DNA of 62,622 bases from SAR202 cluster bacterium. Its GTDB lineage: Bacteria; Chloroflexota; Dehalococcoidia; Lucifugimonadales; UBA826. The position numbers and the translations under genes were made by a program. The notes under the pieces were generated by a model. That model was not told where the DNA came from, did no database searches, and was given only the letters and a program-made list of their open reading frames with translations. The stretch is taken from contig JAKUTY010000007.1 of NCBI GenBank assembly GCA_022447825.1, positions 1 to 62,622 of the forward strand. The letters are read 5' to 3'. This document shows positions 1 to 62,622 of the stretch, piece after piece (positions within the stretch are counted from its first letter, which is position 1; every line of letters begins with the position of its first letter).

Positions 1-63
1 CCTACACCTACTCCAACACCTACACCAACACCTACACCTACACCTACACCTACACCTACACCT
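1..63 (+). repeat. CCTACA-type tandem hexamer repeat encoding a Pro-Thr linker
   Basis: About ten copies of the hexamer cctaca, with variants cctact, ccaaca and cctgtt, are read in frame as (Pro-Thr)n. The repeat begins at or before the window edge, so its full length is unknown. Such low-complexity coding repeats can change length by slippage, which would alter the linker between domains of the surface protein without shifting the frame. Confidence 0.85.
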
Positions 64-978
64 GTTCCTAACCAGTCAGCACAATGGAATTCATTACCTC
101 ACTCTGTCAGCTATGCTGGTAGAAGCACTACATGGAATCAGGTCAACTTAAATGGATCCGGTTCAAATGTAATTACAGTCACTCCAGGACAACAGGTTAC
201 TGCTGATATATCTATGAATTACACTCATGCAACATATTGTCCCGGATGTATTGTTCAGTTCTATGTAAAAATTCCTGACACTTTTGAAGACTGTTTAAGA
301 AGTGGTGGAACGCAAGGTGGTGGAAACATAAATAAAACAGTAAGTTTTAATGCTCCCAATGAACCCGGTATCTATTACATGCAATTTGGTGGAAGCCTAC
401 AATATTCCTGTACTGGGGCCAGTGTTAATTCTGAATTTGGGGACAAATCTGTAGCAACAATCATCGTATCCGGAACACCAACACCAACTGCTACTCCTAC
501 TCCTGGGGCTGCTAACTGGAATGGAACTCACGGAAGTATTGTTATGGCTGAAAGTGGCAGCTACAGCATTGGCACAGGATCAAGAATGTGGTGGTCTTCA
601 GGAGGAACTAAGAAAGGTTATTTCTATTATTACAATGATGGAGGTCATGGTCATGTAGACATCGCTCGAGTCAACCCTAATGGTCACGGATGTAACGGAA
701 ATATGACCTACCACAACGGTTCATATGACGGTTTTGATAATTTCAGTGAATTAGGGGATGTATCTACATTCACTTTCTCAAGGGGACCCAATGTTGGAAT
801 ATGCTCAGAAGATGTTAGTTCTAGCGGAGGAGCCCAAAATGACGGTCTCATCTTATTTAAACAGAACAACCGTTATGGAGTTATGCGTTTTGTTTCTAGC
901 TCAGGTAACAACATGACAATTCAATGGTGGCTTGGAGCTGAAGGTCATACTGACTTTAGAAATGCTCCCAATCAATAG
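1..978 (+). CDS. C-terminal part of a secreted protein with Pro-Thr linkers (5' end outside window)
   Basis: An open frame runs from base 1 to the TAG at 976-978, giving 325 residues with no start inside the window. It begins with about 21 residues of alternating Pro-Thr. A domain rich in Gly, Ser, Thr and Asn follows, containing CPGC, a C near TFEDC and SCTG, and it looks like an Ig-like beta sandwich (VTPGQQV, FNAPNEPGIYYM). A second short Pro-Thr linker (PTPTATPTPG) leads to a C-terminal domain rich in Gly, Trp and Tyr that contains NPNGHGCNG and a final QWWLG. Pro-Thr linkers are typical of secreted or surface proteins with tethered domains. I do not recognise either globular domain, so no function is assigned. 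An ATG at 214 lies inside the first domain and is not the start. The next gene converges on it with 26 bases between. Confidence 0.8.
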   Translation, partial: PTPTPTPTPTPTPTPTPTPTPVPNQSAQWNSLPHSVSYAGRSTTWNQVNLNGSGSNVITVTPGQQVTADISMNYTHATYCPGCIVQFYVKIPDTFEDCLRSGGTQGGGNINKTVSFNAPNEPGIYYMQFGGSLQYSCTGASVNSEFGDKSVATIIVSGTPTPTATPTPGAANWNGTHGSIVMAESGSYSIGTGSRMWWSSGGTKKGYFYYYNDGGHGHVDIARVNPNGHGCNGNMTYHNGSYDGFDNFSELGDVSTFTFSRGPNVGICSEDVSSSGGAQNDGLILFKQNNRYGVMRFVSSSGNNMTIQWWLGAEGHTDFRNAPNQ

Positions 979-1004
979 TATTCAACAAACGCTGTCAAAT
1001 TAAC

Positions 1005-2588
1005 CTATTTTGTCACATTAATCTGATAGACAGTTTTTGATTTTTCTATGATTTTGAGGGCTTCAGGTTGAACATTTTGCAATTTAAGAATTTTGCCTGC
1101 TTCTTTAAACTTTGAAGTCTGAGCATCTAATGCTTCTAAGGCAGAATGATCTAAAAGATTTGCCTGGCTTACATCTAGCAAAACTTCATCAGTCTGATAT
1201 CTATTAGGATTTAAAATTTCTTTAAATCTTGATATCGAAGCAAAAAACAAGTTACCTTCTAATGTGAAAATTTGAGTTTGCTGATCTGATTCTTCTGCAT
1301 TACTAACTTTAATCTGCCTAGATGATTTCCAAGCATATACTAAAGAAGAAAATATCACTCCCACCAATACAGCTATAGCAAGATCCTGCATTACTGTAAC
1401 ACCCGTAACTAGAATAACGACTATTGCATCTTCTCTTGGAATTTTCAACAAAAGTTTAAATGAAGGCCATGCAAAAGTACCTATTACTACCATCATCATA
1501 ATTCCAGTCAATGCAGCCAAAGGAATCATTTCTATCAATCCTGATAGAAATAATACAAAAGCTAATAATGCTAATGAAGCCGTAAAACCTGATAATCTTC
1601 CTCTTCCGCCAGATTCCATGTTGATCATTGACTGACCAATCATTGCACATCCGCCCATAGCTTTAAAAAATCCGCATACAAAATTTGCTAATCCCTGTCC
1701 AAAACATTCCAAATCAGGATCACCTTTAGTTTCAGTAATCTCGTCAATAAGGGTCAAGGTAAGAAGACTTTCAACTAATCCAATCCCTGCAAGTGTAAAA
1801 GCATAAGGAATAATTATTAAAAATGTTGCTACAGTTAAAGGAACGTCAGGGAAATGAAATGTCGGCAATCCCCCAGAAAGACTAGCTAAGTCACCAACAG
1901 ATTTTGTGTCAAGACCAAAACCAATCACAACAAGAGTAACTATTATTAAAGAAGCGAGAGGAGCTGGAATAATTTTTCCAATTCGTGGGATTCTAGGTAA
2001 AGCAATAATTATTCCCATAGTAATTACTGTAAGAATTATCATCGTGATCATAGCATTCTGATTAAGCCATCCACCTGAAAAAACCACATCTAAAGCATTA
2101 TGAGAAAGATGGTCTTCAGAATGAACGATAGCATCAGTTTTTGAAGTTTCTTTAAATTGGCCTAATTGTGCAAGAAAAATTACGATAGCCAGTCCGTTTA
2201 CAAACCCTAACATTACTGGGTAAGGAACTAAATTAATAAATTTCCCCAATCGTAATAAACCTGCCGAAATCTGTATTAAGCCAGTTAAAATGATTGTAGC
2301 AAAAAGATATTCCACACCATGTACAATCACTAATCCAACCATCACGACTGCCATAGCGCCAGTAGCACCTGAAATCATTCCACTTCTACCACCAAAAACA
2401 GAAGTGATAAAACCTACAAAAAAAGCTGCATATAAACCGACTAATGGATCTACATGGGCTACAAAAGCAAATGCAATCGCTTCAGGAACAAGAGCTAGGG
2501 CAACAGTTAGTCCCGATAGAATGTCATTCTTGGGATTAGAAACAAAGTTATATTTAGATGAGAATAATTTAAATCTAGATGATATCAA
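1005..2588 (-). CDS. SulP-family inorganic anion permease with STAS domain
   Basis: This 527-residue protein has the SulP layout. About ten to twelve hydrophobic helices fill roughly residues 20-420, starting with the family-typical stretch LSGLTVALALVPEAIAFAF, and a cytoplasmic STAS domain occupies about residues 435-527. SulP proteins carry sulfate, bicarbonate or other oxyanions across the inner membrane, usually with H+ or Na+. Substrate cannot be told from sequence alone. The chosen start is TTG at 2588; no ATG lies in frame before the first helix and only a weak Shine-Dalgarno is present, so the start is tentative. The gene stands alone, converging with the secreted-protein gene. Sulfate or selenate import would suit the selenoprotein operon 0.5 kb away, but a tRNA gene intervenes and the link is speculative. 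Confidence 0.88.
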   Translation of the reverse strand: MISSRFKLFSSKYNFVSNPKNDILSGLTVALALVPEAIAFAFVAHVDPLVGLYAAFFVGFITSVFGGRSGMISGATGAMAVVMVGLVIVHGVEYLFATIILTGLIQISAGLLRLGKFINLVPYPVMLGFVNGLAIVIFLAQLGQFKETSKTDAIVHSEDHLSHNALDVVFSGGWLNQNAMITMIILTVITMGIIIALPRIPRIGKIIPAPLASLIIVTLVVIGFGLDTKSVGDLASLSGGLPTFHFPDVPLTVATFLIIIPYAFTLAGIGLVESLLTLTLIDEITETKGDPDLECFGQGLANFVCGFFKAMGGCAMIGQSMINMESGGRGRLSGFTASLALLAFVLFLSGLIEMIPLAALTGIMMMVVIGTFAWPSFKLLLKIPREDAIVVILVTGVTVMQDLAIAVLVGVIFSSLVYAWKSSRQIKVSNAEESDQQTQIFTLEGNLFFASISRFKEILNPNRYQTDEVLLDVSQANLLDHSALEALDAQTSKFKEAGKILKLQNVQPEALKIIEKSKTVYQINVTK

Positions 2589-2738
2589 GGAACTTCAAAA
2601 TTTTAAGGTTTATGTGTGTAAAAATATTTTCACACAGCGCACAACACTATATGAATTCATCTTTACTTACAACTTAAAATAATACATAAATAGTATCAAT
2701 TTTCTGAATACTAAAAGATTAGGATTATAATTTAGATT

Positions 2739-2978
2739 ATGAATTGCAATAAAAAAATCAAATACCCGAACAAAAACACGGCACTAATTGCAGTTTCAAG
2801 AATAAACTCAGACCCTTCCAATAAAGACGGTAACCAAACTGCATATGAATGCAGACACCATGAATGCTGGCACACTGGCCACCCTAAAGATTATTCAGAC
2901 AATCCATTTGTACGAATCAATCAAATCTTTGAACAAAAGAAACCAAAGAAGAAAAAAGGTAAATATAAAACTAATTGA
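2739..2978 (+). CDS. Small basic protein with Cys/His zinc-ribbon-like motif
   Basis: This 79-residue protein starts at ATG 2739. An N-terminal Cys (residue 3) and Lys-rich start are followed by TAYECRHHECWHTGH at about residues 33-47. The pattern resembles small bacterial proteins in which one distal Cys and a C-x-x-x-C-x-H knuckle bind zinc. The C-terminus is a Lys-rich tail (KKPKKKKGK), which suggests nucleic-acid or ribosome contact. The name and function are not known to me. The gene ends (TGA) three bases before the 3' end of the tRNA-Asp gene on the other strand, so they converge. Composition matches its neighbours. An overlapping second frame at 2845-3039 runs into the tRNA and is not a gene. 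Confidence 0.6.
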   Translation: MNCNKKIKYPNKNTALIAVSRINSDPSNKDGNQTAYECRHHECWHTGHPKDYSDNPFVRINQIFEQKKPKKKKGKYKTN

Positions 2979-2981
2979 AGA

Positions 2982-3057
2982 TGGCGACCCCGAACGGATT
3001 CGAACCGTCGATCTCAGCCGTGACAGGGCTGCATGTTAACCGCTACACCACGGGGCC
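2982..3057 (-). tRNA. tRNA-Asp (GTC anticodon)
   Basis: Read on the minus strand, the 76 bases fold as a standard cloverleaf. The acceptor stem pairs GGCCCCG with CGGGGTC and the D stem is GTGT/ACAT. The anticodon stem is CAGCC/GGCTG around loop CTGTCAC (anticodon GTC), and the T arm is GACGG-TTCGAAT-CCGTT. The discriminator is G, as usual for tRNA-Asp, and CCA is encoded. A good promoter lies just upstream. AspRS (aspS) and the amidotransferase genes gatC and gatA are in the same window. Confidence 0.96.
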
Positions 3058-3081
3058 GTGAAAAACACAACTTGAAACAAG

Positions 3082-3110
3082 ATTTTATTTAGAGATCAAT
3101 AATCAGTCAA
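3082..3110 (-). promoter_or_regulatory. Sigma70-type promoter for tRNA-Asp
   Basis: On the minus strand a -35 box TTGACT (3110-3105) is separated by exactly 17 bases from a -10 box TAAAAT (3087-3082). Each matches the consensus at five of six positions. Transcription would begin about 17 bases before the mature tRNA 5' end at 3057. It sits just after the stop codon of the glutaredoxin gene. Confidence 0.6.
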
Positions 3111-3122
3111 CTAACCTGCAAT

Positions 3123-3371
3123 TTATCCTATATATCCAGCGTCTTTTAATGCTTGTTCTAGTTTAGCTGGACTATAACCAACAACATTTTCATCACCAAT
3201 GACTGTTACTGGAGTGCTTCGAAATCCCATTGACACCAAATCTTTGAGGGCATCACGATCTTGCGAGACGTTGTGCTCTGAATATTCAATATTATTTCGT
3301 GAAAGATACACTTTCACCATATGACATGGACCTCAACCTACAGAGGTATAAACCTTTACTGCGTCACTCAC
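3123..3371 (-). CDS. Glutaredoxin-like selenoprotein with UxxC active site (in-frame TGA read as Sec)
   Basis: Read from GTG at 3371 to TAA at 3123, this gives 82 residues with one in-frame TGA at codon 13 (3335-3333). The GTG follows AAGGAG (3383-3378) by six bases. The N-terminus reads VKVYTSVG-U-GPCH, matching the glutaredoxin/NrdH beta strand and CxxC loop with the first Cys replaced by the TGA codon. The rest is a normal glutaredoxin: FRSTPVTVIGD carries the cis-Pro of the TxP motif, and GYSPAKLEQAL follows as in NrdH-like proteins. A 65-residue ORF starting at the internal ATG 3320 would lack the whole active site. A SECIS-like hairpin follows the TGA. It lies 35 bases downstream of the FTR gene, so the two are probably co-transcribed, and FTR is its likely reductant. 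A sequence error or nonsense mutation is the alternative, made unlikely by the three matching cases. Confidence 0.85.
3299..3317 (-). promoter_or_regulatory. SECIS-like hairpin after the glutaredoxin TGA
   Basis: On the minus strand a perfect 7 bp stem GTGAAAG/CTTTCAC encloses loop TGTAT. The loop starts 22 bases after the TGA at 3335-3333, and its second base is G. Bacterial SECIS elements are hairpins just 3' of the UGA with a small apical loop carrying a G in its first two bases, about 16-37 bases from the UGA, where SelB binds. The hairpin lies within coding sequence, as expected in bacteria. Confidence 0.75.
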
Positions 3372-3406
3372 TGAACACTCCTTAAAAAACTTTAATTTAT
3401 TATACT

Positions 3407-3865
3407 CTAATTGTCCTTTTTGTCTTCTGAATCTGCCGCATCATTTTCGTCTTCTGATCTACGACGTTGATTAAATTCTTTTTTACCACCAGTATTCTCA
3501 AAAAGTTCTGTCCCAAGGGGCACAGCTTCATCGATAGTCTGTGAAAACTCTTCTCCTGATTCATACTTACGAAGAAACTCTTCGCTAACAAAAAACATTC
3601 ATATGCAAAATCCGTCACGAGCTATATCCTCATGATGACGTTCACATGGACAAATTTTCTTGCGATCCTCAACTGGATCGCCACTTAATGGCATTCAAGG
3701 GCAGTAACGATAACCTTTATTTCTATGATTTTCAGCTAAGCCTTTCTGAACTTCACTGACAACCTCTTGTTCTGGAAAAAATTCATAAGGTCCCTTAGAA
3801 ACATACCGTTCAGAAAATTTTTTAGCTCTCTCTAAAGCGTCTGATTCTGACATATCTTTAGGCAT
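3407..3865 (-). CDS. Ferredoxin-thioredoxin reductase catalytic chain with two TGA-encoded selenocysteines
   Basis: From ATG 3865 to TAG 3407 this reads 152 residues with TGA at codons 57 (3697-3695) and 89 (3601-3599). The sequence aligns by eye with the FTR catalytic beta chain: YRYCP-U at 53-57, SGDPVEDRKKICPC ending at residue 74, and DGFC-I-U-MFFVS at 84-94. In known FTRs the CPC, CPC and CHC motifs hold a [4Fe-4S] cluster (first Cys of the first pair, both of the second, first of the third) beside a redox disulfide (second Cys of the first and third pairs). Here C55, C72, C74 and C87 are kept, and exactly the two disulfide positions are TGA. The His of CHC is Ile. An acidic tail of about 25 residues ends the protein. 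It would pass ferredoxin electrons to a thioredoxin-fold partner, most likely the glutaredoxin next door. Automatic callers would report only a 63-residue fragment from 3598. Confidence 0.88.
3569..3585 (-). promoter_or_regulatory. SECIS-like hairpin after the second FTR TGA (codon 89)
   Basis: On the minus strand GCGAAG pairs with CTTCGT (6 bp with one G-U pair) around loop AGTTT. The loop begins 19 bases after the TGA at 3601-3599 and its second base is G. Spacing, stem length and loop G agree with the other two hairpins of this operon. Confidence 0.7.
3662..3681 (-). promoter_or_regulatory. SECIS-like hairpin after the first FTR TGA (codon 57)
   Basis: On the minus strand GCGATCC pairs perfectly with GGATCGC (7 bp) around loop AGTTGA. 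The loop begins 20 bases after the TGA at 3697-3695 and its second base is G. The stem lies in codons for SGDPVEDRK, a region of variable sequence between the two conserved Cys motifs, where the codons are free to form structure. Confidence 0.77.
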
Positions 3866-3873
3866 AAATTATC

Positions 3874-4191
3874 TCACTCATCTTTGTCTTCTATAAAACC
3901 CTTTCTCATCATACCGTGCATTGTACAATTCATGCTACGAAAAGATTTTTCTTGATTTTGTAATTTTTCAATTAATGATGGTAATGCATTATTAATTTCA
4001 CAGTCTGATTTATTAATAGACACTTCCAAACTTAATAATGCAGAAGTTCCACATTCACAACTTGCCGCAAAAAAAACTTTTTGAAATTCCGGGTTTGCAG
4101 AAAAGTCCATTTTAAATCCCGCTAAAGGACGCAAATTAATACCAGATGACATTTGACTGACAATTAAATTTTGAAGTGTTTTATTATCCAT
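3874..4191 (-). CDS. Unknown small cysteine-containing protein, first gene of the selenoprotein operon
   Basis: ATG at 4191 gives 105 residues; a TTG one codon earlier is possible. The gene ends with a TGA eight bases before the FTR ATG, so the three minus-strand genes form a tight operon. I recognise no family. Visible features are a SCECG motif at about residues 44-48, single Cys residues near 63 and 90, and NCTMHGMMRKG near the C-terminus. The spaced Cys and His could bind metal or take part in redox chemistry. No signal peptide or membrane segment is seen. No Shine-Dalgarno precedes the start, and a TATTAT box on the minus strand lies about ten bases upstream, so the message may be nearly leaderless. 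Its place makes a role with the FTR/glutaredoxin pair plausible, but nothing in the sequence proves it. Confidence 0.6.
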   Translation of the reverse strand: MDNKTLQNLIVSQMSSGINLRPLAGFKMDFSANPEFQKVFFAASCECGTSALLSLEVSINKSDCEINNALPSLIEKLQNQEKSFRSMNCTMHGMMRKGFIEDKDE

Positions 4192-4244
4192 CAATAATTC
4201 TATAATATGATTAATTTAGTTGATATTACACCAGCAGGAAAACT

Positions 4245-4757
4245 ATGGACATACAAGACAAACAACTTTACACAGCTTACAACTTATATTTTTCCAATCT
4301 CAAACCCGATTCAAACACTATCAGAACAAATCTTGAATCAATTTTTGGCAGTGAAACTATCAGTATCGAAACAATCGAAAAATGGCTCCATGAGTTTGAT
4401 CAGATACCCGAAAAAGAAAGAAGACAAGAAGAATCCTACCATTGGGATTATCTAGAATATTATGAAATAGAGTGGACAAACGGCAGACAGGTTAATGAAC
4501 TCTACGAAAAATTTCAGTCTTGGTTAAGAACCACTGAAATAGTTCCAGTAGGTAATTTTCAAGGAGACATACCAATTTCAGGTCGAGAAATGAAATGGAT
4601 CTGGAGAATATCTTTAAGAGACTCGTCAGATGGATCTTTCAATTTTTCTAGGGAATTAATGAATTCGATCTGGGAAGAAGCTGTTGAAAAAGCAGTTGAT
4701 GAGCAACAGAGAAAATTTTTAAGCCAGGAAACATTTATAGAGTGGAGAAGCTTATAA
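4245..4757 (+). CDS. Hypothetical acidic protein
   Basis: This 170-residue soluble protein starts at ATG 4245, preceded by AGGAAA five bases upstream. It is divergent from the selenoprotein operon. The sequence is acidic and rich in Trp and Glu, with EESYHWDYLEYYEIEW near the middle and SGREMKWIWRISL in the second half. There is no signal peptide, membrane segment or Cys. Predicted character is mixed helix and strand with a helical C-terminus (LMNSIWEEAVEKAVDEQQ). I do not recognise a family. A second frame at 4207-4455 overlaps it and lacks protein-like composition. It ends 59 bases before the SPFH gene, which has its own Shine-Dalgarno. Confidence 0.6.
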   Translation: MDIQDKQLYTAYNLYFSNLKPDSNTIRTNLESIFGSETISIETIEKWLHEFDQIPEKERRQEESYHWDYLEYYEIEWTNGRQVNELYEKFQSWLRTTEIVPVGNFQGDIPISGREMKWIWRISLRDSSDGSFNFSRELMNSIWEEAVEKAVDEQQRKFLSQETFIEWRSL

Positions 4758-4816
4758 CTTATTAAGATACAATTGTATTAACTTTCCCTTCCTAAATTGA
4801 GTCAAAGGAGAATCAA

Positions 4817-5767
4817 ATGGATTTTTTATTTATACCAATAGTAATAATTCTCATAGTATTAATCTTCTTCAGTATTGTGATTGTCCCGCAACAAAGTATG
4901 AGTATTATTGAAAGACTTGGAAAATTCAACAGAATTCTGAGTCCCGGTCTCCATTTTAAAATACCAATCCTTGAAAGAGTAGCGGGTAAAGAGTCCATCA
5001 GAATCAGGCAACTAGATGTTCCAGTAGAAACTAAAACTCAAGACAATGTTTTTGTGAATTTAGGAGTATCAGTACAGTTCATAGCAGTAAGTGAAAAAAT
5101 ATTTGACGCATTCTACAGGCTGACTGACGTTAACACTCAAATAACATCATATGTATATGACGTAGTTAGAGGAGAAGTTCCTAAAAAAACATTGGATGAA
5201 GTATTTGAAACAAAAGATGACATAGCTCAAACAATTAAAGAAGACTTATCAGAATCAATGGATGATTTTGGATACCAAATCATTAAGTCACTAATAACAG
5301 ATATAGACCCAGATCCTAATGTTAAAGATGCCATGAACCAAATCAACGCAACAGCAAGATTAAGAGTAGCTGCACAAAATGAGGCCGAAGCTGACAAAAT
5401 ACGTCAAGTTAAAAATGCTGAAGCTGACGCAGAAGCTAAAAAATTACAAGGGCAAGGAGTTGCTCAACAAAGAGCTGCAATTATAGATGGATTCAAAGAG
5501 TCAATTTCTGACTTAAAAGAAGTAACTGGATCAGAAGTAAAGACTCAAGATGTAATGAATATGGTAATGATGGTTCAATACTTTGATGCCCTGAGAGATA
5601 TTGGAACTACGGGACAAAACAATGCCGTGTTAATTCCATATGGTGCTGGAGGGTCAAATGAAATCATGAAACAAATGACTGAAGCAATGATTGTTGCTGA
5701 TCAAATCCAATCGAAGTCAGAACCTGACCAGGCAAATCCTCCAAAAAATAATCCGGAAGAATCCTAA
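4817..5767 (+). CDS. SPFH/Band 7 (stomatin/paraslipin-like) membrane scaffold protein
   Basis: This is a 316-residue protein. Residues 1-22 form a hydrophobic anchor, and the SPFH core follows from PQQSMSIIERLGKFNRIL. It includes the typical paraslipin stretch VPVETKTQDNVFVNLGVSVQF and the LRVAAQNEAEADKIRQVKNAEADAEAKK coiled coil near 190-220. Members oligomerise on the inner membrane, form ordered microdomains and modulate membrane proteases; the exact role here is unknown. The start has a good AAAGGAG site eight bases upstream. No NfeD-like partner is adjacent, although such proteins often pair with stomatins. The three membrane-protein genes downstream are separated by 95 AT-rich bases and may be a separate unit. 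Confidence 0.88.
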   Translation: MDFLFIPIVIILIVLIFFSIVIVPQQSMSIIERLGKFNRILSPGLHFKIPILERVAGKESIRIRQLDVPVETKTQDNVFVNLGVSVQFIAVSEKIFDAFYRLTDVNTQITSYVYDVVRGEVPKKTLDEVFETKDDIAQTIKEDLSESMDDFGYQIIKSLITDIDPDPNVKDAMNQINATARLRVAAQNEAEADKIRQVKNAEADAEAKKLQGQGVAQQRAAIIDGFKESISDLKEVTGSEVKTQDVMNMVMMVQYFDALRDIGTTGQNNAVLIPYGAGGSNEIMKQMTEAMIVADQIQSKSEPDQANPPKNNPEES

Positions 5768-5862
5768 AATTAAATTACTCTAAATATATATTAATATTTT
5801 GTTTAATTCATGTAACAATTTTTAGGAATTATTTTCAAAAATTACACTGGAGAAAAATATTA

Positions 5863-6483
5863 ATGCCTTTGCGTTCACTAACTGGGTGGATTTTAATTTC
5901 TGCCCCGATCATAACTTTTGTTGGATTTTTAGGCCTCTTGTTGCCAATCACAGGGACTCCCGACGGCTCAAATGAGTTCCTTTTGAATATGGGAAACAAC
6001 ACTGAAATTGTTCTATTAGGTATTGTGATTGGAACTCTTTGTTTTATCCTTACAGGAGCCGGATTAGGTCTATTGCATACCATGATGGGAGATGGAACAG
6101 GATCTCCTTATATGCAATTGGGAATATTGTTTATTATACTAGGGACAACTATGCTCATAGGTGAGGGGGCTCTTTTGGTATCTTCAAGTTCTCAAGCATC
6201 AAATGGAGATTTGGTAAATGCCCTATCATTTTTTAAAATCTCTCAAGCACTAGGATCTTTTGGAGTATCAACAGTTGCGATAGGTTTTGCGATAGTTGGT
6301 TTAGGACTATCTATTCAAAAAAACCTAAACACAATCCTTGCTTATGCGTTTATTGTAATAGGATTAGTCGGCTCAGTATTATCCCTATGGGATTACACAT
6401 CTGGCTTGATGTTTGTTTGGTATCTAGGGAGTGCATTACTTGCATTAATTTCAGGAATATTGATCTTAAGATCAAAGGAGTAA
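5863..6483 (+). CDS. Six-helix membrane protein, paralog 1 of 3
   Basis: This 206-residue integral membrane protein has about six hydrophobic segments and almost no soluble domain. It begins MPLRSLTGWILISAPIITFV, and the same opening pattern (S-R-x-L-T-x-W-x-L-x-x-x-P-I-x-x-x-x-G-F) recurs in the two genes that follow. It ends ILILRSKE, where the last codons (aaggag) double as the Shine-Dalgarno of the next gene. No catalytic or ligand motif is visible and I know no function. Start ATG 5863 has GGAGAA eight bases upstream. The three copies probably arose by tandem duplication and are co-transcribed. Confidence 0.75.
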   Translation: MPLRSLTGWILISAPIITFVGFLGLLLPITGTPDGSNEFLLNMGNNTEIVLLGIVIGTLCFILTGAGLGLLHTMMGDGTGSPYMQLGILFIILGTTMLIGEGALLVSSSSQASNGDLVNALSFFKISQALGSFGVSTVAIGFAIVGLGLSIQKNLNTILAYAFIVIGLVGSVLSLWDYTSGLMFVWYLGSALLALISGILILRSKE

Positions 6484-6485
6484 AA

Positions 6486-7115
6486 ATGTTAGCTTCACGG
6501 TCATTAACAGGTTGGATATTAACTTTAGGTCCTATTGTGACTTTCGTCGGTTTTCTTGGATTTGTGTTTCCAGCTTTAGGTGGGTCAACACCTGATGGTA
6601 GTACTGAATTCATTAAATTAATGGGTGAAAATGCCGATATAATTGAATTCGGATCGTTAATAGGAACATTTGGATTATGTTTGCATGCAGCAGGAATAGC
6701 ATTATTAAACTCACAAATGAGAGACGGTTCAGGATCTCAAATAATGTTAGCCGGCACAATAATTTATGTAATGGGTACGGCAGGATACATAATGGAGTCA
6801 GCTCTATTTAGCAATGCCGCTGAATGGGGAGCTTCTGAAGGATTCCTAGATGGCATTATGTTTTACAATCTTGCTCAAGCTATAGGATCATGGGCTACCT
6901 TCTTTACACTTATAGGATTCTCTATCGTTGGACTTGCAATTTTAATTCAAAAGAATTTCAACATGATTTTAGCTTATGCATTTATAGTCATCGGATTAGC
7001 TGGGGCAATAATTGCTATTATTGATTACTCATCAGATTTAATGATTATAGGATATTTAGGGAATGCAATCCTTTTAGTAGTTACAGGAATCTTAACAATC
7101 AGATCTAAGGAATAA
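6486..7115 (+). CDS. Six-helix membrane protein, paralog 2 of 3
   Basis: The start is ATG 6486, two bases after the previous stop, with AAAGGAG supplied by the end of that gene, giving 209 residues. A longer frame from 6387 would overlap the upstream gene by about 100 bases and add unrelated residues, so it is rejected. The sequence mirrors paralog 1 throughout: SLTGWILTLGPIVTFVGFLG at the start, NMILAYAFIVIGLAGAI in the fifth helix region (NTILAYAFIVIGLVGSV in paralog 1), and GILTIRSKE at the end. Function is unknown. Paralogs 1 and 2 are the closest pair. Confidence 0.75.
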   Translation: MLASRSLTGWILTLGPIVTFVGFLGFVFPALGGSTPDGSTEFIKLMGENADIIEFGSLIGTFGLCLHAAGIALLNSQMRDGSGSQIMLAGTIIYVMGTAGYIMESALFSNAAEWGASEGFLDGIMFYNLAQAIGSWATFFTLIGFSIVGLAILIQKNFNMILAYAFIVIGLAGAIIAIIDYSSDLMIIGYLGNAILLVVTGILTIRSKE

Positions 7116-7120
7116 TTAAA

Positions 7121-7753
7121 ATGTTATCTAGTCGTAAATTAACAAGTTGGGCCTTAATTTCAGGTCCAATAGTTGCTTTAATAGGATTTATTGGAATTGC
7201 AGGAATTGCAGCAACTTTTCCTGAATCACCTTCTAATGAAGCCGCATTTATAGCTAAGCTTGGAGAAAATGCTGACGTATTTGAAATAGGCGCAGCTATA
7301 GGTCTTCTAGGGTGGCTCATTATTGTTGTTGCTTTTGGAGGATTAAGCTACGAAATGACAGGCGGGAAGGGCTACCCACTCGCTAGAGCGGGAACAATAA
7401 TTACAATTGTTGGATTAGCAATCACTATAATCGAATATCCATTATTAGTATTAGTTGGAGACTCTGTAGCAAATGGAAATATGGCTCTCGCCAATGCTGT
7501 TTATCCCATTTCAAGTGCAATCGGAGGCTGGGGCATCTCTGTCCTATTTCTAGGAATTGCTGTAATAGGTGGGGGTATATTTGTACAGTCCACTATTAAT
7601 AAAATAGTAGCAGGGCTTCTAATAGCTAACGGCTTATTAGGAAGCATAATTGCCATTTCAATGTATGAAAATGACATTATGGCAATTCCTTTCATAATAG
7701 GTTTAATTCTAACAATAGTATTAGGTTTATTATTCTTACGTTCTGAAAAATAG
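7121..7753 (+). CDS. Six-helix membrane protein, paralog 3 of 3
   Basis: This 210-residue protein starts at ATG 7121. Its Shine-Dalgarno AAGGAA overlaps the last codons and stop of paralog 2. It keeps the family opening (SRKLTSWALISGPIVALIGF) and closing (LLFLRSEK) but has diverged more in between, with extra charged residues around SYEMTGGKGYPLARAG. It has six predicted helices and no recognised motif. A strong terminator five bases after the stop closes the transcription unit. Confidence 0.75.
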   Translation: MLSSRKLTSWALISGPIVALIGFIGIAGIAATFPESPSNEAAFIAKLGENADVFEIGAAIGLLGWLIIVVAFGGLSYEMTGGKGYPLARAGTIITIVGLAITIIEYPLLVLVGDSVANGNMALANAVYPISSAIGGWGISVLFLGIAVIGGGIFVQSTINKIVAGLLIANGLLGSIIAISMYENDIMAIPFIIGLILTIVLGLLFLRSEK

Positions 7754-7757
7754 TATT

Positions 7758-7797
7758 AATACAAATGAGGGGTATTTAACCCCTCATTTGTATTTTT
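7758..7797 (+). terminator. Rho-independent terminator after the three-paralog operon
   Basis: A perfect 15 bp stem (7758-7772 with 7780-7794) carries GAGGGG/CCCCTC at its top, a 7-base loop TATTTAA, and a T-rich tail. It follows the last paralog by a few bases and separates this unit from the monooxygenase gene. Confidence 0.92.
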
Positions 7798-7807
7798 ATG
7801 TGGTTTT

Positions 7808-7823
7808 CTGATAAAAATATCAG
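7808..7823 (+). promoter_or_regulatory. Inverted repeat touching the monooxygenase start codon
   Basis: CTGATA-AAAA-TATCAG is a perfect 6 bp inverted repeat that ends one base before ATG 7824. No Shine-Dalgarno is present, so the repeat occupies the place of the ribosome site. It could be an operator or an mRNA hairpin. GATAAA within it could also serve as a -10 box of a nearly leaderless message. It may be chance in AT-rich DNA. Confidence 0.35.
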
Positions 7824-9461
7824 ATGACACAATTAATTACTGAAACTCAAATCATAGATGATAAAGATTTAGATTACGATGTGATTGTAATCGGAGCAGG
7901 AATATCTGGGTTATACCAGCTTTACAAGCTTCGTGAATTAGGCCTAAGAGTCAAAGTACTCGAAGCTGGTACTGGCGTTGGTGGAACTTGGTACTGGAAT
8001 AGATATCCAGGAGCTAGATTTGATTCGGAAAGCTATTCTTATGGATACTCTTTCTCTGATGAATTATTAAAAGAATGGGATTGGCATGAGCATTTTGCTT
8101 CACAACCCGAAATTCTGAAATACTTGCAATACGTATCTGAAAAATTCGATTTAGAAAAAGACATCCAGTTTTCTAGCAGAGTTAAATCTACAATTTTTAA
8201 TGACGATCAAAGAATTTGGACAACAACCTTAGAAAACGGTGACTTTTTTATATCAAGATTTTTAATTTCAGCTGTAGGAATTTTATCTGAGCCCACTCTA
8301 CCAAAAGTAGATGGAATAGAATCTTTTAAAGGCAGGTCTTTCCACACCTCTAGATGGCCTCATGAACCCATAGATTTAAACGACAAAAAAATAGCAGTTA
8401 TTGGAACTGGAGCTAGCGGTGTCCAAACTATACAAGAAGTATGTAAAGTAGCTGGGAATTTAACTGTTTTCCAAAGAAGACCAAACTGGTGTGCCCCTCT
8501 TCATAATGGCACAATTCCAAAAGATGAAATGGAAGAAATCAGATCTAGTTATAAAAACATTTTCCAAAGATGCTGGGATACTGTTGGCGGGTTTCTTCAT
8601 ACTATGGATTCTAGAGGAACATTTGAGGTTTCAGAAAAAGAAAGAGAAGACTTCTGGGAACATCTTTACCAGAGCAGAGGGTTTGGTATTTGGCAGGGAA
8701 ATTTTAAAGATATGCTAATTGACCCTGAAGCCAACAAATTAATGTCAGAATTCGTAGCAAACAAAATTAGATCCAGAGTCTCTAACCCTAAAACAGCAGA
8801 AAAACTTATACCGAAAGATCATGGGTTTGGTACTCGTAGAGTCCCACTTGAAACTCATTACTTTGAATCTTATAACAGAGACAATGTAGAACTAATTGAT
8901 CTGACAGAAACACCTATTCTAAGTATCACAGCAGATGGTTTAAAAACTACAGATAGAGAATTTGAATTCGATATAATTATTTATGCTACTGGGTTTAATG
9001 CAATAACTGGAAGCTTCGATAAAATTGATATAGAGGGTATGAATGGACTGAAATTAAAAAATCAATGGGAAAAAGATCTAGAAACATTTTTAGGCCTTCA
9101 AGTGTCAAACTTCCCCAACATGTTTATGGTACTAGGGCCACATGCATTATTAGGAAATAATCCCAGAAGTATTGAATACAATGTTGAATGGATTACAGAA
9201 ACAATTAATTATATGAGGAATAATTCATACACCCGGGCTGAAGCCACTGCTGAAGCTGTGCAAACTTGGGCAGATTACGTTGCCGAACAAGGCGAGCATC
9301 TGTTATCAAACAAAGTTGATTCTTGGATGACTGGAATTAACACAAATGTTGAAGGGAAAAACAAACGAATACTTGCACGATACAGCGGAACAGCTCAATC
9401 TTACAGAAAAAGATGTGACGAAGTAGCACAAAGTGGATACAAAGAACTTAATCTTTCTTAG
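7824..9461 (+). CDS. Flavin-containing monooxygenase of the Baeyer-Villiger type
   Basis: This 545-residue protein has all class B monooxygenase marks: an FAD Rossmann motif GAGISG at 24-29, GGTWYWNRYPGARFDSES at about 53-70, the Baeyer-Villiger fingerprint FKGRSFHTSRWP at 168-179, and an NADPH Rossmann motif GTGASG at 194-199. These enzymes use NADPH, FAD and O2 to insert oxygen next to ketone groups, turning ketones into esters or lactones. The length and GGTWYWNRYPGAR place it near cyclohexanone or phenylacetone monooxygenases, but the natural substrate is unknown. It is alone on its strand between a terminator and a convergent gene. Such enzymes are abundant in marine Chloroflexota and may attack recalcitrant organic matter (inference). 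Confidence 0.9.
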   Translation: MTQLITETQIIDDKDLDYDVIVIGAGISGLYQLYKLRELGLRVKVLEAGTGVGGTWYWNRYPGARFDSESYSYGYSFSDELLKEWDWHEHFASQPEILKYLQYVSEKFDLEKDIQFSSRVKSTIFNDDQRIWTTTLENGDFFISRFLISAVGILSEPTLPKVDGIESFKGRSFHTSRWPHEPIDLNDKKIAVIGTGASGVQTIQEVCKVAGNLTVFQRRPNWCAPLHNGTIPKDEMEEIRSSYKNIFQRCWDTVGGFLHTMDSRGTFEVSEKEREDFWEHLYQSRGFGIWQGNFKDMLIDPEANKLMSEFVANKIRSRVSNPKTAEKLIPKDHGFGTRRVPLETHYFESYNRDNVELIDLTETPILSITADGLKTTDREFEFDIIIYATGFNAITGSFDKIDIEGMNGLKLKNQWEKDLETFLGLQVSNFPNMFMVLGPHALLGNNPRSIEYNVEWITETINYMRNNSYTRAEATAEAVQTWADYVAEQGEHLLSNKVDSWMTGINTNVEGKNKRILARYSGTAQSYRKRCDEVAQSGYKELNLS

Positions 9462-9496
9462 AACTAATGCCATTACTAATCATATTAAGTAAGAAA

Positions 9497-9904
9497 TTAC
9501 ACAGAAATACTTAACCCAGCATAAAGTATACCTGCTGCTGCTACCTCTTCATCTTCCTGTGGAGTACCTCCACTTACACCTACCGCTCCTACAATTGTTT
9601 CACCGTCATATACTGGCAAACCACCCTGACCGGGAATCATTCTCCCACCTAGCATAGACATTAATCCTTGATGAATAGGGTTAGGTCCACCTTCAGCAAG
9701 TTTTCCACTAGGTTGCATAAATGCTGCAGAAGCAGCAGCTTTACCTTGGCTAATAAAGACGCTCCTCCAGGGGGCACCATCTTCACGAATAAATACAATC
9801 AAATCACCGCGTGGATCTACAACACTAATACAAAAGTTTGCTGATAATTCACTTGATTTATTTTGGGCACCCTCAATAATTTTCTGAGCTTGATTTAATT
9901 CCAA
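9497..9904 (-). CDS. GlcG/HbpS (DUF336) family protein
   Basis: This is a 135-residue protein from TTG 9904, which has AAGGAA eight bases upstream. It carries the DUF336 pattern: N-terminal helix with ALxxA-like spacing, VVDPRGDLIVFIREDGAPW, the GKAAASAAF helix, GGRMIPGQGGLPVYDGETIVGAVGVSGGTPQEDE and a C-terminal AGI helix. Family members (GlcG, HbpS) form octamers. Some bind haem, but many have unknown function and lie in catabolic operons. It converges with the monooxygenase 36 bases away. Confidence 0.85.
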   Translation of the reverse strand: MELNQAQKIIEGAQNKSSELSANFCISVVDPRGDLIVFIREDGAPWRSVFISQGKAAASAAFMQPSGKLAEGGPNPIHQGLMSMLGGRMIPGQGGLPVYDGETIVGAVGVSGGTPQEDEEVAAAGILYAGLSISV

Positions 9905-9975
9905 TTTTCTATTCCTTCAAATTTAGTTGTTTCTATTTCCAAGGCATTATATTCACTTGTGAATAAATTTTAATT

Positions 9976-10707
9976 TTAAATTAAGAGCATATATGTTGCC
10001 ATAGATATCATTACTAGGTTTTCAAATAGGGTTAGAGATGAAATTGGCAAACTAATAGCAGTTCCCATACAAGCACATTGAACATTTTCTCCATTTTTCA
10101 TCACTTGAATGACACCAATAGATTGAGAAATCATGAAAATTAATGTCGCAACATTTGCTAATATCAAAAATGACTGGGTTAAAAATGCTAAAGCAAGTAA
10201 CAATTCTATAAATGGATATGCAATTGCAAAAGGTCCGAACTGTTTTGAAATCACATCATATCTCTTAAAAGTCATACTAAACCCTGACACATTCAATAAT
10301 TTCAAAAAGGAAAATAAAAGGAAAAATATCCCCATATATGAAGTAAGCCAAATATCTAAGTTAAAGCTCGAGTTAGGTACTTGTAAGCTCAAGGAGCTAA
10401 GTGAAACTAAAATTAATGCTATAACTATTGGTTTTTTTGAATCAAAATAGTTATAAATTCGAGAAAACAAACTAGGGTCATTACTCAAAATTTTATAATC
10501 GCCTGATGTTGAAATAGCTGAATTTAAATGCTTTAAATCTAATATCTGGTCAGATTGAACTAGTAATTCTTTATCTAATAAAGAAACAGAAGCGAATGAA
10601 ACATCAGGCAACACAGAAATAGCAGACTCAATAGAATCTGCACAGGCTTGGCAAGTCATACCTTCAACCCTATATTTAGTATCATAAAGAGTAAGCAACT
10701 CTTTCAT
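9976..10707 (-). CDS. HMA metal-binding domain fused to a MauE/DoxX-like membrane domain
   Basis: The start is ATG 10707 with AGAGGAA just upstream, giving 243 residues. A longer frame to 10767 would run through the tRNA-Val gene and is rejected. Residues 10-75 form a heavy-metal-associated domain with GMTCQAC (Cys19 and Cys22), as in copper chaperones and mercury-binding proteins. From about residue 95 there are four or five membrane helices like MauE/DoxX redox-associated proteins, including a conserved-looking QCACMG segment near residue 215. MauE is needed for methylamine dehydrogenase disulfide formation, and DoxX-like proteins are quinone-linked. The fusion suggests a membrane protein that links metal (copper or mercury) handling to thiol redox. 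It starts 15 bases after the tRNA-Val 3' end and may be read from the tRNA promoter. Confidence 0.72.
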   Translation of the reverse strand: MKELLTLYDTKYRVEGMTCQACADSIESAISVLPDVSFASVSLLDKELLVQSDQILDLKHLNSAISTSGDYKILSNDPSLFSRIYNYFDSKKPIVIALILVSLSSLSLQVPNSSFNLDIWLTSYMGIFFLLFSFLKLLNVSGFSMTFKRYDVISKQFGPFAIAYPFIELLLALAFLTQSFLILANVATLIFMISQSIGVIQVMKNGENVQCACMGTAISLPISSLTLFENLVMISMATYMLLI

Positions 10708-10722
10708 CACATTCCTCTCTGA

Positions 10723-10799
10723 TGGTGGGCGGTACAAGAGTCGAACTTGTGACCTCTGCGATGTCAACGCAGCGCTCTAAACCACTGAGCTAACCGCCC
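10723..10799 (-). tRNA. tRNA-Val (GAC anticodon)
   Basis: The 77 bases on the minus strand form a full cloverleaf. The acceptor stem is GGGCGGT/ACCGCCC and the D stem GCTC/GAGC. The anticodon stem CTGCG/CGCAG surrounds loop TTGACAT (anticodon GAC), the variable loop is AGGTC, and the T arm is ACAAG-TTCGACT-CTTGT. The discriminator is A and CCA is encoded. The HMA-MauE gene follows 15 bases downstream on the same strand. Confidence 0.96.
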
Positions 10800-10807
10800 A
10801 TAATTTC

Positions 10808-10837
10808 ATCTTAGCAACCATATTACGAGAAAATCAA
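10808..10837 (-). promoter_or_regulatory. Possible promoter for tRNA-Val (and the HMA-MauE gene)
   Basis: On the minus strand TTGATT (10837-10832) and TAAGAT (10813-10808) are separated by 18 bases, each matching consensus at four of six positions. Transcription would begin near the tRNA 5' end. No other promoter-like element is seen between the tRNA and the downstream coding gene. Confidence 0.35.
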
Positions 10838-10847
10838 TTAATACGAT

Positions 10848-11654
10848 TTAGTGTTCCATAACCGATCCGCCATTTTGGTTAATAGATTGACCATGAATCC
10901 AAGAAGATGCTTCAGTACAAAGATAAGCACAGAAATCCCCTACTTCATCATCAGTCCCATTTCTACCAATTGGGGTATTTGCTGCCATGGTGTCCCAATC
11001 ATCTCGGACAACATCCATTCTAGAAGTATCGACTGCACCAGGGCAAACACAATTAACATTTATATTATGAGGCCCTAGTTCTTTTGCCATAGATTGAGTC
11101 ATACCTATAATTCCAAAGTTGGCTGCATTGTATGCAAGGAAATTTGCTGATCCTCTTTTACCTGCAGCAGAAGAAATATTGACTATTTTCCCACCATCAC
11201 CTTGTTTAATCATATGTTCTACTGCACCTTTGGTGCATAAAAATGTGCCAGTAATTTTAATATCCACAACTTTTTGAAATGTATCTTCATTCAAATTCAA
11301 AATTGGAACTCTATCTTCTGCCCTAGCATAAGCAGCATTATTGATTAATATATCTATCCTACCTAATTCTTTAATCGTTTGATCTATCATATTTTTAACA
11401 TGATCTCTATTAGTAACATCAGCAACTAAAGGCAATGCTCTTCTTCCTTCTGCTCTTACTAAATCAGCAACACTTTCTATGTCTCTCCAACCGATAGCTT
11501 TTTCATCTTCAGGATAATTTTCAGGATTCCTTCCTGTACCTGTTACAACTACATCGGCCCCTAACTTAGCTAGAGAAACAGCAGCAGCTCGGCCAATTCC
11601 CCTCAATCTTCCAGCACCAGTGACTATAGCAACTTTTCCATCTAATTCGCCCAT
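10848..11654 (-). CDS. SDR-family oxidoreductase-like protein with altered YxxxK motif
   Basis: This 268-residue protein has a Rossmann fold: nucleotide motif TGAGRLRGIG at 12-21, NNAA at 105-108, catalytic Ser region NISSAAG at 159-165, and the C-terminal PG-x-V/I stretch NCVCPGAVDTSRMD. It ends with the family-typical HGQSINQNGGSVM. The catalytic Tyr is at 175, but the motif reads Y-N-A-A-N, so the Lys of YxxxK is Asn179. Classical SDRs need that Lys to position the nicotinamide ribose and lower the Tyr pKa, so activity may be altered. Start ATG 11654 has GGAGG nine bases upstream. The substrate is unknown. It is followed on the same strand by tRNA-Val. Confidence 0.85.
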   Translation of the reverse strand: MGELDGKVAIVTGAGRLRGIGRAAAVSLAKLGADVVVTGTGRNPENYPEDEKAIGWRDIESVADLVRAEGRRALPLVADVTNRDHVKNMIDQTIKELGRIDILINNAAYARAEDRVPILNLNEDTFQKVVDIKITGTFLCTKGAVEHMIKQGDGGKIVNISSAAGKRGSANFLAYNAANFGIIGMTQSMAKELGPHNINVNCVCPGAVDTSRMDVVRDDWDTMAANTPIGRNGTDDEVGDFCAYLCTEASSWIHGQSINQNGGSVMEH

Positions 11655-11729
11655 TATGAAAGTCCTCCAAATGATTTTATTTTCAGAATTTGGAGTATAA
11701 CTTAAGCAGGGTGCGATAGCTATCCAATA

Positions 11730-12404
11730 TCACAAAACGTTTCGAATCCATTGCTCTACTTTTTCAGTCAATTCCTGTTCAGTTTCTCTGAAAGAATGGC
11801 CAGCTCCACTAAGTAAAAAAAATTCCTTGGGTTCTTCTGCCCAATCATAAATTGTTTGAGAACATAGTGGACTCAGAACTATATCTTCATCACCATGAAT
11901 CAGTAATAATGATCTAGGAGTAACAAGATTTGCCTCAGTGGCTCCTGCAGTTTGACTAGCTAAAGCAATAACGCTTTTAACTTGATCACTAAATGAGGCT
12001 GATTTAATTACAACTGCACCTCCAAAAGAATGACCTACCAAAATTAAATCTTGGTGTCCTGTCCCAACTAAAAACGATACTGCAGCGAGTGTATCCATTA
12101 CACATTCAATTAAATCATTTGGAATACGATAATCTAAACGCAATGAAGTTATATGAGGATTGAGTTTTTCCCCCAAATTTTTATATAACCCATTGGCGGG
12201 ACCATCAAAACCTCCAGAAGCACCACCCACCCAAATAACACCTTTAGTTGTAGGTAAATTTGGATCATGATGTACTATAGTTCTCAAATCACCTCTAGTA
12301 GTTTTTATAATTAAACCTCTGCCTAGCTGTGTTGGGTCTTCAATATCCCATTCTTGCAACCCTTTGATACTAATAGACATATGCTCTTCATCTGGTTGAG
12401 TCAA
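11730..12404 (-). CDS. Alpha/beta hydrolase
   Basis: This is a 224-residue protein with the nucleophile elbow GHSFGG near residue 125, an acid region HGDEDIVLSP near 170 and a C-terminal catalytic His in GAGHSF near 202, so the Ser-Asp-His triad is visible. The oxyanion segment appears as WVGGASGG. It resembles small dienelactone-hydrolase-like or YpfH-like esterases with unknown substrate. The start is TTG 12404 with AGAGGA just upstream; the ATG at 12380 is a possible alternative. It begins eight bases after the gatA stop, so it is probably the last gene of the aminotransferase-gatC-gatA operon. Confidence 0.82.
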   Translation of the reverse strand: MTQPDEEHMSISIKGLQEWDIEDPTQLGRGLIIKTTRGDLRTIVHHDPNLPTTKGVIWVGGASGGFDGPANGLYKNLGEKLNPHITSLRLDYRIPNDLIECVMDTLAAVSFLVGTGHQDLILVGHSFGGAVVIKSASFSDQVKSVIALASQTAGATEANLVTPRSLLLIHGDEDIVLSPLCSQTIYDWAEEPKEFFLLSGAGHSFRETEQELTEKVEQWIRNVL

Positions 12405-12412
12405 TTTATCCT

Positions 12413-13876
12413 CTAAAGTTTAGGTTTAATTTTGTGCCATTCAGTCGCTTGTTCAAAAGCATAAGCAGCTTGAAACAATTTTTCTTCTTGTAAAGCACCT
12501 GACATCATCTGCAACCCAACTGGTAAATTGTTATTCATCCCAGCAGGGATAGAAATACTTGGAATACCTGCTATGTTGGCCGGAATAGTAAAGATATCAT
12601 TTAAATACATCTGCATTGGATCATCCATTTTTTCATTCAATTTAAAAGCAGTTGAAGGGGAAGTTGGCATAGCTAAAACATCAAAATCGCAAAAAGCATC
12701 TTCAAATTCTTTTCTAATTAAAGTTCTTACCTTTTGTGCTTTCAGATAAAAAGCATCATAGTAACCAGAAGATAATGCATAAGTTCCCAAAAGTATTCGG
12801 CGTTTTACTTCATCTCCAAATCCAAATTGACGTGTCTTTTCAATTCCGTCCCACATATTTTCTGATTCAATATAATTAAATCCGTATTTCACTCCATCAT
12901 ATCTTGTCAAATTAGCTGAAGCTTCCGAGGGAGCAATAATGTAGTAAACGGCAAGAGCATATGAAGTCAAAGGAAGAGAAATTTCTGTAATTTCTGCGCC
13001 TAAATTTTCCAACACTTTTAATGAATCTCTAATTATTTTTTCTACTTCAGGATTTATTCCTTCTTGAAAATATTCTTTGGGAACTCCAATTTTAAATCCC
13101 TTAATACCTTTATCAATCGTTTCCAAATAATTAGGTACTGGTACATTTAAAGAAGTAGAATCTTTAGAATCAAATCCAGCAATATTCTGAAGTACCATTG
13201 CACTATCTTTGACTGTATGTGTGATAGGTCCAATTTGATCTAATGAACTAGCAAAAGCAATCAATCCAAATCTACTAACTCTTCCATAAGTAGGTTTCAG
13301 TCCTACAACGCCACAAAGTGAAGCCGGTTGCCTAATACTTCCTCCGGTATCTGAACCTAATGAAAACAAACATTGTGAAGCTGAAACTGAAGCTGCAGGT
13401 CCACCGCTGCTTCCACCAGGTACTCTAGTAATATCAAAAGGGTTTTTTGTAGTTTGGAAAGCAGAATTTTCTGTAGAAGAACCCATAGCAAATTCGTCTA
13501 AATTACCTTTGCCTAAAATTACAGCCCCTTGGTTCTTAAGGGCTTCAGTAACAAATGCATCATAAGGAGGAATAAAATTTTCCAACATTTTAGAAGAACA
13601 TGTTGTTCTTATTCCTCGAGTGCAAAGATTATCTTTTAGCTGTAATGGAATTCCTGTAAGTAAATTCTGTTCACCTGAATCAATTAAAATATCAGCATTT
13701 TTAGCATCATTAATTGCAGATTCTTTAGAAATGGTCACAAATGCGTTAATATCTGTTTCAGTGTTTTCAATTCTTTTTATATAAGATTCAGTTAACTCTA
13801 AACTAGTTATCTCACGTGAATCTAGTAAATTCCTTGCATTTTCTATAGTCAGAGTCTTCAAATCATCTTGATGCAT
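12413..13876 (-). CDS. gatA: Aspartyl/glutamyl-tRNA amidotransferase subunit A
   Basis: Starting at ATG 13876 (AGAGG five bases upstream; a TTG at 13891 is less likely), it has 487 residues, normal for GatA. The amidase-signature Ser-cisSer-Lys triad is visible: Lys in PLQLKDNLC near 75, then GSSGGPAAS and SDTGGSIRQPAS near 150-190. GatA releases ammonia from glutamine, which GatB uses to convert Glu-tRNA-Gln or Asp-tRNA-Asn to the amide form in the cytoplasm. gatC lies directly upstream with seven bases between. gatB is not in the window and must be elsewhere. Confidence 0.95.
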   Translation of the reverse strand: MHQDDLKTLTIENARNLLDSREITSLELTESYIKRIENTETDINAFVTISKESAINDAKNADILIDSGEQNLLTGIPLQLKDNLCTRGIRTTCSSKMLENFIPPYDAFVTEALKNQGAVILGKGNLDEFAMGSSTENSAFQTTKNPFDITRVPGGSSGGPAASVSASQCLFSLGSDTGGSIRQPASLCGVVGLKPTYGRVSRFGLIAFASSLDQIGPITHTVKDSAMVLQNIAGFDSKDSTSLNVPVPNYLETIDKGIKGFKIGVPKEYFQEGINPEVEKIIRDSLKVLENLGAEITEISLPLTSYALAVYYIIAPSEASANLTRYDGVKYGFNYIESENMWDGIEKTRQFGFGDEVKRRILLGTYALSSGYYDAFYLKAQKVRTLIRKEFEDAFCDFDVLAMPTSPSTAFKLNEKMDDPMQMYLNDIFTIPANIAGIPSISIPAGMNNNLPVGLQMMSGALQEEKLFQAAYAFEQATEWHKIKPKL

Positions 13877-13883
13877 ATTACCT

Positions 13884-14183
13884 CTATTCAAAAACAGGTT
13901 TAATTTTGATTAAATCTTCATCAGAATTTGGGGCATTCATTAAAACATCCTCAGTGGATAAAGAATCTCCTGAAACGTCATCTCTCAAAACTGACTTAAG
14001 GTCCACAGAATGGCCTGTTGGTTCTACAGAATCAGTGTCAATTTCATTTAAGACAGCAATATTATCCAAAATGTTAGACATTTCATCTCGCATTTTCTCT
14101 ACTTCATCATCAGACATAGATATACGGGTCAGAGATGCTAAGTGTCGAATTGCGTCTGAAGTCAAATCATCATTGTTACTCAT
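13884..14183 (-). CDS. gatC: Aspartyl/glutamyl-tRNA amidotransferase subunit C
   Basis: The ATG at 14183 overlaps the upstream aminotransferase stop (ATGAGTAA) and has AAGGA seven bases upstream, giving 99 residues, the usual GatC size. A longer frame to 14210 would add residues coded inside the aminotransferase gene. Family signs are the N-terminal helix IRHLASLTRISMSDDEVEKM and the middle VEPTGHSVDLKSVLRDDV, followed by an acidic end. GatC wraps between GatA and GatB and stabilises the amidotransferase. Confidence 0.93.
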   Translation of the reverse strand: MSNNDDLTSDAIRHLASLTRISMSDDEVEKMRDEMSNILDNIAVLNEIDTDSVEPTGHSVDLKSVLRDDVSGDSLSTEDVLMNAPNSDEDLIKIKPVFE

Positions 14184-15375
14184 TAAAAAATCCTTCTTTT
14201 TCAAATACATCAGCTAAAATCGCAATTCCTTCTTTAATTTCTTCAGGTGAATTATGGCTAAATGTAAGGCGTAATTGATTTCGAGCCTCTCTATCTGATC
14301 TAAAAATGGGACCTGGATTATATTTAACACCTCTCTCTACCGCTCTATCCAATGCATTCCAAGTATCCGTTCCCTCCGGAAGATTTACCCAGATCATCAT
14401 GCCACCATTTGGCTCACTCCAAGAACATGAAGGAGGGAAATATTCACCTAAAGATTGCAGCATCGCATCACGTTTTAATTGCAAAGATTTTTCAACATTA
14501 CTAACATACTGAGTTTTGTGAGTTTTCAAATACTCATGAACAACCATCGATGTTAAATGACTAGGGCTAACCCCGTACTTTATAATCTCTAACGGAGGGC
14601 GAGCTTGCTCTGGAAAAACTCCAAATCCCAACCTTAAACCACAACCCATTAATTTTGTAAAAGCTGAGATGTGCATAACACCTCCATCATGATCCATTCC
14701 TATCATAGATTGAGGCAAATCGGGTCCATCAATACGAAAATCAGCATATGATTCATTTTCTAAAATTGGAACACCATACTTTTTTGAAATTTCTATTAGA
14801 TGCCTTCTTCTTTCATAACTCAACGTAATTCCAGTAGGGTTATGATAAACAGAAATAGTATAAATCATCTTGGGTTTAGTCCCCTGATCAATTAAAATTT
14901 TGATATTTTCTTCGACTTTTTCAGGGATTAACCCAAATTCATCCATTTCACTATGAATAATTTGGGCTCCTTTCTTTAAAAACATATTCAAACTACCGTG
15001 ATAACAAAACTGATCCATCAAAATGTAATCACCATCATCAATGAAGGCATCAACAAAAACCTGACAAGCTCCTCCAGCTCCGCTAGATAAAAAAATGTTG
15101 TCTACAGAGACTTTTGCTCCTCTTTTATTTTCAAGTTCATGAGCAATAAATTCCCTCAGACCTAAATCGCCTTGAACAGGAGGGTAAGCAGCCAAATTTT
15201 TCCCCTCTCTCAAAACAACATCTGAAGTTACTTTTGCCAATCCATCTAATTCCATAGCATCGGGATCAGTGTATGTGACTGAAAAAACATATTTAACATC
15301 AGCCGCCAAACCCGGAGGCATATTAATATCTGGGGGCAAAGATTTAGCTGTCAATTGTTCGTAGTTATATATCAT
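14176..15375 (-). CDS. PLP-dependent aminotransferase class I/II (MocR/LysN-like)
   Basis: This 399-residue fold-type I aminotransferase has a glycine-rich phosphate-side motif LSSGAGGACQVF near 98, YTISVYHNPTGITLS near 173 with the conserved Asn-Pro-Thr-Gly, and a Schiff-base Lys in SAFTKLMGCGLRLGF near 240. The stretch with YHNPTG and the C-terminal LRLTFSHNSPEEIKEGI resemble 2-aminoadipate or aromatic/branched-chain aminotransferases of the MocR-like group, without the DNA-binding domain. The substrate is not determined. The start has AGGAC upstream and the end overlaps gatC by eight bases, so the amidotransferase genes are translated in the same operon. Confidence 0.88.
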   Translation of the reverse strand: MIYNYEQLTAKSLPPDINMPPGLAADVKYVFSVTYTDPDAMELDGLAKVTSDVVLREGKNLAAYPPVQGDLGLREFIAHELENKRGAKVSVDNIFLSSGAGGACQVFVDAFIDDGDYILMDQFCYHGSLNMFLKKGAQIIHSEMDEFGLIPEKVEENIKILIDQGTKPKMIYTISVYHNPTGITLSYERRRHLIEISKKYGVPILENESYADFRIDGPDLPQSMIGMDHDGGVMHISAFTKLMGCGLRLGFGVFPEQARPPLEIIKYGVSPSHLTSMVVHEYLKTHKTQYVSNVEKSLQLKRDAMLQSLGEYFPPSCSWSEPNGGMMIWVNLPEGTDTWNALDRAVERGVKYNPGPIFRSDREARNQLRLTFSHNSPEEIKEGIAILADVFEKEGFFNE

Positions 15376-15384
15376 AACAAGTCC

Positions 15385-16425
15385 TTAAAATGGCAAATGT
15401 ATCTTCTCACCAGCTTGAGCACTTCTAGTCACAGCCTCTATAAATTCCATATACCGTACACCATCTTCAAAAGTTGTGTGAGTAATTTTTTCTTGGCCTC
15501 TAATAGCATTAATAAATTCTTCTTCTACTCTCCAGTCACCTTGCAAATCAGCCTCAATAGCAATTTCCTTCAAATCATTATCAGACCTCCTGCCACCAAA
15601 AATTTTTCTGTTTGTTCCGTCAATTTTTAATGTGCCTTCTGTTCCATACAACCAAATAGTGTCTTCTGAAGCATGGCCAAGAACATCACTAAATTTAATA
15701 TGCATAATAGGTCCAGAATACATTTCACATATGATTTCAACATGATCGGGAACAGTAATAAACTGAGTGTGTCCATCTTCATCGACTCTAGTAGGAACGT
15801 TAATTTTGGTCAAAGCTTGTACAGTTGCTGCATCTCCTACCCACCTCATAATAGCCTCATACCAAATCCCCAAACCCATAATGTTATAACCACTTAAATC
15901 TCTGCTTTGTCTCCAATGGAATGGTTTATTCCTATCTATAAACCCCCCTTGAGTAACAGATGCATCTATTGAAATAATTTCACCTAAATAACCTTCTGAA
16001 ATTAATTTTTTGATTGTTTTATCTAGATTCAAAGTATGTGGAGCAGGAACTATTTGAGTAATTAATTCAGGATACATTTTAGAAGTTTCTAACATCAAAT
16101 GAGCCTCAGCAGCAGTCGCACACATCCTAGCTTCAGTCATTACATGTTTTCCATTTTCTAATGCAGAAATAACCATATTGGAATGCATATAAGGCCAAGT
16201 ACCTATACATACCGCGTCATTATTGGGGTCTTCTAATAATTCGACCCAATTTTCGTGTACTACTTCAATTCCATATTCATCAGCTACTTTTTGACCTGAT
16301 TCTTTGGATCTATTACATACACTTTGAATAAAAACACTACCCTGAGAATTAAAACCAGGAATATGCCTTAATTTAGTATTTCCTCCCGCACCAATTAATC
16401 CAATATTTATATTGTCTGCACTCAT
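15385..16425 (-). CDS. Gfo/Idh/MocA-family oxidoreductase
   Basis: This 346-residue protein has an N-terminal Rossmann motif (GLIGAGGNTKLRHIPG, about residues 9-24), the typical DAVCIGTWPYMHSNM step, and the E-x-x-x catalytic region KHVMTEARMCATAAEA near 94-110, where most family members have EKP. The C-terminal alpha/beta domain follows. The usual Lys of EKP is replaced (TEAR), so the catalytic base may differ. These enzymes oxidise or reduce sugars, inositols or related carbonyl compounds with NAD(P). The substrate is unknown. The start has GGAGG seven bases upstream. The next gene (aminotransferase) is nine bases downstream. Confidence 0.88.
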   Translation of the reverse strand: MSADNINIGLIGAGGNTKLRHIPGFNSQGSVFIQSVCNRSKESGQKVADEYGIEVVHENWVELLEDPNNDAVCIGTWPYMHSNMVISALENGKHVMTEARMCATAAEAHLMLETSKMYPELITQIVPAPHTLNLDKTIKKLISEGYLGEIISIDASVTQGGFIDRNKPFHWRQSRDLSGYNIMGLGIWYEAIMRWVGDAATVQALTKINVPTRVDEDGHTQFITVPDHVEIICEMYSGPIMHIKFSDVLGHASEDTIWLYGTEGTLKIDGTNRKIFGGRRSDNDLKEIAIEADLQGDWRVEEEFINAIRGQEKITHTTFEDGVRYMEFIEAVTRSAQAGEKIHLPF

Positions 16426-16524
16426 TAAATTATCCTCCAGAATATATTTCTAAATCATACTTGATTCCAATTGTAATTACTCACACAAAAATGTCTATTA
16501 ACAGAAACTTAATACATGAATTAA

Positions 16525-16551
16525 TTGACTGTATTCATTACTAGTGATAAT
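16525..16551 (+). promoter_or_regulatory. Promoter of the MFS gene, likely leaderless
   Basis: TTGACT (16525-16530) is followed by GATAAT (16546-16551) with a 15-base spacer, or TAATTT (16548-16553) with 17. The ATG at 16557 comes about six bases after the -10 box, where transcription itself should start, and there is no Shine-Dalgarno. This looks like a leaderless transcript. Confidence 0.45.
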
Positions 16552-16556
16552 TTTTT

Positions 16557-17789
16557 ATGACATTGCATCAATCAGATAATAATCAATCCATATTCACTTC
16601 GTTTGTTCACAAAAATTTCAGATGGTTTTGGTTGGCATCATTTGCTTCATGGTTGGCGTTAAATATGCAAATCACAGCCAGAAGTTGGTTAATTCTAAGA
16701 CTTACTGATGATTCTCCATTTTTGCTTTCAATCATGACACTAGCTTTTGCCCTACCAATGACTTTTTTCTCACCAATTACTGGAGCTTTAGCAGATAGGT
16801 TTTCCAGAAAAAAACTGATCACTATCAGTCAATTTTCCAATGCAGTAGTAATCATCATTCTTGCTATTCTAGATTACTCGGGACTAGTTCAATATTGGCA
16901 TGTTGTTTTAATTGCCTTTTGTAACGGGTCATTAATGTCATTAAATATGCCGAGCAGGCAAGCGATGATTTCTGATTTAGTACCCGAAAACAAACTAATG
17001 AATGCTATCTCTTTAAGTAATACTAGTAACAATCTTTCAAGAGCATTCGGACCAGCCATAGCAGGAATTCTAATAATTTTAATTGATACATCTGGTACAT
17101 TTATAGCGGTATCTTTTACATTCCTTATGTCGGCCTTAATTATTTCTATGATTACCTACGAAAAAACGAAAAGAAATGAAAAATCCAAATCTTTTGCAAA
17201 TGATATTAAAGAAGGAATGAAATATGCGTTTTCTAATGTTGAAATTAGAATCCTATTCATATTAATGTTTATTTCAGTAATGTTCGGGTTCCCGTATTTT
17301 GTATTAATTCCAGCTTGGGCAAAAGAAGTTCTAGGTATAAATGCAGACGGATTGGGATACCTTCTAATGTCAATTGGAATAGGTGCAACTGTAGGAACAT
17401 TTGGATTAGCTTCTTTAGGTAAGAACTCCAAAAAAGGTCAAATATTAATATTTTTCGGTCTTCTTTGGGGACTGTCATTAGCAACTTTTGCCCAAACTAA
17501 CGAATATTCAATTGCATTAATTTTGCTTTTTTTCATAGGTCTTTCTAGTGCAGCATTCATGTCGTTAACTATGACTTTGATTCAAATTAAATCCGCGACT
17601 GAATTTAGAGGTAGGACAATGAGTTTAGCAATGATGTCATTTGGATTGATGCCTTTAAGTGCTGTACCATTTGGCACACTAGCTGAACAAATAGGAACTG
17701 CCAACTCATTAACCATCAGCGGAACACTTTTATTTGTTCTTACATTAATATATTTTGTGATCAACAAAAAAATCAGACATCTAAATTAG
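16557..17789 (+). CDS. MFS transporter (MFS_3, EntS-like group)
   Basis: This 410-residue carrier has about twelve membrane helices. It shows the MFS signature between helices 2 and 3 (GALADRFSRKKLI), and its N-terminus (FVHKNFRWFWLASFASWLALNMQ) and NMPSRQAMISDLVPENKLMNAISL loop are typical of the MFS_3 group that includes the enterobactin exporter EntS and macrolide efflux proteins. It is likely a drug or metabolite exporter of the inner membrane; the substrate is unknown. The start seems leaderless. RidA follows eight bases downstream in the same direction. Confidence 0.88.
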   Translation: MTLHQSDNNQSIFTSFVHKNFRWFWLASFASWLALNMQITARSWLILRLTDDSPFLLSIMTLAFALPMTFFSPITGALADRFSRKKLITISQFSNAVVIIILAILDYSGLVQYWHVVLIAFCNGSLMSLNMPSRQAMISDLVPENKLMNAISLSNTSNNLSRAFGPAIAGILIILIDTSGTFIAVSFTFLMSALIISMITYEKTKRNEKSKSFANDIKEGMKYAFSNVEIRILFILMFISVMFGFPYFVLIPAWAKEVLGINADGLGYLLMSIGIGATVGTFGLASLGKNSKKGQILIFFGLLWGLSLATFAQTNEYSIALILLFFIGLSSAAFMSLTMTLIQIKSATEFRGRTMSLAMMSFGLMPLSAVPFGTLAEQIGTANSLTISGTLLFVLTLIYFVINKKIRHLN

Positions 17790-17797
17790 GGGGCAAA

Positions 17798-18262
17798 ATG
17801 TCCATAGAAGCAAAAATTAAAGAACTAGGTATCGTATTACCCAATTCTCCTGCACCAGTTGCAAACTACCTTCCTGTAGTAAGAACTGGTAATTTAATTT
17901 ACTTATCAGGGATGGGGCCAGCACCCAGCTTAGACGGCAAAGAATTCTTAGGAAAACTTGGAAAAGATCTAAGCATTGAAGAAGGGTATCAAGCAGCTAG
18001 GTTAACAGGAATAAACATTTTGGCTAGGCTACAAGGGTATCTAAGTGATTTAGAAAAAGTTTCTAGAATCGTCAAAGTTTTATCAATGGTTAATGCTAGC
18101 CCTGATTTTTTTGATCCTCCAGCTGTGACAAACGGATGTTCAGATCTGGTAGTCGAAGTATTTGGTGATAAGGGTAAGCATGCAAGAAGTGCGATAGGAG
18201 TTGCAAGTCTCCCTAACAATTGGCCTATAGAAATAGAAATAATCGCTGAAATTTCGGATTAA
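17798..18262 (+). CDS. RidA/YjgF-family protein
   Basis: This is a 154-residue protein. LGIVLPNSPAPVANYLPVVRTGNLIYLSG at the start and the middle LSDLEKVSRIVKVLSMVNASPDFFDPPAVTNG are typical of the longer RidA relatives (YjgH/YoaB-like). Those proteins form trimers and often hydrolyse enamine/imine intermediates. The canonical C-terminal Arg-and-Glu substrate site appears as HARSAIGVASLPNNWPIEIEI, with the Arg conserved. RidA proteins protect PLP enzymes, and an aminotransferase lies 2.4 kb away. A GGGGG site precedes the ATG, and the gene is probably co-transcribed with the MFS gene. Confidence 0.9.
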   Translation: MSIEAKIKELGIVLPNSPAPVANYLPVVRTGNLIYLSGMGPAPSLDGKEFLGKLGKDLSIEEGYQAARLTGINILARLQGYLSDLEKVSRIVKVLSMVNASPDFFDPPAVTNGCSDLVVEVFGDKGKHARSAIGVASLPNNWPIEIEIIAEISD

Positions 18263-18264
18263 TA

Positions 18265-18603
18265 TTAAATTTTAACTTTCATTTTTTCATTTAATAACGA
18301 TGAAACAATTGTTCCATTAATGATGTGTTCATTGACTAATGTTTCAACATCATCGATGTCAACAACATACCAAGTACCTTGGTTGTCAACGCCATATATG
18401 ATCACACTTGCTTGATCCATTTCACACAAACCATGCTGACTTGTACAGCCTACGCTTGAAAGATAAACGTCATTGCGTAAGTCATTCGCTGCTAATACCT
18501 CAGCAAATTTCTTCTTCACGTCTCCCCCACCCTTATCTCCACAATGTCTTTCATCGTCTCTGACCACATCACAAACTAATACATGTTGTTTATATTCTGG
18601 CAT
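18265..18603 (-). CDS. Thioredoxin-like [2Fe-2S] ferredoxin
   Basis: This is a 112-residue protein beginning HVLVCDVVRDDERHCG. Cys11, Cys21, Cys53 and Cys60 sit where thioredoxin-fold [2Fe-2S] ferredoxins (NuoE-like, Shethna FeSII) have their ligands. The second pair is spaced C-x6-C rather than the common C-x3-C. The later VIIYGVDNQGTWYVVDIDDVETLVNEHI matches the family ending. It probably carries electrons or protects other proteins; the partner is unknown. Start ATG 18603 has AGAGG six bases upstream. It converges with ridA two bases away and is divergent from the SDR gene. Confidence 0.8.
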   Translation of the reverse strand: MPEYKQHVLVCDVVRDDERHCGDKGGGDVKKKFAEVLAANDLRNDVYLSSVGCTSQHGLCEMDQASVIIYGVDNQGTWYVVDIDDVETLVNEHIINGTIVSSLLNEKMKVKI

Positions 18604-18692
18604 ATCTTACCTCTCAATTTCATGGATTTTACAGTGTCTCCTATAAAGAGACAATTATGATATTGTAAAAACTTAATTTATTTAGGATAAAA

Positions 18693-19445
18693 ATGACTTC
18701 TCAAAAAAGATTAGATGGAAAAATAGCATTAATTACAGGTGCCAGTTCTGGAATCGGGGCTTCTTGTGTAAACCTATTCTCCGAACATGGAGCTAAAATA
18801 ATTGCTACTGACACTGATGAAATGAACTTTAACGAAGACATAATTCAAATACAGTTAGATGTTACAAAATCTTCTGAAGTTGAAAAACTTATCAATGACA
18901 CTGTCACAAAATTTAAAACTATAGACATAGTAGTAAATAGTGCAGGAGTAACTAGCAGAAATGCTATTTCTAATTCTAGCGATGACGAAGAAATTTGGGA
19001 CAGAGTAATGGAAGTGAATGTCAAAGGAATTTTTCTAGTATCTAAATATGCTACAGAAGTCATGAAATCTCAAAAACAAGGGTCTATTATAAATCTCGCT
19101 TCAATAATGGGTGTAGTAGGTTATCCTGATACATTAGGAACGCCTTTGAACCCATACCCCCCTTCAAAAGGAGCAGTAATTCAGTTAACAAAAACTCTAG
19201 CTAATCATATGGCTCAGTTTGGAATCAGAGTCAATGCAATTTGTCCGGGATTCATCGAAACAAATATGACAAAATCACTAACAGAAAATCTAGATACAAA
19301 AAAAATAATTGAAGAACTTCATCCAATGGGCCGAATGGGTAAACCTGAAGAGGTTGCCAACTCAGCTCTTTTTTTGGCTTCTGACGAATCTTCATTTATC
19401 ACTGGATCAACTCTTCTAGTTGATGGGGGATATACGGCTAAATAA
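18693..19445 (+). CDS. SDR-family NAD(P)-dependent oxidoreductase (classical)
   Basis: This 250-residue protein has a complete classical SDR set: TGASSGIG near 15-22, NSAGV near 88, catalytic Ser in NLASIMG near 138, YPPSKGAV giving the full YxxxK near 158-162, and ICPGFIETNM. It ends with SFITGSTLLVDGGYTAK. These enzymes oxidise alcohols or reduce ketones with NAD(P); the sequence resembles 3-oxoacyl-ACP reductase/FabG-like or sorbose-type dehydrogenases, and the substrate is open. AGGAT lies five bases before the ATG. Confidence 0.9.
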   Translation: MTSQKRLDGKIALITGASSGIGASCVNLFSEHGAKIIATDTDEMNFNEDIIQIQLDVTKSSEVEKLINDTVTKFKTIDIVVNSAGVTSRNAISNSSDDEEIWDRVMEVNVKGIFLVSKYATEVMKSQKQGSIINLASIMGVVGYPDTLGTPLNPYPPSKGAVIQLTKTLANHMAQFGIRVNAICPGFIETNMTKSLTENLDTKKIIEELHPMGRMGKPEEVANSALFLASDESSFITGSTLLVDGGYTAK

Positions 19446-20207
19446 TTAATTTATCACTATTTTGTAATTTAGCAGTTTAGATTTATACACTTCTTGATGA
19501 ATTGATTTGATAGCATCATTATTTGGGACGTCTACTGAAAGTATCCTACCTTGAATATCAAAACCTGATTTTTGTAAATATTCACATCTATTTTAAAAAC
19601 GTCCTATAGTATGCTTTTCTCCACCTAAAAACACATATTTAATTGTAGATTTATGTGGGTCAAATAAAGATTTTGAAACTTCGCATGTTTTATCAAAAAG
19701 TTCTCTGATCAATCTTTCTCTACTTCTTTCAAATCTTCTTTGAGAAGATCCACCAGCGCGATGTCTATTTTTCATTTGTCTAGTATCAGTCTTAGAGCTT
19801 ATTAATTGATCTCCTTTTAAAACCCCTATTGCAAATCTCCCTAACCTAATCAGTACTACCCCTACTTCAAAGGAAGAATCAAACATATCTTCCAACATAA
19901 TAGTATCGTCTCCCTCAATAATTGCATCCATAGAAAATGGAAATGGGGGAATAATCACAGAAATTTCGGTATCCCTACGGATTATCATATATCCCGTATT
20001 TGATTCGCCTAATTCTTGTACTAATTTTTCAATAACAGGTCCCGAAATTTTCGGTGTAATAGATTTAGCCTCATTTTTTTCAACAGGAGACAAATATACA
20101 GTCTTTTCTGTATAAAACTTTTCTGACATTTCATAAATGTATTTCATCAAATCAGTAGGGTTGATGAATATTTCCGACTCTTTTATTAATTGTATTTTTG
20201 TAGACAT
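19446..20207 (-). pseudogene. VLRF1-type peptidyl-tRNA hydrolase, interrupted by an in-frame TAA
   Basis: The frame from ATG 20207 reads 204 residues to a TAA at 19595-19593. It shows the bacterial VLRF1/eRF1-like pattern GVVLIRLGRFAIGVLKGDQL at 116-134 and HRAGGSSQRRFERSR at 149-163, with Gln156 at the expected catalytic site. In the same frame a further 48 codons (NRCEYLQKSGF onwards) run to TAA at 19446 and match the usual family ending, where a Leu follows RF. The TAA differs from Leu TTA by one base. The family cuts nascent chains from tRNA on stalled ribosomes. The gene may be truncated yet working, because the catalytic loop is intact, or decayed, or affected by a sequence error. No Shine-Dalgarno is seen. 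The restored end abuts the SDR stop at 19445. Confidence 0.7.
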
Positions 20208-20312
20208 TTTTAAACCAATTTAATATTACTCTAAATAACTAATCAAGCATTCTATGCATTGCGCTAATAAATTTAAAAAACTACAATCTGACAAGAAATT
20301 GTGGGGGAAATT

Positions 20313-20936
20313 ATGCGAATTTCATTAACAGCTGATCATAATGGATTTGAACTTAAAAAAGAATTAATCGAACACATTGAATTTTTGGGCCATGAAGCTA
20401 TAGATCTAGGCCCTTATGAATACGAATCGACAGACGATTACCCAGATTACGCTAAAATAATTTCCGATAATGTTTCAAAACAGGAAACTGATCGGGGAAT
20501 CATGATTTGTGGAAGTGGGGTTGGAGCATCAGTTGCTGCCAACAAAATTAAAGGGACAAGGGCTGCAGTATGTCACGATATTTATTCAGCCCATCAAGGC
20601 GTCGAACATGACGACATGAATCTTTTATGTATTGGCTCAAAAATTATCGGGGTAGAAATAGCCAAAGAACTTGTAAAAGCATTTATAGACGCAAAATATA
20701 CTGGAGAAGAAAGGCACTCTAGAAGATTAAATAAAGTTTTGAACATGGAAGATGAATTCAACCAAAAAGAACATCTTTCAACCCTAAAAAAAAGAGAAGA
20801 TGAACTATACGAAGAAATTGAAGAACTCAAAACATTGAATAATAAAAAGGTTTTTCAAAACCGTGCAGTTATATTTTTGGGGATAAGCATTTTAATTGTA
20901 CTTTTATGGATACTAGCAAATTCAATCATTCAATAA
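20313..20936 (+). CDS. rpiB: Ribose-5-phosphate isomerase B with coiled-coil and membrane tail
   Basis: ATG 20313, with GGGGGA five bases upstream, gives 207 residues; a GTG at 20301 is less likely. Residues 1-148 are RpiB: DHNGFELK at 8-15, GIMICGSGVGASVAANKIKG at 62-81 with active Cys66, CHDIYSA near 87 and the RHSRRL region near 134. It interconverts ribulose-5-phosphate and ribose-5-phosphate (or related sugar phosphates). RpiB/LacAB proteins normally end near residue 150. Here about 60 more residues follow: a charged coiled coil at roughly 150-178 and a hydrophobic helix at 184-203 (AVIFLGISILIVLLWILANS), which would tether the enzyme to the membrane by its C-terminus. The transaminase gene starts 12 bases later. 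Confidence 0.85.
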   Translation: MRISLTADHNGFELKKELIEHIEFLGHEAIDLGPYEYESTDDYPDYAKIISDNVSKQETDRGIMICGSGVGASVAANKIKGTRAAVCHDIYSAHQGVEHDDMNLLCIGSKIIGVEIAKELVKAFIDAKYTGEERHSRRLNKVLNMEDEFNQKEHLSTLKKREDELYEEIEELKTLNNKKVFQNRAVIFLGISILIVLLWILANSIIQ

Positions 20937-20948
20937 AAAGGAAGTTAA

Positions 20949-22310
20949 ATGGTTTTATCAGGCGAAGACTTAGAAATAATCAAGCAAAACGCTGCTGAAC
21001 ACTTTTGGCCTCATGCAAAACAAACAGATGAAATGTTTGGGGACAATGGAATTACTCTGGTTGATTCTGCTCAAGGAGTTTGGGTAGACGACACAGACGG
21101 AAATCAATGGTTCGATACTTTATCAAGCATGTGGTTAGTCAATCTTGGACATGGAAGACGTGAAATTGCTGACGCAGTACATAAGCAAATGACTAACATT
21201 TCTTACTCTCCCGGAGGAACTGTGACTCCCGTGACGGCAGAATTAGCTGCAAAAGTTGCATCCTTATCTCCAGACCAAGACTCTAGAGTGTATTTTGTTA
21301 GTGGTGGATCAGAGGCTGTCGAGACAGCTATGAAAATGGCCAAAAATTTCCAATACAATATTGGAGAAAGAAACAGATGGAAAATCATTAGCAGGAGAGG
21401 CTCATATCATGGAGGCACACTTGCAACAATGAGTTTGGGAGGAGGAATATTTCCTTCTTCTAGATTTGGTCCTCTAGTACCAGGCAATATTCATATTGAA
21501 CAAACTGACAGCTATAGAGGACGATGTTGTGCAAGTAAGGGAGGATGTACTTTAGAGTGTGCTAAAGAATTAGAAAGAGCAATTCTCCATGAAGGTCCTT
21601 CATCGGTTGCAGCTTTCATAGGAGAACCTATTTCTGCAGCTGCAGGAATCCATATTCCTCATCCTGAATATTGGCCAACAATTAGAGAGATTTGTGACAA
21701 ATATGGCGTAGTTTTAATTTGCGATGAAGTAATCAATGCATTTGGGAGAACCGGCAAGGTTTTTGCTACAGAGCATTGGGGAATTAAGCCCGATATTACT
21801 ACTGTAGCTAAAGCATTAACAAGTGGATATCTCCCTATAGGAGCAGCTATAGCTAGCAAAAAAATATCCAGTGAATTTGAAGGATCAGAGGATTCTGTTT
21901 TTCGACAATTAATCACATTCGGAGGAAATCCTGCTTCTTGTGCAGCAGGCATAGAAAATTTACGGATTATGGAAGATGAAAATATTGTACAAAATTCCGC
22001 TGATATGGGGGATTACCTTTTTGAAAAATTACAACAACTAAAAACTCATGAAATAGTGGGAGATGTACGCGGTGGGAAAGGTCTTCTGTGCGCAGTAGAA
22101 TTAGTTAAGAATCGCGAAACTAAAGAAAAATTCGATCCCGAATTCAAATTAACTGACAAAGCTAATCTATTAATGAAAGAACACCATTTATTTGGAAGAG
22201 CAGGCGACGTGATCCCAATTGCACCTCCTCTATGTATTAATACTGACGAAATAGATCATTTTGTGACACAATTAGATATGGTAATCACTAAACTAGAGGC
22301 TAATTTTTAA
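20949..22310 (+). CDS. Class III aminotransferase (omega-transaminase type)
   Basis: This 453-residue PLP enzyme has the class III marks: SSMWLVNLGHGRREIADAV near 58, the PLP phosphate contact VSGGSEAVETAMKMA near 118, YHGGTLATMS near 153, the acidic LICDEVINAFGRTG near 256, and the Schiff-base Lys in TTVAKALTSGYLPIGA near 286. Such enzymes move the amino group from omega-amino acids or amines (beta-alanine, putrescine, taurine and similar) to pyruvate or another keto acid. The insertion with CCASKGGCTLEC near 194-205 is unusual and may bind metal. The gene has AAGGAAG upstream. The FAD oxidase follows directly after the stop, so both likely belong to an amine or amino-acid degradation operon (inference). 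Confidence 0.9.
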   Translation: MVLSGEDLEIIKQNAAEHFWPHAKQTDEMFGDNGITLVDSAQGVWVDDTDGNQWFDTLSSMWLVNLGHGRREIADAVHKQMTNISYSPGGTVTPVTAELAAKVASLSPDQDSRVYFVSGGSEAVETAMKMAKNFQYNIGERNRWKIISRRGSYHGGTLATMSLGGGIFPSSRFGPLVPGNIHIEQTDSYRGRCCASKGGCTLECAKELERAILHEGPSSVAAFIGEPISAAAGIHIPHPEYWPTIREICDKYGVVLICDEVINAFGRTGKVFATEHWGIKPDITTVAKALTSGYLPIGAAIASKKISSEFEGSEDSVFRQLITFGGNPASCAAGIENLRIMEDENIVQNSADMGDYLFEKLQQLKTHEIVGDVRGGKGLLCAVELVKNRETKEKFDPEFKLTDKANLLMKEHHLFGRAGDVIPIAPPLCINTDEIDHFVTQLDMVITKLEANF

Positions 22311-23435
22311 TTGAATTCAACTCATTATGAAATTTGCATAATAGGTGGAGGAATTGTAGGTCTTTCTACTGCATATTTTTTGGCGAAATCAGGATTAAAA
22401 GTAGCTGTTTTAGAAAAAGATTCTATTGGTAGTCATGCCTCAGGGTTTGCTTACGGAGGACTCAGTCCTCTCGGAGAAGCTGGAGATCCAGAAACTATTT
22501 TACCTGTATTTGATCTAGCTCAATTAGGAATGAAAAAGCACCATGAATTTTCTTCAGAGCTTCCAGAGCTGTCAGGTGTTGATTATCATCACAGATTCAG
22601 ACCTGCAATCGATTTAGTATTTAACGATGATGAATTCAAAGAATCTCAACAACAAATGAAATGGCGCCAACAAGTAGACAGCTATAAAGTTGAGTGGGTT
22701 GACACTAAAACTGCTCTAGAAATCGTCCCACATTTAAACCCTGAGATTATGGGAGCAATATACACCGAAGGAGTATGTGACGTAGAACCTTACAGACTAA
22801 TTCTCGCTTTGACTCAAAGCTGTGAAAAACTAGGAGTCGAAATTTTAAACAAAGAAATTACTGGGATTGAAATTGAAAACCATTCAGCAAAATCAGTTTC
22901 AACTCATCAAGACAAAATATATTTTGATCAACTAATACTTTGTATGGGTCCTTGGTCAGGAAATGTTTCGGATTGGTTAGGAATTAATGTCCCCATTCGA
23001 CCCTTAAAAGGACAAATACTCCGATTAAAGTCCCAATCTGTAGAATTAAATTCATCTGTGGGATACCTTCACAATTATGCAGTTACTAAACCTGACGGCC
23101 TTATTTGGGCAGGAACTACTGAAGAAGATATAGGATTCCAAGATTCACCAACACCATATGGTAGAAATTCAGTTTTAGAATCATTAACTCACATGATCCA
23201 AGGACTAGATGATGCTGAGCTGGTGTATCACACTGCCTGCCTACGGCCATTGAGTCAGGATGGAAAAGTAATCTTGGGACCTGCTCCACAAATAGATAAT
23301 ATATTTTTAGGTACCGGAGCCGGAAGAAAAGGAATTTTACTTGGGCCAGGTATGGCAAAAATCACTGCTGATCTTGTGATGGGAAAAGAACCTGAAATCG
23401 ACATATCTGCATTTAATGTTGCAAGGTTTTCTTAA
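22311..23435 (+). CDS. FAD-dependent oxidoreductase (DAO family, glycine/D-amino-acid oxidase-like)
   Basis: This is a 374-residue protein. The FAD-binding GxGxxG (IIGGGIVGLSTAYFLAKSG) lies at residues 9-28. The family substrate domain is in the middle (LRLKSQSVELNSSVGYLHN), and the C-terminal second FAD segment includes GTGAGRKGILLGPGMAKITADL. DAO proteins oxidise secondary or D-amines such as sarcosine, glycine or D-amino acids. The start is TTG 22311, immediately after the aminotransferase stop, with AGAGG about 11 bases upstream. It ends in a 23-base convergent overlap with the acyltransferase gene. Confidence 0.87.
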   Translation: MNSTHYEICIIGGGIVGLSTAYFLAKSGLKVAVLEKDSIGSHASGFAYGGLSPLGEAGDPETILPVFDLAQLGMKKHHEFSSELPELSGVDYHHRFRPAIDLVFNDDEFKESQQQMKWRQQVDSYKVEWVDTKTALEIVPHLNPEIMGAIYTEGVCDVEPYRLILALTQSCEKLGVEILNKEITGIEIENHSAKSVSTHQDKIYFDQLILCMGPWSGNVSDWLGINVPIRPLKGQILRLKSQSVELNSSVGYLHNYAVTKPDGLIWAGTTEEDIGFQDSPTPYGRNSVLESLTHMIQGLDDAELVYHTACLRPLSQDGKVILGPAPQIDNIFLGTGAGRKGILLGPGMAKITADLVMGKEPEIDISAFNVARFS

Positions 23436-24591
23436 AAGGATACTTTCTACCATTTAATAAAATCCCTAAATAGGTAGATCTAACAAAAATTTTATAAGTT
23501 ATTAAAGTAATAAATAAAGTAATAAATATTGAAATTAAAAACTTTATTTCCGGTATAACGTCAAACTGGAACATATAAAAGCTAACAAAGTTGACAACAG
23601 GCAAATGGATTAAATACATCCAATACGCTGAATCTGATAAAAACCTACCTATTGAATTAAATCCTCTAAGTTGAGATTCAAATAAACCAATTAATCCAAT
23701 AGATATAAATATCGCACCGCTCACTTTAATTGGCTGATTAGTCAACCACATTAAGTCTTGAAAATCATTAAGTTCTTGGGGGGATAATCTGTAATTTAAA
23801 TTGGAATGACTAAAATTTTCAAGAATCAAAAATAAACAAGAAATAACTAATCCAATCAAAAGATATTTTTTCCAATTCGATACTATAAATTTAAAATATC
23901 CCTCATCTTTATAAAGTGAATATCCAAACAAAAAATATGCACTAGACGCAAATGGATTCAAAATCAATTCTCCTCCTGAAAACAGAATTAAAAATGTGAT
24001 TAAAAAAATCAAAATCAATGGAAATTTTTGAAGAAAAATTATTTTATTCAGAAACTCAAAAAAATTAATAATTGTGACAGGTAACCGGACTTTGTTCAAT
24101 TTAAAACCTAAACGACTGAAAAGCAAAACTGATCCTGTAATCGAACAATAATAAGCACCTGAAACTAAAACAAAAATTAATAAATGCCATAAAAACCATA
24201 GATGATGAGGATATCCGTCCATAGAGAAATTAATATTAATTTTTCCTGTCCATCCATACATATATATCCAAGGTAAAGTGAATAGCATTACCGGGGAAAA
24301 TATTAATATAGGAGCACCTATCCGAATGAGCCGATTCGATATCCATTTTTTCCAAGTTTTGCGATCAATTAATAATCGTGCAAAAAATCCCGCTAAAATA
24401 AAAAAAAGTGGCATCCTCCACATGTGTATAAATTGAAAAATGATAGTGATAGGAGAAGATGATTTGTCATTAGAGGGCCAAAACATTTCTAAACTAGGAA
24501 CATATGGTAAAGCAGCATGCAACACTATTCCTAGCACCATAGCTAAGCCTCGTAATGCATCCAGTCCGTGAAATCTTTGATAATTCATCAT
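23413..24591 (-). CDS. Acyltransferase family 3 membrane protein
   Basis: This is a 392-residue multi-pass membrane protein. It has the acyltransferase-3 start RFHGLDALRGLAMVLGIVLHA, carrying the conserved His, and then about ten helices, with RMPLFFILAGFFARLL and a later YLIHLPVVNFVSFYMF. Family members (OafB, NolL, WecH-like) add acetyl or other acyl groups to surface sugars or other substrates at the cytoplasmic membrane; the substrate is not known. The gene starts eight bases after the NIPSNAP stop with no clear Shine-Dalgarno, so the two may be translationally linked. Confidence 0.87.
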   Translation of the reverse strand: MMNYQRFHGLDALRGLAMVLGIVLHAALPYVPSLEMFWPSNDKSSSPITIIFQFIHMWRMPLFFILAGFFARLLIDRKTWKKWISNRLIRIGAPILIFSPVMLFTLPWIYMYGWTGKININFSMDGYPHHLWFLWHLLIFVLVSGAYYCSITGSVLLFSRLGFKLNKVRLPVTIINFFEFLNKIIFLQKFPLILIFLITFLILFSGGELILNPFASSAYFLFGYSLYKDEGYFKFIVSNWKKYLLIGLVISCLFLILENFSHSNLNYRLSPQELNDFQDLMWLTNQPIKVSGAIFISIGLIGLFESQLRGFNSIGRFLSDSAYWMYLIHLPVVNFVSFYMFQFDVIPEIKFLISIFITLFITLITYKIFVRSTYLGILLNGRKYPFKKTLQH

Positions 24592-24599
24592 GGAATAAA

Positions 24600-25214
24600 T
24601 TATTGCAGAGGCGAAAACTCAAATGGAAGCAATATTTTATTCTCTTGAGATATCAAAGGAGTCCTATCTTTTGGAGGCCAAACACCTTTTTCGACTACAA
24701 TTTTTCTAGTTTCTGCACGATGTTCTAAACTTGAATAAGCCCAAATATGAACCATTTTATTTAATTGTCCAATATCGCTGTACCAACATCCTACAAAAGG
24801 AGAATATTTTTTTCTTTCATCAATTGATTTTTCCCATGCAATTAACGCTTTAGGCAAGTCACCTTGAGCAAAAATATAAGTTCGCATCTCAAAAATAGGG
24901 CCTATTGATCGGGGAGTTAATGGATCCATAAACTTAGCAGGTAACATTATTTCAGAGTTTAATTTCTCTACAATTCCCGTACCGTCAGGAGGCCAAATCC
25001 CATCTTCTACAGTCTTAGATCTAATCTGATTGCGTTCATTCAAATCTTTGTATGGCCAAATATGAACTACTTGGTTTAGCAAGCCAATTTCAGTGTAAAA
25101 GTATCCTCCTAATTGAGAATATTCCAATCTTTTATCTATTTTTTCTTTTACTTTTTCTCCAAAAACAGGTAGAGATCCTGGTTTTAGGTCGTAAGTGCGA
25201 AATTCATAGATCAT
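24600..25214 (-). CDS. NIPSNAP-domain protein with two repeats
   Basis: This 204-residue protein consists of two similar NIPSNAP (dimeric alpha+beta barrel) halves. MIYEFRTYDLKPGSLPVFGEKV opens the first, and PIFEMRTYIFAQGDLPKALIAW opens the second near residue 105. Each half contains LNQVVHIWPYKDL or LNKMVHIWAYSSL and ends VEDGIWPP or VEKGVWPP. NIPSNAP proteins are poorly understood and usually occur as single or double domains; some take part in catabolic pathways. The gene has AGGAG eight bases upstream and leads into the acyltransferase gene. Confidence 0.88.
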   Translation of the reverse strand: MIYEFRTYDLKPGSLPVFGEKVKEKIDKRLEYSQLGGYFYTEIGLLNQVVHIWPYKDLNERNQIRSKTVEDGIWPPDGTGIVEKLNSEIMLPAKFMDPLTPRSIGPIFEMRTYIFAQGDLPKALIAWEKSIDERKKYSPFVGCWYSDIGQLNKMVHIWAYSSLEHRAETRKIVVEKGVWPPKDRTPLISQENKILLPFEFSPLQ

Positions 25215-25288
25215 ATTTTCACTCCTAAAAAGTTACAATAACATGGTTCAGGCTAACATATTAAATAAATCAAAAATAGTGAAACTAT

Positions 25289-26275
25289 ATGAAAATCTTA
25301 ATTACAGGCGGAGCAGGCTACATAGGATCTACAATCTGTTCAGCATTAGAAGACAAGGGTCATGAGATAATAATCATAGACAATTTATCTTCCAATGGAA
25401 GCAAAAAAAAATCCTGTCAAAACTTTTATCAAAATGACATTTCAAATATTAAAGCATTAAATCAAATTGAATCAGAGCACAAAAATATTGACGCTGTAAT
25501 TCATTGTGCGGCAAAAATTTTCGTTCCTGAATCAGTGTCAAATCCAAGCATATATTACGAAGAAAATGTAACTAAAACTTTAACTCTTTTAAACTGGATG
25601 AAAAAAGCTGATATTTCTAACATTATATTTAGTTCTACAGCATCTCTATATAGATCAGCAGAAGATCAAGTTGTTACTGAAAATTCAGAACTGCAGCCAA
25701 GTAGTCCATATGCAAAAACAAAGTTATCAATGGAATTTATTCTTGAAGATTTCTGCAATGCATACAAAATGAAATGTATATCTCTAAGATATTTTAATCC
25801 TATTGGAGCTGATCCTAAAATGAGATCTGGACCGAATTTTTCAAATTCAACTCACCTATTAGGCAAATTAATTCAAGCATATGAAAGTGAAGATAAAAAA
25901 TTCACCATCACTGGAAATAATTGGAATACAAAAGATGGGACAGGTATCAGAGACTATGTTCATGTGTGGGATTTAGCTGAAGCTCACTTAAAAGCACTTG
26001 AGAGAATCAATTCTATCACTTCTACACTTTCACCTTTCATTCCAATAAATATTGGAAGTGGAACAGGGTTAACAGTCAAAGAAATGGTTTCTATTTTTGA
26101 AGAAGTAGTAGGAATCGAATTAAACACAAAAATAATGGAACCCAGACCTGGTGATGTTGCTGGAAATTTTGCTGATATCACCAATGCAAAAAATCTACTT
26201 GATTGGGAACCTCGCATGTCTATTGAGCAAGGAATTGCAGATGCTATCAAATGGTATCGAAAGAAATCAATATGA
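25289..26275 (+). CDS. galE: UDP-glucose 4-epimerase family protein
   Basis: This is a 328-residue extended SDR. The NAD motif GGAGYIGS is at residues 7-14, and IIIDNLSSNGS follows near 31. The Ser/Thr of FSSTASLY near 120 and YAKTK near 145 give the catalytic Ser/Thr-Tyr-Lys. RYFNPIGADP near 173, IRDYVHVWDLAEAH near 223 and INIGSGTGLTVKEMV near 257 are GalE signatures. It interconverts UDP-glucose and UDP-galactose (or their N-acetyl forms) to supply sugars for surface glycans. Substrate choice cannot be read here. There is no clear Shine-Dalgarno. The following acyl-CoA ligase has its own GGAGA site 66 bases downstream. Confidence 0.87.
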   Translation: MKILITGGAGYIGSTICSALEDKGHEIIIIDNLSSNGSKKKSCQNFYQNDISNIKALNQIESEHKNIDAVIHCAAKIFVPESVSNPSIYYEENVTKTLTLLNWMKKADISNIIFSSTASLYRSAEDQVVTENSELQPSSPYAKTKLSMEFILEDFCNAYKMKCISLRYFNPIGADPKMRSGPNFSNSTHLLGKLIQAYESEDKKFTITGNNWNTKDGTGIRDYVHVWDLAEAHLKALERINSITSTLSPFIPINIGSGTGLTVKEMVSIFEEVVGIELNTKIMEPRPGDVAGNFADITNAKNLLDWEPRMSIEQGIADAIKWYRKKSI

Positions 26276-26341
26276 AATGACGGTTGACATGAGCACACCT
26301 AAGTGTAAAAGTAAGAAATCAAATACAGATTGGAGAATCTT

Positions 26342-27835
26342 ATGACCACCCTTGCAAACATTTTAGAAAATCGTCCCAAAGATGATTTATGTGTTGTAAT
26401 ACCCAACGGGGTTAAAAAAACCTATGGCCAATTCCATGATGAAGTTGAAAGAATTGCTGAAATCCTGTCTGCGTCAGGTGTCAAAAAAGGTAGAACAGTT
26501 TCAATAGTATTACCAAATGGCCTTGAGTTCATGGTTATATTTTTAGCTGTCACTCGTGCAGGAGCCATTGCTGCTCCTCTCAATTCAGCTTACACAAAAG
26601 AAGAATTCAAGTTTTATATGGAAGATACAGAGTCTCAATTAGTCATCATCAAAGAAGACGCAAAAATTGCAATAGAAGCTGCAAATGAACTAAATATTGA
26701 AATTGCTTCAGTAACAATCAACTCTGATGAAAAATTAGAAATTCAAAAAAATGGGGGAAAACTAACTGATTCTAAATCAGTTGATGCACCAGACGAAAAA
26801 GACATTGCTCTTTTCTTACACACCTCAGGGACTACTAGCAGACCTAAAGGAGTACCTTTAACTCACAAAAATCTAATGACATCTCTCAGTAATATTTCAA
26901 AAACTTACTTACTAAATGGAGACGATACTGCACTAGTTGTGATGCCTTTATTTCATGTTCACGGATTAATAGGAGTAGCTTTATCTTCATTATTTAGCGG
27001 GGGAACAATTGTGATCCCTGAAAGATTTAGCGCAAGTACTTTTTGGCAGGACAGATTAGACTATAACGCAACATGGTTTTCTGCCGTTCCTACTATTCAT
27101 CAAATTCTTTTAATGCGTGCAAATGATGATAATGCTCCAAGTAAGTCATTCAGACTAATTAGATCTTGCTCGTCAGCATTAGCTCCTTCAGTATTTGACC
27201 AACTAGAAAATAGATTTGGAGCTCCAGTGCTAGAAGCCTATGGTATGACAGAAGCATCTCACCAAATGTCGTCCAACTTGTTACCGCCTGGTAGCAGAAG
27301 TCCTGGAACCGTAGGGATCGGGACAGGCGTAGACATTTCAATCATGGATGAATCAGGAAACCTTTTATCATACGGAAAAACTGGAGAAGTAGTAATTAAA
27401 GGTTCAAATGTCACAAAGGGATATCACAATAATCCCGATGCAAACGCAGAAGCTTTTACAAATGGTTGGTTTAGAACGGGAGACCAAGGCCAATTATCTG
27501 TAAAAGATGTATTAACTCTAACTGGCCGATTAAAAGAACTGATAAACAGAGGCGGAGAAAAAATTTCTCCTTTAGAGGTTGATGCTGCATTAATTCAACA
27601 TCCTTTAATTTCTGAAGCAGTATCTTTTGGAATTCAAGATGAAAAATATGGAGAAATAGTTCAAGCAGCAGTAGTTTTATCAGGAGAAATATCAGAAAGT
27701 GATATTCAAGCATATTGCTCAAAACATATAGCTGATTTTAAAATTCCTTCTAAAATATTCGTTGTCCAAGAACTTCCCAGAACTGCTACTGGAAAAATTC
27801 AAAGACGTCATGTCGCAGCAAAGTTTTCAAATTAA
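26342..27835 (+). CDS. AMP-forming acyl-CoA ligase (oxalyl-CoA synthetase-like)
   Basis: ATG 26342 (GGAGA six bases upstream) gives 497 residues. The adenylation motif HTSGTTSRPKGVPLTH near 161-176, YGMTEASHQM near 301, TGDQG near 379, GRLKELINRGGEKISPLEV near 395-413 and the catalytic Lys in PRTATGKIQRRHV near 481 are all present. ANL enzymes activate a carboxylate as acyl-AMP and then load CoA. The loop before HTSGTTSRPKG and the overall length resemble plant and bacterial oxalyl-CoA synthetases and small-chain ligases, but the substrate is unknown. The gene starts a run with HAD, rhodanese and PfkB genes in one direction. Confidence 0.87.
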   Translation: MTTLANILENRPKDDLCVVIPNGVKKTYGQFHDEVERIAEILSASGVKKGRTVSIVLPNGLEFMVIFLAVTRAGAIAAPLNSAYTKEEFKFYMEDTESQLVIIKEDAKIAIEAANELNIEIASVTINSDEKLEIQKNGGKLTDSKSVDAPDEKDIALFLHTSGTTSRPKGVPLTHKNLMTSLSNISKTYLLNGDDTALVVMPLFHVHGLIGVALSSLFSGGTIVIPERFSASTFWQDRLDYNATWFSAVPTIHQILLMRANDDNAPSKSFRLIRSCSSALAPSVFDQLENRFGAPVLEAYGMTEASHQMSSNLLPPGSRSPGTVGIGTGVDISIMDESGNLLSYGKTGEVVIKGSNVTKGYHNNPDANAEAFTNGWFRTGDQGQLSVKDVLTLTGRLKELINRGGEKISPLEVDAALIQHPLISEAVSFGIQDEKYGEIVQAAVVLSGEISESDIQAYCSKHIADFKIPSKIFVVQELPRTATGKIQRRHVAAKFSN

Positions 27836-27846
27836 TTGGAGAAGAA

Positions 27847-28575
27847 ATGAATAAATCACTAACAAATGTTAAAGCTATGACTTTTGATGTCTTTGGAACA
27901 GTAGTAGATTGGAGGTCAAGCATATCAAGAGAAGTAGAACAAATACTTTCTAATCGCGGAGTAGATTTAAATCCCGACGAATTTGCAGACGAATGGAGAG
28001 CAGGATATGGCCCTTCAATGAATAAAGTGAGAACCGGACAACTTCCATGGATGAAAATTGATGATCTCCACAGAATAATTCTTGATGAACTTCTTAAGAA
28101 TTATGAAATTGATCAGTTAAATGAAGAGGAAAAAGTTAATTTAAATCATGCTTGGCATAGATTGGATCCTTGGTCTGACTCAGTTGAAGGATTAACCATG
28201 CTTAAGAAAAATTATGTCATTAGTACATTATCAAACGGGAACGTTTCACTTTTAGTTAATATGGCAAAATTTGGTGGACTTCCATGGGACACAATTTTAT
28301 CTGCTGAATTATGCCATCATTACAAACCTGACAATGAAGCATATTTAAGCACCTCACAATTTCTTGGATTCCCTATTGAAGAAATCATGATGGTTGCAGC
28401 CCATAAGGGTGATTTATCTTCAGCGAAAAAGAATGGTATGGCAACAGCTTACATTCCAAGACCCAAGGAATTTGGACCTAATACACAAGTTGACAATAAT
28501 GATGAAGATTATATAGACATCGTAGCTAAAGACTTAATAGATTTAGCGAGACAATTAGATAAAATAAGAGCCTAG
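27847..28575 (+). CDS. HAD-superfamily hydrolase, haloacid dehalogenase type II-like
   Basis: This 242-residue protein opens with MTFDVFGTVVDWRSS, the type II haloacid dehalogenase signature with nucleophile Asp near residue 14. STLSNGN near 125 gives motif II, a Lys near KPDNEAYL (about 160) gives motif III, and VAAHKGDLSSAKKNGM near 182 gives motif IV in modified form. It may remove chloride from haloacids or phosphate from small metabolites. GGAGAAG lies directly upstream of the ATG. Confidence 0.88.
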   Translation: MNKSLTNVKAMTFDVFGTVVDWRSSISREVEQILSNRGVDLNPDEFADEWRAGYGPSMNKVRTGQLPWMKIDDLHRIILDELLKNYEIDQLNEEEKVNLNHAWHRLDPWSDSVEGLTMLKKNYVISTLSNGNVSLLVNMAKFGGLPWDTILSAELCHHYKPDNEAYLSTSQFLGFPIEEIMMVAAHKGDLSSAKKNGMATAYIPRPKEFGPNTQVDNNDEDYIDIVAKDLIDLARQLDKIRA

Positions 28576-28584
28576 GAGAATAAT

Positions 28585-28938
28585 ATGCCAAGACAAGTTG
28601 AGGGCGAACCCTACAACAGAATTTCAGTCGATGAAGCTGTTGAATTCCACGGATCTGATGAGGTAGCATTTATTGACGTCAGAAGAATGGATGAATATTT
28701 AGAAGGACATGTAACTGATGCTCAATTCATTACAGTTGACGAAATTTTAGCTAGAATTGAAGAACTTCCATCTGACAAAAAATTATTTTTCATATGCGCT
28801 GCTGGAGTTCGTAGTGGATTAGCATGCGAAATGGCAGCAGCTATGGGAATTGAATCCGATCGTTTGTTCAATATTGAAGAGGGAACCCCCACTTGGATCG
28901 AAAAAGGCTACCCAACAAGTACAGGAACTGATCTATAG
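28585..28938 (+). CDS. Single-domain rhodanese-like protein
   Basis: This 117-residue protein has one rhodanese domain: AFIDVRRMDEYLEGHV near 29-44 and active-site loop FICAAGVRSG near 71-80, with the catalytic Cys and the Arg of the loop both present. Such proteins (GlpE, PspE type) carry sulfane sulfur as a persulfide. A selenium or sulfur role next to the selenoprotein operon cannot be claimed, since it is 25 kb away. It has TAGGAGA upstream, nine bases after the HAD gene, and is followed at once by the PfkB kinase. Confidence 0.9.
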   Translation: MPRQVEGEPYNRISVDEAVEFHGSDEVAFIDVRRMDEYLEGHVTDAQFITVDEILARIEELPSDKKLFFICAAGVRSGLACEMAAAMGIESDRLFNIEEGTPTWIEKGYPTSTGTDL

Positions 28939-28941
28939 AAC

Positions 28942-31169
<2,228 letters not shown>

Positions 31170-31198
31170 ACTAAAAAACATTTAATTTGGAGAAGGTA

Positions 31199-32410
31199 AT
31201 GAGTTTAACTTTTTTGGAATCACCATCATTTTTATTTACTTCTGAATCAGTAACAGAAGGTCACCCAGATAAAATTTGTGATCAGATCTCAGATGGTGTC
31301 TTAGATGCTATGTTAAAACTAGACCCTAGGGCAAGAGTCGCCTGTGAAACTGCATGTACGACAGGACTAGTAGTTGTAATGGGAGAGATGACTATTTCTG
31401 AAGGATATGTTGATATTCCTTCAATCGTTAGAGATACAATCAAATCAATCGGATATACAGATCCATCTTACGGATTTGACTATAAATCCTGTGGAGTTAT
31501 GGTTGCAGTAGATGAACAATCTTCCGATATATCTTCAGGTGTTTCAAACTCATTAGAAACACGTGACTCATCTGTTTCCGAAGAAGAAATCGATTCAGTA
31601 GGAGCAGGGGACCAAGGAATGATGGTGGGGTTTGCGTGCGATGAAACTCCTGAATTAATGCCACTACCTATGTCTCTTTCTCATCAATTAGCTCAAAAAT
31701 TATCTGAAGTGAGAAAAAATGGAACCTTACCTTATCTACGTCCAGACGGTAAATCTCAAGTCACAGTAGAATACTCAAAAGGTATACCAGTACGAGTACA
31801 CACCATTTTACTAAGTAACCAGCATGATCCAGACATTTCTAATGAACAGATTGAAAAAGATTTAATAGAATTTGTAGCAAAACCAGTTATTCCTTCTGAT
31901 CTTTTAAATGATACTAGGTATATTGTTAATCCTTCTGGTAGATTCGTTATAGGTGGCCCTGTAGGCGACACTGGATTGACTGGAAGAAAAATTTTAGTAG
32001 ACACTTATGGTGGAATGGCTAGACATGGTGGTGGTGCATTTTCAGGAAAGGACCCTACAAAAGTAGATAGATCTGCAGCTTATGCTGCTAGATGGGTAGC
32101 TAAAAATTTAGTTGCTGCAGGAATTGCTTCTCGAGCTGAAGTGCAAATTTCATATGCTATAGGTGTTGCATCTCCTATTTCAGTATCTACTGAAACATTT
32201 GGAACTAATAAAATTTCTATATCCAAAATTGATGAACTTGTTTCAAAACATTTTGACCTCAGACCTGGGGCAATCATCAGGGATTTAGAGTTAAGGAATC
32301 CTATTTACCAACAAACAGCTGCATACGGTCATTTTGGCCGTCCAGATCTCGATCTACCTTGGGAAAGAATTAATAAATCTGAAATTTTAAGAAAAGAGTC
32401 CGGATTATAG
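31199..32410 (+). CDS. metK: S-adenosylmethionine synthetase
   Basis: The start is ATG 31199 with GGAGAAGG upstream (a TTG at 31187 lies before that site), giving 403 residues. The signatures are complete: [12 protein letters not shown] near 21-32, [12 protein letters not shown] near 135-146, [13 protein letters not shown] near 246, and [16 protein letters not shown] near 276 with the K+ and phosphate contacts. It makes SAM from ATP and methionine. SAM is used by speD-speE further along the window. No SAM riboswitch fits in the 29 bases before it. Confidence 0.97.
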
Positions 32411-32418
32411 GATTAGGT

Positions 32419-33840
32419 TTGGGTATTAAATTTGGTACAGACGGATGGCGAGCTTTAGTTAATCAGGATTTCACTGATGAGAATGTAAGAATTTGTGCTC
32501 AAGCAGTATGTGATTACATGAAGAGTAATGACATTAATCATGCTGGGTTAATTATTGGGTATGACACCAGAGCATCTTCACAGAGTTTTGCTCAATCAGT
32601 CGCTGAAGTTGCGGCAGGGAACAATATTCCTGCAATTTTGTGTGAAAATGCTTGTCCCACACCCGTTGTTAGCTATAACTTAGTATTAAGAGAATGTGGT
32701 GCAGGAGTCGTAATCACAGCTAGTCACAATTCTGCAGATTGGAATGGATTTAAATTCAAACCAGGATATGGCGGAAGCGCTTCCTCAGAAATTATATCTA
32801 ATCTTGAAAAACATTTACTTCAAGTAGAACAAACTAATCTAGTTAACAGTACCTCTTTTGAAGAAGGGAAACTAAGCGGGTTAATAGAATTAATAGATCC
32901 AAAAACAACTTATTTAAACCATTTGGCTGAATTAGTAGATTTGCACTCTATTAGAAATGCAGGATTAAATATCGTAATAGATTCAATGTATGGAGCTGGA
33001 GCTAGATATTTTTCAGAATTACTTTCCGGTGGAAATAATAAAATCGAAGAAATTAGATCAGATTTCGCACCAACATTCCCAGGACTACTACAACCAGAAC
33101 CTATTAAAAACAACTTACAACAACTAATGAATGAAGTCATAGATTTTAATGCTGATATAGGACTTGCTACTGACGGAGATGCAGACAGATTAGGCATAAT
33201 TGATGAAAATGGTAATTATGTAAGCACATTGATTAGTTTCTCTTTATTATGCCAACATCTCCTTGAAAACCTTTCTATGACTGGGCCAATTATAAAGTCC
33301 ATCACAATGACAAATATGATAGACAAATTAGCTGAAATCAATAACGTAGAAGCGATAGAAACACCTGTGGGATTTAAAAATTTGGGACCTGTTTTTATGG
33401 AACAAGAAGGATTAGCAGCAGGAGAAGAAAGTGGTGGATATGCCTTTCAGGGCCACATTCCTGAAAGAGATGGCATTCTATCCGGATTATTGATTTTAGA
33501 TATGATGATAAAAACTCAAAGCACTCTAAGTGAATTAATTGAAAATCTAACAAATAAAGTTGGAGAGCATTTTTATATCAGAGAAGATATTCCATTCGAA
33601 AGTTCAAAAAGAAAAGAAATTGACACAATTTTAAGTACTAGATCTTTTAATTCTATATCAGGAATCGACATCAATCATGTGAATGACGAAGATGGTTTTA
33701 AATTTTACCTTCAAGACGATTCCTGGGTATTAGTTAGATTTTCAGGAACTGAACCATTATTGCGATTACATGCTGAATCAAAATCTCTAGATCAAGTAGA
33801 ATCTTTGGTCAATGACATCAAAAAAAGTCTGAAATTGTAA
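32419..33840 (+). CDS. Phosphoglucomutase/phosphomannomutase family protein
   Basis: This 473-residue alpha-D-phosphohexomutase starts at TTG 32419 preceded by an AGGATTAGG stretch. The active-site Ser lies in ITASHNSADWNGFK near 102, the Mg2+ loop TDGDADRLG is near 255, the sugar-binding GEESGGYAF is near 337 and the phosphate-binding RFSGTEPLLRL near 441. It moves phosphate between C1 and C6 of glucose or mannose (or glucosamine) for wall or glycan synthesis. GlmM, ManB and Pgm cannot be told apart by eye. It lies between metK (8 bases) and polA (17 bases) in one run. Confidence 0.9.
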   Translation: MGIKFGTDGWRALVNQDFTDENVRICAQAVCDYMKSNDINHAGLIIGYDTRASSQSFAQSVAEVAAGNNIPAILCENACPTPVVSYNLVLRECGAGVVITASHNSADWNGFKFKPGYGGSASSEIISNLEKHLLQVEQTNLVNSTSFEEGKLSGLIELIDPKTTYLNHLAELVDLHSIRNAGLNIVIDSMYGAGARYFSELLSGGNNKIEEIRSDFAPTFPGLLQPEPIKNNLQQLMNEVIDFNADIGLATDGDADRLGIIDENGNYVSTLISFSLLCQHLLENLSMTGPIIKSITMTNMIDKLAEINNVEAIETPVGFKNLGPVFMEQEGLAAGEESGGYAFQGHIPERDGILSGLLILDMMIKTQSTLSELIENLTNKVGEHFYIREDIPFESSKRKEIDTILSTRSFNSISGIDINHVNDEDGFKFYLQDDSWVLVRFSGTEPLLRLHAESKSLDQVESLVNDIKKSLKL

Positions 33841-33857
33841 GTAGGAGTATTTTCATT

Positions 33858-36599
33858 TTGGAACATGATCAAACACTCGTATTAATTGATGGTCATGCAC
33901 TTATTCACAGAGCATTCCACGCCATCCAAAACCCTCTAACTGTTTCCACTACTGGGCAAGATGTAAGAGCAGTATATGGATTTACAAATGCATTTTTAAA
34001 ATGCCTTGAGGAAATAAATCCATCACATATTGTCGTCACATTTGATTTACCTAAACCTACTTTTAGGCATAAATTATTTCAAGAATATAAAGCCCATAGA
34101 AAGCCTTCTCCACCCGAACTGAGAGGACAATTCGATATCGTAAGAACTTTAATGCAAGAGTTTAAAGTACCAATTTTTGAATTAGAAGGATATGAAGCAG
34201 ATGATTTACTTGGAACTTTATGTACCCAAGCAGAAAAAACTGGCATCAAAAGTCTAATTCTCACTGGAGATTCCGACACACTTCAACTAGTGACTCCAAA
34301 CGTCCATGTAATCATGAACTCAGGGACTCAGAAACAATCTACATACGATATAGATGGAGTGAAAGATAGGTATGGAGGATTAGGCCCGGAATATGTAGCT
34401 CAGATTAAAGCATTGCAAGGAGACAGCTCAGACAATATCCCAGGGGTTCCTGGAATTGGAATTAAAACTGCCATAAATTTATTACTTGAGTTTGGGTCAA
34501 TTGATGAAATTTTTAATAACATCGAATTAGTAAAACCTCCAAAAGCGCAATCTAATCTCAAAGAATTTAAACAATTAGCATATTCGAGTTATGAGTTAAC
34601 TAAAATCGTAAAATCTGCACCAGTCACTCTTGATCTAGACCAAGCAAAATTCGGAAATTTTGATAGAGATCATGTAGTAAATTTTCTAGCAAATCTTGAA
34701 TTCCATTCTATAATTCAACGACTCCCAAAGTTATTTGACTCTGATTCAAATAAACCAAAACAAAATCTTGATCAAATTCTTGATTACAATATCATTGAAA
34801 ACGAGTCAGAATTAGATTTATTAATACCAAGTCTAAATAATGGGTTTTCATTTGATACAGAAACTACATCTACTAACGCTATGGAAACTAAGCTTGTAGG
34901 AATATCTTTATCGACATCAAAAAACTCAGGTTGGTATATTCCAGTAGGGCATGTAAAAGGTAATCAAATCCCTGAAAATATTGTTGCTGAAAAATTATCT
35001 CCCATATTCTCTAATAGCCAAATACCTAAAAGGGCTCATAACGCCATTTTTGACATTACTGTACTAAAAAATATTGGTGTCAAAGTGATGGGCTTAGAAT
35101 TTGACACCATGATAGCTGCTCACGTTTTAGGAAAAAGAAATTTAGGTCTTAAAGATTTGGTCCTAGAAAATTTTGGGGTTGAAATGACCAAAATCGAAAA
35201 CTTAATAGGTTCTGGTAGAAATCAAATTACAATGTCGGAAGTAGACATTAAAGAAGCATCACAATATGCAATTAGTGATGCTGACTTTACACAGCAATTG
35301 TATGAAAAATTAAATCAAGAAATTATTGATGCTAATATCAGTGAACTTACTTCAAAGTTAGAATTTCCATTAATTAGAATTTTATATCAGATGCAACTTA
35401 ACGGAGTTTCTATTGATACAGAATTATTAAATTCAATGTCAGAAGTTCTAGGAAATCAACTAGCTCAAATTCAAAATGAAATGTATGAATTAATAGGACA
35501 TGAATTCAATTTAAATTCTCCTAAGCAGTTAAGTGAATTACTTTTCAATGAATTAAACTTACCACCAACCCGAAAAATCAAAAGCGGTTTTTCTACTGAC
35601 GCACAATCATTAGATGAATTAAAAACAACTTTAGACTTTGGAAATGCTGATCAAGCGGACCCTAGGTCTTATGAAGTACTGAGTAGAATTTTAGAATTTA
35701 GAGAAATTTCAAAAATTAAATCCACTTATGTTGATGCTTTACCCTCATTAGTAAATCAAAAAACTTATAGAATTCATACTACTTACCGTCAAACAGGAAC
35801 AAGCACTGGCAGAATTTCTAGTAACGATCCAAATGTTCAAAATATTCCTGTTCGTACTGAATTAGGCAGAAAAGTAAGAGAAGCATTTATTCCTCAAAAC
35901 CCTTTAAGCACATTACTAGCAGCTGATTACTCACAAATTGAACTTAGAGTTCTTGCTCATTTTTCTAATGACACAGGATTAGTAAAAGCTTTCAACAGTG
36001 GAGAGGATATTCATAATGCCACAGCGGCTCTTGTATATAACGTCCACCATTCAGATGTAACTAAAGATATGAGGAGAATAGCTAAAATACTAAATTTTGG
36101 CGTAATTTATGGGTTAAGTGCCCATGGAATTTCAAGACAAACAGACTTAAACCAAAAAGAAGGGAAAGAATTTATAGATATTTATTTTGAAAAATACCCT
36201 GGAATTCTAAATTATCTAGAAGATATAAAGGCAAAATGTCGCGAAACTGGATATGTTGAAACTATTTTAGGCAGAAGAAGGTATTTCCCAGACGTAAATT
36301 CTAGTAACTTCAGAGTGAGAAGTCAGGCAGAAAGAGCGGCAATCAATATGCCTATACAAGGTACTGCTGCCGATATAATCAAAGTTGCAATGATTCAAAT
36401 TCAAAATAAAATAGAAGAAACAAACCTTAACTCAAAAATGATTTTACAAGTACATGATGAACTTATTTTTGAAGTTCCAAACAACGAAATTGGAGTAATG
36501 GAATCTATTTTAGAAGAAATCATGCCATATTCTATTGCTTTAAATGTACCTCTCGGAATAGAAATGAAAAAAGGGAACTCGTGGGGATCATTATCTTAG
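33858..36599 (+). CDS. polA: DNA polymerase I
   Basis: This 913-residue protein has all three domains. Residues 1-300 form the 5'-3' exonuclease (FDLPKPTFRHKLFQEYKAHR, GYEADDLLGTL, GDSSDNIPGVPGIG). The proofreading 3'-5' exonuclease lies at about 325-500 with intact Exo motifs (FDTETT near 331, HNAIFDITVL near 394, YAISDADF near 473). The polymerase domain (about 520-913) has TGRISSNDPNVQNIP, YSQIELRVLAHFS, the O-helix RRIAKILNFGVIYGLS and QVHDELIFEVP. Proofreading therefore seems functional, unlike in many AT-rich thermophile or parasite homologues. The start is TTG 33858 with AGGAG about ten bases upstream. It converges on the MFS gene with a four-base overlap. Confidence 0.97.
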   Translation: MEHDQTLVLIDGHALIHRAFHAIQNPLTVSTTGQDVRAVYGFTNAFLKCLEEINPSHIVVTFDLPKPTFRHKLFQEYKAHRKPSPPELRGQFDIVRTLMQEFKVPIFELEGYEADDLLGTLCTQAEKTGIKSLILTGDSDTLQLVTPNVHVIMNSGTQKQSTYDIDGVKDRYGGLGPEYVAQIKALQGDSSDNIPGVPGIGIKTAINLLLEFGSIDEIFNNIELVKPPKAQSNLKEFKQLAYSSYELTKIVKSAPVTLDLDQAKFGNFDRDHVVNFLANLEFHSIIQRLPKLFDSDSNKPKQNLDQILDYNIIENESELDLLIPSLNNGFSFDTETTSTNAMETKLVGISLSTSKNSGWYIPVGHVKGNQIPENIVAEKLSPIFSNSQIPKRAHNAIFDITVLKNIGVKVMGLEFDTMIAAHVLGKRNLGLKDLVLENFGVEMTKIENLIGSGRNQITMSEVDIKEASQYAISDADFTQQLYEKLNQEIIDANISELTSKLEFPLIRILYQMQLNGVSIDTELLNSMSEVLGNQLAQIQNEMYELIGHEFNLNSPKQLSELLFNELNLPPTRKIKSGFSTDAQSLDELKTTLDFGNADQADPRSYEVLSRILEFREISKIKSTYVDALPSLVNQKTYRIHTTYRQTGTSTGRISSNDPNVQNIPVRTELGRKVREAFIPQNPLSTLLAADYSQIELRVLAHFSNDTGLVKAFNSGEDIHNATAALVYNVHHSDVTKDMRRIAKILNFGVIYGLSAHGISRQTDLNQKEGKEFIDIYFEKYPGILNYLEDIKAKCRETGYVETILGRRRYFPDVNSSNFRVRSQAERAAINMPIQGTAADIIKVAMIQIQNKIEETNLNSKMILQVHDELIFEVPNNEIGVMESILEEIMPYSIALNVPLGIEMKKGNSWGSLS

Positions 36600-37807
36600 T
36601 CAGTTGTTAATTTCATATAATTAATTTTTAATGAAAGAATTCCTAAAATAAAACATATGCCTGAAAATAAAAAAAGACCCACATTAAAACCGTTAAAAAC
36701 ATCTGCTGACACTCCTAGAAAGATAGGCCCTAAAACTCCACCAATTTCTCCAAATGTAAAATAAAGTCCTCCTGCAGCACCAGTTTTTTTCGAACCAACA
36801 GCTGAAATCAAAATCAACATAATAATTGGCATAATAGATCGAGAAGTAAAACCTAATATTCCTAGAATTATGTAAAGAATTAACCCATCAGAAAATAAAA
36901 TCCCTACAGTTGATATGCCAGCTATAAAAAAACAAATCAGTAAAATGAGTTGGAAGTTTTGTTTTTTAATATATTGTGGCAAAACAATGGATCCCAATGC
37001 TCCAGTTACAACTGGAATCGCAGATAAAAATCCTGCAGTTGCCTGAGTATTTCCTAAATCTATGAATATTTCAGGAATCCAATTATTAGTTCCATGATTA
37101 AATAAAAACATACCTAAGACTATTAACAGAATCATTCTCACTTGAGCAATAGAAAGCAACTCAGGAAAAGTTTTCATATTTTTTAAAAGATTTTTTGATT
37201 CAGTATCACTTTGATCAAAAGTACTTTCTCTAGATATAATAATCCAAATAAATGTAATCAAAAACGCAACTAATGCGTATACCAAAAGTGTTAATCTCCA
37301 ATTTGAATTAAATAAAGGCATTAGTACACTATTAGTAATAGACAGTACTAAAACACGACCAAAAGCTGGGGCAGTTAAATAAATCCCCATAGCTCTTCCT
37401 CGAAGATTTTCAGGAAACCATAAACTAATTAATTTTGGGGCTCCAATTGAAATAAAAGGGCCACCAATGCCGAAAATCATTACAGACAAAACCATTGTGA
37501 AGTAGTTGTCAGCAAAAACTCTACTTAATCCGGAAATAGCTATCAAAAAAATACCGGTTGCTATTGTATATTTCAGACTATAACGATCAATTAAAGCTCC
37601 TGCTGGAATTGCTGTAATAATGTACACCAGTGGCCATGCTCCCAAAATTGTTCCCATTGATGATCTAGATAAATCTAAATCACTACTAACAGGACCAATA
37701 ATTGGTGGAATACCTCCTTGAACAATTCCAAATGCAAAATAAGCAAACCAAACACCTAACAACATAATCCATTTATAAGTAATTTTGATTTTCAAATTTT
37801 CAAACAT
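36596..37807 (-). CDS. MFS transporter
   Basis: This is a 403-residue carrier with about twelve helices. Helix 1 is WIMLLGVWFAYFAFGIVQGGIPP, and the loop after helix 2 is ALIDRYSLKYTIATG, a partial MFS signature. PENLRGRAMGIYLTAPAFGRVL follows near 131. The pattern resembles the cyanate/nitrate transporter-like or general MFS_1 group. The substrate is unknown. Start ATG 37807 has no Shine-Dalgarno. It is the only gene on this strand between polA and the tRNA-Gly gene, with the short gap before the tRNA holding the tRNA promoter. Confidence 0.85.
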   Translation of the reverse strand: MFENLKIKITYKWIMLLGVWFAYFAFGIVQGGIPPIIGPVSSDLDLSRSSMGTILGAWPLVYIITAIPAGALIDRYSLKYTIATGIFLIAISGLSRVFADNYFTMVLSVMIFGIGGPFISIGAPKLISLWFPENLRGRAMGIYLTAPAFGRVLVLSITNSVLMPLFNSNWRLTLLVYALVAFLITFIWIIISRESTFDQSDTESKNLLKNMKTFPELLSIAQVRMILLIVLGMFLFNHGTNNWIPEIFIDLGNTQATAGFLSAIPVVTGALGSIVLPQYIKKQNFQLILLICFFIAGISTVGILFSDGLILYIILGILGFTSRSIMPIIMLILISAVGSKKTGAAGGLYFTFGEIGGVLGPIFLGVSADVFNGFNVGLFLFSGICFILGILSLKINYMKLTTD

Positions 37808-37853
37808 TCAAACAGACTAAATAAAATATTTATTAAAATCAAATAAAGATAAG

Positions 37854-37882
37854 TTGCAAATCATAAAATTTAAAATTAGAAT
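37854..37882 (+). promoter_or_regulatory. Promoter for tRNA-Gly
   Basis: TTGCAA (37854-37859) and TAGAAT (37877-37882) are separated by 17 bases. They match consensus at four and five of six positions. The tRNA begins ten bases after the -10 box, so the transcript would have almost no leader. Confidence 0.5.
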
Positions 37883-37892
37883 TAATTTTCTC

Positions 37893-37967
37893 GCGGGAGT
37901 AACTCAGCGGTAGAGTTCCTGCCTTCCAAGCAGGCTGTCGCCGGTTCGAATCCGGTCTCCCGCTCCA
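37893..37967 (+). tRNA. tRNA-Gly (TCC anticodon)
   Basis: The 75 bases form a cloverleaf with acceptor stem GCGGGAG/CTCCCGC, D stem ACTC/GAGT and anticodon stem CCTGC/GCAGG around loop CTTCCAA (anticodon TCC). The T arm is GCCGG-TTCGAAT-CCGGT, the discriminator is T, and CCA is encoded. Spacing and pairing are regular throughout. Confidence 0.96.
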
Positions 37968-38089
37968 AATTTTATATATTTTTAATGACTATATTGATAA
38001 TTTATTCTTACTTGCAATATTTTTAAAAAATTATTCTATTATCTGTTACAAAAATCCCATACAAATTTTTACCAATATATAATTAATTT

Positions 38090-38503
38090 ATGTTACCTAA
38101 AGATCAAAACATAATTTTTTTTGATGGCTATTGCAATCTCTGTAACTGGGGAATAAACCTACTATTAAAACTAGATATAAATTCCTGTTTTCTTTTTTGC
38201 TCGCTACAATCAGAATCAGCCAAAAATATACTTTCGACAAAAGGTTTCGATAAAAATGAAATTTCTGATTTAGACAACATTGTTCTATTAAAACAAAGTA
38301 AAGTGTACGTAAAATCTGATGCAATTTTGGAGATATGCAGAGAATTAGGTGGTGCATACAAGTTATTCTTTTTTTTCAAATTTATCCCCAAATTTTTCAG
38401 GGATTTCATATATAGTTTCATTGCCCAAAACAGGTACAAAATATTCGGTAAGCAATCAATTTGTAGAGTTCCAAATGAAGATGAAATCACACGATTTATT
38501 TAA
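38090..38503 (+). CDS. DCC-family thiol-disulfide oxidoreductase-like protein (DUF393)
   Basis: This is a 137-residue protein with the family opening IIFFDGYCNLCNWGINLLLKLD near residues 8-29, containing the DGxCxxC motif that gives DCC proteins their name. The second hallmark appears as FFFKFIPKFFRDFIYSFIAQNRYKIFG near 95-121. The Cys pair suggests thiol-disulfide redox; the true role is unproven. There is no strong Shine-Dalgarno and the upstream DNA is very AT-rich. The next gene overlaps its end by 23 bases, so translation is likely coupled. Confidence 0.82.
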   Translation: MLPKDQNIIFFDGYCNLCNWGINLLLKLDINSCFLFCSLQSESAKNILSTKGFDKNEISDLDNIVLLKQSKVYVKSDAILEICRELGGAYKLFFFFKFIPKFFRDFIYSFIAQNRYKIFGKQSICRVPNEDEITRFI

Positions 38504-39659
38504 CGAAAACATCCTGAAAAAGTGCTTATTATTAATATTAATAATTTTTGTGACTCAATCTCCTGATGTTAAACAATTTACGAATATCAACTTAGCTGCA
38601 GGTGAACATTCGTTTTCAATTATTGGCTGGGAGTTGAAACACTTACCTGAAAAATGGATTCACAAAGTTTGGACACAAATTCCGGGTAATAAACCAACAC
38701 TTGAAGAAAAAATAACACTGATTGATGAATATTTTGAATTAACCCAATCAATAAATCTACTGTATCAACAAAATCAGACACCCAAAAAATTAAATTATGA
38801 CAAAGAGCTTTTAAGATCAAGGGTAGAACAATCTATAGAAACTGCCATTTCAGAAACTGCTTTAAATGAAGATCTAGACATAATGTGGGGATTTATTTTT
38901 CCACCTGTAGACATCAAATTGGGATCCCCTCCAGGAATAATTGTGACGTCACCCAAAAACGAGCTTAAACTAACAAATTCAAAAATAGTTGATGGGCAAT
39001 TAACTAACTCTCAAAGAAATGTAATAGAACAAAAATTTGAAAAATTAGAATATAGTTCAGCTTTAGTCGATAACATAGCGGGTTTAGGAACTTATCCTGC
39101 TATTGTTTCAGATCAAAATAGTTTAAAAGAAATATTCAATACAGCTGCACACGAATGGTTGCATAACTACTGGTTATTTCATCCATTAGGTAGAAATATG
39201 TGGAAATCTACAGAAATGTACACAATCAATGAAACTGCAGCAAATATTGCAGGAGATGAAATCGGAATTAAAGCTTATGAATTGCTATTTGGAAAAATTC
39301 CAGAAACACACAATGTATCCTCAAAAACACAGGATTTTTTCTTCCAAACAATGAAAGAAACTAGGATTCAAACCGAAAAATTCTTAAAATCTGGAAAAAT
39401 TTCTGAAGCAGAAGATTATATGGAAAAACAAAGAGTTTTAATTAATTCTAATGGATACAATATTAGAAAAATCAATCAAGCATATTTTGCTTTTAGAGGA
39501 AAATACGGGGACTCCCCAGCGTCAAATACACCTATATACTCTCAACTCGTAGAATTAAGGCAAAATTGCCTAACCTTAGGGGAATTCATCACAAAAATTA
39601 GTAAAATTTCATCTTACGAACATTTCCAAAAACAAATGGATAAATTAGAGGATTCCTGA
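38481..39659 (+). CDS. Membrane-anchored protein with HExxH zinc-peptidase motif
   Basis: ATG 38481 gives 392 residues; ATG 38475 is also possible. A longer frame from 38349 reads through the DCC gene and is rejected. Residues 11-25 (ILKKCLLLILIIFVT) are a signal anchor. HEWLH at 224-228 has the HExxH zinc motif, and NET with Glu251 follows 23 residues later, a spacing compatible with a gluzincin third ligand. The region between is YWLFHPLGRNMWKSTEMY. I do not recognise a named family and activity is not proven. It converges with the acyl-CoA dehydrogenase gene with a 15-base overlap. Confidence 0.68.
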   Translation: MKSHDLFNENILKKCLLLILIIFVTQSPDVKQFTNINLAAGEHSFSIIGWELKHLPEKWIHKVWTQIPGNKPTLEEKITLIDEYFELTQSINLLYQQNQTPKKLNYDKELLRSRVEQSIETAISETALNEDLDIMWGFIFPPVDIKLGSPPGIIVTSPKNELKLTNSKIVDGQLTNSQRNVIEQKFEKLEYSSALVDNIAGLGTYPAIVSDQNSLKEIFNTAAHEWLHNYWLFHPLGRNMWKSTEMYTINETAANIAGDEIGIKAYELLFGKIPETHNVSSKTQDFFFQTMKETRIQTEKFLKSGKISEAEDYMEKQRVLINSNGYNIRKINQAYFAFRGKYGDSPASNTPIYSQLVELRQNCLTLGEFITKISKISSYEHFQKQMDKLEDS

Positions 39660-40718
39660 ATCAAATTCAAAAACTCCTTTAGAAATATTGAGTCTGAGAA
39701 TTTCATTAGATCCACCAGCTAATTTCATAGATCTAGTTTTTCTAAATATTGCTTCTAAATTAGAACCTACTATTAAAGATTGTCCTCCAGTCAATTGAAT
39801 AGCAGTATCTACTACATTGAAGGCAGTCTCAGTACAAAATACCTTGGTAGCTGAAACTTCATTAATTGCATTTTCAGATTTTCCCAATAGTTCGACGGTT
39901 CGGTATAGCATAGATCTAGCAGCATAAGTATTAATTCTTAAGTCTGAATATTTCAATCTGATTCCTTCTCTATCAGATAAAGAAGCGCCTGAGCGATTAA
40001 CTTTAAGTAATTTTTGAGTTAATTCATTGACAGCAAATATGGATAACCCTACTGAAATCGCACTCATTTCCAATCTTTCTTGAAGAATATTTTGAGTAGC
40101 AGCTTGAATATTTTTCAACAAAAATTTTTGTGGAATCTTTACATTATTAAAAGTAACTTCTGAATGTTTACTTCCATCTAAAGATTCAAATGTTTTATTA
40201 AAACTAATTCCTTCAGAATTAGAATCTACTATAGCTACAAATCTAGAATTTTCAGGCTTAAAATTCAAAACAACTAACATAAAATCTGATTCTATTGCTC
40301 TAGAAACATAAGATTTATTTCCATTAATTATCACACTTGAATCATCCAATTCACCTATTGTTGGATTCTGAAAATCATTTTCCGTAAAAGCAAAACTTGC
40401 CTTCTTTTCACCTTTCAACATGGGATCTAAATATGTTGTTTTTATCTCTTCTGAGCAATTTATTAATGCACCAGGATCTGGTCCGATAATGTTCGAGTGA
40501 TCTAAAATTCCCAAAGAAGCAACTGATTCTCTAGCTATTACCATTTCCAATGGAGTAGCTGGACCTTCATGTATCAAACTTTGATGAGAAATAGAATAAA
40601 ATCCTTTATCTAGAGATTTTGCTCTCATTTCAGATACCGGCAAATTAATATTTTCATTCAAAAACTGTTGGAAGTTCTGTTGAAACTCTTTAAATTCAGT
40701 GTTTAAAAATTCAGTCAT
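39645..40718 (-). CDS. Acyl-CoA dehydrogenase family protein
   Basis: This 357-residue protein is slightly short for the family. It has FAFTENDFQNPTIG near residue 110, where the flavin-side motif lies, VTFNNVKIPQKFLL near 168 and a C-terminal GGQSLIVGSNLEAIFRKTRSMKLAGGSNEILRL. ACADs oxidise acyl-CoA to enoyl-CoA with FAD and electron-transfer flavoprotein, but the catalytic Glu cannot be assigned safely by eye. Its start ATG overlaps the stop of the MDR gene (ATGACTGA), so the two are translationally coupled. Confidence 0.82.
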   Translation of the reverse strand: MTEFLNTEFKEFQQNFQQFLNENINLPVSEMRAKSLDKGFYSISHQSLIHEGPATPLEMVIARESVASLGILDHSNIIGPDPGALINCSEEIKTTYLDPMLKGEKKASFAFTENDFQNPTIGELDDSSVIINGNKSYVSRAIESDFMLVVLNFKPENSRFVAIVDSNSEGISFNKTFESLDGSKHSEVTFNNVKIPQKFLLKNIQAATQNILQERLEMSAISVGLSIFAVNELTQKLLKVNRSGASLSDREGIRLKYSDLRINTYAARSMLYRTVELLGKSENAINEVSATKVFCTETAFNVVDTAIQLTGGQSLIVGSNLEAIFRKTRSMKLAGGSNEILRLNISKGVFEFDSGIL

Positions 40719-41724
40719 CTGAAACCTTAATCAATGTTTTTCCAAAATTCTCTCCATTTAGCATACCTATGAATGTTTTTGGAGCATTCTCAATTCCTTT
40801 CACTATGTCTTCCTTATATTTGAGTTTTCCTTCTTTTATCCATTTTGACATTTTATCTAATCCTTCAGGATACTTATTAGAATATGCATGAACTAGAAAT
40901 CCTTGCATTTTAGCCTGAGATCTTACTAGAGATCCTATATTTCGAGGACCTAACTGAAGTTGAGAATTATTATATTGTGAAATTTGACCACATACAGAAA
41001 TTCTAGCGCCTACTCTTAAACGCTCCATCACAGCATCAGTCAACTCACCACCTACATTATCAAAATATATATCAATTCCGTCGGGACAAAATTTATCTAA
41101 AGATTCATAAATATCATCAGACTTATAATTAATACCATAATCAAAACCTAATTCATCTAAAATAAATTTTATTTTTTCATCTGAACCTGCAGTGCCTATC
41201 ACAGTACACCCCATTATCTTTGCAATTTGACCTACCACTTGACCCACTGCACCTGAAGCAGCAGAAACTACTACTACATCCCCAGGTCTAGGTTCACAAA
41301 CATCTAAAAACCCAAAATAAGCTGTTAATCCAGGCATGCCTAAAATTCCAATGGCAGTCTGTATTGGGCCCAAAGATTTATCAATAGTACGCAATTCTAT
41401 TCCCGAGGAAACTGCATATTTTTGCCACCCAATTCGTCCTTCAACAATATCGTTTTTTGAAAACATTGGACTACGAGATTCAATAACTTTTGCAACAGCT
41501 CCTCCTACCATTGGGGCACCAATTTGGACAGGATCAGCATATGATTTTGCATCGTTCATACGGCCCCTCATATATGGATCAAGAGATAACCACATAGTCT
41601 GTAACAATATTTCGCCTTCCTTAATTGAAGGTATTTGTGAAACTTCAATTTCAAAATCATCCTCAGTAGGCCAACCAATAGGCCTATTTTTCAATAAAAC
41701 TCTTATATTTTGTTCATTCATCAT
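40711..41724 (-). CDS. NADP-dependent MDR oxidoreductase (CurA/LTB4 dehydrogenase-like)
   Basis: This 337-residue zinc-independent medium-chain reductase has LSLDPYMRGRMND near residue 46, PGLTAYFGFLDVCEPRPGDVVVVSAASGAVG near 130-160 giving the nucleotide-binding AASGAVGQVVGQIAK, and GIDIYFDNVGGE near 213. This set is typical of prostaglandin reductase and curcumin reductase relatives, which reduce alpha,beta-unsaturated ketones with NADPH. The start is the first of two ATGs with GAGGT upstream. It pairs with the ACAD gene downstream. Confidence 0.9.
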   Translation of the reverse strand: MMNEQNIRVLLKNRPIGWPTEDDFEIEVSQIPSIKEGEILLQTMWLSLDPYMRGRMNDAKSYADPVQIGAPMVGGAVAKVIESRSPMFSKNDIVEGRIGWQKYAVSSGIELRTIDKSLGPIQTAIGILGMPGLTAYFGFLDVCEPRPGDVVVVSAASGAVGQVVGQIAKIMGCTVIGTAGSDEKIKFILDELGFDYGINYKSDDIYESLDKFCPDGIDIYFDNVGGELTDAVMERLRVGARISVCGQISQYNNSQLQLGPRNIGSLVRSQAKMQGFLVHAYSNKYPEGLDKMSKWIKEGKLKYKEDIVKGIENAPKTFIGMLNGENFGKTLIKVSDD

Positions 41725-41802
41725 TTTTACCTCACTAAATTAAAATCATTCTAAGATATAATTCCAACTTATAAAATCACTTCTTCAAATTGGAGACTTA
41801 TA

Positions 41803-42177
41803 TTGCATTCTCTAGGAACACACTTAATCATAGAACTAGAAAAATGCAATCAAAACATTCTAGATGACAAGGTTTTGATTGAAACAATTTTAACAAATGC
41901 AGCTAGTGAATCGGGTGCTCAGATCATTGGATCAACATTTCATAAATTTATTCCTGTCGGAGTAACAGGAGTCATTTCAATTTCAGAATCACATCTAGCA
42001 GTTCATACTTGGCCAGAATTATCATATGCATCAGTAGATATTTTTTCTTGTGGAGATAATTTTGATCTCAATAAATGCGCACTTAAAATCATACAAGGAT
42101 TTCAATCAACAAAAGTTTCTAGAATGAAAATTGATAGAGGAATAGACAATAAGTTTTCAAATCAGGAAATATCATGA
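41803..42177 (+). CDS. speD: S-adenosylmethionine decarboxylase proenzyme
   Basis: This is a 124-residue class 1B (SpeH-like) proenzyme. The self-cleavage site is Glu62-Ser63 in SISESHLAVHTWPE, where Ser63 becomes the pyruvoyl group; His68 and Cys83 (FSCGD) are also in place. It makes decarboxylated SAM for spermidine synthesis. The start is TTG 41803 with GGAGA eight bases upstream. speE overlaps its stop by four bases (ATGA), so both are made together. Confidence 0.94.
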   Translation: MHSLGTHLIIELEKCNQNILDDKVLIETILTNAASESGAQIIGSTFHKFIPVGVTGVISISESHLAVHTWPELSYASVDIFSCGDNFDLNKCALKIIQGFQSTKVSRMKIDRGIDNKFSNQEIS

Positions 42178-43100
42178 ATTTCCCAGATGGCGCATGGATT
42201 ATTGAACCTATATCAAATGACTTAATACAAGCCGAAAAAATCCTCTCAACACTAATAGAAACAAAAACAGCTTTTCAAGAAGTTAAAATAATTGAAGGAT
42301 CATGTTTTGGAAAATCTCTAATCCTTGATGGAAAAACACAATCCACAGAATTAGACGAATATATTTATCATGAATCTATAGTTCACCCAGCAATGATGTT
42401 TCACCAATTACCAAAAAACATTCTAATTATTGGTGGTGGAGAAGGAGCAACTTTAAGAGAAATGATTAAACACCCATCTGTTGAATCAATAATCATGGTA
42501 GATATAGATAAAAATTTAATTGATATATGTAAAGAATATCTACCAAATCATCATCAAGGATCTTTTGATGATTCTAGAGTAAATATAGTTATAGATGATG
42601 CATTCAAATTTGTTGAGAACACCTCAGACAAATTTGACGTAATAATTGTTGATGTTCCTGCCCCTTTAGAATTTGGACCTGCCCACCACCTTTTCACATT
42701 AGAATTTTATGAAAAAATTTCAACGATTCTAAAAAATGAAGGAATACTTTGTGTTCAAGCAGGGGCTACAGGCCCTTCATTTATTAATCAATCTTTTACT
42801 GCAGTATTAAATACTATGTCTCAAATTTTTAAGAACACAAAAGGATTTCATACATTCATACCATCATTCGGTACTACATGGGGATTTGGACTTTCGATCA
42901 AATCAACAATATTGGATCAAAAAGGAAAGACTAAAATCAATCAAATTATAAAAACCAGAAAAATAAATAATCTTAACTTTTATGACGGAGAGACACATCT
43001 GAGTTTGTTTAATTTACCCAAATACGTAAGAGATTCCTTAAAAGAAGATAAACGAATTATTACCATGTCCAATCCTCTATTTGTAAATTTCGAAACATAA
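42174..43100 (+). CDS. speE: Spermidine synthase
   Basis: This 308-residue aminopropyltransferase has ILIIGGGEGATLREMIKHPS near residues 83-102 (SAM/dcSAM site), DIDKNLIDICKEY near 113, and the putrescine-side DVPAPLEFGPAHHLFTLEFYEKI near 160, where most enzymes have DxTDPxGPA. The Asp is kept, but TDP is changed to VPAPLEF, so the amine substrate may differ from putrescine. It has a longer C-terminus than E. coli SpeE. Reaction: decarboxylated SAM plus diamine to polyamine plus methylthioadenosine. It overlaps speD and is followed five bases later by the helicase gene. Confidence 0.9.
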   Translation: MNFPDGAWIIEPISNDLIQAEKILSTLIETKTAFQEVKIIEGSCFGKSLILDGKTQSTELDEYIYHESIVHPAMMFHQLPKNILIIGGGEGATLREMIKHPSVESIIMVDIDKNLIDICKEYLPNHHQGSFDDSRVNIVIDDAFKFVENTSDKFDVIIVDVPAPLEFGPAHHLFTLEFYEKISTILKNEGILCVQAGATGPSFINQSFTAVLNTMSQIFKNTKGFHTFIPSFGTTWGFGLSIKSTILDQKGKTKINQIIKTRKINNLNFYDGETHLSLFNLPKYVRDSLKEDKRIITMSNPLFVNFET

Positions 43101-43105
43101 TTTGA

Positions 43106-45310
43106 ATGAATAATCCTTTAATTACATCCTTGAATTCAGAACAACAATTAGCAGTAGAAACAACTGAAGGACCCGTATTAGTTATAGCAGGACCAGGAAG
43201 TGGTAAAACTCGAGTAATTACAACCAGAGTCTCACATCTAATCAATAATGGAGTTAATCCTTTTAATATAGGAGTTTTAACTTTCACGAATAAAGCGGCT
43301 AAAGAAATTAAAGAAAGACTAGAAAATGAATTCCATCTAGACTCACATAATCTCACAACAGGAACATTCCATTCATTTTGTTCAAAGGTATTAAGACAAC
43401 ACGGTTCAATAATTGGAATACCGAACAATTTTGTGATTTTTGATGATGGAGATCAGATAGATGCAATTAAAAGAAGTTTATTAGAATTAGAATTAGACCC
43501 AAAACAATTTTCACCCAGAGTAATGTTATCCATAATCTCTAATGCAAAAAGTGAACTTAAAAACTATGAGACTTTTCAGCTTAACAAATCAAATTATTTT
43601 GATGAAAAAGTTGGACAAGTCTACGAAAGATATTCAGAAATATTACAGAATAGCTCAGCACTAGATTTTGATGATCTTTTGATGAATACTCATAAGTTAT
43701 TCGATTCTCAACCTCAAATTTCTGAAAAATATGACAACAGATTTGATTACTTTATGGTTGATGAATTTCAAGATACAAATATAGCCCAATATCAAATCAC
43801 AAAACTCATTTGTAATAAAAAACAAAACTTATGTGTAGTAGGAGATCCAGATCAATCTATATACTCATGGCGAAATGCAGATATTAGAAATATTTTAAGC
43901 TTTCAAAAAGATTACCCAAAAACCAAAATCATCTCTTTAGAGCAAAATTATAGGTCTACTAAAACTATTTTAAATGCTGCACAAAAAGTAATTGAAAAAA
44001 ATGATCAAAGAGTTGATAAAAAATTATGGACATCTAATGATCAAGGATCAATGATTTCTGTTTTAGAAGGATATGATCAAGATGAAGAGGCCCAAATCAC
44101 ATTATCTGAAATCAAAACTCTGATTCAATCAAAAAAATATGACCTTTCTGACATTGCAATCATGTATAGGGTAAACGCCCAATCCAGGGCTTTAGAAATG
44201 GCATGCCAAAGAAACTCTATCCCATATCAATTAATAGGTGGTATTAAGTTTTACCATAGAAAAGAAATTAAAGACTTAATTGCATATTTAAGGATAATTT
44301 TAAATCCTAATGATGACATTAGTTTAGCTAGAGTGATAAATACCCCAACTAGAGGAATTGGTAAAAAAAGTATAGATGAAATCAATAGGATTTCATCCAT
44401 ACACAATCAGAGCTTTTACCAAACAATTATCAATATTTGCAATGAATCTAGCAGCCCTCAACCTCAAATAGGTACAAGAGGACTCACATCTATTAAAAAT
44501 TTCTACAAGATTATTGACAACTTAATAAAGATGTCTCAAAAAATTAACCTACTAAATTTAATAGATGAAATATTAGATGTAACTGGGTATGAAAAATTTC
44601 TACTCAATGACGAACAAATGGAAGAACGATTTGAAAATATTGATGAATTCAAAACTTCTGCAAGTACATACATGGAACTTTCCACAACTGAAGCTTTAAA
44701 CGAGTTTCTAGAAAGTATCAGTTTAGTTGCTGATATTGATAATTTTGATGCTGAAGAACATGCTTTAACTCTAATAACTCTTCATCAGTCAAAGGGACTA
44801 GAATTCCCAATAGTATTCATGGTTGGAATGGAAGAAAATCTTCTCCCACACAGAAGAGCTATTGAATCAGGGGAACCCCATGAATTAGAAGAAGAAAGAA
44901 GATTATGCTATGTGGGAATGACTAGAGCAAAAGACAAATTATTCATGTTGAAATGTTTCAGAAGAGCTTTTCAGGGATCATATGAACCCAGTTTACCATC
45001 AAGATTTTTATCTGATCTACCTAAAGAGAATATTATTTTCGGTACCTCATCTAAATTTAACTCCACACCAGAAATCAAACCCGTTAGAAAAAGAATCATA
45101 AATGCTGATAATCAATCTATACATAATAATTTAATCTCTTCCAATGATATTTTTTCTCCAGGTGATAAAGTGATTCATAAGACCTTTGGTGAAGGTATAA
45201 TAACTAGCTCAAAACAAGTTTCAAATGATTATGAACTAACCATTGCATTTAAAAACTCTGGAGGAATTAAAAAACTATTAGCCAGCTTAGCAAATCTCTC
45301 CAAAGTGTAA
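43106..45310 (+). CDS. pcrA: UvrD/PcrA-type DNA helicase
   Basis: This 734-residue superfamily 1 helicase has the Q-like LNSEQQLAVE, Walker A GPGSGKTRVITTR near 30, TFTNKAAKEIKERL motif Ia, FMVDEFQDTN (motif II) near 215, GDPDQSIYSWRNA near 248, the EQNYRST motif and LITLHQSKGLEFP near 554. The ending GDKVIHKTFGEGIITS is the PcrA-type Tudor-like domain that binds RNA polymerase. It unwinds DNA 3' to 5' in nucleotide excision and mismatch repair and clears stalled polymerase. Start ATG 43106 has little Shine-Dalgarno and is close behind speE. Confidence 0.93.
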   Translation: MNNPLITSLNSEQQLAVETTEGPVLVIAGPGSGKTRVITTRVSHLINNGVNPFNIGVLTFTNKAAKEIKERLENEFHLDSHNLTTGTFHSFCSKVLRQHGSIIGIPNNFVIFDDGDQIDAIKRSLLELELDPKQFSPRVMLSIISNAKSELKNYETFQLNKSNYFDEKVGQVYERYSEILQNSSALDFDDLLMNTHKLFDSQPQISEKYDNRFDYFMVDEFQDTNIAQYQITKLICNKKQNLCVVGDPDQSIYSWRNADIRNILSFQKDYPKTKIISLEQNYRSTKTILNAAQKVIEKNDQRVDKKLWTSNDQGSMISVLEGYDQDEEAQITLSEIKTLIQSKKYDLSDIAIMYRVNAQSRALEMACQRNSIPYQLIGGIKFYHRKEIKDLIAYLRIILNPNDDISLARVINTPTRGIGKKSIDEINRISSIHNQSFYQTIINICNESSSPQPQIGTRGLTSIKNFYKIIDNLIKMSQKINLLNLIDEILDVTGYEKFLLNDEQMEERFENIDEFKTSASTYMELSTTEALNEFLESISLVADIDNFDAEEHALTLITLHQSKGLEFPIVFMVGMEENLLPHRRAIESGEPHELEEERRLCYVGMTRAKDKLFMLKCFRRAFQGSYEPSLPSRFLSDLPKENIIFGTSSKFNSTPEIKPVRKRIINADNQSIHNNLISSNDIFSPGDKVIHKTFGEGIITSSKQVSNDYELTIAFKNSGGIKKLLASLANLSKV

Positions 45311-45375
45311 ATTCTTGACACAGAGGTAATGTGTTCATAAACTTCTCGGAATAAACAAATCAACAGAGGAATTCA

Positions 45376-45855
45376 ATGGCAGAATCAGAATCAGTAATAA
45401 CCCAAGAAATGAAAGATGCTATTGGAGTTGAATCAAAGCCAACAGTATATTCAATTGAAAAAAATGCAGTAATGCGTTTTGCGCAAGCTATAGGTGATAC
45501 TAATCCTATTTTCACAGATGAAGATAAAGCTAGTAAAACTCCTTACAAAGGCATGATTGCTCCTCCAACTTTCTTAAGATCTATGCAACATGTATCAACT
45601 GGAGAAGATGAAAGCAGAATAAAGTCTCCATACCCTGCAAATGTAGATGGAGGAAGTGAATGGGAGTATTTTGAGCCAATTAGAGTAGGAGACACAATCA
45701 CTTCTACTACATATTTAGCAGACATTCATGAACGTCAAGGCGGTAAATTTGGAAATATGCTAATAATGATTAGAGAAACCAAATACATTAATCAATCTAA
45801 AAAAACTGTAGCTTTACAAAGAACCACAGGAATAAGCTACCAACCACAAGACTAA
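45376..45855 (+). CDS. MaoC-like hydratase, N-terminal (FAS1-like) half
   Basis: This is a 159-residue hot-dog protein. VYSIEKNAVMRFAQAIGDTNPIF is near 25-47 and YKGMIAPPTFLRSM near 57, with the D-x-N-P of the catalytic region near 43. Such proteins pair with a second MaoC subunit to form a heteromeric (R)-enoyl-CoA or beta-hydroxyacyl dehydratase. The next gene, ten bases on, encodes that partner. GAGGAA precedes the start. The substrate is unknown. Confidence 0.88.
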   Translation: MAESESVITQEMKDAIGVESKPTVYSIEKNAVMRFAQAIGDTNPIFTDEDKASKTPYKGMIAPPTFLRSMQHVSTGEDESRIKSPYPANVDGGSEWEYFEPIRVGDTITSTTYLADIHERQGGKFGNMLIMIRETKYINQSKKTVALQRTTGISYQPQD

Positions 45856-45865
45856 GGAGCAAATT

Positions 45866-46294
45866 ATGAATCAAACATATTTTGAAGATGTAGAAATCGG
45901 ATCAGAAGTACCAACTCTAAGAAAAGACCCCACACCACAACAATTAGTTAAATATGCGGGAGCATCTGGTGACTTTTATCAAATACACTACGACGTAGAA
46001 TATGCAAACAACAATGGATTACCTGGAATCATTCTACATGGCGCATTAAAGAATGCTTTTCTTGGTCAATTGATGACAGATTATGTTGGACATCACGGAT
46101 CTCTCAAAAAATTATCTTGCCAATACAGAGGAATGGACGTGCCAGGTAACCCTGTTTATGCAAAAGGAACAGTAGTAAAAAAATACGTTGAAAACGGCGA
46201 AAATCTTGTAGAATGCGAAATTTGGCTAGAAAACCATGAAGGCCAAAAAACTACTCCAGGATATGCAATCGTATCATTACCTGAAAAAAGTTAA
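45866..46294 (+). CDS. MaoC-like hydratase, C-terminal half partner
   Basis: This 142-residue hot-dog protein has the hydratase-2 catalytic motif YAGASGDFYQIHYDVEYANNNGLPGIILHG near 31-61, including the Asp and His of D-x4-H. It fits the second subunit of a heteromeric (R)-specific hydratase. The preceding gene supplies the other half. AAGGAG lies seven bases upstream. A terminator follows 14 bases after the stop. Confidence 0.9.
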   Translation: MNQTYFEDVEIGSEVPTLRKDPTPQQLVKYAGASGDFYQIHYDVEYANNNGLPGIILHGALKNAFLGQLMTDYVGHHGSLKKLSCQYRGMDVPGNPVYAKGTVVKKYVENGENLVECEIWLENHEGQKTTPGYAIVSLPEKS

Positions 46295-46307
46295 GGGTTA
46301 ATTACAT

Positions 46308-46343
46308 AACAAAAAAAGGGCTGAAAACAGCCCTTTTTTTGTT
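46308..46343. terminator. Bidirectional terminator between the MaoC pair and korB
   Basis: A perfect 16 bp stem (46308-46323 with 46328-46343) has a GGGCTG/CAGCCC top, a 4-base loop AAAA, and runs of A on the left and T on the right. It therefore works on both strands and serves the convergent MaoC and korB transcripts. Confidence 0.94.
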
Positions 46344-46361
46344 TCAAACAATTTACTTGTA

Positions 46362-47228
46362 TTAGATTGAAAACCCATCTACTAAAGAATTAATAGACTT
46401 CATTTGTTTAACTCCTACAGTGTTATGGGCTCTATCATCAAAAGTTTCTCTAGTATCATCTTTATAGATCAAGCCCAAAGGAATTCCATCAGCATTTAAC
46501 AGCTCTTGAGCTGCTAGAATATCTGTAGGATCATGCCCTTCTGGAATATCATAAGCCAAAGGGGCTATACCTTTGGTTGGATTACCTTTTAATGCTTCGT
46601 AAGTGTTGTTATATTCGGTACATGGTGATTGAACATGAACAATTGCAAAACCAGGGTGATTCATTGCATCATATACTAGAGATGATAAGTCCTTTACTTT
46701 GCTAGACATCATAGAAGCAATATATGAAACTCCAAATGACAAGTAAGTTCGAAGGGGATTTAATTTCCCTTCAATTTTTCCATAAGGAGTAGAAGTTGTA
46801 ATAGCACCCAATTCACTAGTCGGAGAACTCTGCCCTTTGGTCAAACCATAAACACCATTATCCATTACTACAGAAGTGATATTTAAGTTTCTTTGAGCCT
46901 GAGGACCTATATGTTCCATTCCAATTCCTAGGAAATCTCCATCTCCGGCTACTGTAAGTACATTTAGTTCAGGATTAGCCATTTTGATGCCAAATGCTAA
47001 AGGCAAAGATCTACCATGAATTCCATTAATACCAAATCGTTGTTCTTTCTCTAACATATGAACCATATTCCCTGAACATCCAATTCCTGCTACAACAACA
47101 GTTTTGTTAACAGGTTGTTCATTTTCAGTAACATGTTGTACTAGTGCACCCTCTATACCTCTACGAACTCCAAAATCACCACAACCAGGACACCATTTAA
47201 AATCATATTCAGGATTTTTTAAGGTCAT
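46362..47228 (-). CDS. korB: 2-oxoacid:ferredoxin oxidoreductase, beta subunit
   Basis: This is a 288-residue TPP-binding subunit. It starts with FKWCPGCGDFGVRRGIEGAL (Cys pair near 13-16), has GIGCSGNMVHML near 49, and the TPP/Mg motif VAGDGDFLGIG near 92. The later SSPTSELGAITTSTPYGK and HPGFAIVHVQSPCTEYNN are typical. With the alpha/gamma subunit it oxidises 2-oxoglutarate or a related 2-oxoacid to acyl-CoA, CO2 and reduced ferredoxin. The Shine-Dalgarno (GGAG) lies in the last codons of korA, so both are made together. Confidence 0.92.
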   Translation of the reverse strand: MTLKNPEYDFKWCPGCGDFGVRRGIEGALVQHVTENEQPVNKTVVVAGIGCSGNMVHMLEKEQRFGINGIHGRSLPLAFGIKMANPELNVLTVAGDGDFLGIGMEHIGPQAQRNLNITSVVMDNGVYGLTKGQSSPTSELGAITTSTPYGKIEGKLNPLRTYLSFGVSYIASMMSSKVKDLSSLVYDAMNHPGFAIVHVQSPCTEYNNTYEALKGNPTKGIAPLAYDIPEGHDPTDILAAQELLNADGIPLGLIYKDDTRETFDDRAHNTVGVKQMKSINSLVDGFSI

Positions 47229-47230
47229 AT

Positions 47231-48940
47231 CTATACTCCAACTTTAATCTGATTACTAACTAAGTTCTTAATTTCAGTAACTAAATGTCTTACCTTGAAT
47301 GGTAATCCAGTATATTGAGTGATTGCCTTAGCATTAATTCCTTCAGATCGTAAATATGAAGCATATTGCCCCATATAATTCAATTCAGGAACTATAACTA
47401 AATCTTTTTGCCGCAACGCTTCTATCATTTCAGGAGGCATAGGGTGAATAAACATAGTGTAATACCAAGATAAGTCTATTCCATCTGCTACCAATTGATT
47501 ATATGCATCTAAAGCTGGACCTTTAGTACCTCCCCATGGCACTAAAGCAATAGAAGCATCTGAATTTTGAGATTCAAAGCTTCCATCTTTTAGTAAATCT
47601 AATTTACTAAACCTTCTTTCAGTCATTTGAATGTGCCTAGAAGGCAAGTGAGTTGTGTCACCCATGGCATCATGCTCACTACCATTAGCTACGTAACTGC
47701 CTGATTGACCTGGAATAGGCATAGGAGACAATTCAAATCCATCATATCGTAAATACCCATTATTACCTTGGTAAACTTGACGAGTCTCTCCTAAATCAGT
47801 AGAAAGATCTGGTTTAGGTATATTCTGATTTCTTTCTGACAATGCCATTTCACTTAGTAAAACTACTGGCCCTTGATATCGTTCAGCCCAATTAACAGAC
47901 ATTAAACCTGCATAAAAACATTCTTCTACAGTTCCTGGGGCTATCACAGGCATCTTCAAGTCTCCATGCCCTGGATAAAGAGCTGTTAACAAATCTGATT
48001 GTTCGGTTTTAGTGGGTAATCCTGTTGACGGCCCACCTCTTTGTACATTCACAACGCCGCATGGAATTTCAGCCATCCAAGCTAAACCTATACCTTCACC
48101 CATTAATGAAAAACCAGGCCCTGCAGTACTAGTCATAGCTTTTTTGCCCGCATATCCAGCCCCTACAAGACTAGTAATAGATTCAATTTCTGAAGAAGAT
48201 TGATATACAAACTTCCCTTCTCCCACCAAGTTAGCTTCCATCCATAACAAAATAGGGGTAGCTGGTGATATAGGGTAACCAATAAATACTTCTAACCCTG
48301 CTGCAACAGCCCCTAAACTAATAGCTTGGTTTCCATTTATTAATATTTGATCTCCTTCAGGTTTGATAGCATCAGCCAATTCGCCTAAATTAAAACCACT
48401 GGTTTTTGCTTCTTCAAAACCTAAACCTAACGCCATATTATTGGAATCAATTATCTGGGCATCACTTGGACGACCCCTCGTATATTTTTCACGGTTAAAA
48501 TCTTCTAGAATATTAATGGGTAGATCAACCAATTGGGCTAATGCCCCCATCACAACAAAGTTTGCTGCTCTGTTATTTCCAGTTTGTTTGGCTAATTCTG
48601 CAAAATCCAATCCTAGTGCTTGATCTGAATTTTCAACAGAGAAGTCACCTGAGTTATATACAATTACACCATCATCTCCTACATCATCCTTATGATTGTT
48701 GTAGGCATCTTCATTGAAAGCTACCAGAACATCTAAATCATCACCAGAACTTAATACTGTAGTAGTTGAAATTCTTGTTTGAGTCCAAGTAGGTCCCCCA
48801 CGAATTTGAGAAGGGAAAGTAGAAAATGTTTGAACATAATAGCCTGATTGTGCCATAGCTTGCGCTAGTCCCTCAGCAGATGTTACAACTCCTTGACCAC
48901 CCTCTCCTGCAAACCTAACAACAAAGTCTTGCTTCTTCAA
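47231..48940 (-). CDS. korA: 2-oxoacid:ferredoxin oxidoreductase, fused gamma-alpha subunit
   Basis: The start chosen is TTG 48940, because GGGAG lies six bases before it; the TTG at 48946 would touch that site. The 569 residues begin with a gamma domain (FVVRFAGEGGQGVVTSAEGLA, FPSQIRGGPTWTQTRIS) and continue into the alpha subunit (GYPISPATPILLWME, TSTAGPGFSLMGEGIG, NVQRGGPSTGLPTKTEQSDL). The last motif supports a 2-oxoglutarate or general KorA type. There is no delta ferredoxin domain, so a separate ferredoxin must accept the electrons. Such reduced ferredoxin could feed the FTR found near 3.6 kb (inference). The gene is preceded by about 190 AT-rich non-coding bases that probably hold its promoter. 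Confidence 0.92.
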   Translation of the reverse strand: MKKQDFVVRFAGEGGQGVVTSAEGLAQAMAQSGYYVQTFSTFPSQIRGGPTWTQTRISTTTVLSSGDDLDVLVAFNEDAYNNHKDDVGDDGVIVYNSGDFSVENSDQALGLDFAELAKQTGNNRAANFVVMGALAQLVDLPINILEDFNREKYTRGRPSDAQIIDSNNMALGLGFEEAKTSGFNLGELADAIKPEGDQILINGNQAISLGAVAAGLEVFIGYPISPATPILLWMEANLVGEGKFVYQSSSEIESITSLVGAGYAGKKAMTSTAGPGFSLMGEGIGLAWMAEIPCGVVNVQRGGPSTGLPTKTEQSDLLTALYPGHGDLKMPVIAPGTVEECFYAGLMSVNWAERYQGPVVLLSEMALSERNQNIPKPDLSTDLGETRQVYQGNNGYLRYDGFELSPMPIPGQSGSYVANGSEHDAMGDTTHLPSRHIQMTERRFSKLDLLKDGSFESQNSDASIALVPWGGTKGPALDAYNQLVADGIDLSWYYTMFIHPMPPEMIEALRQKDLVIVPELNYMGQYASYLRSEGINAKAITQYTGLPFKVRHLVTEIKNLVSNQIKVGV

Positions 48941-49138
48941 AATCAACTCCCTTGAATCTGATAATACAGATAAAAATTTATAGCTTCAAAATTCTCACTC
49001 AAAGTCATTTAACAATGAGTATTGTGTCTTAAATAAATCGCGGCACAATATATTTTATTTCGTTTGCAATTTTACCTTACAAACACTTTTATCGAAACAG
49101 AATATATCAACCTTTTTTTTTATATGTCAATCATTAAA

Positions 49139-49813
49139 TCAATCAGAAGTAATAGTATAAAAACAAAAAGGTCCAATAATAAAATAAATCAAATCAAAAA
49201 CTATGACCAAATTGATCCAATTAATGCTCTCAGAAAGAGGTAAATCAATTAATAAATTAGACGTAATATTCACAGCACATAAAATTATGGGAATTACTAT
49301 CGGCAAAAACAAAATTGGCAACAAAATTTCTTGAGCACGAGAATTAACTGAAATTACTGAAAACACTGTCCCAACCAATGAAAACCCTAAAATACAGGGA
49401 ACTGAAATAAAAAACACAGACATTAAAGGTGAATTCAAATCATACAAAACTGTTAAAAGAATCAATAAAATTAATTCTATTGCAATCAGATATATTGCTG
49501 TTGCAAAAGATTTCCCCCAAAATATAGCCTCTCTACTCATAGGAGAAATTAAAAGAGCTTTCATCATCCCATTTTGCATCTCAAGTTGCATTGTTCTATT
49601 AATAATTATTACTCCAGAAAATGTAATAGACACCCACAATATTGCCGGTACAACAATGTAAACCATTTCAGGAGAAGGATTAAATGCAAAATTAAAAATC
49701 AAAATTTCTAAAATAGTGAAAATTAATACAGACGTAAATATTTCTTTTGAACGAATTTCTAATAAAAAATCCTTATATAAAACAATCCAAATGTGATGAA
49801 TTAAGGATTTCAT
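49139..49813 (-). CDS. ccmB: CcmB-like haem exporter permease
   Basis: This 224-residue integral membrane protein with about six helices resembles CcmB: HIWIVLYKDFLLEIRSKEIFTSVLIFTILEILIFNFAF at the start and FSGVIIINRTMQLEMQNGMMKALLISPMSREAIFWGK in the second helix region. With CcmA it forms the ABC unit of cytochrome c maturation system I. The start overlaps the ATPase stop (ATGA). No other ccm genes (ccmC, ccmE, ccmF) lie in the window, so a haem role is likely but not proven. Confidence 0.8.
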   Translation of the reverse strand: MKSLIHHIWIVLYKDFLLEIRSKEIFTSVLIFTILEILIFNFAFNPSPEMVYIVVPAILWVSITFSGVIIINRTMQLEMQNGMMKALLISPMSREAIFWGKSFATAIYLIAIELILLILLTVLYDLNSPLMSVFFISVPCILGFSLVGTVFSVISVNSRAQEILLPILFLPIVIPIILCAVNITSNLLIDLPLSESINWINLVIVFDLIYFIIGPFCFYTITSD

Positions 49814-50466
49814 TGTTGAATTAACCTGTTTTTTTCTATTAAAAAATTTAGTGAAAATTTTTCTAACATTTTGAAATCATTATGCGTAGCGACAATCGCA
49901 CATCCACCATTATTTAAAAAATCACCCAAAATAGAAAAAAATATCTCTAAAGATTTTTGATCCAATCCTGTTTCCGGTTCATCTAATAATAAAATTTGAG
50001 GATTATGCATTAACGAGCGTGCCAATCCCACTCTTTTCTGAAAGCCATGAGACAAGTGATGAATTTTGTGATTTAAATGTTTATTCAGTTCAAGTTTATC
50101 AACCCAATAATCAATTTGATTCCCAAAATCTGGAATCGAATAAACTTTTGCAAAAAAATGGAGGTTTTCTTCTACAGTCAGTCGGTCATACAGCATAGGA
50201 AGATGATCTAAAACTCCTAATGATTTTCTAAAATCCTGCAAATTTTTCTTAGAATTGAGACCTTTATAAAAGATTGTTCCAGAATCTGCACTCATATGTG
50301 TAGACAAAATTGACAACAACGTGGATTTACCAGAACCATTCATACCACGAACTATAGCTACTTGATTTTGCATTACAGAAAAAGATATATCGTGTAATAC
50401 TCTAGACCTACCAAAAGACTTATTTATAGAATCTACTTGAAGATATGGTTGTTTTGTATCAATCAT
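49810..50466 (-). CDS. ccmA: ABC transporter ATP-binding protein (CcmA-like)
   Basis: This 218-residue ATPase has Walker A RGMNGSGKSTLLSIL near 39-53, Q-loop SLGVLDHLPMLYDRLTVEENL, the ABC signature LSHGFQKRVGLARSL near 138, and Walker B ILLLDEPETGLD near 158. The short length and tight fusion to a CcmB-like gene support CcmA, which drives cytochrome c haem handling. The gene is divergent from queF with overlapping 5' regions, so regulatory space is limited. Confidence 0.82.
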   Translation of the reverse strand: MIDTKQPYLQVDSINKSFGRSRVLHDISFSVMQNQVAIVRGMNGSGKSTLLSILSTHMSADSGTIFYKGLNSKKNLQDFRKSLGVLDHLPMLYDRLTVEENLHFFAKVYSIPDFGNQIDYWVDKLELNKHLNHKIHHLSHGFQKRVGLARSLMHNPQILLLDEPETGLDQKSLEIFFSILGDFLNNGGCAIVATHNDFKMLEKFSLNFLIEKNRLIQQ

Positions 50467-50501
50467 TGTTTATAAATTTAAAATTTAATAAGGATATATT
50501 A

Positions 50502-50915
50502 ATGCCATCATTTGAAGACATAAGCCAAGAATACAACAATTTAGACGTAGAAGTTGAAATAAAATCTGAAAAAAGTATCAGGAGTGATCTTTTACTAGGA
50601 TTTGACTATGAATATTCTCAATCAGGAGCCGAAGTTATAATAGACAGTGATGAATTTACAGCAGTATGTCCTCTAACAGGATTACCTGATTTTGGAACAT
50701 TATTTATAAAATATGTGCCTAAAAACCTCTTAATTGAATTAAAATCACTCAAATACTATCTACTATCATATACAAATGTAGGTATCGTACAGGAACATGC
50801 TGCCAACAAAATACTAAATGATTTGATTGAAAAATATGATCCTGTATCAATCACTATAGAGTTAGATTATAAAATTCGAGGGGGCCTTCATACAGTTGTA
50901 AGTGTTTCAAATTAA
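50502..50915 (+). CDS. queF: NADPH-dependent 7-cyano-7-deazaguanine reductase (short QueF)
   Basis: ATG 50502 has AAGGA eight bases upstream and gives 137 residues. A longer frame from 50445 overlaps the ccmA start and is rejected. Active Cys56 sits in VCPLTGLPDFG with the Asp at 63, and ELKSLKYYLLSYTN near 86 and EHAANKILNDL near 107 follow. This single-domain (YkvM) form reduces the nitrile preQ0 to preQ1 on the path to the tRNA base queuosine. No preQ1 riboswitch fits upstream and no other queuosine genes are visible. Confidence 0.93.
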   Translation: MPSFEDISQEYNNLDVEVEIKSEKSIRSDLLLGFDYEYSQSGAEVIIDSDEFTAVCPLTGLPDFGTLFIKYVPKNLLIELKSLKYYLLSYTNVGIVQEHAANKILNDLIEKYDPVSITIELDYKIRGGLHTVVSVSN

Positions 50916-50980
50916 AATTAAATGCAGATTTATTTGATCGAATAATGTAAACTGCTCCAAATATCAAATCAGAGGACATC

Positions 50981-51751
50981 ATGACTAATTACGCAAGATT
51001 TTCCAACAAAAACAAAATTGCTTACGGAATTGTAGAAGGTGAACAAATCACTGAAATATCTAATTCCCCATTAGAAGCTTATAGCGTATTAAAAGAAACT
51101 CACAAATTAAATGACGTTAAGCTTCTATCTCCAGTAGAACCTAGTAAAATTATTGCGATCGGTCTAAATTACAAAAGTCACCTAGGTGATAGGCCTGGTC
51201 CCAAATCTCCTGAACCTTTTATCAAAGCACCAAACTCTGTAATTGGACATGGCGATGAAATTATTATTCCCAAAATTGCCCTTGAAGAGAAAGTCAAAAT
51301 TCAACCTGAAGCTGAATTAGCTGTAGTTATTGGAAAAGAATGCAAAAGTGCGACTCAGAGTAATGCATTAGATTACGTTTTTGCATACACTTGTGGAAAC
51401 GACGTTTCAGGCAGAGATTGGCAACGAAATGATCTCCAATGGACTCGAGCAAAATCCTCTGATACTTTCGCACCAATTGGTCCATGGATGACAACTAACC
51501 TTGACCCAACAAATATTCAAGTGATTTGCAGGGTAAATGGAGAAGAAAAACAAAACCAAAACACATCTGATCTGTTACATCCCCTTACTAAAATAATTGA
51601 GTACGTAAGTGCTGTCGTAACTTTATTGCCTGGTGACGTAATTATGACTGGAACACCCGGAACTCCAGGTGACATATTCCCAGGAGATGTAGTGGAAGTT
51701 GATATTAGTGGAGTGGGCGTTCTTTCTAACCCTGTGGTTGCAGAAAATTAA
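50981..51751 (+). CDS. Fumarylacetoacetate hydrolase family protein
   Basis: This is a 256-residue protein. KIIAIGLNYKSHLGD is near 62-76, the metal-binding PEAELAVVIGKECK near 105 supplies the acidic ligands, and YTCGNDVSGRDWQ near 133 and MTGTPGTPGDIFPGD near 226 are classic FAH family motifs. The family includes 2-hydroxyhepta-2,4-diene-1,7-dioate isomerase and acylpyruvases; the substrate is open. CAGAGGA lies upstream of the ATG. It converges with the ccdA gene with a four-base overlap. Confidence 0.9.
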   Translation: MTNYARFSNKNKIAYGIVEGEQITEISNSPLEAYSVLKETHKLNDVKLLSPVEPSKIIAIGLNYKSHLGDRPGPKSPEPFIKAPNSVIGHGDEIIIPKIALEEKVKIQPEAELAVVIGKECKSATQSNALDYVFAYTCGNDVSGRDWQRNDLQWTRAKSSDTFAPIGPWMTTNLDPTNIQVICRVNGEEKQNQNTSDLLHPLTKIIEYVSAVVTLLPGDVIMTGTPGTPGDIFPGDVVEVDISGVGVLSNPVVAEN

Positions 51752-52476
51752 AAAGAAAAGTTTTCTAATCTCAAAAAAAATAAATCACTTCCAGTTCCCA
51801 AAACCCAATAATAAATAATGTAAATACCAGAAATTATCATTGCAAATTTCCCTAATGAAGAAATTATTGGAGTAAGTCCGTTTACAATTTTCTGTATGGC
51901 TTCATCAAAAAACAGAACACCTAAAGTAACACCGGTAATAATGGTACCCATTCCCAAGCTATAAAAAACCATTCCCAAAAAAATATTCAGGAAATTTTCA
52001 GAAGAAACACCTACACCAATTATTATCCCAAGTGCCGCTAAAAATACAGGTAAAGCACAACTTATTGAAATCAATGCGTAGGCTATTCCAAACAAAAAAG
52101 TTTGAAAATTGCTACTAACATTACCAAATTGTAATGAAGAAAATAACCCAGAAGAAATTTTTGTATTACTTACCAACAAATAAACACCAAAAATCATTAT
52201 TAAGAAACCAATCATTACAGAAATCAAAGGTAAAAAAGATGCCACAAAAGTTCCACCTAAAATTAATACAAAAGATACAATAGCAAACACTAACAAAAAA
52301 CCTAACGTCATTAAGATACCCAGCATAGTTCCTCGATATAGCAAAGAGGAAAAAGAGTCATGAGATATTTTCTGATCTAATTGAAATCCTATGTAGGCAG
52401 GAAACATTGCAATTCCACATGGATTAAATGCTGCAACTGACCCTGCACTAAATGCAAAAAATAAAGTTAAGTCCAT
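51748..52476 (-). CDS. ccdA: CcdA/DsbD-like cytochrome c biogenesis membrane protein
   Basis: This 242-residue protein with about six helices contains FNPCGIAMFPAYIGFQL near 18-34 and ISISCALPVFLA near 132. The two Cys residues correspond to the redox pair of CcdA proteins. CcdA passes electrons from cytoplasmic thioredoxin across the membrane to periplasmic thiol proteins for cytochrome c haem attachment. In this genome a glutaredoxin/FTR relay could be one reductant (inference). It lies two bases after a small hypothetical gene and close to the ccmAB genes. Confidence 0.87.
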   Translation of the reverse strand: MDLTLFFAFSAGSVAAFNPCGIAMFPAYIGFQLDQKISHDSFSSLLYRGTMLGILMTLGFLLVFAIVSFVLILGGTFVASFLPLISVMIGFLIMIFGVYLLVSNTKISSGLFSSLQFGNVSSNFQTFLFGIAYALISISCALPVFLAALGIIIGVGVSSENFLNIFLGMVFYSLGMGTIITGVTLGVLFFDEAIQKIVNGLTPIISSLGKFAMIISGIYIIYYWVLGTGSDLFFLRLENFSF

Positions 52477-52479
52477 AAT

Positions 52480-52839
52480 CTATTTTTTAAAACGAAAAAC
52501 TTTTAATACTGATTTTATAGAAATAGGATTATCAATTCTATTTGTTTTTACTCTAGGAACAGAAACTAAAATAAAAATCATAGTAGCAAAAAATAAAGTA
52601 AAAACACTAAACAAATATAATCGAGTTATAAGAGTAAATAACACAGAAATAATAATGCCTATAATTAGCCTCACAAATGTAAATGGACCCAACCTACGAG
52701 TAGTCGCATCTAAAAACCAAAAGCTCATATCTTCCACAAAGCTTTTTTGTGATAATTTATTATTAGGAGATAATTGCGAAGAAACTTCTTCATTTTTCCC
52801 TAAAATTTCTTCAATTTCTTCTTCAAATTTCTCAGGCAT
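52480..52839 (-). CDS. Hypothetical small membrane protein upstream of ccdA
   Basis: This is a 119-residue protein. The first 40 residues are acidic and Ser-rich (KFEEEIEEILGKNEEVSSQ). Two close membrane helices follow near 57-93 (FVRLIIGIIISVLFTLITRL and TLFFATMIFILVS), then a basic C-terminal tail. No family is recognised. ATG 52839 has AGGT upstream and its stop is three bases before the ccdA ATG, so the two are co-transcribed. A role in the ccdA unit is possible. Confidence 0.62.
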   Translation of the reverse strand: MPEKFEEEIEEILGKNEEVSSQLSPNNKLSQKSFVEDMSFWFLDATTRRLGPFTFVRLIIGIIISVLFTLITRLYLFSVFTLFFATMIFILVSVPRVKTNRIDNPISIKSVLKVFRFKK

Positions 52840-52986
52840 AAAATAACCTACATGAATTTAAAAACCTACACTTTGATCGTAAAGTAAAAAAACAATTAGT
52901 GTCAAGAAATTAAAAAAAATGATAATAAATCATTTGTTAATGATATAATCATTAGTGCTCTAAATTTATAATCGCTAGGTGAGACA

Positions 52987-54303
52987 TTGAAAATTTCACA
53001 AGATGAAATTCAAGAAAGACAAACAATTTTACACGTTGAACTCGATGATAATGACATTGACCCATTCATAAATCGAGCATATCAACGAGTAGTCCAAAAA
53101 GCTAACATTCCTGGTTTCAGGAAGGGAAAAGCCCCAAGATCTGTAATAGAACAATTTTACGGAAAAGATTACTTGCTTAATGAAATTATCGATTCAATGC
53201 TACCTGAAATGACATTCAAAGCTATTCAGGAAAATGAATTGGACGCTGTAGGATTGCCAAGTATTGATCTACAAGGAATTAATCCAATTAAGTTCGATGC
53301 AACTATTCCATTAAGACCAGAAATTCAATTAAATTCATATAAAGATATCCGAGTAGAAAAAGAAGAAGTTGAAGTTTCTGAAGAATCTATAGATGAAAGA
53401 TTAGAACAATTGAGATTGAGTATAGCTACATGGGAACCTTTTGAATCTGAAATTGAAGAAGGCAATATGATTACAGCTGAAATCAAATGCACACTATCAG
53501 AAGAAATCCTTATAGAAGAATCTGACGCTGTATATTTAATTAATGAGGAAATCGGCAGACCTTTCCCTGGATTTTCCACCAAATTAATAGGATTAAAAAT
53601 AGATACACAAAGTTCTTTCGATTTAGACATAAATGATGATTTTAACGATCCTAAATTAGCTGGGCAAACAATTTCCTGTGAAGTATTGATCAAGGATGTT
53701 AAACATAGAGTTCTTCCAGAACTAAATGATGAATTTGCTAAAGGTATTGGTGAAGGGTATGAAAACCTAGATGAATTAAAACAAGAAATTCAAACAGGAA
53801 TACAAACAGAATCAGAACAACAAAGTAATTTTGATTTCAGAGAAAAGATAATTGAATCTGTAATCAATGAAGCTAATATTTCAATCCCACCTTTGTTAAT
53901 TCAAAACGAATCTGAAAATATTATCCAACAACACACTCAAATGATTACTCAGGCAAATATGGCATTACAAGATTATCTTCAATCAATAGGTAAAACTGAA
54001 GAAGAATTACAAAATGAAGCTCAAGAAGAAGCAGAAGGTCGTATAAAAAGATCGTTTTTAATATCAAAAATTGCTGAAGAAGAAAACATAGAAATTTCTG
54101 ATGAAGATATTGAACTCAAAATGCAAGAAATTTTTGCGAACTCAGATGGTGAAATTCCAAATTCAACTCAAAGTGATGAAATGAGAAACTATCTTTTTAG
54201 AACACTATTAACAGATAAAACAATTGAGAGATTAGAAGAAATTGCATCAGGAAAAGAATCTGATTTGACTGATGAAAAGACGGATGAAACAGAAGGAGAA
54301 TAA
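52987..54303 (+). CDS. tig: Trigger factor, ribosome-bound chaperone
   Basis: This 438-residue protein has the N-terminal ribosome-binding signature [17 protein letters not shown] near 40, a FKBP-type isomerase domain ([13 protein letters not shown] near 195) and a long Gln/Glu-rich helical C-terminus. It meets nascent chains at the ribosome exit tunnel. The start is TTG 52987. The acidic C-terminal extension ([13 protein letters not shown]) is unusually hydrophilic. clpP begins two bases after the stop and clpX follows, the common tig-clpP-clpX operon order. Confidence 0.95.
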
Positions 54304-54304
54304 T

Positions 54305-54919
54305 TTGATAGACAATAATTTTGAAAACATCATCCCTTACGTAGTTGAAAGAGATCCAAGAGGTGAAAGAACATATGACATTTACTCACTTTTATTAAAA
54401 GAAAGAATTATCTTCTTAGGTACAGGAATAAATGATCAAGTTGCTAACGCTATAATTGCTCAATTATTATTTTTGGATAGAGAAGACCCTGAGAGGGATA
54501 TTAATTTGTATATCAACTCCCCCGGAGGAGTTATTACTGCTGGGTTAGCTATTTACGACACAATGCAATTAATTCGACCCAATGTTTCTACTATATGTGT
54601 AGGAATGGCTGCAAGCATGGGAACAGTTTTACTTTGCGGAGGTGCAGCAGGAAAACGATTTGCATTACCTAACTCAACCATTCACATGCATCAAGCTCTA
54701 GGAGGAGCTCAAGGACAGGCATCAGACATAGAAATTGCTGCTCGAGAAATCATTAGAATGCAAGACAAAATCAGAACAATCATGTCTGAACACACACAAC
54801 AACCATATGAAAAGATAGCGAGAGACTCAGATAGAGATTTCTACATGAGTGCAGATCAAGCTCAAGAATATGGATTAATAGACGTTGTGATGTCTTCTCA
54901 CAATGCCGACTCAAAATAG
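54305..54919 (+). CDS. clpP: ATP-dependent Clp protease proteolytic subunit
   Basis: The start TTG 54305 lies two bases after the tig stop, with GGAGA six bases upstream from within the tig end, giving 204 residues. A longer frame from 54272 lies inside tig and is rejected. The Ser of [11 protein letters not shown] near 102, His of HMHQALGG near 127 and the following Asp form the catalytic triad. ClpP degrades proteins unfolded by ClpX, whose gene follows nine bases later. Confidence 0.96.
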
Positions 54920-54928
54920 GATTTATAG

Positions 54929-56224
54929 ATGTCAAATCAAAATGCAGATTATTTTTGCTCTTTTTGTAACAAGCCACAGGCTCAAGTAAAAAGATTAATA
55001 GCGGGCCCTGACCAGGTATTTATATGTGATGAATGTGTCACCTTATGTGAACAGATAATTTCAGAGGAAAATCCCGAAAAACCAAACACCATATTAAATC
55101 CTCTAGATCGAGGGATTACCCCAAAATACATTTTTGAACGACTAGAAGAATACGTAATAGGACAACCGGCAGCAAAAAAAACCTTGAGTGTTGCTGTCTA
55201 TAATCACTATAAAAGAGTATGGTCAAACAATCAAAATAATGGGGACATTGAACTACAAAAAGCTAATATTTTAATGTTTGGGCCATCCGGATCAGGAAAG
55301 ACACATTTAGCTCAAACACTTGCAAAAATACTAGATGTTCCTTTTGCAATAGCTGATGCTACTTCGTTAACAGAAGCTGGCTATGTAGGCGAAGATGTAG
55401 AAAACATTTTACTTAGATTAATTCAGTCTGCTGACAATGACATTAAACGTGCAGAACATGGAATTATTTACATTGATGAAATTGATAAAATTGCTAGAAA
55501 AAATCCTAACCCGTCTATTACTAGAGATGTTTCAGGCGAAGGGGTTCAGCAAGGGTTATTAAAAATCATAGAGGGATGTATAGCCAATGTTCCCCCACAA
55601 GGTGGACGAAAACATCCTCATCAAGAATTTATGCAAATTAAAACTGACGATATCCTATTTATGGTAGGTGGTGCATTTGAAGGAATGACTGAAATCATTG
55701 AAAGAAGAGTGAGACAAGATAATTTCACCTTAGGATTCAAAACACCAGAACTTCAAACAAATTCCTCAGATAATAAAAATGACATCAGACATCACATTAA
55801 TGCTGACGATCTAGTCGAATATGGTTTCATTCCAGAATTTGTTGGAAGGCTGCCAGTACCAGTTACACTAGATGAATTACTGAAAGATGATTTAATAAAA
55901 GTCCTAACCGAACCTAAAAATGCTTTTATCAAACAATATCAAGCACTTTTTGAAATGGATGAAGTATCCTTAGAGTTTACCTCTGCTGCATTAGAAGCTG
56001 CTGCAGAAAAAGCAATCGAACAAAATACAGGCGCAAGAGGACTAAGATCAATTCTTGAAAAAACATTACTAGATACAATGTATGAACTTCCTAGCTTAAA
56101 AGGTAAATTTTCATGTGTAGTTGACGCAAATTCAATCCTAGGCACAGCACCTATTAAAATTGTTGAGTCGAATAACGGTGAACTTGTAGATCTTCAAAAT
56201 ATACAAATTAAATCAGCTTCTTAA
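54929..56224 (+). CDS. clpX: ATP-dependent Clp protease ATP-binding subunit ClpX
   Basis: This 431-residue protein has an N-terminal zinc domain with CSFCNKPQ and CDECVTLC (four Cys), a Walker [16 protein letters not shown] near 119, pore-loop [11 protein letters not shown] near 152, the Walker [12 protein letters not shown] near 185, the LGF-type ClpP-binding loop (FTLGFKTPE) near 270 and C-terminal AAA sensor [15 protein letters not shown]. It unfolds tagged substrates and feeds them to ClpP. It ends in a four-base convergent overlap with aspS. Confidence 0.97.
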
Positions 56225-58017
56225 TCCTCATTAATTAAAGCAATATTTAATTCTCTCAGTTGATCATCTTCAATTGCCGAAGGGGCACCGAACAATGGGT
56301 CCATTTGACTTTGAGTCTTTGGAAAAGCAATTACATCTCTAATTGAATCTTTCCCTAAAAGCACCATGACTAATCTATCTATTCCTGGGGCAATTCCTCC
56401 ATGAGGAGGAGCTCCATATTCTAATGCATCAAGTAATTGTGAAAATCTTTCAGAAACATCTTCTATAGAGTATCCCAACACTTCAAATATTTTCTCTTGA
56501 AGATCTCTGTGATGTACCCGAATGGACCCGCTTGCCATTTCCAAACCATTACAAATCAAATCATAAGATTGAGCGATCACTTTACCTGGATCTGAATCCA
56601 GAAATTCCGTATATCCATCTTTCGGTAAACAAAACGCATGATGAGACGCTTTCCATTTTTTTTCTTCTTTATCCCAATCAAAAAGTGGAAAATCTGTGAC
56701 AAATGCTAAGGCCAGATCATTAGGAGCAATTAAATTCATTTTCTCACCCATTAAATGTCTTAATGCAGCTAATGAGGCATTAGTTGAGTCGACATCCCCA
56801 GCAATAATAAAAACTAGGTCTCCAGGGCTAGAGTCAGTAATATTTAAAGTTGATTCAATATGGTCTTTATCCAAAAATCTTAAAATATTCGATTTTATTT
56901 GGTCCATTTCAAAATCTGAAATCGATTTAGCATTTGGATCAATACCTATAGAAATTAATCCACTTGCACCTCTTGATTTCACAAATTCAGTCAAATCGTC
57001 AATTTCCTTTCTTGTAAATTCAAAAGCTTGGGGAACACTAAATCCTTTGATAATGCCATCAGATGAAATTACATTTTGAAAAACTTTAAAATCTAAAGTT
57101 TTAAAAGTGTCTGACAAGTCATGCATTTTCATACCAAATCGCAAGTCTGGCCTATCTATTCCATATGAATCCATAGCTTCTTTATGAGTGATTCGGGGAA
57201 ATGGAGAAGGAATATTCTTTTCGGGTAAAATTTCAGTAATCATCTGAGTAAATAATTTCTCAGTTAACCTCAACACATCTTCTTGAGAAACAAAACTCAT
57301 TTCTAAGTCAAGTTGAGTAAATTCAGGTTGCCTGTCAGATCGTGAATCTTCATCTCTAAAACATCTAGCAATTTGAAAATATTTTTCTATCCCACCAACC
57401 ATTAATAACTGTTTTAATTGTTGAGGTGATTGAGGGAGTGCATAAAACGTTCCTGGATACAATCGACTAGGGACAACATGATCCCTTGCTCCTTCTGGAG
57501 TACTTTTAATTAAAATAGGAGTTTCGATTTCTATAAAGTCCTCTGAATCCAAAAAATCTCGAATATATTTAACTACTTTATGGCGAATGATTAATGCATT
57601 TTTCATTCCTTCCCTACGTAGATCAACATATCTAAATTTCAAACGTAAATTTTCGTCTACATCACTTTCTTCATTTACATAAAATGGTGGTGTAAAAGAT
57701 TCATTAAGTACTGTAATTTCATCAGCAAAAATTTCAATTTCACCAGTAGACAATTCTGGATTAATTGCCTGATCATCACGTGACAATACCTTTCCTTTTA
57801 CTTGAATTACCCATTCATTCCTTAATGATTCAGCTATTTCATTATCACTATGAGATATTTCAGGAGTAAAAACAATTTGAACGATGCCAGACCTATCTCT
57901 TAAATCAATAAAAATTAAATTTCCATGATCCCTTCTACGATGCACCCATCCAGCAACTGAAATTATTTGGGACACATTAGTAGATCTAATTTCGCCACAA
58001 TTTATTGTCTTTAACAA
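56221..58017 (-). CDS. aspS: Aspartyl-tRNA synthetase (bacterial type)
   Basis: This 598-residue class II synthetase has an N-terminal OB fold ([24 protein letters not shown]), motif 1 near [19 protein letters not shown], motif 2 near the [31 protein letters not shown] stretch (around 200-230), a bacterial GAD insertion around 290-420, and motif 3 [15 protein letters not shown] near 555. GatCA are also present, so the cell may make Asn-tRNA indirectly and AspRS may be non-discriminating, but this cannot be read from sequence by eye. The start is TTG 58017 with GGAGAG upstream. Confidence 0.96.
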
Positions 58018-58060
58018 ATCAATCTCTCCATATCATCATTTTCAGTAAATTATTATAGTG

Positions 58061-58717
58061 CTAAAGTTTCTGTTCTAACCATTTTTCTTTATTAAAAATA
58101 TCACGATCCCAAATAATTCTGTTAATAAAAGTATAGGGAAATCTTGAAAAAACAGATAAAGGTGAATTAGATAGAATCCTCTTTAATATCACAAAAAAAA
58201 GAATAGTTACCACTATATAAAATATATTTAATTCTCTCTCAAAAACTATCATTAAAACCGGCAAAGTCATAATAGCAATTAAAGTCCAAAATGCACTGTC
58301 TTTATAAATCAGAAGTCTGCCAACTACAACTAATAACAAAAAAAGAATTAATACCTCTAAATATAAACCTAAGCCACAAAACACTCCAATTGATGTTAAT
58401 ACCCCTCTCCCTCCTTTCATAACAAGGAATAGGGACCAGTTATGGCCAATAATTAATGCAATTAGAGAAAAATTAAAATGTACCTCAGGCAAATCCATTG
58501 CTTGGAGAAGTAATGTAAAAAAATATCCCTTAATTAAAAGATCAATTATTCCTACACTAATTCCCCACAATGGCCCAACATTAGAAATAACGTTAGCAGC
58601 TCCAGGATTTTTCGATCCCATTTTCATAATTTCAGTTTTATTAAACCATTTTGAAAAAATGTACCCTACAGGTATAGAAGCAAACAAGTAAGCTAATATA
58701 ACTACTACAAATATCAT
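58061..58717 (-). CDS. plsY: Acyl-phosphate:glycerol-3-phosphate acyltransferase
   Basis: This 218-residue integral membrane protein has the PlsY motifs: YLFASIPVGYIFSKWFNK at the start, MGSKNPGAANVISNVG near 36 and GHNWSLFLVMKGGRGVLTSIGVF near 94. It transfers an acyl group from acyl-phosphate to glycerol-3-phosphate, the first step of phospholipid synthesis in most bacteria. The C-terminus is slightly longer than usual. No Shine-Dalgarno is visible. It lies 43 bases upstream of aspS on the same strand. Confidence 0.94.
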   Translation of the reverse strand: MIFVVVILAYLFASIPVGYIFSKWFNKTEIMKMGSKNPGAANVISNVGPLWGISVGIIDLLIKGYFFTLLLQAMDLPEVHFNFSLIALIIGHNWSLFLVMKGGRGVLTSIGVFCGLGLYLEVLILFLLLVVVGRLLIYKDSAFWTLIAIMTLPVLMIVFERELNIFYIVVTILFFVILKRILSNSPLSVFSRFPYTFINRIIWDRDIFNKEKWLEQKL

Positions 58718-58741
58718 AATAATTAATTCGATATAGTTATA

Positions 58742-60268
58742 TTATCTGGCGTATTCTACAGATCGTTTTTCTCTAATAACCACTACTTTGATTTGACCAG
58801 GATATGCAAGTTTATCTTCAATGTTTTTCACTATATCTCTAGCTAATCCGGCTGATTTAACATCATCCATAGACTCTGGCTCAACCATAATTCTTACTTC
58901 TCTACCTGCTTGAATAGCAAAACATTGCTCCACACCTTCAAAGCTACCTGCAACTTCTTCTAATTCACCCATTCGTTTCGCATAATTTTCTACAGTATCT
59001 CTTCTAGAACCTGGTCTAGCTGCACTTAAAGCGTCAGCTGCTGCAACCACAAAAGATTCAGTACTGCTCATTTCATCATCATGATGCTCAGCAATACAAG
59101 TAATCACACGATGAGAAATTTTGTACTTCTTTGCAAAATCAGCACCAATTTCAGCATGAGGTCCTTCTATTTCATGAGTCATGGCTTTTCCAACATCATG
59201 CAATAAACCACCTAACTTTGCTGTTTTTACATTTGCACCAATTTCAGCGGCAAGCATTCCTGCTAAATGTGATGTTTCTAGCGAATGCATCAAAACATTA
59301 CTTCCGTAACTATATCTGTACTTTAATCTTCCTAATAATTTAATTAGTTCAGGATGTAATCCTCTTACATCAGCCTCTAAAACAGCAGATTCACCACTTT
59401 TCCAAATGATTTCATCTATTTCTTCAGTAGCCTTGTTTACCATTTCCTCTATTCTGGCAGGATGAATTCGACCATCAGCAACCAATTTAGTGAGAGCTAA
59501 TTTTGCAATCTCTCTTCTTACAGGATCAAAACAGGAAATTGTAATAGCTTGAGGAGTGTCATCAATGATTAAATCAACACCGGTAGCTTTTTCAATAGAC
59601 CGAATGTTTCGTCCTTCTCTCCCTATCAATCTACCTTTCATATCATCACTGGGAATCTCAACAGTACTAACGGTAGATTCAGATACAACATCTGATGCTA
59701 ACCTTTGCATTGCCTGACCCAAAACCATACGAGCCTTATCATTGGCTTCACTTTTTGCAGTATCTTCAAAGTCTTTATATCTTACTGCGAGATCATGTTT
59801 GATATCGTCCTCTGCTCTACTCATAATGAGGTCTTTTGCCTCATCCATGGATAGTTCAGCTACAGTTTCTAATTGTTGGTTTTGCTTTTCAGCTAAGTTG
59901 TCTAAGTCCGCTTTAAGAGAATCAATCTCAGATTCACGTTCATTAACTCTTTTTTCACGTTTCTCCAAGTTAGCAGATCTTTTTTCTGAATTCTCATCTC
60001 TTCTAGCTATTCTTCTCTCGTTACGTCTAACTTCTGATCTTCTTTCCTTAAGCTCATTCTCAGTTTCTCTTCTATTTTGAAGAGATTCTTCTTTTGCTTC
60101 AAGAATTAAAGCTCTTTGTTTTTCCTTAGCTTCATCTAAAATCTTTTCAGCTTGTGTCTGAGCTACAGTATTATTACGAAGAGTAACCAGACGTTTTATT
60201 AATAAACCTAAACTTAAACCAACAATTAAACTGATCAGGACGGCTATCGCTAAAAATAAAATATCCAC
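58742..60268 (-). CDS. rny: Ribonuclease Y
   Basis: The start is GTG 60268, because GGAGG lies six bases before it; the longer frame from TTG 60304 adds residues that would precede the membrane anchor. The protein has 508 residues: an N-terminal membrane helix (about 4-25), a long charged coiled coil (about 35-180), a KH domain with GRLIGREGRNIRSIEKATGVD near 210, and an HD domain with LLHDVGKAMTHE near 355 and EHHDDEM near 398. RNase Y starts mRNA decay at the membrane in bacteria lacking RNase E. It is the last in the ffh-rny direction and is followed by plsY 24 bases later. Confidence 0.96.
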   Translation of the reverse strand: MDILFLAIAVLISLIVGLSLGLLIKRLVTLRNNTVAQTQAEKILDEAKEKQRALILEAKEESLQNRRETENELKERRSEVRRNERRIARRDENSEKRSANLEKREKRVNERESEIDSLKADLDNLAEKQNQQLETVAELSMDEAKDLIMSRAEDDIKHDLAVRYKDFEDTAKSEANDKARMVLGQAMQRLASDVVSESTVSTVEIPSDDMKGRLIGREGRNIRSIEKATGVDLIIDDTPQAITISCFDPVRREIAKLALTKLVADGRIHPARIEEMVNKATEEIDEIIWKSGESAVLEADVRGLHPELIKLLGRLKYRYSYGSNVLMHSLETSHLAGMLAAEIGANVKTAKLGGLLHDVGKAMTHEIEGPHAEIGADFAKKYKISHRVITCIAEHHDDEMSSTESFVVAAADALSAARPGSRRDTVENYAKRMGELEEVAGSFEGVEQCFAIQAGREVRIMVEPESMDDVKSAGLARDIVKNIEDKLAYPGQIKVVVIREKRSVEYAR

Positions 60269-60353
60269 GCGATTCCTCCAATATTCAGTTGTTAATAATT
60301 TCAAAAATATGAAAAAATTTTCCTTATTATATCATAGGGGGCATTTTTTCTAG

Positions 60354-61709
60354 TTAAAAGCCTATCTTGTTTCCTTTTTGAGACATCATTCTCATCATTT
60401 TTTTCTGTCCTCCAGGAGATGCCATAGCTTTCATCATTTTTTTTACTTGTTTAAATTGATTCAATAGTTGATTTACATCTTGAGCACTTGTTCCACTACC
60501 CAATGCAATTCTTTTACGTCTACTTCCTCCAATTAATTCTGGTTTTTGTCTTTCTATTGGAGTCATAGAAAGAATAATGGCTTCAGCTTTAGTCAAATGT
60601 GAACCATCTAATTGATCAGAATTCATTTTGCCTTTCATTTGTGAAAAACCAGGAATCATATCTAACATCTGTCCTAATGGTCCCATATTCTGAACTGCTT
60701 GCATTTGTGATAAAAAATCTTGTAAATCAAATGTTTCATTTCTGATTTTTTTTTCTAATTCTGCTGTTTGTGTTTCATCAAATTGAGACCTAGCTTTCTC
60801 AACAAGAGTGACAACATCACCCATTCCTAAAATTCGATCAGCTAACCTCTCTGGATAAAAAATCTCCAATGCATCAGAACCTTCACCCATCCCAATATAT
60901 TTCACTGGAATTCCTGTTACAGAAGTGATGGATAACGCAGCACCTCCTCTAGCATCGCCATCCATTTTTGTAAGAACCAATCCAGTAATACCAATATATT
61001 CGTTAAATTCTGTAGCTACATTTACTGCCTCTTGTCCAGTCATAGCATCAACTACTAATAAAACTTCAACAGGATTAATCCGTTGATAAATTTCTTTGAT
61101 TTCAGTCATTAGAGTCTGATCAATTTGAAAACTACCTGCAGTATCTACAATGGTGTAACTAGCATTTATATTTTTGCTATCATTCACTCCTTTTTCCGCC
61201 ACTTCAGGAGCAGAAATTGATGTTCCATATTCAAACATTGGTACATCAATTTGCGTGGATAAAGTCTTCAATTGATCAATTGCTGCAGGACGATGAATGT
61301 CAGCACCTACCAAAGTAGTTAAATGACCAGATTTTTTCAAATACGCAGCTAATTTAGAGGATGTTGTAGTTTTTCCTGACCCATTCAAACCTACCATCAT
61401 TACAACTGATGGCTTATTGTCAGAAATCAATAATTTAGAAGATGTTACACCTAGTGTTTGTATTAATTCTTCATGTGCAGTTTTGACAACATGTTGACCC
61501 GCTGAAATAGTAGATAATATTTCATCACCTATGACTTTTTCTTTAATAGAAGAAACAAAAGATCTAGCAACTTTAAAATTCACATCTGCTTCCAATAAAG
61601 CTAATCTTATTTCTCTTAACGCATCATCAACATCTTTTTCAGTTAACTTACCTTTATTTCGAAGTTTTTCAAAAGTAGCATTTAATTTTTCTGTAAGTGA
61701 TTCAAACAT
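60354..61709 (-). CDS. ffh: Signal recognition particle protein
   Basis: This 451-residue SRP54-type GTPase has an N domain, G1 GLNGSGKTTTSSKLA near 104, DIHRPAAIDQL near 138, DTAGSFQID near 189, TKMDGDARGGAALS near 246 and GMGE near 275. A methionine-rich M domain follows from about 300, with a C-terminus rich in Met, Lys and Gly that binds SRP RNA and signal peptides. It targets membrane and secreted proteins. The start ATG 61709 lacks a Shine-Dalgarno. No SRP RNA gene is seen in the window. Confidence 0.97.
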   Translation of the reverse strand: MFESLTEKLNATFEKLRNKGKLTEKDVDDALREIRLALLEADVNFKVARSFVSSIKEKVIGDEILSTISAGQHVVKTAHEELIQTLGVTSSKLLISDNKPSVVMMVGLNGSGKTTTSSKLAAYLKKSGHLTTLVGADIHRPAAIDQLKTLSTQIDVPMFEYGTSISAPEVAEKGVNDSKNINASYTIVDTAGSFQIDQTLMTEIKEIYQRINPVEVLLVVDAMTGQEAVNVATEFNEYIGITGLVLTKMDGDARGGAALSITSVTGIPVKYIGMGEGSDALEIFYPERLADRILGMGDVVTLVEKARSQFDETQTAELEKKIRNETFDLQDFLSQMQAVQNMGPLGQMLDMIPGFSQMKGKMNSDQLDGSHLTKAEAIILSMTPIERQKPELIGGSRRKRIALGSGTSAQDVNQLLNQFKQVKKMMKAMASPGGQKKMMRMMSQKGNKIGF

Positions 61710-61825
61710 AATTAAATAGAATACTATTAATCTTTATTAGCTTCTACACTAAATACGCAATAATTAGCTTGTAGATTCATAGAAGTGATTGGTATACTCG
61801 AATTACTTAAAAAAATGGATTTAAT

Positions 61826-62467
61826 ATGGAAATTAACTGGCTCGGACACTCTTCTATTTCAATCAATAGCAGAGACATCATTCTAATTACTGACCCGTTC
61901 GATAACTCAGATGGTGAATTTTTTGATTCCCCAAAAGCAGATATAGTCACTGTAAGCAATGATGACCCCAAACATTCCAATGTTTCGGGAGTAAAAGGAA
62001 CCCCTAAAATTATTTCAGGTCCCGGCGAGTACGAAATTAAGCATTTTTACTTAACAGGGATAGGTAGTGGGGTGCAATCTCAAGATAATTCGCAAAATGA
62101 GCCTGTCAACACAATTTACAGTATCAAAGTAGAGGGATTAATTATTTGCCATATAGGAAATTTAAAACAAAAATTAACTCCAGCGCAATTTGACCAAATA
62201 GGCAAACCTCACGTTTTATTATTGCCTATGCCTGATCAAATCCCATTTAACAATTCCAATTTGCAAGAATTAATTACTTCTCTTCAACCTAGAATTATTA
62301 TTCCTATTACCACTAATGATTACATAAGCTCTGAAGAATCTGGAACCACAAAAGAAGCCTTTATATCAGAACTGGGCGGTAGTGAAATTCAACCTCAGAA
62401 TAGGCTAAACGTAACAGATACTAATTTGCCACCTGAAAGAAAAGTAATCTTGCTAAACAAAAGCTAG
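61826..62467 (+). CDS. MBL-fold metallo-hydrolase (UPF0173-like)
   Basis: This 213-residue protein begins INWLGHSSISINSRDIILITDPFD, with the first His where UPF0173/YtkL-like MBL proteins have it. It lacks the full HxHxDH motif: the corresponding segment is SNDDPKHSNVSG near 50-61, keeping one Asp and one His. These proteins bind one or two metals and hydrolyse unknown substrates (some cut RNA or cyclic nucleotides). No strong Shine-Dalgarno is seen. It converges with a partial gene at the window end. Confidence 0.8.
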   Translation: MEINWLGHSSISINSRDIILITDPFDNSDGEFFDSPKADIVTVSNDDPKHSNVSGVKGTPKIISGPGEYEIKHFYLTGIGSGVQSQDNSQNEPVNTIYSIKVEGLIICHIGNLKQKLTPAQFDQIGKPHVLLLPMPDQIPFNNSNLQELITSLQPRIIIPITTNDYISSEESGTTKEAFISELGGSEIQPQNRLNVTDTNLPPERKVILLNKS

Positions 62468-62471
62468 ATAA

Positions 62472-62622
62472 CTAGTCCCAAAATTTCCTGACTCTACGAT
62501 AAGCAATAAAGAATATTAATGGCCCAACCATAGTCATAATATTGCCCATTCCTGTGAAAAGCGAGACGTTACCAACAGGCTTATTACATGCTGCAGAAGA
62601 TTCATTTTGTTCTTCTTCAACG
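62472..62622 (-). CDS. C-terminal end of a membrane-anchored protein (5' end outside window)
   Basis: A minus-strand frame from the window edge to TAG at 62474-62472 gives 49 residues. An acidic Ser-rich linker with SSAACNKPVG leads to a single membrane helix (SLFTGMGNIMTMVGPLIFFIAY) and then a short basic end RRVRKFWD. A helix with Arg/Lys just before the stop is the layout of C-terminal anchors such as exosortase/sortase-like signals, but I see no known signature motif, so processing is not claimed. The N-terminal part is outside the window. Confidence 0.55.
   Translation of the reverse strand, partial: VEEEQNESSAACNKPVGNVSLFTGMGNIMTMVGPLIFFIAYRRVRKFWD

Follow-up and report, generated by a model that had tools for sequence, protein, structure and literature searches.

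A selenocysteine glutaredoxin found together with a double-selenocysteine FTR in SAR202 bacteria suggests a selenium-based electron relay

The window analyzed here, a 62,622 nt stretch of DNA from a SAR202 cluster bacterium, carries on its minus strand a small glutaredoxin (Grx) gene with an in-frame TGA at the active site, directly downstream of a ferredoxin:thioredoxin reductase (FTR) gene with two further in-frame TGAs. Reading these codons as selenocysteine (Sec, U), we consider it probable that the glutaredoxin, termed Sec-Grx below, is an NrdH/YruB-like selenoprotein belonging to a conserved cassette with the double-Sec FTR and a protein bearing C-x-C and C-x-x-H motifs, and that electrons pass from ferredoxin to FTR to Grx. 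Among 250 genomes of the order, neither seleno-gene is found without the other, a pattern that suggests an electron relay based on selenium.

The Sec-Grx gene (3123..3371, minus strand) starts with a GTG at 3371, six bases after the Shine-Dalgarno sequence AAGGAG (3378..3383, minus strand), and contains a single TGA (3333..3335, minus strand). With the TGA as U, the 82-residue translation is VSDAVKVYTSVGUGPCHMVKVYLSRNNIEYSEHNVSQDRDALKDLVSMGFRSTPVTVIGDENVVGYSPAKLEQALKDAGYIG, in which the active site reads U-G-P-C and U occupies the first, nucleophilic position of the CxxC motif. A mechanical ORF finder returned only a 65-aa fragment from ATG 3320, which begins past the active site. Pfam Glutaredoxin (PF00462), searched with C in place of U, matched residues 5-61 (E=1.4e-12; 48 bits against a gathering threshold of 22.9); since the match begins at residue 5, the stretch 5´ of the TGA is part of the homologous protein. 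The orthologs start at the same position; most of them begin with ATG, preceded by a comparable Shine-Dalgarno-like site. All of this agrees, to the base where coordinates are concerned, with the original prediction, which had proposed the 82-residue frame with its one TGA, the GTG start and its ribosome binding site, the glutaredoxin N-terminus and the fragment lacking the active site. The gene is followed by an Asp tRNA.

Orthologs scoring at least 100 bits were sought in 250 genomes of the order, and 400 genomes were sampled from the phylum. The TGA is kept in 46 orthologs of the order, down to ~54% protein identity, so its presence is not accidental. Close relatives of the locus, among them uncultured Chloroflexi MAGs and the SAR202 cluster bacterium AG-426-M11, place the lineage within SAR202/Chloroflexota. 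Only one other Grx fell within the same score range (L059, in genome G022); this nearest Cys ortholog has CGPC at 53% identity, and its genome lacks the double-Sec FTR. Homologs with neither Cys nor U at this position would have spoken against the prediction that the TGA stands for the nucleophilic Cys of CxxC; instead, UGPC is found in 46 genomes and CGPC in L059, so that the in-frame UGA falls where a homolog has Cys, as in known selenoproteins. Separately, a single in-frame TGA also occurs in many distantly related glutaredoxin-like domains (G075:C25:14087-14314, G638:C54:61616-61843 and similar loci) that lie in open frames of ~250-320 codons, and their sequences possibly represent Sec-Grx fusion proteins such as HUGP/GUXX-star.

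For all three TGAs of the two genes, a SECIS-like hairpin begins ~13-16 nt downstream. The Grx hairpin (GTGAAAG-TGTAT-CTTTCAC; 3299..3317, minus strand) lies 15 nt after the TGA, the hairpin of the first FTR TGA (GCGATCC-AGTTGA-GGATCGC) at 3662..3681 and that of the second at 3569..3585, both on the minus strand. Like bacterial SECIS elements, they directly follow the UGA and have a G in the apical loop. Across 45 Grx orthologs, the stem codons are nearly fixed (V as GTG in 45/45 and 41/41, L as CTT in 44/44, S as TCA in 45/45 and AAA in 43/45) while neighboring codons vary freely, as expected of a bacterial SECIS. Normalized synonymous entropy was lower inside the stems than outside for the Grx hairpin (0.33 vs 0.82, p=0.003), the first FTR hairpin (0.43 vs 0.90, p=6e-5) and the second (0.30 vs 0.80, p=0.001). 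Pairing was found in 99.3%, 95.0% and 100% of cells, respectively, and was strongly reduced when the partner columns were slid as a control. Compensatory changes were few (one double change, none and two, respectively) because the stems hardly vary. The stability of the window's own three hairpins was only moderately unusual relative to codon-preserving shuffles (p 0.023, 0.037 and 0.36), a test that is conservative since the codon pool included the stems. At gathering thresholds, Rfam detected only tRNAs in the window and no annotated SECIS family.

The host genome encodes a tRNA-Sec (67.6 bits against a cut-off of 47, with a TCA anticodon) as well as SelA, SelB and SelD, the machinery for Sec insertion. 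Its SelD gene has one in-frame TGA (L016, G000:C23:62097-63017), and from this sequence SelD is probably itself a selenoprotein. Given the conserved codon, the CGPC homolog, the hairpins and the machinery, we infer with near certainty that the TGA of Sec-Grx is read as Sec, as originally predicted. That the TGA is instead a real stop, leaving a 65-residue remnant without an active site or a decayed gene, is what standard ORF calling would imply, since it yields the 65-aa ORF alone; we regard this as extremely improbable, with the N-terminus, the TGA and the hairpin kept in 46 orthologs and the reading frame uninterrupted before and after the TGA. Genome-wide reassignment of TGA, for example to Cys or Trp, might account for several in-frame TGAs within one locus. 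TGA also ends ordinary ORFs, however, and is therefore not a reassigned sense codon: it closes 6 of the 49 window ORFs of at least 200 codons, five of the six with another stop within 20 codons. The in-frame TGAs of the cassette, moreover, sit only at redox-active positions, and the tRNA-Sec with its UCA anticodon and SelA/B/D are present, leaving reassignment a negligible chance. Both readings, along with sequencing error, were rejected on the basis of conservation across the 46 genomes. Elsewhere in the window (10848-12404, minus strand), an alpha/beta-hydrolase ORF that ends in TGA (11732-11730) lies in the same frame as the SDR gene after it, and this TGA is the only stop separating the two; these are probably two genes that share a frame by coincidence.

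The FTR catalytic chain is encoded directly upstream of Sec-Grx (3407..3865, minus strand; Pfam PF02943) with the motif order CPU-M-PLSGDPVEDRKKI-CPC-ERHHEDIARDGF-CIU, its two TGAs (3697-3695 and 3601-3599) corresponding to residues 57 and 89. The adjacency to an FTR gene had been predicted, and the neighbor turned out to be more than was claimed: a double selenoprotein, which matches the NCBIfam model for the FtrB family double-selenoprotein (NF041072, FtrB_double_U) with 228.3 bits against a cut-off of 160 and has Sec at both CxU sites, as a full member of the family. We take the two U positions to be those of the redox-active disulfide of FTR, with the four cluster-ligand cysteines retained. 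The Global Ocean Sampling (GOS) report of 2008, in which the double-Sec FTR was first seen and which preceded the present NCBIfam model, likewise assigns both Sec residues to redox-active positions in its passage on this protein (PMC2398784). Other Chloroflexota have FTR catalytic chains that contain just one in-frame TGA (L098, L099, L101-L104, L150-L154 and L077/L149) and look, from their sequences, like single-Sec variants; in most the TGA stands for the last Cys (CHU or CYU), in L077/L149 it is at the first site (CPU). At two further loci (L067 and L070), an FTR gene without an in-frame TGA precedes the gene of a Cys glutaredoxin (CGYT) by 65-82 nt, a naturally occurring Cys equivalent of the Sec pair.

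Upstream of the FTR gene, a third cassette gene (3874..4194, minus strand) encodes an orphan protein of ~105 aa with C46-x-C48 and C90-x-x-H93, both motifs invariant in an alignment of 24 relatives. Neither Pfam nor NCBIfam gave a confident family match for this protein, and its AlphaFold model (mean pLDDT 82) resembled no solved fold convincingly (best Foldseek E 0.5, best VIA-align Z 5.1). In the predicted fold, C-x-C lies at the tip of a beta-hairpin and a helix begins at C-x-x-H, a placement that would suit a metal site.

The three genes are distributed together. FtrB_double_U scored above its cut-off in 45 of the 250 order genomes, always with two TGAs, and in a 46th (G078) the gene is split by an assembly gap. 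Sec-Grx with its in-frame TGA occurs in exactly the same 46 genomes, none having just one of the two genes. Because the genomes are related by descent, these counts do not represent independent events, yet FTR and Grx follow each other throughout. The orphan protein is encoded in 45 of the 46 (it is absent from G058) and in no other of the 250; in the phylum sample of 400 genomes it was found in just one, that of the window, and the same genome has the sole FtrB_double_U above the cut-off in this sample. Grx is directly downstream of FTR in nearly all of the 46 genomes. A single operon is not universal, since Grx lies ~16 kb from FTR on the same contig in G562 and is divergently oriented, close to FTR, in G532.

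Sec-Grx did not reach the cut-off of any curated NCBIfam model: it scored 75.2 bits with the YruB-family glutaredoxin model (TIGR02196; cut-off 88.55), for which six other members gave 59-74, 62 bits with NrdH (TIGR02194; cut-off 85.75) and 44.5 bits with the Uxx-star family (NF041212; cut-off 66). NrdH structures were among its matches in the PDB. By its sequence, Sec-Grx thus looks nearest to YruB-type and NrdH-type redoxins among the curated models, though below their cut-offs. The original prediction had suggested alignment with the NrdH and glutaredoxin families; the glutaredoxin assignment held with Pfam, formal membership in the NrdH and YruB families did not, and the protein resembles NrdH and YruB more than it does a glutathione-dependent glutaredoxin. 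A search of the 98%-complete host genome for the ATP-grasp domain of glutathione synthetase found none, with E. coli giving a positive control. A scan of IMG/VR with Grx found no relative.

In the mechanism we propose, SelB and tRNA-Sec would insert Sec at the UGA by reading the hairpin just downstream, and Sec would be the attacking residue of U-G-P-C. Reduced ferredoxin would pass electrons to the [4Fe-4S] cluster and diselenide of FTR, the FTR diselenide would in turn reduce the selenenylsulfide of Sec-Grx, and reduced Sec-Grx would act on target proteins without NADPH or glutathione. What the sequences show directly is the frame, its conservation, the hairpins, the insertion machinery and the co-occurrence; translation of the TGA as Sec, the course of the electrons, the partnership of FTR with Grx and the targets are inferred. 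A relay from ferredoxin through the double-Sec FTR to Sec-Grx is favored because of the exact co-occurrence and usual adjacency of the genes, the NrdH/YruB likeness and the lack of a detected glutathione synthetase. With less assurance, we lean towards the fuller reading, that the cassette forms a complete ferredoxin-driven diselenide to selenenylsulfide relay, aided by the Cys/His partner found only with it, and constitutes a selenium redox system of SAR202 independent of pyridine nucleotides and glutathione.

The main competing explanation accepts Grx as a Sec protein, with NADPH thioredoxin reductase (TrxR) as its reductant; FTR would serve other partners and the cassette would merely be co-regulated. 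NrdH is reduced by TrxR, and the NrdH and YruB families are among the closest curated models and structures. A TrxR-like flavoprotein that could be an alternative Grx reductant is encoded elsewhere in the host genome (341 bits, just below the cut-off of 343). Against this stand the 46/46 co-occurrence with the double-Sec FTR among 250 genomes, usually in adjacent genes, and the distant, mostly Cys-type Grx homologs (L059-L066), which, in those inspected, have no double-Sec FTR alongside; we therefore consider reduction by TrxR rather unlikely. Less probable still, and in our view doubtful, is a cassette devoted mainly to detoxification of peroxides or selenium compounds, in which Grx would be a reductant akin to a selenol peroxidase and not part of a general disulfide relay. 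Sec is often favored for its resistance to over-oxidation and its fast peroxide chemistry, which would fit such a role, but no peroxiredoxin was recognized directly beside the cassette when the stretch was read by eye.

If the ferredoxin-FTR-Grx relay is correct, two consecutive enzymes of one electron path have both switched to selenium, and the question of why oxidoreductases adopt Sec becomes testable by comparing the Sec FTR/Grx pair with the Cys FTR/Grx pairs of sister lineages (L067 and L070). Standard ORF calling shortens both genes, which would leave the redox pair largely invisible in the genomes of an abundant ocean lineage. Sec-glutaredoxin and double-Sec FTR are already known kinds of protein; the obligate FTR-Grx pairing and the orphan partner appear to be new, being undescribed in the literature searched. 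The open-access literature (subscription papers were outside the scope) gave no account of Sec-Grx and double-Sec FTR as a cassette, and within the same scope only family-level reports were found on SAR202/Chloroflexi selenoproteins and on an FTR-glutaredoxin selenoprotein locus.

Comparison with known systems places the cassette as follows. The window FTR shares the FTR fold and [4Fe-4S] disulfide reductase character of the ferredoxin:disulfide reductases/FTRs of archaea and bacteria, whereas the closest solved FTR-type sequences (4tpu and 7pwe) have Cys at the active site where it has Sec. It resembles the GOS double-Sec FTR in having Sec at both redox-active positions; that protein came from individual reads, however, and its genomic partner genes are not described in the relevant part of the report (PMC2398784). 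Sec-Grx finds its best family matches, in fold and motif order, in NrdH redoxin (TIGR02194) and YruB glutaredoxin (TIGR02196), yet differs from them in scoring below both cut-offs and in having Sec where they have the first Cys. The known selenoprotein glutaredoxin (UxxC), listed in prokaryotic selenoproteomes and characterized from Clostridium (Alkaliphilus) oremlandii (PMC13188914, PMC9312934; Kim et al. 2011 cited there), is likewise a small Trx-fold glutaredoxin with Sec first in UxxC. The window Grx differs from it in being NrdH/YruB-like and below every curated NCBIfam cut-off, in belonging to a genome where no glutathione synthetase was detected, and in being tied to the double-Sec FTR rather than to Sec-MsrA.
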